Of a stretch of DNA of 38,509 bases, positions 1-38,509 are shown one piece after another. Position numbers and translations under genes: made by a program. The notes beneath the pieces are model-generated. The model saw only the letters and a list, made by a program, of their open reading frames with translations. It ran no database searches and was not told the DNA's origin. Source of the DNA: an uncultured bacterium (GTDB lineage: Bacteria > Fidelibacterota > Marinisomatia > Marinisomatales > Marinisomataceae); the NCBI GenBank assembly GCA_905182795.1, contig CAJJCZ010000005.1:1-38509 (forward strand), read 5' to 3'. Numbering within the stretch: the first letter of the stretch is position 1; each line of letters opens with the position of its first letter.

Positions 1-31
1 AAGAATATGAGCCACTTTAATATACTATTTT

Positions 32-796
32 TCATTTTAAAACTAGCTTCCTTACTCCTGCAAGCCATCTATCATAATCGTGAGCTTTCATCTGGATATA
101 TTTTAAAATTTGCTTATGCGGTAAAATTAAAAAATCTTCTTTTTCAATCCCTTCTACTGTGTCATTAGCGACTTGCTCTACAGTTAATAAACCATCTTTC
201 ATTAATGGATGATCTTTATCTAGAACTCCTGTAGATGTAACCATGTTTGTTTCAACTAATTGTGGGCATAGTGCAGACACTTTAATGCCTTTATCTCCAT
301 ACATGATAGATAGATTCTCTGCCATTCCTAGCGCTGCATGTTTTGTAGTAGCATAGGCCATTGATCCAGGCATATTTAAAAGTCCCGCTGCAGAAACAGT
401 CATTAAAAAATAACCATCTTTATGCTCAAGCATATGCGGAATAAGCACGCGTGCAGCATAAATATGCGACATAACATTTACCTGCCATGTATCATGCCAT
501 GCTTCATCGCTTGTGCTAAGTGTTCCAAATTGCTGTATACCAGCGTTTGAACAGAATAAATCAATCTTCCCAACCTGATCAATGATCTTATTGAGAGTTG
601 ATGTTACATCTTTTGGATTAGATACGTCTACAATGTAGGCGTTAATTCCCATTAATTCTGCCACTTGAATAACATTAGGATTAATGTCGATCAGGTGGAC
701 AGAATTAGGGGATTCACTTAAAAAGCGTTTTGCTAGTGCTTTGCCAATACCATCGGCTCCACCAGTAATAACTATATTTTTATCTTTTAGATTCAT
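32..796 (-). CDS. SDR-family NAD(P)-dependent oxidoreductase
   Basis: A 254-residue classical short-chain dehydrogenase. The Rossmann cofactor motif TGGADGIG is at residues 11-18, the structural NAG motif at 84-86, and the catalytic triad is readable as Ser135, Tyr148 and Lys152 (YATTK). The protein is cytosolic and its substrate cannot be inferred. The ATG lies only 9 nt after the 3' end of tRNA-Lys on the same strand, and no separate ribosome-binding site is visible in that gap, so it is probably expressed from the tRNA (or csp-tRNA) transcript. The family call is secure; the specific reaction is unknown. Confidence 0.9.
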   Translation of the reverse strand: MNLKDKNIVITGGADGIGKALAKRFLSESPNSVHLIDINPNVIQVAELMGINAYIVDVSNPKDVTSTLNKIIDQVGKIDLFCSNAGIQQFGTLSTSDEAWHDTWQVNVMSHIYAARVLIPHMLEHKDGYFLMTVSAAGLLNMPGSMAYATTKHAALGMAENLSIMYGDKGIKVSALCPQLVETNMVTSTGVLDKDHPLMKDGLLTVEQVANDTVEGIEKEDFLILPHKQILKYIQMKAHDYDRWLAGVRKLVLK

Positions 797-805
797 TTGA
801 TTACG

Positions 806-877
806 TACCCCAGAAAGGACTCGAACCTTTAACCAATGGCTTAAGAGGCCACTGCTCTACCATTGAGCTACTGAGGC
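806..877 (-). tRNA. tRNA-Lys (anticodon CTT)
   Basis: On the minus strand a 72-nt cloverleaf folds completely: acceptor GCCTCAG/CTGGGGT with two G-U type pairs, U8-A9, D-stem GCTC/GAGC, anticodon stem GTGGC/GCCAT with loop CTCTTAA (anticodon CTT, reading AAG), a five-base variable region, and T-stem AAAGG/CCTTT with loop TTCGAGT. The discriminator is A and no CCA is encoded, so the CCA end must be added enzymatically. The gene lies between csp and an SDR gene on the same strand. Confidence 0.95.
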
Positions 878-933
878 ATTTCTCTTAAAGCTATAATAAA
901 TATATTATGTAATTACGAACTAACTATATACTT

Positions 934-1146
934 CTAAGCTATTGTTACTTTGACTGCTTTGTCTCCTCTATCATCGGACTCTACCTCAAACTCAACCGCT
1001 TGGTCTTGTTTAAGAGTCTTAAAATCATTATCTGATTCGATGCTAGAAAAATGAACAAAAACGTCATTTCCGTCTTCTTTAGTTAGAAAACCATAACCTT
1101 TTTTTTCATTAAAGAACTTTACAGTACCTTTTTCTCTTTCACTCAT
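934..1146 (-). CDS. Cold-shock protein (CspA family)
   Basis: A 70-residue single cold-shock domain, the usual length of the family. The RNP1-type motif KGYGF is at 16-20 and RNP2 VFVHF at 29-33, and these form the nucleic-acid-binding face. It is an RNA/ssDNA chaperone of the cytoplasm. It has its own promoter candidate (1211-1239) and a roughly 58-nt leader that contains a short hairpin, which is compatible with leader-based control known for csp genes. Downstream on the same strand are tRNA-Lys and an SDR gene. The family assignment is certain; whether it is cold-induced cannot be told. Confidence 0.95.
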
Positions 1147-1182
1147 TTTTACTCTCTTTGTTAGTTAATAATTAAAATAATA

Positions 1183-1200
1183 ATAATACCTAAGTATTAT
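1183..1200 (-). promoter_or_regulatory. Hairpin in the csp 5' leader
   Basis: A perfect inverted repeat ATAATAC-CTAA-GTATTAT (7-bp arms, 4-nt loop) lies between the predicted csp promoter and the csp start. If the promoter call is right it is transcribed near the 5' end of the mRNA. An AT-rich stem of this size would melt easily. It could also be a palindromic operator. Confidence 0.4.
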
Positions 1201-1210
1201 CAATCGAGGC

Positions 1211-1239
1211 AATATAATGAGTTATTTGTGGAAAGCCAA
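1211..1239 (-). promoter_or_regulatory. Sigma-70-type promoter for csp
   Basis: On the minus strand TTGGCT (1234-1239, 4/6 match to -35) is followed after exactly 17 nt by TATATT (1211-1216, 5/6 match to -10). This would start transcription near 1204 and give a leader of about 58 nt before the csp ATG at 1146. Confidence 0.5.
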
Positions 1240-1269
1240 TTAAATTTAAAAAATTTAAATTATCTACTT

Positions 1270-1830
1270 TTAGCTAAGATTGTGCGCTTTATGCAATAAT
1301 GTGTTTTTAGAAAATACTAAACTGTAACTAGAAAATAGAATTGTTGAATAAACTAAATCCCCTAAAAGAGTTCCACCAAGAAATGGAATTGCGAATGTAT
1401 AGCATTGAACTAATCCAATGAATGACTTAGCATACATGGCACTTGTAGCCCATACTCCAAAATTAGTAAGGATAAAAAATATCGATGATCCTGCAATACT
1501 AGATAATCCTACTTGTTTAGGACCAACATTATTAATTGCAAATCTTCCCATTATTGAAATACATAGTATTGATCCATAGACCCATAACAATGAAGGAGAA
1601 AAGATTCTAAAATTTTCATAATAGCCCGCATAAACGAAATTATTTATTATTAAATCACTAATCCAAAAAGATAACAATGGGAGACCTATAGCAATCCATT
1701 TGTTTTTAAATGCGTACGCAGACAATAAGGCAATAGCAGTCATTGGAGTGAAGTTGTATGGATGAGGAATAATTCTACCTATAAGGCCAATTCCAATTAA
1801 AGCGACAATTAAGATAATATTTTTTTTCAT
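1270..1830 (-). CDS. DUF6580-like multi-pass membrane protein
   Basis: A 186-residue hydrophobic protein with about five membrane segments. The N-terminal pattern (RIIPHPYNFTPMTAIAL around residues 19-35, then a helix containing FWISDLIINN) matches my memory of the DUF6580 family, which has no known function. These proteins resemble small integral membrane substrate-binding subunits, but that is inference. It lies 14 nt downstream of the sulfotransferase and is probably in the same transcript. An AT-rich inverted repeat at 1242-1260 lies just past its stop. Confidence 0.65.
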   Translation of the reverse strand: MKKNIILIVALIGIGLIGRIIPHPYNFTPMTAIALLSAYAFKNKWIAIGLPLLSFWISDLIINNFVYAGYYENFRIFSPSLLWVYGSILCISIMGRFAINNVGPKQVGLSSIAGSSIFFILTNFGVWATSAMYAKSFIGLVQCYTFAIPFLGGTLLGDLVYSTILFSSYSLVFSKNTLLHKAHNLS

Positions 1831-1844
1831 ATCAGGAGAAAAAA

Positions 1845-2948
1845 TTAACTAAAGTATTCCTCATAAACAAAAGCAAAATCTTTTTTGACTTGTTTTACAG
1901 TAAATCCGAAGTCATCAATGGTCTTATTTTGATGTTTTTTAATATGTTTTATTGACGATTTCTCAGATAGAATTTCTTTGAATTCTTCATTCATTTCTTG
2001 TCCTATAAAGTCAAAAGATTTATTTACAGATTCATAGAGATTTTCTTTTAATTCATCATATGTTAATACAATAAAATGTTTTTTATCTAGAAATTGTTTA
2101 GCGTTTTCTGTTTCTTGATACCAATCAATAATTTCTTTATAGGCTTCAATGCGATAGAGAGTTAATTCTTCTTTTGTCATTAGATTGCCATACTTAATTC
2201 TTTCCTGCATAGAGAAAAAAGATGTAATTGTATCTATTGGATCTCTTACAATAAATATAATTTTTGCATCAGGAAATACTTTCATGATTGATTTCAAACG
2301 AAAAATAAATGGATTCGATTTTGATAATATTTGTTTTCCATTATGAGAAACAATTTGCCTCTTCCAAAATTCCTTGCAAAAACGCATTGAATTGATATTT
2401 CTCTTTTCATTTTTTTTGCTATCAATATATAGCTCACTTGTAAATGATTTAAATTTTCTATCATATTTCATCCATGGAATAAGATTATTTGAAAGCCACT
2501 TTGAATCAAGCTTGTGTAAAAAGATTAGCATCTCATCTTCTTCTATATCATTCAAGCCGACTTTATGGCCTTTGTCTTTAGTTTCTAACTGATCAAGATC
2601 TAATGAAGAGAGCATGGGGCGTATGAACCACAATATTTTCTTTAAAGATATGGAGGGTATTACAAAATCCCATGTGGTAGATGTAGTAAATTGCTGAGAC
2701 TTAGAAAGTAAATGGTGAAAAAAAGTAGTCCCACTTCTATTAAAGCCCATAATCAGAATAGGATTTTTTATTTCTTTTTTTTGAAAATTAGAAAATAATA
2801 TATAGTCTAAAAAAAGAAACAAACGATTTATAATAATATATAAGGGGAATAAAAAAAAGAGCGTGGTAAAAAATATATATTTTTTATGTCTAAGTAGGAC
2901 TTGAAGGCAAACAATGAATACCCCAAATGTAGTATTTGAGCCTATCAT
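1845..2948 (-). CDS. Membrane-anchored sulfotransferase family protein
   Basis: A 367-residue protein. A strongly hydrophobic N-terminal stretch (about residues 23-52) predicts a membrane anchor. The PAPS 5'-phosphosulfate loop is seen as MGFNRSGTTFF (67-77) and the 3'-phosphate-binding strand as IVRDP (233-237) followed by Ser243. These two motifs define PAPS-dependent sulfotransferases of the Sulfotransfer_3 type. The acceptor is unknown; glycans or lipids of the cell envelope are plausible given the anchor. It is followed by DUF6580 and preceded by the Lys-rich protein (9-nt gap). Confidence 0.8.
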   Translation of the reverse strand: MIGSNTTFGVFIVCLQVLLRHKKYIFFTTLFFLFPLYIIINRLFLFLDYILFSNFQKKEIKNPILIMGFNRSGTTFFHHLLSKSQQFTTSTTWDFVIPSISLKKILWFIRPMLSSLDLDQLETKDKGHKVGLNDIEEDEMLIFLHKLDSKWLSNNLIPWMKYDRKFKSFTSELYIDSKKNEKRNINSMRFCKEFWKRQIVSHNGKQILSKSNPFIFRLKSIMKVFPDAKIIFIVRDPIDTITSFFSMQERIKYGNLMTKEELTLYRIEAYKEIIDWYQETENAKQFLDKKHFIVLTYDELKENLYESVNKSFDFIGQEMNEEFKEILSEKSSIKHIKKHQNKTIDDFGFTVKQVKKDFAFVYEEYFS

Positions 2949-2957
2949 TTATATTTA

Positions 2958-3179
2958 CTAAGAATCCTTATCAGTTTTTTTAGCTACCGCTTTCTTCTTA
3001 ACTACTACCTTCTTCTTAGCTGCTGGTTTTTTAGCTGCTGGTTTTTTAGCTGCTGGTTTTTTTTCTACTGCTTTAGTCGCAATAACTCTTTTATTTTTTA
3101 GAAGATCTGCTTGTTTTGCTTTTAACCTAAGACGGGATTTTTTTTGTTTTCTTTTTGCTATTTTTTGTTTCTTATTCAT
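2958..3179 (-). CDS. Small Lys/Ala-rich basic protein (histone H1-like tail)
   Basis: A 73-residue, extremely basic protein. The N-terminal half is Lys/Arg-rich and the C-terminal half has three KPAAK units followed by KKVVVKKKAVAKK, resembling the disordered C-terminal tails of bacterial histone H1-like and HU-extension proteins. Nucleic-acid binding is therefore likely but is inferred from composition alone; a ribosome-associated role is the alternative. An AAAGGAG ribosome-binding site sits about 10 nt before the ATG, inside the end of the upstream micro-ORF, whose TGA overlaps this ATG (ATGA). Confidence 0.65.
   Translation of the reverse strand: MNKKQKIAKRKQKKSRLRLKAKQADLLKNKRVIATKAVEKKPAAKKPAAKKPAAKKKVVVKKKAVAKKTDKDS
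3016..3060. repeat. Three tandem 15-bp units encoding KPAAK
   Basis: The unit TTAGCTGCTGGTTTT (plus strand) occurs three times without mismatch, inside the Lys-rich protein gene. Perfect DNA identity with no synonymous drift points to recent slippage or repeat-copy change. Confidence 0.9.
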
Positions 3180-3286
3180 TTTGATTTATCTCCTTTAAAT
3201 ATCATGATATATAATCCAATATGAGCTGCAGCAAACACTATAAAGAAAAATAAAGGAAATAATAGATCGTGCCAAAAATTGCTCAT
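3176..3286 (-). CDS. 36-residue single-pass membrane peptide
   Basis: A micro-ORF of 36 codons starting at 3286. It begins MSNFWHDLLFPLFF, has one hydrophobic segment (about residues 8-30) and ends in a basic tail KGDKSK, predicting N-out/C-in topology. A clear GAAAGGA ribosome-binding site lies 5-10 nt before the ATG. Its stop overlaps the start of the Lys-rich protein gene (ATGA), which indicates translational coupling. I do not recognise a family. Coding is supported by the RBS, the composition and the coupled start. Confidence 0.7.
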   Translation of the reverse strand: MSNFWHDLLFPLFFFIVFAAAHIGLYIMIFKGDKSK

Positions 3287-3301
3287 AAAAATCCTTTCAA
3301 A

Positions 3302-3796
3302 TTATTTGTTACATTCCTTGTAAAAGAACTGAACTTCCTTGGTTCGGCCCTCCGTAAATTGCGAACCGCATTCAACAAAATCAAACTTTTTATGAAATCT
3401 TATTGAGTCTGGATTTGGAGGCATAATATTTACTTCACATAATATAGTATCATATTGATTTTCTCTCGAGAAATAGAATAAATCAGTATATAAAGCAGTT
3501 CCCAATTTTCTATTTTTAAATTTTTCTAGTACTGAGATTCGATCAATATACATAAAGTTAGAATATCTTTCTGAAACCCATTTATAATTTAAACTCGCAT
3601 ATTGCATATCTTCGGGTATACATAATAAAAAGCCTGCCGGCTCATCCTTATAAAATGCAATCTTGCAATAGTTAGATTGTCTTAATAATGATTGTAATTT
3701 TTTTTTATTCAAAAAACCAACATGTGGCTCATTTAGACTATTTGAAGAAAGAATGAAATCAAATAAATTGTTATCGTAGTCTTTAAGAACTATCAA
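3302..3796 (-). CDS. GNAT-family N-acetyltransferase
   Basis: A 164-residue protein with the GNAT acetyl-CoA-binding region: strand IDRISVL followed by RKLGTALY (about 96-103), a variant of the Q/RxxGxG/A pyrophosphate loop. A C-terminal strand-helix (SIRFHKKFDFVECG) matches the usual motif B. It starts with TTG at 3796, sharing TTGA with the stop of the upstream YwqK-like gene, so translation is probably coupled. The acyl acceptor is unknown. Confidence 0.75.
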   Translation of the reverse strand: MIVLKDYDNNLFDFILSSNSLNEPHVGFLNKKKLQSLLRQSNYCKIAFYKDEPAGFLLCIPEDMQYASLNYKWVSERYSNFMYIDRISVLEKFKNRKLGTALYTDLFYFSRENQYDTILCEVNIMPPNPDSIRFHKKFDFVECGSQFTEGRTKEVQFFYKECNK

Positions 3797-4287
3797 TTCA
3801 ATGCTTCAAGTTCATTTCCACCATTGCAAATAATAGAACCCTGTATACCATATTTTCGTCCATTATTATAAATATACTTATACATCAGCTCTCCATTTTG
3901 ATCCCAAGATTTCTGCTCTCCATGCTCTAATCCAGTTTTAAAGTTTTTTAGCGTAAATAACTCTCCATTTGAATGCCATTGCTTGTGCATTCCAAAGCTT
4001 TGGTCTTGTTTAAAGTAAAATAGATATTTTTTATTTCCATTTGGCCACCAACCTTCATGCTTTCCATTTTTCTTTCCATTTGAATACTTTCTAATAGACT
4101 TAATAGTGTCATCTTGATAATAGATATTAATAGATCCACTATATTGCTCTGCTCTAATAAATTGAGATACAGTTAGCCCATTAATTAAATCAGATTCTTC
4201 GATAGTGGTTGTATTAGAACAAGAAGTAAAAATAATACAATAAAGAAAGGTGAGTAAAAATTTAGTTTGTGTAGTAACCGCCGCCAC
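3793..4287 (-). CDS. YwqK/MORN-like repeat lipoprotein
   Basis: A protein of about 164 residues. After a hydrophobic signal segment a lipobox-like FTSC predicts a lipoprotein. The mature part has repeats of the type YxNGxKxGxxxxWxxNGxxxxxxxF, typical of YwqK/MORN-variant proteins. Function in this family is poorly known. The start is GTG at 4287, inside the end of the YHYH-protein gene (26-nt overlap); no ATG gives an intact signal peptide. Its TGA overlaps the TTG start of the GNAT gene. Confidence 0.7.
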   Translation of the reverse strand: MAAVTTQTKFLLTFLYCIIFTSCSNTTTIEESDLINGLTVSQFIRAEQYSGSINIYYQDDTIKSIRKYSNGKKNGKHEGWWPNGNKKYLFYFKQDQSFGMHKQWHSNGELFTLKNFKTGLEHGEQKSWDQNGELMYKYIYNNGRKYGIQGSIICNGGNELEALN

Positions 4288-5059
4288 CGGAAGATCCTAC
4301 TTGTCCTCTAAATCCACCAATCAAATAAGGCACAGTTGCTGTTGCATGATAGTGATAAATACCATCTGGATATTCTGCTGTAACAGCAGTATGTCCATTT
4401 AGCTCATCAAGATCTGTTGGGTATTGACCATCTGTTTGTTTGGTAGGCCCATATACCGGAAATCCATCTAATGAATATCCTACCAAGATTGAATTATCTG
4501 CCAATGTTAAATATGTTGGCTCCCAATGATAGTGATATGAACCCGATTGTTGTGGGTGTCCATAATAATTGTCAAATGAAGCTATTTCATTATCTAATGG
4601 TTGATTATTTGGTCCACCATATTGATTAAAAAATGGTACTCCACTTAATGATACTCCAATAGACCCCAACGGAGTACTAGATACAGAACTAGCAACACTT
4701 GGTGTTAAAGGAATATAGAATTTAAAGCTTTGAGAAGTAATTATATTTGGATTTACATTCATTCCAGAATGAGGAGATGCATAATTTGGATGACCAGCTC
4801 CCCAATAAGGGCTACTATGATTTGGCACTCCTGTTGTCTCTACGACAACATAGTCTCCTGAAACATATACATCGGTATATGCATCAATAAATTTTGTAAA
4901 TCCTACAGGAAGATCGGTATTATTTCCACCTGAACCGCCATTATTACCGCCAGTTCCAGTGCCATCAGAATTATCACTAGCATTAGATGTGCCCATTGTA
5001 GTTGAGCTATCACAAGCCATGAGAGCCATCATACATAAAATTAAAATTTTGTTTTTCAT
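4262..5059 (-). CDS. YHYH-domain lipoprotein
   Basis: A 265-residue exported protein. I place the start at 5059 (MKNKILILCMMALMAC), which gives a clean lipoprotein signal with Cys16. A longer in-frame start at 5116 would fall inside the predicted promoter. A Gly/Ser/Asn-rich linker (about residues 20-50) precedes the domain. The diagnostic YHYH motif occurs twice, near residues 175 and 235, the second within GIYHYHATATVPYLIGG as in the YHYH family. The biochemical role of the family is unknown; His clustering suggests metal binding (inference). It heads the YHYH, YwqK-like, GNAT chain. Confidence 0.85.
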   Translation of the reverse strand: MKNKILILCMMALMACDSSTTMGTSNASDNSDGTGTGGNNGGSGGNNTDLPVGFTKFIDAYTDVYVSGDYVVVETTGVPNHSSPYWGAGHPNYASPHSGMNVNPNIITSQSFKFYIPLTPSVASSVSSTPLGSIGVSLSGVPFFNQYGGPNNQPLDNEIASFDNYYGHPQQSGSYHYHWEPTYLTLADNSILVGYSLDGFPVYGPTKQTDGQYPTDLDELNGHTAVTAEYPDGIYHYHATATVPYLIGGFRGQVGSSGGGGYYTN

Positions 5060-5093
5060 ATCAGTCTTTATCCCCATTAAAATTACTTCCCAC

Positions 5094-5122
5094 ATTATAA
5101 AAATATTCCATGACAATTTAAA
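5094..5122 (-). promoter_or_regulatory. Promoter for the YHYH lipoprotein gene chain
   Basis: On the minus strand TTTAAA (5117-5122, 4/6 to -35) and a perfect TATAAT (5094-5099) are separated by 17 nt. The predicted leader of about 29 nt ends at the ATG at 5059, which supports that start choice. Confidence 0.5.
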
Positions 5123-5153
5123 GCACGAACTTAATTAATGTTTCTATATAAGT

Positions 5154-5729
5154 CTATACGCCCATCAACGGAGCAGTTGGTGCAATAGCACTCTCAGCAA
5201 CTCCAACAAAGAAAGATGTGAATAGGATAAATAGAGTTAATGTAATTAACATTACTATAAATGCTACGATACATACTCCTACTGCTCGTACAGTAGAGCT
5301 AAAGTCTAATGCTTGTCTTACGGCTACTGTCATAGCGGATAGCTGTAAAATCACGACTAAAGGATCTATAAAAAATCCAATCACTTGTAATGGAATAAGT
5401 TTGAATACTACCAATAGTCCTGGAGCATAAGCAAAACCTAATGTGCGTAACAACTCTCCAGTATTAGATTCAGTCTCAGGTTCTGGTAATATTTTTGTTC
5501 CAACAAATGCAATAAAAAATGCCCATATAAACCATCTAATAATACTTCCTAGTACTCCTTGAGCCAATGCAATAGGTGCAGTAATTCCAGCTACTACAAA
5601 TCCCTGTACTATAGCAACTAAAGCTACGGTCATCATCGCTTGTCTTGTTAAAGATTTATCAGCTTCAACAGATTCATAGAATTCAACATTAAGCGTAATA
5701 GCTTTATATAATTTTTCAGCATAACTCAT
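5154..5729 (-). CDS. Yip1-family multi-pass membrane protein
   Basis: A 191-residue protein. A short cytoplasmic N-terminus (SYAEKLYKAITLNVEFYESVE) is followed by about five membrane helices, with a PGLL motif in the FAYAPGLLVV segment. This is the pattern of bacterial YIP1-domain proteins, whose function is not established. The gene overlaps the preceding small membrane protein gene by 4 nt (ATGA) and is probably the distal member of the que operon transcript. Confidence 0.75.
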   Translation of the reverse strand: MSYAEKLYKAITLNVEFYESVEADKSLTRQAMMTVALVAIVQGFVVAGITAPIALAQGVLGSIIRWFIWAFFIAFVGTKILPEPETESNTGELLRTLGFAYAPGLLVVFKLIPLQVIGFFIDPLVVILQLSAMTVAVRQALDFSSTVRAVGVCIVAFIVMLITLTLFILFTSFFVGVAESAIAPTAPLMGV

Positions 5730-5914
5730 TTTCTTTTTTCCTTATAAAATAAAATTAATGTTACTGTAGTCGATATAAAAATTAACCACCCAATAACAAT
5801 ATGTTCTAAAAAAGTTTGATTAGTATCAGTCATATAGTATATAAAATCATTCAAAACAAATACTAATACTCCCATTATCCCTAAAGTTAATAATATATTT
5901 TTAGTAGAACTCAT
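5726..5914 (-). CDS. Small two-helix membrane protein
   Basis: A 62-residue protein with two hydrophobic helices (about 6-25 and 36-55) and a basic end KEKRK. I chose the ATG at 5914 (MSSTKNILL) because it follows the queF stop by 7 nt, while the longer frame runs inside queF. No family is recognised. It overlaps the Yip1-like gene by ATGA, so the two are likely co-translated. Confidence 0.65.
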   Translation of the reverse strand: MSSTKNILLTLGIMGVLVFVLNDFIYYMTDTNQTFLEHIVIGWLIFISTTVTLILFYKEKRK

Positions 5915-5921
5915 CTTATTT

Positions 5922-6308
5922 CTATAGAGACCCTTCAATACATGTGGTATCAAATCCACCTCTTGTATTATAAATAGTGGTAATTTTTATTTTAGAAGTG
6001 TCTAGTAGATTGCTAAGATCGTCAAAGATACGCTTAGTAGCTGCTTCTTGATAAATACCTACATTTCTAAAACTAACAAAATAATATTTCAATGATTTCA
6101 GCTCTACACACTTTCCTCCTTCAGGAAAGTATTCAATAATAACATCCGCTAAATCTGGAAGTCCACTAAAAGGACATACTGCGCTAAATTCTCTAGTTTT
6201 AGTAACTATATATTGTTTTTTACTATCAAACGGAAACGTTTCAAGAAAATCAGGGTTAATATGATCTTCGCTATCAAATGTAAATTCTTTTCCTTGTGCT
6301 TTTGCCAT
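5922..6308 (-). CDS. queF: 7-cyano-7-deazaguanine (preQ0) reductase QueF, type I
   Basis: A 128-residue unimodular QueF that reduces preQ0 to preQ1 with NADPH in queuosine biosynthesis. The catalytic Cys45 lies in [10 protein letters not shown] with the acid Asp52, and the family motif ELKSLKYY (69-76) follows. The length matches type I QueF rather than the roughly 280-residue type II. It lies 2 nt after queD in a compact queC-queE-queD-queF operon. Confidence 0.95.
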
Positions 6309-6310
6309 AA

Positions 6311-6673
6311 TTACTCTCCTCTATATGTGCATGAATAGTTAGGACCTTCACTCACAGTTACTCCAGCTAGTCCAGATAGTTTCGGTTTTAATTTTTTCCA
6401 AATCCATGCCGCGATATGTTCTGTGGTGGGATTCGAAAGCTCTGCAATATCGTTTAGATATTTATGATCTAATACTTTATGTATTTCTTCTTTATAAATG
6501 GTATCAATATCGAAAAAATCGATTACCCAACCTTTTGATGGGTCTATCTCTCCATTAATTTGGATGACAAGAGAAAATGTGTGGCCATGTAATTGAGAGC
6601 ATGGATGATCTGGATCTACTAATGTTAATTTACGTGCAGCATGAAATTCATATCTTCTTGTTAATTCAAACAT
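6311..6673 (-). CDS. queD: 6-carboxy-5,6,7,8-tetrahydropterin synthase QueD
   Basis: A 120-residue T-fold enzyme converting dihydroneopterin triphosphate to carboxytetrahydropterin. Zinc ligands are His11 and the CxxxHGH motif (Cys25, His29, His31), where Cys25 is the catalytic cysteine. The downstream LDHKYLND and NPTTEHIA motifs match the family and its substrate-binding Glu. It is 1 nt from queE and 2 nt from queF. Confidence 0.95.
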
Positions 6674-6674
6674 A

Positions 6675-7307
6675 TTATCTTATTCCTATTATTTTGTGTG
6701 TTTGTAAGCTTAATCGCCATAGCGGATTTTCGATACAATAAGATACACATTCCAAGATATTTTTTTGTAAATTTTTTCCATCCATAGGCTGTACACAAAA
6801 ATGTGTGAAATCTAATGCTTCAAATTGGTCTGGTTCAAAATCTGGTTGAGGATAAACTAATTTTAATTCATCTCCTTTTAACAAAACTAGTTTTGCATTT
6901 TTTTTAGGACTTACACAAACCCAATCAATATTCTTTGGAGGTAACATTGTTCCATTTGTTTCAATAGCTATCTTAAATCCTTTTTTGTGAAGTTCATCAA
7001 TTAATATTTGATCTAATTGAAGTAGAGGTTCTCCGCCAGTAAATACTATAAATTTTTCATCTAACTCTTTTGGCCAGCATTCTTCAATTTTTTCAATCAA
7101 ATCATCGTGGGATGCATATTTGGCTCCATTTTCTCCGTCAGTTCCAAAAAAGTCTGTATCGCAAAAAGTACATGTTGCCTTACTGCGATCTTCTTCTCTA
7201 CCTGTCCATAAATTACAGCCAGAAAAACGACAGAAAATAGCTTCTTTTCCTGTTTGAAATCCTTCTCCTTGGATAGTAAAATATATCTCTTTAATACTAT
7301 AACTCAT
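6675..7307 (-). CDS. queE: 7-carboxy-7-deazaguanine synthase QueE, Cx14CxxC type
   Basis: A 210-residue radical SAM enzyme that rearranges carboxytetrahydropterin to CDG. The iron-sulfur cysteines are Cys31, Cys46 and Cys49, giving the Cx14CxxC spacing instead of the canonical CxxxCxxC. This spacing is a recognised QueE subgroup. The substrate/SAM motif [10 protein letters not shown] is near 88-97. It overlaps queC by 4 nt. Confidence 0.93.
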
Positions 7308-7984
7308 TGATACAATGTTGGGTCTGGAATGTTAGATATATTAAATCCTTTTTTTCTTAAGCTACAAGCATCACATTCTCCGCAAGCTAACCCTTTACTA
7401 CATGGATCATAACAAGAATGGGTATCCTTATAAGAAACTCCCAACTCAACACCTTTTAGGATAATCTCTGATTTAGTCATATGGATGAGAGGTGTATGAA
7501 TGGTAATTTTTTTATCTCCTTGAGTAAATTTTGTTCCTAGGTTTGCCATATTTTGAAATGCACTTATATACTCAGGTCTACAATCTGGATATCCACTATA
7601 ATCCAATGCATTCACTCCAATGAAAATATCATAAATATTATTTACTTCTGCATATGCTAATGCATACGATAAAAAGATAGTATTGCGAACAGGTACATAT
7701 GTTACGGGAATATCATCTCCAATTTTTTGATTTTTAGGAACAGCAATATCATCAGTTAAGGCTGAATTGCCAAACTGCTCAAGGTCTATAGTAATCGTTT
7801 GGAATGTGTGAACGGAATTATTCTTTGCAATTAACTCTGCAGATTGCAGTTCAAACTTATGTCTCTGTCCATAATCAAAAGATAATGCAAATATTTCAAA
7901 TTCTTTTTTTGCAATAGCTAGAACTGTAGTCGAATCTAGTCCCCCACTTAAGAGTACGATACATTTCGGTTTTAATGAATTCAT
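7304..7984 (-). CDS. queC: 7-cyano-7-deazaguanine synthase QueC
   Basis: A 226-residue ATP-dependent enzyme that makes preQ0 from CDG and ammonia. The N-type PP-loop SGGLDSTT is at 13-20 and the C-terminal zinc site has four Cys in [17 protein letters not shown]. It is the first gene of the que operon and lies 3 nt after the YbdK-like gene on the same strand. The usual first enzyme, FolE/QueD substrate supplier, is not in the window. Confidence 0.95.
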
Positions 7985-7987
7985 ACT

Positions 7988-9091
7988 CTAACAGCTTTCA
8001 AGTGTTTCTTTTGCTAGCATATCAACTACTTTTTTGAAATCTTTTGTCTCTTCATACATTCTTAATTGTCGATCTGCGCTGGTACCATTTTCTAGCATTG
8101 TATGGATATATTCAATCTCTTTTTCTGTACCCAATTCTTTTGCACTTTCGCTCACAATATCAAGCAATTCATTAAATAATATCTTTGTATCCGTTTCTTT
8201 TACTGCGCCTAGATCAATCATTTTTCCATTAATACCATGTCTCATTGCTCTCCATTTATTCTCAGAAATAAGAGACTGTCTATAATTTCTCCAACTAATA
8301 TTACGTTCACGATTACGAATCATGGTTGCAACAAGAGCTTGGATTAAAGCAGCAATTGCTATGACTTCATCTACCTTTGTTGTTGAGTCGCACATTCTAA
8401 ATTCTAGCGTTGGAAATTTATCATGCGGCCTTATATCCCACCAAATTTTAGAAGGAGTATCAATAGATTTTGTTGTTAGTAATTGATTAACAAATTCATC
8501 GTATGACTTTGCAGAATCAAATGTTTCTGGTGGACCTGTGCGCGGTAAATCTTCAAATACAATTCCTCGATATGATTTAAAGCCCGTATCTTCTCCCTGC
8601 CAAAAAGGCGACGAACTCGATAGACTCATTATATGAGGAATAAAATATCTCATTTGATTCATTACATCTATTCTAAGATCTTTATCTGGAATACCTATAT
8701 GAACATGCATACCAAAAATCAATAATCTCTTTGCCACATACTGCATACTATCATAAAGACCATGATAACGCTCTTTATCTGTAAGGGCTTGATCTTTCCA
8801 ATGTGAATAAGGATGTGTCCCTGCAGCAATAATTTTACAATTATTTTCTTCAGCATAATTAGATGCCAATCGTCTTAAGCGAATGACTTCATTTCTCATT
8901 TCTTTAATATTTTTACAAACCTTACTCGTTACTTCTAGCTGTGATTTTAGAAATTCAGGAACGATACTATCTTTAATTAACATTGCATCGCGTTCTAAAA
9001 ATTCAGCGATATATGATGTAAGCTCACCCGTCTCCGGATCAATAACTTGATATTCTTCTTCGATTCCAACTGTTAATTGTTTGATATCCAT
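7988..9091 (-). CDS. YbdK-type carboxylate-amine ligase (glutamate-cysteine ligase family 2)
   Basis: A 367-residue protein from the start at 9091 (MDIKQLTVGIEEEYQV). The N-terminal TVGIEEEYQ metal/ATP site and the central GMHVHIGIPD and EFRMCDSTT motifs are those of the GCS2/YbdK family. YbdK proteins have weak glutamate-cysteine ligase activity; the physiological substrate is often unknown. A longer frame to 9166 would overlap the divergent glycosyltransferase and lacks family similarity, so it was rejected. It probably shares a transcript with the que operon. Confidence 0.88.
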   Translation of the reverse strand: MDIKQLTVGIEEEYQVIDPETGELTSYIAEFLERDAMLIKDSIVPEFLKSQLEVTSKVCKNIKEMRNEVIRLRRLASNYAEENNCKIIAAGTHPYSHWKDQALTDKERYHGLYDSMQYVAKRLLIFGMHVHIGIPDKDLRIDVMNQMRYFIPHIMSLSSSSPFWQGEDTGFKSYRGIVFEDLPRTGPPETFDSAKSYDEFVNQLLTTKSIDTPSKIWWDIRPHDKFPTLEFRMCDSTTKVDEVIAIAALIQALVATMIRNRERNISWRNYRQSLISENKWRAMRHGINGKMIDLGAVKETDTKILFNELLDIVSESAKELGTEKEIEYIHTMLENGTSADRQLRMYEETKDFKKVVDMLAKETLESC

Positions 9092-9150
9092 AATTGCATC
9101 TAATTTAAAAAAAAATAGCTTATAAGATTGATGATAAATAATTTTAGCAA

Positions 9151-9963
9151 ATGCAGTCAACTTCAATCATTCTTTCTACCTATAATAAGCCTGACTTTTT
9201 AAGGAAGGTTTTAATCGGATATAACTGTCAAACATATTCAGACTTTGATATTATAATTGCTGACGATGGATCTAGCAAAGACACAAAAAATATTATAGGA
9301 TATTTTAAGGACAATACTAGTCTTGATATAAAACATATATGGCATCAAGACGAGGGATTTCAAAAAAGTGTTATACTTAATAAAGCAATTCAAGCAAGCA
9401 AAAGTGATTATCTTATATTTAGTGATGGTGATTGTATTCCAAATCAATCATTCATTCAAACACATATAGATTTAGCAGAGAAAGATTATTTTCTATCTGG
9501 AGGCCATTTTCCACTTAGCTCTTCCGTTTCTAACCTTATAACAGAAGATATAATTTTATCCCAGAAATGCTTCAATAAAGGATTTCTAATATCCCATGGG
9601 CAAATGTTATCTAAAAATTATTTGAAATTATTACAAACAAATCTATCAAGTAAATTTCTAGACATAATAACCCCAACTAGGTCTACATTTAATGGAAATA
9701 ATACTTCTGCATGGCGAAAAGATATCATAAAGGTAAATGGCTTTGATCAGCGCATGAAATATGGGGGTTTAGATTGCGAGTTAGGAGAAAGACTTAGCAA
9801 TATGGGTATAAGATCTAAACAAGTTCGTCATAGGTCATGCTGTCTACATCTTTATCATGATAGACCTTATAAAAATAATATTTCTATGGAAAAAAATCGT
9901 CTTATCAGGTATGAGACGTATACCAATAAAAGTATCTATACTTCATTCGGAATTAAGAAATAG
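9151..9963 (+). CDS. Family 2 glycosyltransferase (GT-A fold)
   Basis: A 270-residue transferase. It opens SIILSTYNKPDFL, followed by the nucleotide motif ADDGSSKDT and the metal motif SDGDCIPN (DGD). A galactosyltransferase-C-like region (FNGNNTSAWRKD, GFDQRM, LDCELGERL) follows. It is the first gene of a plus-strand surface-glycan cluster and is followed by TagB- and TagD-like genes. The sugar and acceptor are unknown. Confidence 0.88.
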   Translation: MQSTSIILSTYNKPDFLRKVLIGYNCQTYSDFDIIIADDGSSKDTKNIIGYFKDNTSLDIKHIWHQDEGFQKSVILNKAIQASKSDYLIFSDGDCIPNQSFIQTHIDLAEKDYFLSGGHFPLSSSVSNLITEDIILSQKCFNKGFLISHGQMLSKNYLKLLQTNLSSKFLDIITPTRSTFNGNNTSAWRKDIIKVNGFDQRMKYGGLDCELGERLSNMGIRSKQVRHRSCCLHLYHDRPYKNNISMEKNRLIRYETYTNKSIYTSFGIKK

Positions 9964-9967
9964 ATTT

Positions 9968-11050
9968 ATGAAAAATAATAACATATCTATCCTTTTTGAT
10001 GTTCAAGAGCTCTATTACTTACCTCAATATCTACCTGTTTATCATGAATTTTTAAAACGAAATAAAGGCAATGCAACATTTGTATTTCATCATGGAAAAT
10101 TTGATAAAATAATAGAAAGTATCATCAAATCAGAAAATTTAAATCATACATGGGTACAGAGCAACGTTCAGGCTAATGAATTCTATCAAAATCAAAAAGC
10201 TGATTGGATATTTTTTGGAAATACATTTCCATTTCTTAATCAAATTCATGAAGTAAGTAAGTCTATTCAACTCGGTCATGGCGTTGGTCCAAAATCAAGT
10301 TATTATACAAAATCAGACACTCCAACTACTGTGCGATTTGTTGAGGGAGAGTATAGAACAAACCGTCTTAGAAATATCTATCCTGATAATAATTTTGTAA
10401 ATGTAGGGTTTGCAAAATTAGATCCAATCCTTAATGGTGATATGGTTGGGCTTGACTTAAATGCCCTAGATCTAGATCCAACAAAAAAAACAATGGTATA
10501 TGCCCCTACATTTTATCCTAGTAGTATTGAAAGATTTCCAAAAAACTTTCCTAAAGACTTCCAAGATCTGAATATAATGATTAAGCCCCATTACTTCTCA
10601 CTAAGTAAAGATAAATATAAAAAGCAACGTGAACTTCTTGAACATTGGTCTCAATATGACAACGTTTATTTAGCAAAAGTTGATGATTATTCGCTTGTAC
10701 CTTTCATGGCAACAGCGGATCTACTCATGAGTGATGCCTCCTCAGCAATTATTGAATTTGCGGCCTTAGATAAGCCAGTAATATGGTGTAATTTTTTAAA
10801 ATTACGTTGGACCTATAGAGGTATTTTTTCTTATCGATTAAAAAAACGTATGGATAAAGATTACAATGAATATTCTAAAATAGCTGTTCGTTCTGATTCA
10901 TATGACATACTAAAAAAGAATGTTAAAGAACAGTTACTGAATCCTGCATCTCTATCAAAAGATCGATTACATTATGCGAATAAACTTGCAGGATCCTTAG
11001 ATGGAAAAGCAAGCGAAAGAATAATAGATTATTTATTAGAAAATAAATAA
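9968..11050 (+). CDS. CDP-glycerol glycerophosphotransferase-like (TagB/TagF family)
   Basis: A 360-residue protein from the ATG at 9968, 4 nt after the GT2 stop. Family motifs are GHGVGPKSSYY (catalytic His region), MVYAPTFYPSS, IKPHYF and the nucleotide-binding MSDASSAIIEFAALDKPV. TagB/TagF enzymes transfer glycerol phosphate from CDP-glycerol to teichoic-acid-like polymers; in Gram-negatives relatives build capsule phosphopolymers. A membrane-peripheral location is expected. The adjacent TagD-like gene supports a CDP-polyol donor. Confidence 0.85.
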   Translation: MKNNNISILFDVQELYYLPQYLPVYHEFLKRNKGNATFVFHHGKFDKIIESIIKSENLNHTWVQSNVQANEFYQNQKADWIFFGNTFPFLNQIHEVSKSIQLGHGVGPKSSYYTKSDTPTTVRFVEGEYRTNRLRNIYPDNNFVNVGFAKLDPILNGDMVGLDLNALDLDPTKKTMVYAPTFYPSSIERFPKNFPKDFQDLNIMIKPHYFSLSKDKYKKQRELLEHWSQYDNVYLAKVDDYSLVPFMATADLLMSDASSAIIEFAALDKPVIWCNFLKLRWTYRGIFSYRLKKRMDKDYNEYSKIAVRSDSYDILKKNVKEQLLNPASLSKDRLHYANKLAGSLDGKASERIIDYLLENK

Positions 11051-11065
11051 GTATTTTACACAGCG

Positions 11066-11479
11066 ATGAAAAAAATTGGTTACACAACTGGCGTCTTTGA
11101 TTTATTTCATATTGGCCATCTTAATATATTAAAACGTGCTAGACTGGAATGTGACTATCTTATTGTTGGTATTACTAGTGATGAACTTTCCCTATCAGGA
11201 AAAAATCAAAAACCAGTAATTCCATTTCAAGAAAGGATGGAAATTGTTGAATCAATTAAGTTTGTTGATGAAGTAGTTCCACAAACTAACTATGATAAGA
11301 TGGAAGCATGGAATAATTTAAAGTTCGATATGATGTTTGTTGGCGATGATTGGAAAGGAACTGATCAATGGAATATCATAGAAAAAGATTTTAGTGAGTA
11401 TGGTGTTGAAATTATCTATTTCCCATACACATCTCATACCTCTAGTACAATCTTAAGAAATATCTTAGATAAAATATAA
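11066..11479 (+). CDS. Glycerol-3-phosphate cytidylyltransferase-like (TagD family)
   Basis: A 137-residue cytidylyltransferase, close to the length of TagD. The nucleotidyl-transferase signature GVFDLFHIGH is at residues 9-18, VGDDWKGTD near 92-100, and a C-terminal HTSSTIL replaces the usual RTSGISTT. The expected reaction is CTP plus glycerol 3-phosphate (or a related polyol phosphate) to CDP-polyol, the donor for the neighbouring TagB-like enzyme. The altered second signature leaves substrate specificity open. Confidence 0.85.
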   Translation: MKKIGYTTGVFDLFHIGHLNILKRARLECDYLIVGITSDELSLSGKNQKPVIPFQERMEIVESIKFVDEVVPQTNYDKMEAWNNLKFDMMFVGDDWKGTDQWNIIEKDFSEYGVEIIYFPYTSHTSSTILRNILDKI

Positions 11480-11509
11480 TTCCACTATAATTAATTCTTA
11501 ATTTCATAG

Positions 11510-12541
11510 ATGAATATCTTATATGGAATATCGGCAACTGGCAACGGCCATATTAGTAGATCTAGAATTATCGTAAAAGCTCTAAAAAAAAGAGGACATT
11601 CAGTCGATGTTATCTTAAGTGGTAGAGAAGAAAAAGATTTTTTTGATATAGAGGAACTAGCTCCATTTCAGATTAAAAAAGGATTCACTTTCGTGAGCAA
11701 GAAAGGAAAGTTGAATTATACCCAAACCGTATTACAATCTCATCCAATACAATTCTTCAATGATATAAAATCTATAGATAATATATATGATTTGATCATT
11801 ACCGATTTTGAGCCTATAAGCGCTTATGCTGCTAAAAGACACAAAATACCATGTATGGGAATAGGTCATCAATATTCATTCTATAAAAATATTCCGATGA
11901 CAAAAAAGATAAAATTTGCTAGTATATTTTTTCCAAAAATATATGCTCCTGTAAATTTTACTATTCCTTTTCATTTTCATCATTTCAATAAACCTATCCT
12001 TCCACCATTCATTGATCCTCTGTTATACAATCAAATAGATAAAAATCAAATAAGTGAAGATATTCTAGTTTATTTACCATGGGAAAACCTAGATGATATG
12101 ATTGCTATATTAAAAACTATATCAAAAAAATTTATCGTGTATACAAAGATTAAATCAATACAAACAGTTGAGAATATTACTTTGAAACCATTCTCAAACA
12201 TGACCTTTAAACAAGATTTAATGCGATGCAATTCTTTAATTACTAATGCTGGATTTCAATTAATATCAGAAGCACTTTTTTTAGGAAAACCAATTCTATG
12301 CAAACCGCAAAAAGGTCAGCCTGAGCAAGAGCATAATGCAAAAATACTTGATGAACTTCAATATGCTACCGTAGCAAAAGAGATTAATATCAAAATCATT
12401 AAAGATTGGATTAATAAGAGTAAAAAGATTAAAATAGATTTTTCAGATCCAACAAATTTAATAATAGATATCATTGAAAATAGAGAGAAGGATTTTTCAA
12501 ATGAAATTAATAAGCTATGGCAGATAAAAAAAACCTATTAG
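11510..12541 (+). CDS. GT28/MGT-like glycosyltransferase
   Basis: A 343-residue GT-B-fold protein. The N-terminal ILYGISATGNGHISRS (glycine-rich, GNGH) is the acceptor-side loop of the GT28-like family, and the C-terminal nucleotide-binding half has SLITNAGFQLISEALFLGKP and PQKGQPEQEHNA. Similar proteins are annotated as glycosyltransferases of unknown specificity. It closes the glycan gene set; its stop lies 25 nt inside the rlmN frame, so rlmN is probably translationally linked. Confidence 0.8.
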   Translation: MNILYGISATGNGHISRSRIIVKALKKRGHSVDVILSGREEKDFFDIEELAPFQIKKGFTFVSKKGKLNYTQTVLQSHPIQFFNDIKSIDNIYDLIITDFEPISAYAAKRHKIPCMGIGHQYSFYKNIPMTKKIKFASIFFPKIYAPVNFTIPFHFHHFNKPILPPFIDPLLYNQIDKNQISEDILVYLPWENLDDMIAILKTISKKFIVYTKIKSIQTVENITLKPFSNMTFKQDLMRCNSLITNAGFQLISEALFLGKPILCKPQKGQPEQEHNAKILDELQYATVAKEINIKIIKDWINKSKKIKIDFSDPTNLIIDIIENREKDFSNEINKLWQIKKTY

Positions 12542-13599
12542 GCTACTCACAAGAAAAGCTGGAGCAGTTTTTTTTAGATATAAATGAACCATCTTTTAGA
12601 GCGAAACAATTATTAAAATGGGTCCATCAAAAAGGTGAATTAGACTTTGCCAATATGAGCAACTTCAATAAATCTCTTCGAGAAAAAATGAAAGAAATAG
12701 CTGTTTTAATACCTCCAAAATTAAAGAAAGTGTTGGTATCGGATGATGGAACTAAAAAATATTTAATTGAACTAGATTCAGGTTCATCCATAGAGATGGT
12801 AAGGATACCTGAAAAGAAAAGAATAACCTTATGTATTTCTTCTCAAGCAGGCTGTGCTCTCCAATGTACATTTTGTGCCACCGGAGCACAGGGATTCGAA
12901 AAGAATCTGACACCAGATGAAATTATTGGACAACTCTGGCTAGCAAATTTTCATGATAAAGAAGATATCCCAATTACTAACGTTGTTTTTATGGGGATGG
13001 GAGAACCGCTTTTAAATTTTGAACCCGTAATTGATTCTGCTGAAATTATGCGTGATGAATCAGCATATTTTTTATCTAAAAAAAGAATAACTATTAGTAC
13101 CTCTGGATTAGTTCCCCAGATTAATCAGCTTGCTGAAAGAACGGATGTATCCCTTGCCATATCTTTACATGCAGCAGATGATGACCTAAGAGATATTATT
13201 GTTCCAATTAATAAGAAATATCCAATTGATGAACTATTAAGTGCATGCAAAAACTATTTATCTGTCCGTGAAGATAGACGATATATTACCATTGAATATA
13301 TTCTAATAGATGGTATCAATGACTCTATGGCTCATGCAAGAAGCCTAGGTAAAATATTATCTGGTCTTGCATGTAAAATTAATCTAATCCCCTTTAATCC
13401 TTTTGATGGCTGTGATTATAAACGATCTAATAACAGAAATATTGAAGCGTTTAAAAAACACTTATTTGATAAAGGATATATTACAACTCTACGAGTAACT
13501 AGAGGAGATGATATTGATGGAGCATGTGGACAGCTTGTAGGAAATTTAAAGAAGGCAACTAAAGGAAAGAAAGTTATAGAACGTGAAGCTATGGCTTAA
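12517..13599 (+). CDS. rlmN: Dual-specificity 23S rRNA/tRNA adenine-C2 methyltransferase RlmN
   Basis: A 360-residue radical SAM enzyme that methylates C2 of A2503 in 23S rRNA and A37 in some tRNAs. The cluster motif CALQCTFC supplies Cys113, Cys117 and Cys120, and the C-terminal methyl-carrying cysteine is Cys337 in DGACGQL. The ATG at 12517 lies inside the preceding glycosyltransferase gene (25-nt overlap) and gives a normal-length N-terminus. The 3' end overlaps the convergent glutaredoxin by 4 nt. Confidence 0.95.
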   Translation: MADKKNLLGYSQEKLEQFFLDINEPSFRAKQLLKWVHQKGELDFANMSNFNKSLREKMKEIAVLIPPKLKKVLVSDDGTKKYLIELDSGSSIEMVRIPEKKRITLCISSQAGCALQCTFCATGAQGFEKNLTPDEIIGQLWLANFHDKEDIPITNVVFMGMGEPLLNFEPVIDSAEIMRDESAYFLSKKRITISTSGLVPQINQLAERTDVSLAISLHAADDDLRDIIVPINKKYPIDELLSACKNYLSVREDRRYITIEYILIDGINDSMAHARSLGKILSGLACKINLIPFNPFDGCDYKRSNNRNIEAFKKHLFDKGYITTLRVTRGDDIDGACGQLVGNLKKATKGKKVIEREAMA

Positions 13600-13853
13600 T
13601 TATTTTTTCTCTCAAAATATTGTACTAAATCTGTAAAACCACCAATAGGAACATCGTTAATCACAATCTGAGGAACTGTTGTTCCCTTAGTCATTGCTGC
13701 CATTTTCTCTCTGGTAATATTATTTTCTTCGATATCTATCTCATTAAAAGAAAATCCATTTTCCGTTAAGAACTGTTTTGCCATTTTACAGGGACCACAC
13801 CAAGAAGCGCTATAAATTGTTATTTTTGTACTTTCTGGCTTTAGATTATTCAT
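13596..13853 (-). CDS. Glutaredoxin-like protein with a CGPC active site
   Basis: An 85-residue protein starting at 13853. The active-site motif is CGPC (Cys19-Cys22), the motif normal for thioredoxins, within a glutaredoxin-sized fold. The glutathione/cis-proline motif TVPQIVI (Pro61) and GGFTDL match glutaredoxins. It is a monocistronic convergent gene next to rlmN. It could reduce disulfides in either glutathione- or thioredoxin-dependent fashion. Confidence 0.85.
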   Translation of the reverse strand: MNNLKPESTKITIYSASWCGPCKMAKQFLTENGFSFNEIDIEENNITREKMAAMTKGTTVPQIVINDVPIGGFTDLVQYFERKNN

Positions 13854-13933
13854 GAAAGAATATACCAAATGGGAATCAACAAAGAAAAAATATTTTTATT
13901 TCTTATCATATATAATAATAGCTAAAATACCAT

Positions 13934-14017
13934 ATGGAATTTGGATTATACTATTGGGGAATATTTGGAGGAGTGATACTATTTGTATTTCTCATCTCTC
14001 TACTTTTTAACCCTTAA
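13934..14017 (+). CDS. 27-residue membrane micropeptide
   Basis: A micro-ORF reading MEFGLYYWGIFGGVILF followed by a second hydrophobic half and ending FNP. Nearly the whole peptide is one membrane helix. A TATAAT at 13911-13916 upstream is a plausible -10 box, although no good -35 or ribosome-binding site is seen. The stop is 12 nt before the DUF5652 ATG, with that gene's SD AAGGAG in between. It may be a real peptide or a leader ORF. Confidence 0.45.
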   Translation: MEFGLYYWGIFGGVILFVFLISLLFNP

Positions 14018-14029
14018 AAAGGAGTTATT

Positions 14030-14260
14030 ATGGAATTTATACAATCATTTGGAGAATACTTAATTGCTAACCCGGCAGCAATGATTGCTGTATCTCTTTA
14101 TCAGGGGCTATGGGCAATGCTTGGAGTATGGTTTGCAGCAAGGAATGATCATAAAGTTTGGTTTGTTGTTATAGCACTTTCAAATACTATGGGTATAATT
14201 GAAATCATTTACTTAGCAAAAAAGACAACATTTTTTAAAAACTTTAATATCAATGGGTAA
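14030..14260 (+). CDS. DUF5652-like small membrane protein
   Basis: A 76-residue protein with two hydrophobic helices (about 15-35 and 42-62) separated by a charged ARNDHKVWF turn, followed by TMGIIEIIYL. This arrangement matches my memory of the DUF5652 family, function unknown. A strong AAAAAGGAG ribosome-binding site precedes the ATG. It overlaps the following lipoprotein gene by 8 nt. Confidence 0.7.
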   Translation: MEFIQSFGEYLIANPAAMIAVSLYQGLWAMLGVWFAARNDHKVWFVVIALSNTMGIIEIIYLAKKTTFFKNFNING

Positions 14261-14459
14261 TAGACACTTTCCAACTATTATTGCACTTATAATGCTGGTA
14301 GCAATGCTAGGTTTAATGAGCAATTGTCAAGTCAAAACTGACATTCCATTAGAATATAACTCTCCTACTGATTCCAGCGAGCATCTTGATGAGAATGGAG
14401 AGCCAATGAAAAAACGTATTGTGTCTTATGAATTTCAACGAGACAACAAGAATCCTTGA
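14253..14459 (+). CDS. Small lipoprotein
   Basis: A 68-residue protein with a signal helix (about 9-23) and a lipobox-like LMSNC at Cys25. The mature 44 residues are polar and acidic, without recognised domain. It overlaps DUF5652 upstream by 8 nt and the next gene by 4 nt (a TTG start inside its TGA), so it is embedded in a coupled operon. Function is unknown. Confidence 0.6.
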   Translation: MGNRHFPTIIALIMLVAMLGLMSNCQVKTDIPLEYNSPTDSSEHLDENGEPMKKRIVSYEFQRDNKNP

Positions 14460-15376
14460 AAAAAGTACTCTCGATTGGCGTTTCTCTTGCCTGTCTTTAT
14501 ATAGCATTTCAGCAGGTTGACTTAAATCAAATCTTTAGCGCTTTATCTAATACGCATTTATCTTATGTTATAGCTGCTTTAATAATTACTAATATCACAT
14601 TTTTTATCAGGTCTTTACGATGGAAAACTCTTCTAAATTCTCCAAAATCTCTTACCTTGAAGCATTATTTATCGACAACACATATTGGATATTTTATAAA
14701 TAATATTCTCCCATTCAGAGCTGGAGATATATTTCGAGCTAAACTATTATCAAACCATGATAAGAGTATAAAACTAAGTTATTTGATTGGGAGTCTTGTT
14801 GGAGAAAAAATTATTGATCTTTGGGTGATAGGGCTATTTAGTGTCATATTGATTCTACTCGGATATACTAACCTACTTGGCGTTCAATTTATAGTTACTG
14901 TTATTGCTATATCCTTTCTGAGTTCATTAATTATTTTTGGGCGACATAGCTTATCCAGTAGATTGCTCGTCACGTTTCCATCATTAACTAATTTTGTTTC
15001 AGGGTATAAATTAGTATCAGAAAATAAGGTTCGTTTATGGAGTTGGTCTATGTTACTATGGATTAGTTTTGTGGCGTATGTAACTTTGTCATTGAAAGCA
15101 ATTGGAATCGTATTAACGTTAGAACAAGCCTTAGGACTAACGATTATATCTAGCATTGTTAGTTCATTCCCTATCGCTCCTGCTGCAATTGGAACATACC
15201 ATTTAGCAGTGATTTATTGTCTACATAACTTATATGGTATCAATATAGAGTTAGCGCAAACAGGTGCTATTGTTATGCATAGTATTTTTCTTCTGTACAG
15301 TATTGTAGTAGGTTATATATATTTGCTATCTGAAAATCTAAATATTGGATCGATAGTAAATGACGACAAAAACTAA
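14456..15376 (+). CDS. Lysylphosphatidylglycerol synthase-like transmembrane (UPF0104) protein
   Basis: A 306-residue protein with about eight membrane helices and the family motifs NNILPFRAGDIFRA and the glycine/proline-rich SSFPIAPAAIGTYHLAVIY near the C-terminus. It corresponds to the flippase-like membrane domain of MprF without the soluble aminoacyl-transferase domain. Lipid or polyprenyl-linked substrate translocation is a common hypothesis. It starts with TTG inside the TGA of the lipoprotein and overlaps the DUF1295 gene by 17 nt. Confidence 0.85.
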   Translation: MKKVLSIGVSLACLYIAFQQVDLNQIFSALSNTHLSYVIAALIITNITFFIRSLRWKTLLNSPKSLTLKHYLSTTHIGYFINNILPFRAGDIFRAKLLSNHDKSIKLSYLIGSLVGEKIIDLWVIGLFSVILILLGYTNLLGVQFIVTVIAISFLSSLIIFGRHSLSSRLLVTFPSLTNFVSGYKLVSENKVRLWSWSMLLWISFVAYVTLSLKAIGIVLTLEQALGLTIISSIVSSFPIAPAAIGTYHLAVIYCLHNLYGINIELAQTGAIVMHSIFLLYSIVVGYIYLLSENLNIGSIVNDDKN

Positions 15377-16271
15377 AGGATTGCTTACAGTATTATTTGC
15401 CTACACTATCGCTATAGGATTAGGAGTGCTATCTATTCTATACAATCTTCATCTTGGAGATATGCTACAAATCTTTATTGCTGATATAATCGCAACATTT
15501 ATGATTTATTGTTTCAGTGTTACGTATAAAAATTCTTCATTCTATGATCCATACTGGTCTGTAATTCCTCCATTTATTCTATTATTTTGGATATGGAAAC
15601 AAGACTTTATTTTTACTGGGACAGTCAGTTTACTAATCTTTGCCATGCTATTTTGGTCCATACGCTTAACAACCAATTGGATAAAAACTTGGGAAGGACT
15701 ACATCATGAAGATTGGCGTTATGTTGATATGAGAAAAAATCTAGGTAGCTCTTTTGAGCTTCTAGGTAACTTTGGTGGTATCCATTTCTTTCCAACATTA
15801 ATTGTATTTTTCTGCTGTATGCCTATGGGAGTAACTCTTCAATTACAAGAATTTATGCCCGATACAAGCATGCAAGCATATGCCGGATTTTTTATCTGCA
15901 TTTTAGGTATTTTGTATGAAATTATTTCTGATGTACAATTACATCGTTTTAGAAGAAAAAATCCACATCAAAAAGGTATTATAGAAACAGGATTATGGAA
16001 TTATTCAAGGCATCCAAATTATTATGGTGAGATCTTATTTTGGTGGGGAATATTTTTATTTGGTAATTCATATCTATCACAGACTGAGGGACTTGGCTTG
16101 AGTTATTTAATTCTCGCTCCTATTGTAATGACATTAATGTTTTGGTATGCGAGTATTCCTTGGATTGAAATTAAAATTCTTCGTACAAGACCCGCATATA
16201 AAGATTATCAAAAAAGGGTTCATATTTTATTTCCAGAAATCACTATATTAAAACGCTTAATCGGTAAATAA
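15360..16271 (+). CDS. DUF1295 membrane protein (steroid 5-alpha-reductase-like)
   Basis: A 303-residue integral membrane protein with about seven helices. The C-terminal motif ETGLWNYSRHPNYYGEI is that of the DUF1295/ICMT/5-alpha-reductase superfamily, where the RHPNY segment binds a cofactor. RPAYKDYQKRV near the end is also typical. The substrate is unknown, but sterol-like or isoprenoid lipids are possible. A second member is at 25678. Confidence 0.85.
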   Translation: MTTKTKGLLTVLFAYTIAIGLGVLSILYNLHLGDMLQIFIADIIATFMIYCFSVTYKNSSFYDPYWSVIPPFILLFWIWKQDFIFTGTVSLLIFAMLFWSIRLTTNWIKTWEGLHHEDWRYVDMRKNLGSSFELLGNFGGIHFFPTLIVFFCCMPMGVTLQLQEFMPDTSMQAYAGFFICILGILYEIISDVQLHRFRRKNPHQKGIIETGLWNYSRHPNYYGEILFWWGIFLFGNSYLSQTEGLGLSYLILAPIVMTLMFWYASIPWIEIKILRTRPAYKDYQKRVHILFPEITILKRLIGK

Positions 16272-16276
16272 AAAAA

Positions 16277-16390
16277 ATGGATAATAATACAATGACAGTT
16301 TTAAAGATTTTTGGGCTAATTGGCTTAGCCTATTTCACTTTTTTTATGCTAGTAATGGTACCTCATAAAACCTGGTATTTCTTCGGATAA
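16277..16390 (+). CDS. 37-residue single-pass membrane peptide
   Basis: A micro-ORF starting 5 nt after the DUF1295 stop. It begins MDNNTMTVLKIFGLIGLAY and has one membrane helix (about 8-28), then PHKTWYFFG. There is no good ribosome-binding site, so reinitiation after DUF1295 would be needed. Not recognised. Confidence 0.5.
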   Translation: MDNNTMTVLKIFGLIGLAYFTFFMLVMVPHKTWYFFG

Positions 16391-16401
16391 TCTTATCCTC
16401 G

Positions 16402-16542
16402 ATGTTTAATCGTACTTTTTTTATTTGGCTAGCTCTTGTTTGTATATGGAATTTCGGTTACCCGCAAGCAACTCCCCTTCAAGATGTTATAATTGCTATT
16501 ATTCTAGCAGGATTATCTTACAAATTAAATCAAACCAACTAA
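16402..16542 (+). CDS. 46-residue two-helix membrane peptide
   Basis: A micro-ORF 11 nt after the 37-residue peptide. It starts MFNRTFFIWLALVCIWNFGY and a second hydrophobic part (DVIIAIILAGLSY) follows. Its 3' end overlaps the convergent YceI-like gene by 18 nt. No ribosome-binding site is clear. Membrane composition supports coding, but the start is uncertain. Confidence 0.45.
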   Translation: MFNRTFFIWLALVCIWNFGYPQATPLQDVIIAIILAGLSYKLNQTN

Positions 16543-17055
16543 GTAAAACTTAATTGTAATATCATTTTTCATTTTTATAGTGAGCAATGAAGGGCGTTTA
16601 ATTTTGTAATCTGATAAGCTAATAGTAAAATCTGCATCTACTATAATTTTTTGATTATCTGTATTGAAATTAACTGGAATCACCATCTCTTTTTTAATGC
16701 CATGGAAAAATAAGATTCCATTGATATAATATTGATTCTCTTTTTTTGTTATTGATGAAGAAGTAAAGCTTACTACAGGATAGAAATAATCCTCAATTAC
16801 ATCGAGCATATTAGAATCACGATTGGAATTCTTGCTATCAAAACTAAATACGGGTACATATAAGTCTACGCTTGATAAAATAGGGTCATCTTTGTCAAAT
16901 ATAAACGAGCCTTTAATCTCTTTTGATATACCCGTCCAATTATGGGCAGGATGTTTTCCATCATAAGAAATAAAACTTTCCTCTGTATCAATTGTAACTG
17001 GCACTCCTTGTGCAAATATAAATTGAAAAAATAGAATGGTTATTAGCTTTCTCAT
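16525..17055 (-). CDS. YceI-family periplasmic protein
   Basis: A 176-residue exported protein with a signal peptide ending near FAQG. The body follows the YceI beta-barrel lipocalin-like pattern: SFISYDGKHPAHNWTGISKE, KGSFIFD, NRDSNMLDVIEDYFYPVVSFTS, and GILFFHGIKKEM. YceI proteins bind polyisoprenoid chains such as quinones or amphiphilic lipids. It overlaps the upstream b561-like gene by 4 nt (ATGA), as E. coli yceI pairs with a cytochrome b561 gene. Confidence 0.85.
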   Translation of the reverse strand: MRKLITILFFQFIFAQGVPVTIDTEESFISYDGKHPAHNWTGISKEIKGSFIFDKDDPILSSVDLYVPVFSFDSKNSNRDSNMLDVIEDYFYPVVSFTSSSITKKENQYYINGILFFHGIKKEMVIPVNFNTDNQKIIVDADFTISLSDYKIKRPSLLTIKMKNDITIKFYLVGLI

Positions 17056-17696
17056 TTAAAAAAAGTAATCCCTAACGCATCAAGACTTAGCGCAAAAAAT
17101 GCTACTGTCCCTGCTTTTAAATGAGCATCCATCAAATCATTATATCTTTTACCATCCTTTACTGCTGCTTTGGCTAAAAATGGTTGTGCCATCATCGCAG
17201 AAAAGTGAAGAATCGCCATTGTACGATGAAACTTGATTGACGAAAAATTCTTATCATACTTTCTAGCAGGTGGCGCAAAAATAGAGAGTGATGCTCCTGT
17301 CATGTAAGTAGCATAAGTAAAATATCCCATTGCTTTATGACGATCATAATGCTTATCCCAATAATCACTATCATCTCCATCATATAGTTTTTTTCCTACA
17401 TCATATTGATAGGCTAATCCTGCTAAGGTTAGAATACCTATCCATTGATGATGTTTTAACATTTGACGCCTAAGCTTCAATTCTTCTATTCTCGTATCAG
17501 GTCCAATATCTAATTTTCTAAATACTCCTTCTTTCCCCCATATAATAGATTTTACATAGGGCATATTATCTGGTAATCCAATTTCTGGTGGAGTAAATCT
17601 ATTGTCATAGGCCTCTTGCGTGACAACAGATTGCGCTTTTATCGTCGAGGATAATAAAAAGATTGTTAATAATATAAGTTTTGTTCTAAACGGCAT
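17052..17696 (-). CDS. Four-helix b561-like membrane protein
   Basis: A 214-residue protein with a signal peptide ending in KAQ, an extracytoplasmic stretch (23-75) and four hydrophobic helices. Helix 1 starts with His82/His83, helix 2 with His120, helix 3 with His157 and helix 4 with His192. The 37, 37 and 35 residue spacing, with each His at a helix start, would place two His pairs on opposite membrane sides, as in di-heme cytochrome b561. I infer this from geometry; no strong sequence family was recalled. It is co-transcribed with YceI and divergent from a Rieske protein. Confidence 0.55.
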   Translation of the reverse strand: MPFRTKLILLTIFLLSSTIKAQSVVTQEAYDNRFTPPEIGLPDNMPYVKSIIWGKEGVFRKLDIGPDTRIEELKLRRQMLKHHQWIGILTLAGLAYQYDVGKKLYDGDDSDYWDKHYDRHKAMGYFTYATYMTGASLSIFAPPARKYDKNFSSIKFHRTMAILHFSAMMAQPFLAKAAVKDGKRYNDLMDAHLKAGTVAFFALSLDALGITFFK

Positions 17697-17723
17697 ATTT
17701 TAGTAGTAAATTTTAACACTAAT

Positions 17724-18335
17724 ATGAATAAGACTAAGTTACCGAAAAAAATTGAATCATGTGGATGTGATTGCACTTCAGAACAACCTTCTGATCCTTC
17801 ACGTCGTAATTTTATGAAACAAGCAACCACACTAACCATGATTGGAAGCACAGCTTTTATTTTACAAGCTTGTGGTGGTGGTGGATCTCCAACGGGCCCT
17901 GAAGATCCTGGTGGTGGTGATACTGGTGGTGGTGATACTGGCGGTGGTGATACTGGCGGTGGTGATAACACTGACACTGGATACACTTATGATGCTACTA
18001 CAGGAACAATCACGATTGATATAACTATGATGTATACTACTCTTCAAACTGCTGGAAATGGAATTCAATTAAGCGGTAGCGATACATTTGATACTAGAGG
18101 AATAATTGTTCTTAGAACTAGCAATACAGGTGTTAAAGCTCTATCAAGAAGATGTACACATGCAAATAATACAGTGAATATTAATAGTGCGGGAAATAAT
18201 TTATTATGCCCAAGCCATAATTCAATTTTTGATTTAAATGGAAATGTAGTTTCAGGTCCGGCAACTGGTGCACTAACAAGCTATACTTGTTCTTTAAACA
18301 CAGAAGGCACAATTATTACTATTATAAATTCTTAA
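17724..18335 (+). CDS. Tat-exported Rieske [2Fe-2S] lipoprotein
   Basis: A 203-residue protein. The Tat motif SRRNFMK has its twin Arg at 27-28, the following hydrophobic helix ends in lipobox ILQAC (Cys50), and a flexible Gly/Asp repeat (63-81) forms a tether. The Rieske motifs are CTH (Cys144, His146) and CPSH (Cys162, His165) spaced as expected. The cluster is thus held on the outer face of a membrane. An odd CGCDC cluster (13-17) precedes the twin Arg in the cytoplasmic part. The promoter must overlap the 27-bp gap to the divergent b561-like gene. Confidence 0.9.
   Translation: MNKTKLPKKIESCGCDCTSEQPSDPSRRNFMKQATTLTMIGSTAFILQACGGGGSPTGPEDPGGGDTGGGDTGGGDTGGGDNTDTGYTYDATTGTITIDITMMYTTLQTAGNGIQLSGSDTFDTRGIIVLRTSNTGVKALSRRCTHANNTVNINSAGNNLLCPSHNSIFDLNGNVVSGPATGALTSYTCSLNTEGTIITIINS
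17910..17969. repeat. Four 15-bp units encoding GGGDT/N
   Basis: Four tandem copies of GGTGGTGGTGATACT-type units (with GGC/GGT third-base changes and a final AAC codon) lie in the Rieske gene and encode the flexible linker between lipobox and domain. Slippage could change linker length. Confidence 0.9.
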
Positions 18336-19061
18336 TTATTTATTCTCTAAATCTTTCAAAGCTTTTGTAACCACCTTTTCTAATTTTTTCGTTTGAGATG
18401 ATAACTCTTTATTATATGCTTTTTCAGTTAATTTTGATCTGTCTTTCGATGTAATTGGAGGAAGAATTTCAATAGTAATGCCAACAGGTCTCATAAAACG
18501 CTCACCTCGAGGCCATGACTTTTCAGTACCAATAATTGCTGCAGGAAGAATAGGAATATCTAATCCCATTGAAAATTTTACAGCACCTTTTCTAAAACGC
18601 TGTAAGACTCCAGGTTCTCCTCTAGATCCTTCTGGAAACATAATAATATTATTCCCTAATTCAACAAATCCTTTTGACAAGATAAGTGTATCTTCTAGAT
18701 CAAGGGACTCTGGATTCTGTCTTCTACTTAACGGAATTAGATTAATAAAATTTTTAAAAAATTTTCGTCTAGAATCATTATCAAACCAATAATCTTTTGC
18801 TGCTAAAAATCCAAAGCGCTCATAGCCTAACCGTGTTGAATATGCTAGCACTGCAATATCCATGTGACTATTATGATTACTTACAAAAATAAAGGAAGTA
18901 TCTTTAGGAATATTCTCTCTTCCAATTACCTTCACCGGTGTATAAAATGTCAAAACTGTATTAGCATATAGATCAAAAATAAATGATAACATTTGAAACA
19001 GAATTGATTTAGGCTGTGCTAAATGACGATATCTTGAGTCTTCTAGGATAGAATATTTCAT
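18336..19061 (-). CDS. 1-acyl-sn-glycerol-3-phosphate acyltransferase-like (PlsC family)
   Basis: A 241-residue acyltransferase. The catalytic NHxxxxD motif is NHNSHMD (His63-Asp68), the glycerol-phosphate-binding FPEGSR is at 142-147, and a membrane-associated N-terminal helix is at about 22-42. The family converts lysophosphatidate to phosphatidate. It is the last gene of a minus-strand run and abuts the Rieske stop directly, with no room for a terminator. Confidence 0.9.
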   Translation of the reverse strand: MKYSILEDSRYRHLAQPKSILFQMLSFIFDLYANTVLTFYTPVKVIGRENIPKDTSFIFVSNHNSHMDIAVLAYSTRLGYERFGFLAAKDYWFDNDSRRKFFKNFINLIPLSRRQNPESLDLEDTLILSKGFVELGNNIIMFPEGSRGEPGVLQRFRKGAVKFSMGLDIPILPAAIIGTEKSWPRGERFMRPVGITIEILPPITSKDRSKLTEKAYNKELSSQTKKLEKVVTKALKDLENK

Positions 19062-19071
19062 ATATGTTCTG

Positions 19072-19863
19072 TTATGCGTCTATTCTTTTTGCTAAAAAGA
19101 AATATAGACTAGGGAAAAATCTATAGACAAGGACTCCAAACCATGCAATATCACCCCATTTTGAAACTATGACTTGTCTTTTTTTATTCTTAATAGCTTT
19201 CAGAATAATTTTTGCAGCCTTTTTTGATGATAATCCAAAAGGCATTAAGGAGTTTTTACCAAACGGATTACCCTGAGAATCTAATTTATTTTTTCCAAAG
19301 TTTGTGATCACCTTACCAGGTGCAATAATGGTTATGTCTACATTATGCTTCCCTACTTCAAGTCTAAGAGAATCAAGGAATCCGTGTAATGCAAATTTTG
19401 CAGATGAGTATACAGTTCTTTTTCTCGAAGTGATTAATCCCGCTACACTAGTATTTGTAGCAATTTGACCTCCTCCATTATCTATCATATGCCTTAAAAT
19501 AGATTTTGTAAAGTAGACGACTGAAAAATAATCTACTTGCATTACTTCGTGGAATACGCTTAAATCTATATCTTCAAATAAGCTCTCTGATCCAATACCA
19601 GCATTATTAAACAGAATATCAATCGGACCTTCCTTTTTAATAATTGTGCTTACAAATGAATCAATTTTATCTAATTGAGATAAGTCAAAAGGGTATATTA
19701 CGCATTGACTATTATCATAAGATTGGAAGGATGCTTCCATCTTTTCTTTACTTCTAGATACCAATATCACTTTTGCGCCAGATGACAAAAATGCTTTGGC
19801 AGTTTCCTCTCCAATTCCAGATGAGGCTCCAGTAATAATTACAGTTTTATTCTTAAAAGACAT
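19072..19863 (-). CDS. SDR-family oxidoreductase
   Basis: A 263-residue classical SDR. The cofactor motif TGASSGIG is at 11-18, NNAG at 86-89, and the catalytic residues are Ser139, Tyr152 and Lys156. A hydrophobic C-terminal segment (about 240-262) suggests membrane association, as in membrane-lipid SDRs. It is 10 nt upstream of plsC on the same strand, which supports a lipid-related role, though the substrate is unknown. Confidence 0.88.
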   Translation of the reverse strand: MSFKNKTVIITGASSGIGEETAKAFLSSGAKVILVSRSKEKMEASFQSYDNSQCVIYPFDLSQLDKIDSFVSTIIKKEGPIDILFNNAGIGSESLFEDIDLSVFHEVMQVDYFSVVYFTKSILRHMIDNGGGQIATNTSVAGLITSRKRTVYSSAKFALHGFLDSLRLEVGKHNVDITIIAPGKVITNFGKNKLDSQGNPFGKNSLMPFGLSSKKAAKIILKAIKNKKRQVIVSKWGDIAWFGVLVYRFFPSLYFFLAKRIDA

Positions 19864-19875
19864 AAGCGGAATGTA

Positions 19876-20166
19876 CTAATTTTTATCCTTTGTATTAAGC
19901 CAGTAATAAAAAGGGAGTGCGAACAACAAACTGCCCAGTAAAGACAAGATAATTAACCAATACCATTTATACTTACCGATAGGATGATGCTTGAAATAAT
20001 AGGCAAGCAGTAGCATGAGCATGAATGCCTCAATAAATAACGCTACGCCTATCGTATTAGATAGAAAAATAGCAAAATCAAATTCAAAAAACTGCCAGTA
20101 GAGAAAAAGATTGTTCACTACTAGCAACCCTGTTGCTGCAAAGAGAAATAGTATTTTCTTACTCAT
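19876..20166 (-). CDS. Small three-helix membrane protein
   Basis: A 96-residue protein with three hydrophobic helices (about 5-23, 32-57, 67-89) and a basic turn (KHHPIGKYK). No family is recognised. It sits between the CPBP protease gene (16-nt gap) and the SDR gene (12-nt gap), so it is probably part of one operon. Confidence 0.6.
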   Translation of the reverse strand: MSKKILFLFAATGLLVVNNLFLYWQFFEFDFAIFLSNTIGVALFIEAFMLMLLLAYYFKHHPIGKYKWYWLIILSLLGSLLFALPFYYWLNTKDKN

Positions 20167-20182
20167 TATATATCAACTTAAA

Positions 20183-23100
20183 CTATTGATCAGTATCAAA
20201 GAAGAACTTTGTTAGTTGTACCCACACCACTAGTCCTATTGCGGAGGATACCACTAATAATATTGCTTCATTAGGATAAGAATTAAATGCACCAAATTCA
20301 TTGTTTGAAAAGGTGTTAATAATTCTTCCAAATAATACCATGAATGGTATTAACATATAGTTATTCTTGATAATAAACTTATAAACCATAAAGAGTACAA
20401 TAGAGTATAGTGTTATCAATAATAACGATAAGCCAATATTATACTGCATTCCAATTTCTCCGCCATACACAAACATAACTAACAAGATTCCATAAATAGT
20501 AGATTTGATAGTATTGGCGTATCCATCTGTCCATTCAAACAAGATTTTAGCAAAGAATAAGGTGAATGCTACTGATACAAACCCTCCATAGATATTAAAT
20601 GTATCCAATATTGGGTAGTATGATCCTCCAAGAGTGATTCTTGGAAAATTAGGGTTTAAATCTAATTGAAATGTCCCTATAAGCATCGCAGATATTGCTC
20701 CTAATAACGCTGCAACCAATCCACCAATTATAGAATCAGAAAGTGAAGTGCGATTTAACGTATCTTTTAGTATTCTACCTAAGCTCCCAAAAAATAGTAC
20801 CTGAATTAATGACACAACTAGAAGTCCTATCATACTAGATATATACATCGTAATCATTAGATTGGCAATTGGTTGATCTGTAGGCATTGTCATAAGGAAC
20901 GAAGAATCGTTAAAGAAATTAATTAACGCACTAATAAAAATAACTGCTCCAAAGAATAATCCTTTTCTAAGATTTATCTTTCTATCCAACAACATTTTAA
21001 ACGAGCGTATAAGCAATAGTCCGCCAATAAATAGGCCTCCAGGAATAGTAAATAACATTGCAAGCATTCCTGAAAATCCTTCCCTGTCACGCTTCATTCT
21101 TTCCCAATCTTCGGGAACGTATACAGATTGTGAAAATCCAGCAAGTTGGTCACCTGATATCGTAACAATACTTTGAAACTGAGATCCTTCATAGCTTATT
21201 TCTCTATCTTCTTTATATGTAAATATCCAATCTAGTCGTTCTGGTTTTTGAGATTCAACCGCACTAACTAAACTCACCATACTTGTACTAAGGTTAAAAT
21301 GATCTCTCAATGCTTGGTCTGCTATAATCTTTGCATCTGACTGAGTTAAAGACGCTCCTACTTCACTTTCAGGAAATTTATTATAAAAACGGATAGGGCT
21401 ACCTTCAAAGTCTACAGAAACTACTACCTCTCTTACTCGTGTTTCTACCTCTCCATCAAATTTAGCAAATCGAACCTTCCATCTTGGAGCCAACACATAA
21501 GAGCCTAATAAATCACTAAAGGCATCGGATCCTAACTCTTCCCATATAAACCCGGAAGCAGGATAGCCCGTAACAACCATTGCGTTTCCTTCATATCCTT
21601 CAGGTAAAGTAATATTCTGAGTGACAAGAAAATCTTCTGCAATACCAATTGCCTGTTCACGATTTATGGTTGGCGAATCCAAAGAAACATCTGAACTGCT
21701 AAACTTAAATGATGCCATGGCTACAACAATAAAGAGGATCGAACCTAATAAGATTTTCTTATTTAATGGCGACCCATCTTGTATGATAGCTTTTGACTTT
21801 TCTTTGACTGCGGGTATTTCAGGTGGGGTTGGTTCAAACCCTTTGTTAAGCGATGAATCATCTATTTCAGACCATCTATTTGCTTTCATTCTAAAATACA
21901 AAATAACAAGCAATGGAATAGCTGCACAAAGAACAGTCATAAACTTATCAACGACATAACCACTTGAATACCATATAGGTAGTGAAAATAATAAAACATC
22001 ATATAGGTAGTGTGTAATCGCGCCGAATATCACGCCTAACTTTAAGTATAGCATTCCATATACAATAATAGATGGTAGGAATAACTCTACTACCCTAGCA
22101 TAAGAAGGCTGTGCTGGATAATTAGCATGCCCTGCTCCAAAAATTAACGCCTGGAGTATCATCGCAATGACCAGTCCAGTAAAACGCATATTATATCTTT
22201 GTCCAATCAATACTCCTGCTCCGATTGGTACGGCACGAAAGAGCATTTCTTCCCAAAATCCTGCTTGCAATGAAATAGCAATTCCTGTATACCATGGGAA
22301 TACAGATGCAAGATAATTTGGGTCAGCCATACTACTTGCTGGAGACCAAAATCCAAAATATTTTTCCATAAGAATATAAAATGCACCAACAATAGCCAGC
22401 TTAATTGGGACAATTAAATACGCAAAAATAGTATCGTTGAGTACGCGCTTTGAATTAGCAACATTCATTGTCCATGTTTTCCATAATTGAATATGTTCTG
22501 GGAATGCCTTTCTCGTCAATGACTCTGCAATTACAAAAGTTGCACCAAAAAGTAAGAAATTAATTACTCCCATGGCGAGCATAGACATTAAGCCCTCTAG
22601 CATAAATTGTGACTTGCTAGTAGCAGTGTCATAAGCCATCCACATCGTTGGATAAAAATTTAATTGCGCTAATGTGCTGGTTGTCGCAATAAACGCTGCA
22701 GCTAATAATGATGACTTCCATCTTAACCAGCCGGTACGATAAAAAATAACTATCGATCCTACACCTATTATTAACATATAAATACCCAAGAATGCAAAGT
22801 TTGCAAACATGGCAATGGTGTCATTATCTGATCTTATATTAGCAAATTCACGATCGAATGATTCTGGAATGAAAGCGCTAGGCAGCACAGAGCTTACCAT
22901 TGATCCTGACACATCAATATCTAATCTATATTTTGCATCTCCAATATCTTGGAGTTTATGTTCAAATAGAAAAGCGTGATCTATCCTACCATTTGGCATT
23001 TCTTCAAAAGAAGATTCTATTAACGAATAGTCTGCAAAATTTCCAGACCAATGATCGTTAATTTTTAGAGCTACTAAGCTGAGGGCGTCTTCTTCTGATA

Positions 23101-23518
23101 AACTATCTGCATCATGATCTTCTGGAATTTTAACACGATATCCATTGGAAGATCCATCAGGCTTGAACATAAAACTTGCTTCAGCTACCTGACCTTCTTT
23201 AAAGGTTCTTACAATCCAGTTGTATGGTGAAAAAACATCGCTATCAATAATCGATTGAAATTTTTCTCGACCACCTTGTTTTAATTCTACATAATCACGC
23301 AAGCTGGAACTGAAACCATACGCTGCGGCTTGATCAAGATTATCACCTAGTATTTCAAAATCTTCGGTAGCTGCTTTTCCTTCTTGTAAAGCTAGCTCTC
23401 TATCCATTGAGACGTTGACATTTAAGCCTCCAAGAAAATCATTCCAGTAATAGGCGAGACCTAGAGTGCTGGCAATAGCAAAAACACATGTGATAGATAA
23501 AATTTTATTAGTGGTCAT
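20183..23518 (-). CDS. Very large CPBP-family intramembrane protease with duplicated extracytoplasmic domains
   Basis: A 1111-residue membrane protein. The CPBP (Abi/Rce1-like) core carries all three motifs: Glu423-Glu424 and Arg428 in EEMLFR, His464 in FGAGH, and His503/Asp507 in THYLYD. An N-terminal signal/TM helix is followed by a soluble domain (about 25-230), then helices, the protease core, and a second soluble domain (about 610-820) followed by further helices. The two soluble domains share the same pattern (Ala-rich helix, FSxLLGS-like and WxVRF strands), indicating duplication. Substrates are unknown. Ordinary CPBP proteins have about 200-300 residues. Confidence 0.85.
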   Translation of the reverse strand: MTTNKILSITCVFAIASTLGLAYYWNDFLGGLNVNVSMDRELALQEGKAATEDFEILGDNLDQAAAYGFSSSLRDYVELKQGGREKFQSIIDSDVFSPYNWIVRTFKEGQVAEASFMFKPDGSSNGYRVKIPEDHDADSLSEEDALSLVALKINDHWSGNFADYSLIESSFEEMPNGRIDHAFLFEHKLQDIGDAKYRLDIDVSGSMVSSVLPSAFIPESFDREFANIRSDNDTIAMFANFAFLGIYMLIIGVGSIVIFYRTGWLRWKSSLLAAAFIATTSTLAQLNFYPTMWMAYDTATSKSQFMLEGLMSMLAMGVINFLLFGATFVIAESLTRKAFPEHIQLWKTWTMNVANSKRVLNDTIFAYLIVPIKLAIVGAFYILMEKYFGFWSPASSMADPNYLASVFPWYTGIAISLQAGFWEEMLFRAVPIGAGVLIGQRYNMRFTGLVIAMILQALIFGAGHANYPAQPSYARVVELFLPSIIVYGMLYLKLGVIFGAITHYLYDVLLFSLPIWYSSGYVVDKFMTVLCAAIPLLVILYFRMKANRWSEIDDSSLNKGFEPTPPEIPAVKEKSKAIIQDGSPLNKKILLGSILFIVVAMASFKFSSSDVSLDSPTINREQAIGIAEDFLVTQNITLPEGYEGNAMVVTGYPASGFIWEELGSDAFSDLLGSYVLAPRWKVRFAKFDGEVETRVREVVVSVDFEGSPIRFYNKFPESEVGASLTQSDAKIIADQALRDHFNLSTSMVSLVSAVESQKPERLDWIFTYKEDREISYEGSQFQSIVTISGDQLAGFSQSVYVPEDWERMKRDREGFSGMLAMLFTIPGGLFIGGLLLIRSFKMLLDRKINLRKGLFFGAVIFISALINFFNDSSFLMTMPTDQPIANLMITMYISSMIGLLVVSLIQVLFFGSLGRILKDTLNRTSLSDSIIGGLVAALLGAISAMLIGTFQLDLNPNFPRITLGGSYYPILDTFNIYGGFVSVAFTLFFAKILFEWTDGYANTIKSTIYGILLVMFVYGGEIGMQYNIGLSLLLITLYSIVLFMVYKFIIKNNYMLIPFMVLFGRIINTFSNNEFGAFNSYPNEAILLVVSSAIGLVVWVQLTKFFFDTDQ

Positions 23519-23678
23519 TTTTCCCTCATTTATTTTTTTTTTTATACGTTAAAGTACGATTTACATATTTCAAAGTCAATTACCCTAAACGCTTCTATTT
23601 ACAAATCTAAAAAGTTCTAAAGGTATAATTATCAAAAAATATGTAAAATACACTACTAAATAAGAGGGGTAATTAATT

Positions 23679-24821
23679 ATGAAAAAAGAAAATTTAACAG
23701 AAGAACAAATGATATTCCAGGATGCGGTGCGCACCTTTATGGATCGTGAATGCAAACCAAATAATGCACAATGGGAAAAAGATGGAATGGTTTCACGCGA
23801 AGTCTGGCTGAAAGCTGGAGCAAATAATTTTTTTGGAATCGATGTTCCTGAAGAGTATGGCGGAATGGGAATCGATGACTTCCGATACAATACAATTTTA
23901 ATTGAAGAAAGTGTTAGGGCGGAGAATCCTGGCTTTGGACACTCAGTACAAAATGATTTAGTGGTTCCTTACCTTATAAGACATTGTAATGAAGAACAAA
24001 AAAAACGTTGGCTTCCAAAAATCTGTAGTGGAGAGACAATTGGTGCATTAGCTATGACAGAACCAAGCGGAGGTAGTGACTTAGCTGCTATCAAAACTAC
24101 CGCAAAAGATATGGGCGATCATTATCTTGTGAATGGAAGCAAAACATTCATAACAAATGGACTATTAAGTGACTTAGTTATTGTTGCATGTAAGACAGAT
24201 TCAAAACATGGTGCACATGGTATTAGTTTAATTATTCTAGAACGTGGCATGAAAGGATTTGAACGTGGAAAAAAACTACATAAGATGGGCCAAATAGCAC
24301 AAGATACTGCTGAGATGTTCTTTAAGGATGTCAAAGTTCCTAAGGAAAATCTATTAGGCGAAGAAGGCAAAGGATTTTACTATATGATGGAAAGTCTTCC
24401 AAAAGAACGACTGTCTATTGCAGCCGGATCAATTGCAGTTATAGAATTTGTACTTGAATTGACTATTAAATATTGTCATGAACGTAAAGCATTTGGACAA
24501 AAAATTGGTAGCTTTCAAAACTCAAAATTTAAATTAGCTGAAATGGCAACGGAGGCAGAAATTGCACGTACATTTTATGATCAATGTGTCTTCGAATTAA
24601 ATGATAAGAAACTTACTCCAGAAAAAGCCGCAATGGCCAAATGGTGGATAACAGAATTAGAGCTGAAGGTTGTGGACCAATGTTTACAGCTACATGGTGG
24701 GTATGGATATATTTTAGAGTATCCTATCGCTAAAGCTTATGTCAATTCACGTGTACAAACAATTTATGGTGGTACCACTGAGATCATGAAAGAGATCATT
24801 GGGAAATCGTTAGGATTTTAA
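23679..24821 (+). CDS. Acyl-CoA dehydrogenase
   Basis: A 380-residue FAD enzyme of normal length. Motifs are ALAMTEPSGGSDLAAIKTTA (FAD/substrate), the C-terminal QLHGGYGYILEYPIAK and IYGGTTEIMKEIIGKSLG. The YGGT form is that of the long-chain/isovaleryl-like group, where the catalytic Glu is in helix G rather than in YEGT. It catalyses the first beta-oxidation step. A ribosome-binding site GAGGGG precedes the ATG. It is the first gene of a three-gene operon (1 nt to the SDR). Confidence 0.92.
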   Translation: MKKENLTEEQMIFQDAVRTFMDRECKPNNAQWEKDGMVSREVWLKAGANNFFGIDVPEEYGGMGIDDFRYNTILIEESVRAENPGFGHSVQNDLVVPYLIRHCNEEQKKRWLPKICSGETIGALAMTEPSGGSDLAAIKTTAKDMGDHYLVNGSKTFITNGLLSDLVIVACKTDSKHGAHGISLIILERGMKGFERGKKLHKMGQIAQDTAEMFFKDVKVPKENLLGEEGKGFYYMMESLPKERLSIAAGSIAVIEFVLELTIKYCHERKAFGQKIGSFQNSKFKLAEMATEAEIARTFYDQCVFELNDKKLTPEKAAMAKWWITELELKVVDQCLQLHGGYGYILEYPIAKAYVNSRVQTIYGGTTEIMKEIIGKSLGF

Positions 24822-24822
24822 T

Positions 24823-25659
24823 ATGGGAAATAAATTACAAGGTAAAGTAGCATTAATTACAGGTTCAGGTCGTGGTATCGGTCGTGAATTAGCACTCATG
24901 CTAGCAAAAGATGGTGCACATATTGTTGTTAATGATCTAGATATAGATCCAGCAAATCAAACAGTAGCTGATATTATTGGAATGGGCGGAAAAGCTGTAG
25001 CATGTACTGGTAGTGTTACCGATGACGATTTTGCTGATAGGTTTATAAATACTGCACTTGATACATTCGGTGGATTAGATATTATTGTTAATAATGCAGG
25101 CTATACTTGGGATAATGTTATCCAAAAAATGGGAGATGATCAGTGGCAAGCAATCTTAGATTGTCATCTTACTGCTCCTTTCCGAATTTTAAGAGCTGCT
25201 CAACCGCATATCAAACGCCTATTTCTTGAAGATAAAGAAAAAGGGATTACAAATTTTAGAAAAGTAGTCAATATTTCTTCAACTTCAGGGATGAATGGAA
25301 ATGCTGGACAAATCAATTACGCAACAGCAAAAGCTGGGGTAGTAGGAATGGCAAAAACGATGGCAAAAGAATGGGGTCGTTATAATGTAAATGTGAATGC
25401 AGTAGGATTCGGATTAATCAAAACACGATTAACAGATGCAGATGCTGAGAAAGCAGAATCTACGATTGATATTCAAGGTAATACCATTAAAGTAGGGGTT
25501 AATTCAGCAGTATTTGAATCTGCAAAAACAATGATTCCACTTGGACGACCTGGAACGCCTGAAGAAGCTGCAGGAGCTATCTATATGTTCTGTATTCCTG
25601 AATCTAACTATGTCACCGGACAAATTTTAATGTGCCATGGCGGTGGATTTGGACTCTAA
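24823..25659 (+). CDS. SDR-family 3-hydroxyacyl/3-oxoacyl oxidoreductase
   Basis: A 278-residue FabG-like SDR. TGSGRGIG is at 13-20, NNAG at 90-93, with Ser about 153 and Tyr166/Lys170 (YATAK). The insert of about 20 residues before the last helix pair distinguishes it from minimal FabG. Its start is 1 nt after the acyl-CoA dehydrogenase stop, so a role in acyl-CoA oxidation, such as a hydroxyacyl-CoA dehydrogenase, is likely but not proven. Confidence 0.88.
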   Translation: MGNKLQGKVALITGSGRGIGRELALMLAKDGAHIVVNDLDIDPANQTVADIIGMGGKAVACTGSVTDDDFADRFINTALDTFGGLDIIVNNAGYTWDNVIQKMGDDQWQAILDCHLTAPFRILRAAQPHIKRLFLEDKEKGITNFRKVVNISSTSGMNGNAGQINYATAKAGVVGMAKTMAKEWGRYNVNVNAVGFGLIKTRLTDADAEKAESTIDIQGNTIKVGVNSAVFESAKTMIPLGRPGTPEEAAGAIYMFCIPESNYVTGQILMCHGGGFGL

Positions 25660-25677
25660 TAAATATAGGGTGTTTCA

Positions 25678-26592
25678 ATGAAATATTTTTCTCCTTTAGT
25701 CCCATTTATTTTAGGCTGGGGACTTTTACTCTACACAGATAATCTAAGCTCAATTAGTTTTACCAATGGTGTACTGCAACTGCTATTATTTGCATTCGTA
25801 GTATGTTTACCGACATGGCGTACTGGACGTATGTCTTATGTTGATATTGGTTGGCCATGGGGCGTTGCTCTTATTGGAATTATCACTTGGCTGTATGGTG
25901 AAGGCGACAGTGTCCGTATTGTTACAATTAGTATCCTTTATATTATGATTGGTAGTCGTATGGGAATGGGTGCACTAAAAATGTGGAGACTGGGGATGCT
26001 CAATACAGAATTTCCTCGCTATGAGTATCAAAAAAAACGTTGGAAAAAAGCAGGTAAAAATAATACCATGCTTGCCATGCAAATTGAAGGGATCCTACAA
26101 GGCTTAGCCAATGCTTCGTTCTTAGCTATGCCTGCTTTTATCATTGCAACCAATTCTAATTCCACGATTGCAATACTTGAAATAATAGGTGTTGTTGTTT
26201 GGTTTGGCGCATTTGTCATGGAATCAATTGCAGATATGCAAAAAATCTCCTTTTTAAAAAAAATGAAAGCATTAGGTGAAAAAAATAAAGTCTGTAATGT
26301 TGGATTATGGAAATATACCAGACATCCTAATTATTTTGCTGAATGGATGGTTTGGAATGGATTAATCATTGCATCTATTCCATCTTGGATTCTCTTATAT
26401 AATGCAGAATCAGTGACTATATGGATATTGCTAGGATTAGGACTACTATTTACCTCTAGAATGATGTATACAACATTAGTGTATCATACAGGCGCGATTC
26501 CATCAGAATACTATTCTCTAAAAAAACGCCCTGAATACAAAGCTTATCAAGATACAACGAATATATTTTTTCCCGGATCTAAGAAAGTCTAG
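25678..26592 (+). CDS. DUF1295 membrane protein, second copy
   Basis: A 304-residue integral membrane protein. The motif GLWKYTRHPNYFAEW (near 236-250) is the DUF1295 signature, and RPEYKAYQDTTNIFFPG is at the C-terminus. It differs strongly from the copy at 15360. It forms the third gene of the ACAD-SDR operon and is followed by a hairpin terminator at 26600-26625. The substrate is unknown; the context suggests a lipid or steroid-like one. Confidence 0.85.
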   Translation: MKYFSPLVPFILGWGLLLYTDNLSSISFTNGVLQLLLFAFVVCLPTWRTGRMSYVDIGWPWGVALIGIITWLYGEGDSVRIVTISILYIMIGSRMGMGALKMWRLGMLNTEFPRYEYQKKRWKKAGKNNTMLAMQIEGILQGLANASFLAMPAFIIATNSNSTIAILEIIGVVVWFGAFVMESIADMQKISFLKKMKALGEKNKVCNVGLWKYTRHPNYFAEWMVWNGLIIASIPSWILLYNAESVTIWILLGLGLLFTSRMMYTTLVYHTGAIPSEYYSLKKRPEYKAYQDTTNIFFPGSKKV

Positions 26593-26599
26593 AAATCAA

Positions 26600-26625
26600 A
26601 AAGGCCTCAATATTTTGAGGCCTTT
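26600..26625 (-). terminator. Intrinsic terminator between DUF1295 and DUF6249 genes
   Basis: An 11-bp perfect stem AAAGGCCTCAA/TTGAGGCCTTT with a 4-nt loop lies between two convergent genes. On the minus strand it is followed by a T-tract (TTTTTGATTT), so it terminates the DUF6249 gene best; it may also work in the plus direction. Confidence 0.85.
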
Positions 26626-26650
26626 CCAATTAACTAGTTATGTATAACTA

Positions 26651-27001
26651 TTATTGATTTTCTTGGTTTACAGTAAACTTATAGTAGGTAATATTACCGA
26701 CACCAATAGCAAACGGAATAGATCCTATCAATCCCGCTGCACCAAATTCACCCTCAAACATAAATCCTATCATAATCAACAGTCCAATTACTGCCCAAAT
26801 AATTCCTTTACGCAAATAATCTAACGGGGTTGTACCTGAACCTGCCAATGGTACATCAACTCCCTTTTCAATGGCGCTCATGATTTCTTTGTGCAATAAT
26901 GATCGAGCTTGCATTTCTTTTTGTACTCCAACCCAAATTATAAATCCTACCAGCACTAGTGATCCAAGTGGAATAAGTATGCCTAATTGTGCCATAGTCA
27001 T
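26651..27001 (-). CDS. DUF6249-like membrane protein
   Basis: A 116-residue protein with an N-terminal helix (about 8-25), a charged cytoplasmic loop (KEMQARSLLHKEIMSAIEKGVDVP) and two C-terminal helices (about 66-103) around the glycine-rich EFGAAGLIG turn. This matches the DUF6249 pattern I remember; function is unknown. The ATG overlaps the upstream lipoprotein stop (TAATG). The pair is divergent from the ECF sigma gene, and anti-sigma or envelope-stress effectors commonly sit there. Confidence 0.65.
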   Translation of the reverse strand: MTMAQLGILIPLGSLVLVGFIIWVGVQKEMQARSLLHKEIMSAIEKGVDVPLAGSGTTPLDYLRKGIIWAVIGLLIMIGFMFEGEFGAAGLIGSIPFAIGVGNITYYKFTVNQENQ

Positions 27002-27321
27002 TATTCTTCTTCACTATCAATAGATATTACATCATTGCCATTAACATTGATTCGAACTTTTACTTTATTATTACCATCATCAAGATTCTCGAATTCACTA
27101 ACTTCAATCTGAAATTCTTCATCTCCATTGATTATATCTTCTCTTATTTTTTCAAATTCCTCTTTTGTAATAATCTCTGCATCAAAAGCAGCTTGTAGAT
27201 CTAATAATTCTTGCCCTGTTGTAATATTTCTATTGATATGAAGCTCTGCTTGACCTTCATTGAATGAGCCGCACCCGACAGTTAATACAAGTAGCATTAT
27301 TATTAATATTTTTTGTTTCAT
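27001..27321 (-). CDS. Lipoprotein with SHOCT-like segment
   Basis: A 106-residue protein from the ATG at 27321 (MKQKILIIM); an in-frame upstream ATG gives no sensible signal. The lipobox is LTVGC (Cys17). Residues about 35-63 have the SHOCT pattern (LLDLQAAFDAEIITKEEFEKIRE). An acidic C-terminal tail follows. A GGAG ribosome-binding site lies about 8 nt before the ATG. It is co-transcribed with the DUF6249 gene from the predicted minus-strand ECF promoter. Confidence 0.7.
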   Translation of the reverse strand: MKQKILIIMLLVLTVGCGSFNEGQAELHINRNITTGQELLDLQAAFDAEIITKEEFEKIREDIINGDEEFQIEVSEFENLDDGNNKVKVRINVNGNDVISIDSEEE

Positions 27322-27352
27322 AAAAATTTCTCCTATTTGGTTCATTTGTTAA

Positions 27353-27381
27353 TTAGACTTAACTAATTTGAAAAAGTTGCA
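27353..27381 (-). promoter_or_regulatory. Candidate ECF-type promoter (minus)
   Basis: On the minus strand TGCAACTTTTT (27371-27381) is followed by GTCTAA (27353-27358), with 15 nt between GCAACTT and GTCTAA. The same two boxes occur on the plus strand toward the ECF gene. Transcription would start near 27346, leaving about 25 nt of leader with a GGAG site. Confidence 0.65.
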
Positions 27382-27403
27382 AAACTCAATATAAAAATTT
27401 CTA

Positions 27404-27433
27404 TGCAACTTTTTATATGAAACTTTGGTCTAA
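27404..27433 (+). promoter_or_regulatory. Candidate ECF-type autoregulatory promoter (plus)
   Basis: TGCAACTTTTT (27404-27414) is followed by GTCTAA (27428-27433), with 16 nt between GCAACTT and GTCTAA. The -35-like AAC and -10-like GTCTAA boxes are mirrored on the minus strand. It resembles ECF promoters (AAC -35 box). The resulting transcript would start very near the TTG at 27439. Confidence 0.6.
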
Positions 27434-27438
27434 ATACA

Positions 27439-27918
27439 TTGGATTATAAAACAAAACATAAAATTTTTATGCAAGCAATAACTACATATGGATCAAGACT
27501 ATACAACATTTCACTTTTTGTTCTTAAGAATGAAGTATTAGCAGAAGATTCTACTCAGGAGTCTTTTCAGAAAATATGGAAAGCGCTGGATAATTTTTCA
27601 TTCAATTCTTCCCTATACACATGGATGTATCGCATTACTTACAATAATGCATTGACGACGTATAATCGAGAGAAAAAACATAAAGGACGAGATATAGAGT
27701 ATGAAGGTTCTGTAAAAGATTTTGATTTAATTAATAGTATTACCTTAAAAGATGCTATTGAAAAATTACCGTTCACTCATCGAAAGGCTATTGTTATGTT
27801 TTATTTTTTAGATCATAGTATTAAAGACATCTCTGTGGAACTTTCTATTAAAGAGAATACAATTAAGTCTTGGTTGAAGCGCGGTAAAGAACAATTAAAG
27901 GAGTATATAAATGAGTAA
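27439..27918 (+). CDS. ECF-type RNA polymerase sigma factor
   Basis: A 159-residue sigma-70 family protein, the usual ECF size. Region 2 has LAEDSTQESFQKIWKAL (about 33-50), and region 4 the helix-turn-helix IKDISVELSIKENTIKSWLKRGKEQL near the C-terminus. The start is TTG at 27439 because region 1.2-like residues HKIFMQAI fit the family; ATG at 27469 is the alternative. The gene overlaps the next one by 8 nt. Its likely target promoters are the two flanking candidates. Confidence 0.9.
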   Translation: MDYKTKHKIFMQAITTYGSRLYNISLFVLKNEVLAEDSTQESFQKIWKALDNFSFNSSLYTWMYRITYNNALTTYNREKKHKGRDIEYEGSVKDFDLINSITLKDAIEKLPFTHRKAIVMFYFLDHSIKDISVELSIKENTIKSWLKRGKEQLKEYINE

Positions 27919-28201
27919 TAAGAATTATCCTAATATGTTTGATGAACAAATTGCTAACCCAGAATTTCTAGATTCATTACAGTCTATTGCAAAAGAACCG
28001 TTAACTCATAAAATATTATCAACTATGGAACCATTTAGAATGTTAACTGGAGCTATTATTTTATTATTTTATGCAAGTAATATAATGGATGCGTTATTCA
28101 AGATATATTTTTATTATGCAGAGCAAATAAATATGAAAATAGTAAATATTCAAATAGTCAGTGCATATGCAGAAGATGTGGCAAATTTCTTACTAAAATA
28201 A
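27911..28201 (+). CDS. Small membrane protein, anti-sigma candidate
   Basis: A 96-residue protein with a polar N-terminal 40 residues and a hydrophobic segment (about 44-66). It overlaps the ECF gene by 8 nt, so it is translated with it. Position and topology suggest an anti-sigma factor, but no zinc-binding HxxxCxxC motif is present. It is then an unrecognised anti-sigma type or merely a co-expressed membrane protein. Confidence 0.6.
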   Translation: MSNKNYPNMFDEQIANPEFLDSLQSIAKEPLTHKILSTMEPFRMLTGAIILLFYASNIMDALFKIYFYYAEQINMKIVNIQIVSAYAEDVANFLLK

Positions 28202-28217
28202 AAAGGACTACAATAGC

Positions 28218-29219
28218 ATGGATAAAGTATTAGTAACAGGAGTAACAGGATTTATTGGATTACATTGCGTGCAACAATTATTAAATAAGGGATTCAAAGT
28301 AAATGGTACTCTACGATCATTTGATCGTAAAGATGAAGTAATAAATGCTTTATCATCTCATAAAACTTCGACAGAACATCTTACTTTATTTGAAACTGAC
28401 TTAATGGATGACAAAGGATGGGATCAAGCTATTGAAGGCTGTGATTATGTTTTGCATGTTGCATCTCCATTTGTTATAACTCCACAAAGTGAAGACTTTT
28501 TTGTAAAACCGGCTGTTGAAGGTTCATTGAGAGTTCTCAAGCTTGCTAACAATAATCATATTAAAAAAGTGGTATTAACTTCTTCGTTTGCTGCAATGGC
28601 AGATACGCTTGAAGAAAAAGAATCATTTGATGAATCAGATTGGTCAGATCCAAATAAGGCGGGTATTCGATCATATGGAAAAAGTAAAACTTTAGCAGAA
28701 AAAGCAGCGTGGGATTTTATGTCTTCAGATAATCCTTCATTTACCTTAACTGCTATTAATCCTGTTGCTGTCACAGGGCCATCACTATCAAAAGATATTG
28801 GTACTTCAAATTCTATCATCAGTCAAATGATTGATGGTAGTATTCCGGGTACATCAAAAGTTCATATTGGATATGTAGATGTGAGAGATGTTGCAGCAGC
28901 ACATATTACTGCAATGCTCAATAAAAAAACTGATGGAGAAAGAATTATTGTATCCGAGAAAACATTATGGATGGATGAAGTTGCAACCATACTTAGAGAC
29001 GCTGGATTTGACAAAGCTCCAAGTAAAGTTATGCCAAAATGGTTGATGAGCATTATGTCTATTTTCAAGAAAGATTTAAAATTTATTGTACCGTTGATAA
29101 ATAAGACAAGAGATATTCATAGTACAAAAGCTAAAGATCTTCTTAATTGGGAACCGATTAGTGCTGAAGATTCAATTGTGGCGACAGCAAAACAGTTACA
29201 AGAATATAATCTAGCGTAA
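28218..29219 (+). CDS. Extended SDR, dihydroflavonol-4-reductase-like
   Basis: A 333-residue extended SDR. The cofactor motif TGVTGFIG is at 7-14 and the catalytic Tyr153/Lys157 in SYGKSK, with Ser122/123 nearby. The C-terminal half is the family-typical substrate domain. Bacterial DFR-like enzymes reduce aldehydes and ketones, often at the expense of NADPH. It lies 16 nt after the membrane protein; it overlaps the convergent acs by 9 nt. Confidence 0.88.
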   Translation: MDKVLVTGVTGFIGLHCVQQLLNKGFKVNGTLRSFDRKDEVINALSSHKTSTEHLTLFETDLMDDKGWDQAIEGCDYVLHVASPFVITPQSEDFFVKPAVEGSLRVLKLANNNHIKKVVLTSSFAAMADTLEEKESFDESDWSDPNKAGIRSYGKSKTLAEKAAWDFMSSDNPSFTLTAINPVAVTGPSLSKDIGTSNSIISQMIDGSIPGTSKVHIGYVDVRDVAAAHITAMLNKKTDGERIIVSEKTLWMDEVATILRDAGFDKAPSKVMPKWLMSIMSIFKKDLKFIVPLINKTRDIHSTKAKDLLNWEPISAEDSIVATAKQLQEYNLA

Positions 29220-31136
29220 CAAGCTATCGATTACACTTGGATCTGCTAGAGTAGAAATATCTCCTAGATCATCTGTTTCATTTTGAGCAATTTTTTTCAA
29301 AATTCTTCTCATAATCTTGCCAGAGCGTGTTTTAGGTAATCCTTCACAAAATTGAATAACGCTTGGCTTTGCATGAGGACCAATAATCTTTGTAACTGTA
29401 GCTAGAATATCTGTTTTAATATCATCGGATGGTTCAACACCAGTCATCAATGTAACAAAGGCATAAATACCTTCTCCTTTAATATCATGATTATATCCAA
29501 TCACAGCAGCTTCTGCTACTCCCGTTGCAGCACCAATGGCTCCTTCGACTTCAGCTGTACCAATACGATGCCCTGACACATTTAAAACATCATCTACTCT
29601 TCCTGTAATCCAATAATATCCATCTTCATCAATGAAAGCTCCATCCCCAGTAAAATAATTTCCAGGGGCTTGAGAAAAATAAGTATCTTTAAAACGCTGG
29701 TGATCTCCATAGACAGTTCGCATCTGGCCTGGCCATGATTGTGTTATCACTAAATATCCCGTTGTGTTGGGTTCGGTAATTTTATTTCCATTTTCATCTA
29801 ATAAGGCAGGTTCAATTCCAGGTAATGGTAATGTAGCTGAACCAGGTTTTGTTGGCACACATCCTGGGATTGGAGACATTAATACCCCTCCTGTTTCTGT
29901 TTGCCACCATGTATCAACAATGGGACATTTTTCTTTTCCTATGATTTGAAAATACCAATGCCATTCCGGTGATTTAATTGGTTCTCCTACTGTCCCTAAT
30001 ACTCTTAAACTTGATAAGTCATATTGATTTGGGAAGTCATTGCCTTCCTTCATTAATGCACGCAATGCCGTCGGTGCTGTATAAAAAATATTTACTTTAT
30101 GTTGTTCTACAATTTGCCAGAAACGACCATGATCAGGATAATTTGGTACTCCTTCAAAAATAACTTGAGTCACACCATTGGAAAGAGGACCATACACAAT
30201 ATAGGAATGTCCCGTAATCCAGCCAATATCAGCTGTACACCAATAGATATGGTCTTTATGATGGTCAAATACCATCTCATGTGTATGCGAGGTATATACC
30301 ATATATCCGCCCGTAGTATGCAATACCCCTTTTGGTGTACCAGTTGACCCAGAAGTATATAAAATAAATAAAGGATCTTCAGCATCCATGACTTCAGGTT
30401 CACATATTTTATCGCATCCTTCTATAAAATCATGCCAATATATATCTCTTCCTTCTTGCATGGCTACATCATTACCGCATCTATCTACGACTATAATTTT
30501 TTCTAGGGAAGGACATTCATCTGCAATATGATTTGCATTCTCTTTCATTGGAATATCGTGTTTCGTACCACGTACTCCATTATCCTGTGTAATCAATAAC
30601 TTACATTCAGAATCATTAATTCTATTTTTTAATGCATCGCTAGAAAATGCTCCAAATACAACAGAGTGTACTGCTCCAATACGGGCACAAGCCAACATCG
30701 CAACAATAGCTTCTGGAATCATCTGCATATAAATACACACACGATCTCCTTTTTGAATATTTGCTTTTTTTAATGCATTTGCAAATTGAGATACATGTAC
30801 CAACAACTCATTATAGGTAACATTCTTACTGACATTGACATCATTCGATTGCCAAATCAATGCTGTCTTTTCGCCTAAGCCGTTATTGATATGTCGATCA
30901 ATGCAATTATAAGAAGCATTGAGTTTTCCGTTGGTAAACCATTCAATATGTGCATCATGATAATTAGTCTTATTGACATCAGTCCACTTTTCAAACCAAT
31001 CAATTCTTTCTGCTACTTTTCCCCAATATGCTTCATTCTCTGTATGGGCAAATGTTTTAATCTTTAGATAATCTTCAAGGCTATCAAAGCCGGTTAGGGA
31101 TGAGAAATCCCCAGGAACATTGTATTTTTTATTCAC
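29211..31136 (-). CDS. acs: Acetyl-CoA synthetase
   Basis: A 641-residue AMP-forming acetate-CoA ligase near the usual 650. The ATP loop YTSGSTGTPKG is at 260-270, GRVDDVLNVSGHRIG is the hinge motif, and the C-terminal catalytic Lys607 lies in TRSGKIMRR, the site acetylated in other Acs. It starts with GTG at 31136, 48 nt after a Trp-rich micro-ORF. It converts acetate to acetyl-CoA. Confidence 0.93.
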   Translation of the reverse strand: MNKKYNVPGDFSSLTGFDSLEDYLKIKTFAHTENEAYWGKVAERIDWFEKWTDVNKTNYHDAHIEWFTNGKLNASYNCIDRHINNGLGEKTALIWQSNDVNVSKNVTYNELLVHVSQFANALKKANIQKGDRVCIYMQMIPEAIVAMLACARIGAVHSVVFGAFSSDALKNRINDSECKLLITQDNGVRGTKHDIPMKENANHIADECPSLEKIIVVDRCGNDVAMQEGRDIYWHDFIEGCDKICEPEVMDAEDPLFILYTSGSTGTPKGVLHTTGGYMVYTSHTHEMVFDHHKDHIYWCTADIGWITGHSYIVYGPLSNGVTQVIFEGVPNYPDHGRFWQIVEQHKVNIFYTAPTALRALMKEGNDFPNQYDLSSLRVLGTVGEPIKSPEWHWYFQIIGKEKCPIVDTWWQTETGGVLMSPIPGCVPTKPGSATLPLPGIEPALLDENGNKITEPNTTGYLVITQSWPGQMRTVYGDHQRFKDTYFSQAPGNYFTGDGAFIDEDGYYWITGRVDDVLNVSGHRIGTAEVEGAIGAATGVAEAAVIGYNHDIKGEGIYAFVTLMTGVEPSDDIKTDILATVTKIIGPHAKPSVIQFCEGLPKTRSGKIMRRILKKIAQNETDDLGDISTLADPSVIDSLLR

Positions 31137-31184
31137 AATGCTAAGTTAAAAATAATCCCCCTAAAAGGTGAAGTTAATTATTAG

Positions 31185-31259
31185 CTACTGCTTGCAGTAC
31201 CACCAACAACCGCCAGCTATTAACAATAATAGCCACCACCATTGTGTTAAGAATTCCAT
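31185..31259 (-). CDS. 24-residue Trp/Cys-rich membrane micropeptide
   Basis: A micro-ORF on the minus strand with a strong ribosome-binding site (GAGGAAAAG) before its ATG at 31259. It begins MEFLTQWWWLLLLIAGG and ends CWWYCKQ, with five Trp and two Cys in 24 residues. It is 48 nt upstream of acs in the same direction, so it may be co-transcribed or act as an acs leader peptide. Not recognised. Confidence 0.6.
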   Translation of the reverse strand: MEFLTQWWWLLLLIAGGCWWYCKQ

Positions 31260-31408
31260 TCTTTTCCTCTACTTATGTTGTTATACAAAAAAAGGCAAAC
31301 CTCTATAACTAGTATAGAACTTCACCCCCCCTTACTTACTGTATAATTTATAAAAAAATATTATAATAGGCGAGTTATACATAATTCTTTTCTAGTGTTT
31401 ATGTATAT

Positions 31409-32071
31409 CTAGTATGGTAAAACATAAAAAAATATCGAAATAAAATGACTGAAACTTCCGGCAATAACAAAGAGGTGCCAAATAAAATGATTGTACTCAA
31501 TGTGATTATCCATTAAGTAAAAAAAGACGCCTACCAAGTAAGATATGCATCCTATTACTAGCCATACTAACCCTTTGTATGGCAATAATTGTATTAAGTC
31601 GTTCGTATAAAAAATACAGATTGCTCCCATTCCAACATATAATAATGTCGAGATAAAATTATATTTTCCTACAGTAAACATCTTCCATAAGATACCAAAT
31701 AATGCAATACTCCAAACAACTCCAAATAAAATCCATCCTCTTGTTCCTTGTAGCCCTATGAGAGCATAAGGAGTATATGATCCGGCAATCATAGTATAGA
31801 TGGCAAACATATCAAGCATCCTATATTTATTACGCTTAATAGGATCTTTTGATTTATGATACATGGTTGAACTAAGAAACATTAACATCCATGCAATCCC
31901 AAAGGTAACGAGACTAAAAATGTAAATAGGAGTGCCATCATTAATACCTTTTACTATAAGTAAAATAAAACATATGCTGCTGCATAAAAAAGCATACCAA
32001 TGACTCAATATATTAAGTCGCTCTTCTTTTTCGGTATAAAAATGAGTATTGATGTTATCTTGATTGTTCAT
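31409..32071 (-). CDS. Hemolysin III / PAQR family membrane protein (TrhA-like)
   Basis: A 220-residue protein with seven hydrophobic helices. Conserved motifs are SSTMYH (about 67-72), DMFAIY with the family Asp, and HFIWHLFV...SH at the C-terminus; these His and Asp residues form the metal site of PAQR proteins. Bacterial members affect membrane lipid balance. It is followed on the minus strand by the acs region about 150 nt away. Confidence 0.9.
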   Translation of the reverse strand: MNNQDNINTHFYTEKEERLNILSHWYAFLCSSICFILLIVKGINDGTPIYIFSLVTFGIAWMLMFLSSTMYHKSKDPIKRNKYRMLDMFAIYTMIAGSYTPYALIGLQGTRGWILFGVVWSIALFGILWKMFTVGKYNFISTLLYVGMGAICIFYTNDLIQLLPYKGLVWLVIGCISYLVGVFFYLMDNHIEYNHFIWHLFVIAGSFSHFISIFFYVLPY

Positions 32072-32112
32072 TGTCTTAGTTGTTAAGATTGTAAAATAAA
32101 TCTACCATATAA

Positions 32113-32961
32113 TTATTGCTTTTTCTTAAAAAATCTTTGCTTTTCAAGATCTTTGATATCTCTTTTAGATCGCTTTACTCCACGTATATGTGGCATGAAA
32201 ACCCCGCGAGCATTTCCACAATTTTCACCAAGAGGTTTCTCTTTAATCCAAGAGTCATATTGATAATTAGCAAACCATTGTTTAAAAGAGTTTTTAAACG
32301 TATTAATCACGAGAGGATGTAATGAATCTATATCATAATCATCTCCTTTTTCCGTTACAATATTAACTCCTACAAAAAGAGCTATCAACTTACGAATAGA
32401 TGCATATCGTCTATAAATTTGAATCTCAAAATGTTTGAAGTGTTTATTTTTAACTTTTCCAAAACGCTTATTTAACCAGTTTCCTCTGTATTTATTAAAA
32501 TCAGGAGACTGTATTAATAAGATATGATTAGGGTTATCCTTAATATCGTAAGATGGGTGATTCCATAAATACTCCATAAATGTGTTAACTTGGCGTTGTG
32601 TAAATTCTTTTTTTGATGCAATAGATTGAAGTGAATGTCGCTTTAGATACATGTCTGCAATTAATTTCATATCTTTTAAATTATGCTCTTTAGCAAACTC
32701 ATCGTTATTTACTGAAAACCATGGAGCGTCATTTAAATGATCTACTCCTCTTCCATCAATAATAGGTTTATAATACTCATACCCTTTTAGCGTCCCAATA
32801 TCGACCCCATAGTTATGAATACTTCTCTCAATCCAAAGAAGGCTCCCAAGATAATATTCTACTCTTTGATGTTTATCTTTGATGGTAAGAAAAAAAGAAT
32901 ATGTTGCATGCCACTCATGCAATAAGTCTTTTAACTCATTGAGATTTGGCTTACTTGTCAT
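32113..32961 (-). CDS. Conserved hypothetical protein (282 aa)
   Basis: A 282-residue soluble, basic protein with no signal peptide. It is rich in Trp, His and Tyr, has a central basic segment (NWLNKRFGKVKNKHFKHFEIQIYRR region) and a Lys/Arg-rich C-terminus ending in KKKQ, so nucleic-acid binding is possible. I do not recognise the family. It overlaps the upstream TIGR02450-like gene by 11 nt. Confidence 0.6.
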   Translation of the reverse strand: MTSKPNLNELKDLLHEWHATYSFFLTIKDKHQRVEYYLGSLLWIERSIHNYGVDIGTLKGYEYYKPIIDGRGVDHLNDAPWFSVNNDEFAKEHNLKDMKLIADMYLKRHSLQSIASKKEFTQRQVNTFMEYLWNHPSYDIKDNPNHILLIQSPDFNKYRGNWLNKRFGKVKNKHFKHFEIQIYRRYASIRKLIALFVGVNIVTEKGDDYDIDSLHPLVINTFKNSFKQWFANYQYDSWIKEKPLGENCGNARGVFMPHIRGVKRSKRDIKDLEKQRFFKKKQ

Positions 32962-33178
32962 TAGCTACTTCCAATATTCTCCAACTCGGCAGCCATTGAT
33001 TGCGATTCTCTAATTCTGTTTCACTTACTGTCACTTTAATCTTTTTTTTACACACTGAAAATAGTTCTAACTCATTGGTTTTCTTATTGACGTTAATGAC
33101 TTCGAAGTGCCTCCACCCTTTTATCCTATTAATAGATGTCCATTTAGAGTGTTGATAATTTCTTTTCATATAGGTCAT
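32951..33178 (-). CDS. TIGR02450-family Trp-rich protein
   Basis: A protein of about 75 residues. The signature SKWTS...GWRHFEVI followed by the ending QWLPSWRI is that of the small Trp-rich TIGR02450 family, whose function is unknown. I place the start at 33178 (MTYMKRN); 33169 is an alternative. A longer TTG start at 33199 exists but has no support. It overlaps the next gene by 11 nt. Confidence 0.7.
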   Translation of the reverse strand: MTYMKRNYQHSKWTSINRIKGWRHFEVINVNKKTNELELFSVCKKKIKVTVSETELENRNQWLPSWRILEVANDK

Positions 33179-33236
33179 TATTTTAAAACTATTTTTCAAA
33201 ACACTATAGGAAATAATTTTATACTAATATTTACTC

Positions 33237-33265
33237 TTGAGATTGAATTATAAGATGTATATAAT
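33237..33265 (+). promoter_or_regulatory. Sigma-70 promoter for the exported duplicated protein
   Basis: TTGAGA (33237-33242, 5/6 to -35) and a perfect TATAAT (33260-33265) are separated by exactly 17 nt. The predicted start site near 33272 gives a leader of about 100 nt before the ATG at 33375. Confidence 0.65.
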
Positions 33266-33301
33266 AATGTAAATTATTGAAATCAATATTGTTGGGAGGA
33301 G

Positions 33302-33328
33302 TTTTTCAATATGATAAATATTGAAAAA
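33302..33328 (+). promoter_or_regulatory. Leader hairpin followed by a T-tract (possible attenuator)
   Basis: A perfect 11-bp inverted repeat TTTTTCAATAT/ATATTGAAAAA with a 5-nt loop lies in the leader of the 33375 gene and is followed by TCTATTTTTTTC. It resembles a weak intrinsic terminator within the leader and overlaps a small ORF with a strong ribosome-binding site. Confidence 0.5.
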
Positions 33329-33349
33329 TCTATTTTTTTCATTAATTAA
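33311..33349 (+). CDS. Possible 12-residue leader peptide
   Basis: A micro-ORF MINIEKSIFFIN preceded by a strong GGGAGGAG ribosome-binding site (33294-33301) at about 9 nt spacing. Its codons run through the leader hairpin and T-tract, and its stop lies 25 nt before the ATG of the exported protein. Translation of it could open or close the hairpin. Whether it is translated is unproven. Confidence 0.4.
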   Translation: MINIEKSIFFIN

Positions 33350-33374
33350 GTAAACAAACATATAAGGAACTACA

Positions 33375-34211
33375 ATGAAAAAACTACTACTAGTAGCCTT
33401 GTTTACAACTATGGTCTTCTCGCAATATACTGATGGGAATACTGTTGTAACATGGTCAAAATATAAATGGGAACCGATTGGTGAAAACGACGATATCTCA
33501 TGGATGGATAGAAATGCAGATGTTGCAGCGTATCAGCTAGCAAGACATAAAGTGTCAAGACAGCTAATGAGCTCAATGATGTTAACTCACTTTTGGACTG
33601 GAGAATCAGAAGATGTTGCAATTTTAGGTGAATTTAGAAATATGCAAGATGCGACTGGCTATGCTGGATTTAATAATATTGATGATATGGCATGGAGAAA
33701 TGCAGATGAAAGATCAACTGCTGTGTCAAATTATAATAGGCATTTTCAATCATACCATGAAGATGTACATATCTTAGAACACTGGAAAGCCCTAGAAAAA
33801 AAGCATACTGCGGCATTAACTGGTGAAGAAACTATCAACAATGGAAATGTAGTTTCAGTAAGCATTCGATACTGGAAACGCATGAGCGAAGTTGAAGGTG
33901 GTTCTGGAGAAGATCGTTTAGCAATGATGAAAAAATATGCTAATGAAGTTGTTAAGAAAAATGATAAAATTGTTAGCCAAAAAGTCTTAACACACTTATG
34001 GTCAGGATCAATTGAAGGTGGTGCATTACCTGTTTTCTATATTACTGAATATGCTTCTTTAGAAGACATGGCAGCAGCTGGAAATGCAGCATTAGAAGAT
34101 GCAGCGTTTGGTGTAGAAAATAGAGAAGACTATTGGAAGTACTTCCATAACATATGGGACAATCATACCGATTTAGGTATTTTCAAAACCTTCGCACCAG
34201 CGAATAAATAA
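33375..34211 (+). CDS. Exported protein with internal duplication
   Basis: A 278-residue protein with a signal peptide (MKKLLLVALFTTMVFSQ). Two halves repeat the same pattern: LTHFWTGESEDVAILGEF (71-87) and LTHLWSGSIEGGALPVFYITEY (205-226), each followed by DM/DA and a His-containing helix. The pattern resembles duplicated ferredoxin-like alpha/beta domains, but no family is recognised. The gene has its own promoter, a structured leader, and a terminator after it, so it is a single-gene unit. Codon content is normal for the window. Confidence 0.8.
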   Translation: MKKLLLVALFTTMVFSQYTDGNTVVTWSKYKWEPIGENDDISWMDRNADVAAYQLARHKVSRQLMSSMMLTHFWTGESEDVAILGEFRNMQDATGYAGFNNIDDMAWRNADERSTAVSNYNRHFQSYHEDVHILEHWKALEKKHTAALTGEETINNGNVVSVSIRYWKRMSEVEGGSGEDRLAMMKKYANEVVKKNDKIVSQKVLTHLWSGSIEGGALPVFYITEYASLEDMAAAGNAALEDAAFGVENREDYWKYFHNIWDNHTDLGIFKTFAPANK

Positions 34212-34222
34212 TCTTTCTATAA

Positions 34223-34260
34223 AAAGGGCTAGTATATTGCTAGCCCTTTCTTTTAATTTT
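34223..34260 (+). terminator. Intrinsic terminator after the 33375 gene
   Basis: A 10-bp perfect stem AAAGGGCTAG/CTAGCCCTTT with a 7-nt loop is followed by CTTTTAATTTT, a proper U-rich tail on the plus strand. It lies between the exported protein gene and ubiE. Confidence 0.85.
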
Positions 34261-34264
34261 TAAG

Positions 34265-34987
34265 GTGAATCATAAGCCTTATAAAAATCTAACTAATTCA
34301 AAAAAAGAACAGATTGTTACTATGTTTGATCATATTGCTAAAACATACGATCGATTAAATGGACTTATTACGTTTGGAATGGATAAGGTTTGGCGTAGAA
34401 GCGTAGCAACCATGATTCTTGCTAAAAATCCTACAAGCATATTAGATGTAGCTACAGGCACTGGAGCTCTAGCAATTGATTTAGCGACACGATCTTCGGT
34501 AGAGATAGTTGGAATAGATATTTCACAAGAAATGCTTACTATCGGTAAGGAAAAAATACGTTCCTTGGGATTGGATAAAACAATTAGAATGGAATTAGAT
34601 GACGCTGAATCATTATCATTTAAGAGCGATCGCTTTGATGCAGTAACAATAGGATTCGGAGTGCGTAATTTTGAAGATTTAAATCAAGGATTACGCGAAG
34701 TAAATAGGGTCTTAAAATCTGGAGGACAATTGGTTATACTTGAAACATCTGTCCCAACATATTTTCCATTTAAACAAGGATACTACTTATATACAAAATG
34801 GATTATTCCCTTATTTGGTAAGTTGTTTGCGAGAAATAAAGTTGCCTATGAATATCTATCTACATCTGCTAATATTTTTCCTCACGGAGAAAGATTTAAT
34901 GAAATTCTAAGAAAAAATGGATTTAAGAATACTGTTAGTTATCCAAGAATGTTTGGTATTGTAACTATTTACTCAGCATTTAAATAA
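34265..34987 (+). CDS. ubiE/menG: Demethylmenaquinone/ubiquinone methyltransferase
   Basis: A 240-residue class I SAM methyltransferase. MFDHIAKTYDRLNGLITFG (about 20-38) and WRRS, the SAM motif LDVATGTGALA, and GFGVRNFEDL match the UbiE/MenG family, which methylates the quinone ring at C2. It starts with GTG at 34265; an internal ATG at 34321 is possible but would remove conserved residues. It is probably the quinone supplier for the aerobic respiratory chain. No partner men/ubi genes are nearby. Confidence 0.9.
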   Translation: MNHKPYKNLTNSKKEQIVTMFDHIAKTYDRLNGLITFGMDKVWRRSVATMILAKNPTSILDVATGTGALAIDLATRSSVEIVGIDISQEMLTIGKEKIRSLGLDKTIRMELDDAESLSFKSDRFDAVTIGFGVRNFEDLNQGLREVNRVLKSGGQLVILETSVPTYFPFKQGYYLYTKWIIPLFGKLFARNKVAYEYLSTSANIFPHGERFNEILRKNGFKNTVSYPRMFGIVTIYSAFK

Positions 34988-35596
34988 TTAAAAATGTACC
35001 ATCAATGTAAAGAAGGTATCCTTACCATTACCGCCAAATTCAACTAGATAATTTCTCTTCAATACGCGAACAACTGGTAATATCTTTTCATAATTTTTAT
35101 TATCTATCTGATGGTTAGAGTATTCACCTATCAACCAGATTGAAGTACCCTTATATCCTTTTATTTTTGGTGTAAATGCAAGGCGAAAATTATGCATAAT
35201 TGATTCATCATATGAGGAGTATTGCAACATGTGCATTACCATAAATCGTCTATTTTCCCAATCAGCATGTAGCCCCAACTTATACATAGATTCTTCAGAA
35301 TCTAGATTGAAACCAATACTAGATAATCCGTAGATATTCGCTTGGTAAGAACGACTATTCCATCGTTTTATTAATAAATTATTATTGGATGCAATAAAAG
35401 ATTGCTCATCATACTTATGATTAAATATTTGAATACCAGAATACCAATTTCTGGCTAATGTTTTACCAAACCTTATATCAGTAATATCAGGAGAATCAAT
35501 TAACCAAATCACCTTCCCGCCTTTAAATATAACAGGATGTGCGCTCAGCATAGATATAAATAAGAAAGAGCAAAGAATAAGTTTTTTTGTATTCAA
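34988..35596 (-). CDS. Putative outer-membrane beta-barrel protein
   Basis: A 202-residue exported protein with a signal peptide ending in LSAHP. The mature part alternates aromatic and polar residues in many short strands (for example IYGLSSIGFNLD, FMVMHMLQY, IWLIGEYS) and ends with aromatic Phe (MVHF), the typical end of an outer-membrane barrel. No family is recognised. It follows the HMA-domain gene by 6 nt in the same operon, which suggests a metal-related role. Confidence 0.6.
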   Translation of the reverse strand: MNTKKLILCSFLFISMLSAHPVIFKGGKVIWLIDSPDITDIRFGKTLARNWYSGIQIFNHKYDEQSFIASNNNLLIKRWNSRSYQANIYGLSSIGFNLDSEESMYKLGLHADWENRRFMVMHMLQYSSYDESIMHNFRLAFTPKIKGYKGTSIWLIGEYSNHQIDNKNYEKILPVVRVLKRNYLVEFGGNGKDTFFTLMVHF

Positions 35597-35602
35597 AAAA
35601 AT

Positions 35603-35974
35603 CTAACCGACTAACTTAGGAGCAGCCTTTTTCTTGATAGATTTTCCATCAAAATTGGTATAGATAGAAACCGTGTCATATCCAGCATCTTTAACAATTT
35701 GTATAGCCTCGAGTGCATCAATTGTTTTTGATAAATCTATAGGGATATAAATCATTTGTGTATCAAGATCTACTTCAATGCCATCTGCTTTAAATTTTTT
35801 ATTATTTAAAAATGAAAGCTCAGATAATCCTTCTTGAATACCAAATGCACACATAGCACATACCATACCATTTACTTCTAATACCATTTCATCTTTCTCG
35901 ACATTGAAATCTAAGTCTTGACTATAGATAGCTGATGAGAATAGTATTACTAGTATTAATAAATATTTTTTCAT
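35603..35974 (-). CDS. Exported HMA-domain protein
   Basis: A 123-residue protein with a signal peptide (ending in IYSQ) and the heavy-metal-associated motif GMVCAMCAFGI, with Cys39 and Cys42, matching the CxxC of copper/mercury-binding HMA domains. The rest follows the ferredoxin-like fold (VKDAGYDTVS near the end). It likely binds Cu or another soft metal in the periplasm. The basic tail (KKKAAPKLVG) is unusual for an exported protein. Confidence 0.8.
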   Translation of the reverse strand: MKKYLLILVILFSSAIYSQDLDFNVEKDEMVLEVNGMVCAMCAFGIQEGLSELSFLNNKKFKADGIEVDLDTQMIYIPIDLSKTIDALEAIQIVKDAGYDTVSIYTNFDGKSIKKKAAPKLVG

Positions 35975-35981
35975 GACGATA

Positions 35982-36011
35982 AATATACTACTAAAAAAAA
36001 TATAAAGTCAG
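35982..36011 (-). promoter_or_regulatory. Weak promoter candidate for the HMA gene
   Basis: On the minus strand CTGACT (36006-36011, 4/6) and TATATT (35982-35987, 5/6) are 18 nt apart, upstream of the ATG at 35974. The match is modest. Confidence 0.3.
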
Positions 36012-36023
36012 TACATTAAAATC

Positions 36024-37253
36024 ATGAAATACTTTATCCAAACAACACTTCTACTATGCCTATGCATACTATTTTCTTGTTCTGAGACACAAGAAGGAGG
36101 TTCAGATCAAGTTTATGGTGAACCGGGAACTCCATTAATCTTAATTTCAATTGATGGTTTTCGATGGGACTACTTTGATAAAGTAGCTACTCCTAATCTT
36201 GATAAAATTATTAATGAAGGAGTTAAAGCTGAAGGATTAAAAACTTCATATCCTTCAAAAACATTTCCAAATCATATCAGTATTGTTACCGGTTCTTATC
36301 CATCAAATCATGGAATAATTTCTAACTACTTTTATGATGCAGACTTTGATGAATATTTTTATATAGGCGCTGGAAGCAAAGCAGCTCAAGATGGAAAATG
36401 GATTAATAGAGAGCCAATTTGGGTGACAGTCGAAAAGCAATTAAAGCATGCAATGATTATGTTTTGGCCAATGTCAGATGCTGAAATTTTAGGGATAAGA
36501 CCTTCTGAGTATTATGTTTATAGTGGTTCACCATCGAATCCTTCACGAATGAATCAATTGCTTGAATGGCTTGATCTGACTGGTACAGATAGACCAACTT
36601 TTCTTGCATCTTATTTTAGTACTGTTGATAGTGCAGGTCATTCCTATGGTCCTGACGCACAAGAAACAATTGATACAATAACTGAGGTTGATAATGCAAT
36701 AGGGAATTTATTAGCTGGTTTAGAATCAAGAGGTATTCTTGACGAAGTAAATATTATGATTGTATCAGATCATGGCATGACAGAAACGCCTGATTCAAAA
36801 TATATTAATATTGCAGACTATCTTAACTTAGATGATGTTGTCACGGTTGGAAGAGGGCCATTTATGGAAATTCGTCCAAATGAAAATGACATAGAGTCTG
36901 TTTACCAAGCTTTACAAAACATTGAACATACTCAGGTATTTAAAAAAGAGGATATTCCCGCACAATTTCATTATAAAAATAATGATCGTATAGAACCAAT
37001 TCTCTTATTGGCTGATGAGCATTGGAGTATTGTTACTCCAGGATATTCTTCTTCATTAGGATCTCATGGCTATGATCCTGATTACAAGTCAATGAATGGT
37101 ATTTTTATTGGTCGAGGTCCTGGATTTAAATCTGGATTTGTTGGCGAAGAAGTTCACAATATTCACTTATATGAAATGATGTGCAAGCTAATGGACATTA
37201 CTCCTTCTATAAACGATGGAGACATTACAGCAACCACCACTTTTTTGAAATAG
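36024..37253 (+). CDS. Nucleotide pyrophosphatase/phosphodiesterase-family lipoprotein
   Basis: A 409-residue alkaline-phosphatase-superfamily enzyme of the ectonucleotide pyrophosphatase/phosphodiesterase (NPP) type. The lipobox is LFSC (Cys19). Metal and nucleophile motifs are SIDGFRWDY (Asp44), YPSKTFPNH (Thr80), VDSAGHSYG, VSDHGM and GSHGYD, all two-metal ligands. It would hydrolyse phosphodiester or nucleotide bonds outside the inner membrane, for phosphate salvage. It is divergent from the HMA gene and is followed by a 31-residue membrane peptide. Confidence 0.9.
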   Translation: MKYFIQTTLLLCLCILFSCSETQEGGSDQVYGEPGTPLILISIDGFRWDYFDKVATPNLDKIINEGVKAEGLKTSYPSKTFPNHISIVTGSYPSNHGIISNYFYDADFDEYFYIGAGSKAAQDGKWINREPIWVTVEKQLKHAMIMFWPMSDAEILGIRPSEYYVYSGSPSNPSRMNQLLEWLDLTGTDRPTFLASYFSTVDSAGHSYGPDAQETIDTITEVDNAIGNLLAGLESRGILDEVNIMIVSDHGMTETPDSKYINIADYLNLDDVVTVGRGPFMEIRPNENDIESVYQALQNIEHTQVFKKEDIPAQFHYKNNDRIEPILLLADEHWSIVTPGYSSSLGSHGYDPDYKSMNGIFIGRGPGFKSGFVGEEVHNIHLYEMMCKLMDITPSINDGDITATTTFLK

Positions 37254-37263
37254 CTATTTTCTA

Positions 37264-37359
37264 ATGAAAAAAGAAGAACCGTCTATAAGAATAATCATAT
37301 TTCTTGTAGCTGCTTGGCTAATAATATTTACAACCCTCCTGATTTCGTTATCATTCTAG
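37264..37359 (+). CDS. 31-residue membrane peptide
   Basis: A micro-ORF 10 nt after the NPP gene: a short basic N-terminus (MKKEEPSIR) and one hydrophobic helix (10-30). There is no good ribosome-binding site, so it would depend on reinitiation. Not recognised. Confidence 0.4.
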   Translation: MKKEEPSIRIIIFLVAAWLIIFTTLLISLSF

Positions 37360-37396
37360 AAACTAATTCTCTTAATTTTTACTATTAATTTTCTCC

Positions 37397-37418
37397 AATA
37401 AAATTTCTAAATTTTATT
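37397..37418. repeat. 10-bp perfect inverted repeat (AT-rich)
   Basis: AATAAAATTT-CT-AAATTTTATT is a perfect palindrome with a 2-nt centre in the noncoding gap after the 31-residue peptide. It may form a weak terminator hairpin or an operator. It is followed by a second inverted repeat (37437-37463) and a strong terminator. Confidence 0.5.
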
Positions 37419-37436
37419 ATCTTAAAATGATACATA

Positions 37437-37463
37437 ATTGTTCAATTTTCCCCCGTGAACAAT
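37437..37463. repeat. 8-bp inverted repeat with C-rich loop
   Basis: ATTGTTCA and TGAACAAT flank an 11-nt loop containing five C residues. It directly abuts the terminator stem at 37464. It could be a protein-binding palindrome or part of a longer structured transcript end. Confidence 0.5.
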
Positions 37464-37491
37464 AAAAAGGGCTACGAAAGTAGTCCTTTTT
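37464..37491 (+). terminator. Strong bidirectional intrinsic terminator with GAAA tetraloop
   Basis: A 12-bp stem AAAAAGGGCTAC/GTAGTCCTTTTT (one G-T pair) is closed by a GNRA loop GAAA. The right arm ends in a U-run, and the left arm provides one for the opposite strand. It separates the NPP/31-residue peptide unit from the YdhR-like gene. Confidence 0.85.
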
Positions 37492-37528
37492 GTATCGACA
37501 TTTTATGAAATAAAATAAAGGAGAGAAT

Positions 37529-37843
37529 ATGAATATTTTAATTATCAATTTTAGTATTGATGGTATTTCACATGAAGACTATTTAAAAATTACAGAGGAA
37601 CTAGCTCCTGTTTTTGCGGCAGTTCCAGGCTTAAAATCAAAAACCTGGTTATCTGATCAAGAAAATAATGTTTACGGTGGTGTTTATGCTTTTGAAAACC
37701 AGAAAGCACTAGATGACTACTGTGCTGGTGAACTTTTTGCTGGTGTTGGAAGTAATCCAAACTTTACAAATATAAGCGTAAAATCATTTGGAACACTTGA
37801 AGGCCCAACTCAAACATGTAGAGGTTGTTGTGATTGCTGCTAA
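37529..37843 (+). CDS. YdhR-like (ABM-fold) protein with Cys-rich tail
   Basis: A 104-residue protein. The first about 90 residues match the YdhR/antibiotic-biosynthesis-monooxygenase dimeric alpha/beta barrel (MNILIINFSIDGIS, FAAVPGLKSKTWL, NVYGGVYAFENQKALDDY). The last eight residues are CRGCCDCC, five Cys that have no place in that fold and may bind metal. A GGAGAG ribosome-binding site precedes the ATG. The gene lies just after the strong terminator and may have its own promoter. Confidence 0.85.
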   Translation: MNILIINFSIDGISHEDYLKITEELAPVFAAVPGLKSKTWLSDQENNVYGGVYAFENQKALDDYCAGELFAGVGSNPNFTNISVKSFGTLEGPTQTCRGCCDCC

Positions 37844-37886
37844 AAATTAATGTAGATTACTACTAATAAAGGAAAGGAGTGGTAAA

Positions 37887-37991
37887 ATGGAATCATTTGG
37901 AATAATTGGCTTTGTTTTTGGGCTTGGTGCTCTTAGTAAAGTTATTATGCTGGAAAACCAACTCAAAAAAGCTGGTGTCTTGAAAAAATAA
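37887..37991 (+). CDS. 34-residue small protein
   Basis: A micro-ORF MESFGIIGFVFGLGALSK with a hydrophobic first half and a charged second half (LENQLKKAGVLKK). It has an excellent ribosome-binding site (AAAGGAG) 6 nt before the ATG and a hairpin terminator after it. The gly-rich helix/charged tail design resembles other small bacterial peptides; function unknown. Confidence 0.65.
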   Translation: MESFGIIGFVFGLGALSKVIMLENQLKKAGVLKK

Positions 37992-38023
37992 GAAAAATAA
38001 AACTACTTGATGAAAAAAAGTAG

Positions 38024-38055
38024 TAAGAAAGGCGGATATTTATTCGCCTTTCTTA
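38024..38055. terminator. Bidirectional hairpin terminator
   Basis: An 11-bp stem TAAGAAAGGCG/CGCCTTTCTTA, extendable by three pairs across the loop, separates the 34-residue ORF from the convergent membrane gene. On the minus strand it is followed by a T-run (CTACTTTTTTTC). A further 7-bp repeat ACTACTT/AAGTAGT (38002-38024) overlaps its base. Confidence 0.75.
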
Positions 38056-38057
38056 TT

Positions 38058-38509
38058 TCAATCTGTCAACTTGATACACTTTAATACTGTTAGATAGTAT
38101 ATGATTGGAGCTATCAACCAAATTAGCTGTGGTATGATTGTCATGTTATTCCCATTGATAGATACAAAGACAGGATTATACCAATTCTCTAAAAAGAACC
38201 ACAACTTTCCATTACAGTTTAAGTCAATTAGAAACTCTGAAATACTTCCCCATGCAATCATAATTAAAAGCGCTTTAGTATTAAAAGTATAGAGATAATC
38301 ATCATGTTTTAAAATTTTATTACATAGAAAAATACCTACTAAAAAAATGAGACTATCTAAAAAGGCGTAGTTTATATTACGTACTAATGGAAGATCTATA
38401 GGCCAATCGACTAAAATTAAATGAAATGAATCTCCTGCTAATGCAAAAGGTATTTCCCAAGTAAATCCGACGCATATCCCTATAATAAATAGTGTAATAA
38501 TTTTTTTTG
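38058..38509 (-). CDS. Multi-pass membrane protein, 5' end beyond the window
   Basis: An open frame runs on the minus strand from the right edge to the stop at 38058, about 150 residues visible. It has several hydrophobic segments (for example TLFIIGICVGF, LDSLIFLVGIFLC, IPQLIWLIAPIIYYL). An internal ATG at 38261 is not the start, because the frame continues upstream with the same membrane character. No family is recognised. Confidence 0.65.
   Translation of the reverse strand, partial: KKIITLFIIGICVGFTWEIPFALAGDSFHLILVDWPIDLPLVRNINYAFLDSLIFLVGIFLCNKILKHDDYLYTFNTKALLIMIAWGSISEFLIDLNCNGKLWFFLENWYNPVFVSINGNNMTIIPQLIWLIAPIIYYLTVLKCIKLTD

Follow-up and report, generated by a model that had tools for sequence, protein, structure and literature searches.

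The closest described systems are the sigmaE/RseA pair of E. coli and the SigW/RsiW pair of B. subtilis, which share with the locus described here the ECF domain architecture, an AAC-type -35 and a GTC-type -10 element, and a small membrane protein encoded beside the sigma gene. In the crystal structure of SigW with its -35 element, Thr171 contacts base -34, and S172 of sigmaE contacts the same base in its crystal structure (PMC6713349). A C at -34 was noted by the authors of the structure to be aligned with Ser in SigZ (PMC6713349). The Bacteroidota systems EcfO, ECF114 SigR-1/SigH-1 and ECF21 Das/Dma, from the same superphylum, also combine an ECF factor with a membrane anti-sigma factor, which is presumed for our locus. 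Induction of its own operon is reported for Das2/Dma2 (PMC13088901). The available portions of the descriptions of these systems make no mention of DUF6249. A full-text search for DUF6249 in the open-licence literature returned one unrelated plant paper only, and no described case of regulation was found for uncultured SAR406-type marine bacteria.

The window, i.e., the whole stretch of 38,509 nucleotides that was analysed, belongs to a 946-kb genome (98.5% complete) of Candidatus Neomarinimicrobiota. In comparison with sigmaE/RseA and SigW/RsiW, it has two mirrored promoters, a divergent DUF6249 output and a C at -34; its partner protein has neither a zinc finger nor a Pfam match, and the sigma mRNA is predicted to be leaderless. 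It is highly probable that positions 27353-27433 hold two divergent promoters of the neighbouring ECF sigma factor, which would be switched on jointly when the partner protein releases sigma. Uncultured SAR406-type marine bacteria would thereby gain a sigma factor for which a promoter code can be predicted.

Organization of the locus

The region contains the following features:

26651-27001, - strand: DUF6249 membrane protein gene (PF19762, 40 bits against a cut-off of 33)
27001-27321, - strand: small gene for a lipoprotein-like product, which has a signal peptide with Cys and a weak SHOCT-like segment
27330-27334, - strand: Shine-Dalgarno sequence AGGAG of the lipoprotein gene
27353-27358, - strand: -10 box GTCTAA, lipoprotein/DUF6249-ward promoter (spacing GCAAC-N17-GTC)
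27376-27381, - strand: -35 box TGCAAC, lipoprotein/DUF6249-ward promoter (sequence match)
27404-27409, + strand: -35 box TGCAAC, ECF sigma-ward promoter (sequence; kept in orthologues)
27428-27433, + strand: -10 box GTCTAA, ECF sigma-ward promoter (spacing GCAAC-N18-GTC)
27439-27918, + strand: ECF sigma factor gene, start TTG 27439, alternative start ATG 27469
27868-27870, + strand: codon of S134 (numbered from ATG 27469), the recognition-helix residue tracking the base before AAC (mutual information; PMC6713349)
27911-28201, + strand: gene of a 96-aa protein, presumed anti-sigma factor, that has a single hydrophobic segment; the gene overlaps with the end of the sigma gene

Two copies of TGCAACTTTTT, at 27404-27414 (+) and 27371-27381 (-), form a perfect 11-bp inverted repeat. 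Sequence matches confirm that an earlier note on this DNA had placed both arms and their GTCTAA sites correctly. Its spacing of 15 or 16 nt holds when the gap to GTCTAA is counted from the end of TGCAACTT (16 nt on the + strand, 15 nt on the - strand), but not from the TTTTT end, where the gap is 13 nt (+) or 12 nt (-). Counted as GCAAC-N-GTC, N is 18 (+) and 17 (-). The same note held that such mirrored boxes are hard to explain by chance. When the window was shuffled 100 times with dinucleotides preserved, the full two-box pattern gave 0 matches, and a reversed control pattern gave 0 in the whole 946-kb genome. The genome-wide scan that it proposed finds TGCAACTTTTT-N12/13-GTCTAA at exactly two places, both at this locus, one facing the ECF gene and the other the lipoprotein/DUF6249 pair. 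Sigma-70 type promoters in the region are no more numerous than in shuffles.

The flanking genes are also those that had been named. The sigma protein scores above the Pfam cut-offs for Sigma70_r2 (40.8 bits) and Sigma70_r4_2 (50.3 bits), and reaches 68 bits for TIGR02937. It is assigned to the ECF (group IV) factors by its domains, Sigma70 region 2 and region 4 only, and, judged from sequence, by the AAC -35 and the GTC -10 element that precede its own gene, in keeping with the ECF type of promoter (GTC/CGT-type -10, about 16-18 nt between the boxes). DUF6249 likewise exceeds its Pfam cut-off, and its start codon overlaps the lipoprotein stop. The SHOCT match of the lipoprotein-like protein is below threshold. 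The first-listed start of this ORF (27345) lies too far upstream, and ATG 27321 fits the signal peptide and the Shine-Dalgarno sequence.

The RNA polymerase holoenzyme that reads both promoters would carry the ECF sigma factor encoded next to them. The (+) promoter would drive the sigma gene together with its small membrane partner, which would amount to autoregulation, and the (-) promoter would drive the lipoprotein and DUF6249, whose products may act in the cell envelope. Release of sigma by the partner, a presumed anti-sigma factor, would switch on both promoters together. This division of the two promoters between the sigma gene and the divergent lipoprotein/DUF6249 pair, as the earlier note had it, is the favoured reading and draws strong support from the comparison of related loci.

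Conservation in close orthologues

A sigma profile search of 245 genomes of the phylum identified four close orthologues (E <= 1e-66; next best 1e-31). The carriers are the window genome (G000), G015 of the same genus, G020, and G038 of another family, whose sigma shows 55% identity. Lack of conservation of the boxes at orthologous ECF loci had been named as an outcome that would refute the claim; they lie beside the sigma gene in 4/4 carriers, including the one in another family, and beyond these close orthologues they recur in most loci where ECF and DUF6249 genes diverge, both in the phylum and in Bacteroidota.

The two -35 boxes overlap in G015 (GTTGCAAC / AAAAAGTTGCAACTTTTT) and abut in G038 (GTTGCATGCAAC), in both cases with one promoter directed toward sigma and the other toward DUF6249. 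In G020, sigma, partner and then lipoprotein and DUF6249 follow one another on one strand, and the promoters stand in tandem, in direct orientation and 795 bp apart, each directly before its own gene. The pairing of promoter and gene survives this rearrangement but the palindrome does not, and this speaks against a palindromic operator. DUF6249 was found in seven of 61 relatives, all four sigma carriers among them.

Some irregularities were observed at these loci. In G020 (L034:5001-5450), a run of T around codon 113 contains a frameshift that interrupts the sigma frame, either an assembly error or a sign of a decaying gene, and both promoters are kept. In G038 (L043:8230-8245), no in-frame ATG, GTG or TTG for the sigma orthologue is present near the -10 box and the frame opens at ATT 8234, reflecting either an assembly indel or a non-standard start. 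A small Met-/Lys-rich protein with one hydrophobic segment adjoins the ECF unit in two congeners, at differing places (L033:3075-3458 and L034:4392-4856). It is absent beside the window's unit, and towards its C-terminus it is similar to the lipoprotein's end (KVxVNGxE).

Recurrence of the mirrored layout

Loci in other genomes were picked by the presence of DUF6249, and the counts given here cover ECFs with DUF6249 only; related loci are non-independent, and the genomes are mostly metagenome-assembled. DUF6249 occurs in 40/245 genomes of the phylum and, in a local search, nearly all fetched loci have it in divergent orientation to an ECF gene; L120, L122 and L126 have no ECF/DUF pair. A first set of 29 divergent ECF/DUF6249 gaps comprised 28 from Neomarinimicrobiota and one from WOR-3. 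GCAAC-N15-20-GTC faces both genes in 27 of these 29 gaps, and 300 dinucleotide shuffles of the set gave 0 loci with the pattern towards both genes and, on average, about 0.3 per set with a single one. The exceptions are L117, a mirrored GCAAC pair in which CTC replaces one GTC (by eye), and the WOR-3 locus L039, with GAAAC on both sides. The ECF factors of these loci are distant from the window protein. Within the phylum, the -35/-10 spacing is N18 nearly throughout, with N17 on the lipoprotein side of the window clade, and the gap between the arms ranges from -2 to >100 nt.

In Bacteroidota, DUF6249 is present in 77/297 genomes (E <= 1e-10). All 30 fetched loci contain an ECF gene in the same stretch, divergent in 24. 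A second set of 23 gaps (22 Bacteroidota and one WOR-3) shows mirrored AAC-N18-GTC in 18, and a scan of spacings from 10 to 26 over the same gaps gave 0 at 10-16 and 20-26 and one each at 17 and 19. Among the remaining loci, inspection by eye shows mirrored GTAAC boxes in L146, L155 and L159, accompanied by ATC or a spacing of N19. The divergent Bacteroidota and WOR-3 loci (e.g., L128, L130 and L154) resemble the window in gene order and in mirrored AAC-N18-GTC promoters. They differ in the -35 element, which is GTAACC, GAAACC or rarely GCAACC rather than GCAACW, and a window-like lipoprotein was found in none of those checked.

Conservation of the promoters, their fixed spacing, the identity of the two boxes within a locus and their linkage to this sigma lineage are established by comparison of sequences. 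From this, we infer that both promoters are recognized by this sigma factor. The mirrored layout in three phyla seems to represent an old, undescribed regulatory unit, in which the uncharacterised family DUF6249 would be the direct output, conserved across these phyla, of an ECF system. L070, L074 and L076 have DUF6249 genes of another type, with no ECF gene and followed by a 70-aa HTH protein.

Base -34 and the recognition helix

The base before AAC is identical on both sides in every scorable locus. It is C/C in Neomarinimicrobiota; outside this phylum, nine loci are T/T, nine A/A and one C/C. Four apparent C/G loci arose because the script picked a match inside the ECF gene, and the true DUF-ward box is GCAAC. 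Among all columns of the ECF alignment, the highest mutual information with this base was found for window S134, in the recognition helix. In this column, Ser goes with C (23/23), Thr with A (6/6) and Val with T (9/9), and Ala with C or A. S134 aligns with SigW T171 and sigmaE S172, and T168, K170, T171 and R175 of SigW align with the recognition-helix contacts of the window protein (PMC6713349).

On the tree, the base before AAC changes only about four times. This is too few for a formal test, and a proof of coevolution through independent pairs was dropped for that reason; the match between base and residue is thus strong circumstantial evidence. Another ECF factor of the window genome also has Ser at the S134-equivalent position, so this residue alone does not set specificity. 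The -34 bases C, A and T with their matching recognition-helix residues form a natural series for testing a change of ECF specificity with two promoters in step.

Start of the sigma transcript

TTG 27439 starts 11 nt downstream of the G in the -10 element GTC, and its position matches the start codon of most related loci. G015 and G020 have a TTG at the matching position; G038 has no in-frame start nearby. Counted from the G of the sigma-ward GTC, an in-frame start codon begins at a distance of 9-16 nt in 25/27 Neomarinimicrobiota loci, compared with a rate of 6% at this distance in the two remaining frames and 4/28 on the DUF6249 side. Bacteroidota and WOR-3 have such a start in 8/19 loci, with more just beyond. 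As SigW numbering (G-35) puts GTC at -12 to -10, the sigma start codon falls at or beside +1, and a promoter so near the start codon leads to the prediction that the sigma mRNA is leaderless.

On the DUF6249 side, 17-68 nt separate +1 from the start in most loci (lengths that place +1 9 nt beyond the G; placing it 12 nt beyond shortens the leaders by 3 nt), and a Shine-Dalgarno-like sequence is present in 25/28 Neomarinimicrobiota loci. For the window, the sigma mRNA is predicted to begin without a leader at TTG 27439, and the lipoprotein/DUF6249 mRNA to carry a leader with a Shine-Dalgarno sequence. The first of these predictions is open to direct checking in cultured Bacteroidota that carry the mirrored ECF/DUF6249 unit.

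A broader reading is offered tentatively, as falling slightly short of an even chance. The ECF/DUF6249 unit would predate the split of Neomarinimicrobiota, Bacteroidota and WOR-3, the -34 base of both promoters would change with sigma, and a leaderless sigma mRNA beside outputs with leaders would let the translational state of the cell affect sigma and output in different ways.

Partner protein and extent of the regulon

In every locus inspected, the ECF gene is followed by a gene for a small protein, which has either one hydrophobic segment or two. The partner equivalents of L106, L110, L116 and L130 contain an HxxxCxxC-type motif like that of zinc anti-sigma factors. Across orthologues of the window clade, the conserved part of the partner is its N-terminal stretch. 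A Pfam search with the protein of 27911-28201 gave no match, and it is presumed to be a reduced (zinc-less) anti-sigma factor.

The suggestion that the locus is a self-contained regulon proved nearly right: the window genome has one further promoter with the same boxes, before a DUF5916 gene. This GCAAC site is a single unpaired copy, kept in G015 with one mismatch. The DUF5916 gene (L187-L205) has GCAAC/GTCTAA-type boxes in G000 and G015, and GGAAC or GAAAC with GTCAAA in G020 and in congeners without this sigma. In these two species, the promoter looks to have passed from one ECF factor to another. Motif matches elsewhere in the 61 relatives are scattered single ones, and those examined lie inside long ORFs, with the exception of the DUF5916 site. 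Single matches in G005, G017, G020 (300670) and G000 (C6 and C3) were accordingly taken as chance.

A TolC-family gene was rejected as a regulon member, having a GAAAC-type promoter in many congeners without this sigma and a degenerate one in the window genome (L164). Its GAAAC-N-GTCTA promoter is kept across the genus (L162, L163, L165, L167, L168, L170 and others) and probably belongs to a second ECF factor.

Alternative explanations

That the inverted repeat represents a structured RNA or a terminator has negligible probability. The 81-nt stretch does fold better than shuffles (-16 kcal/mol, z -3.9), but any inverted repeat folds so; moreover, the repeat lies upstream of both predicted transcripts, a search of Rfam gave no match at the gathering threshold, and the tandem arrangement of G020 has no such hairpin. 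It is also extremely unlikely that the repeat serves as the operator of a dimeric DNA-binding repressor or activator in place of two promoters. The perfection of the 11-bp arms in the window and the abutting or overlapping arms of G038 and G015 would suit an operator. However, the distance between arms varies widely in the phylum while the -35/-10 spacing of each arm is fixed, the boxes of G020 are directly oriented far apart with a gene after each, and the DUF5916 site consists of an unpaired copy.

The boxes might also be promoters of another ECF factor, since two further sigma-like ECF genes are present in the genome, one with Ser at the -34 contact, and GAAAC/GGAAC-type promoters precede the TolC-family gene and the DUF5916 gene of congeners in genomes without this sigma. 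This is very unlikely, as the presence or absence of the exact GCAAC form at the locus follows that of this sigma gene, promoters in congeners retaining the other ECFs are of the GAAAC or GGAAC form, and mirrored boxes are found upstream of neither of the other two genes. Two divergent promoters of the neighbouring sigma factor remain the preferred reading.

Elsewhere in the window, positions 20183-23518 encode an Rce1-like protein that resembles membrane proteases and is very large, at about 1110-1140 aa. A similar counterpart (L043:3663-7076) is found near the ECF locus of G038.
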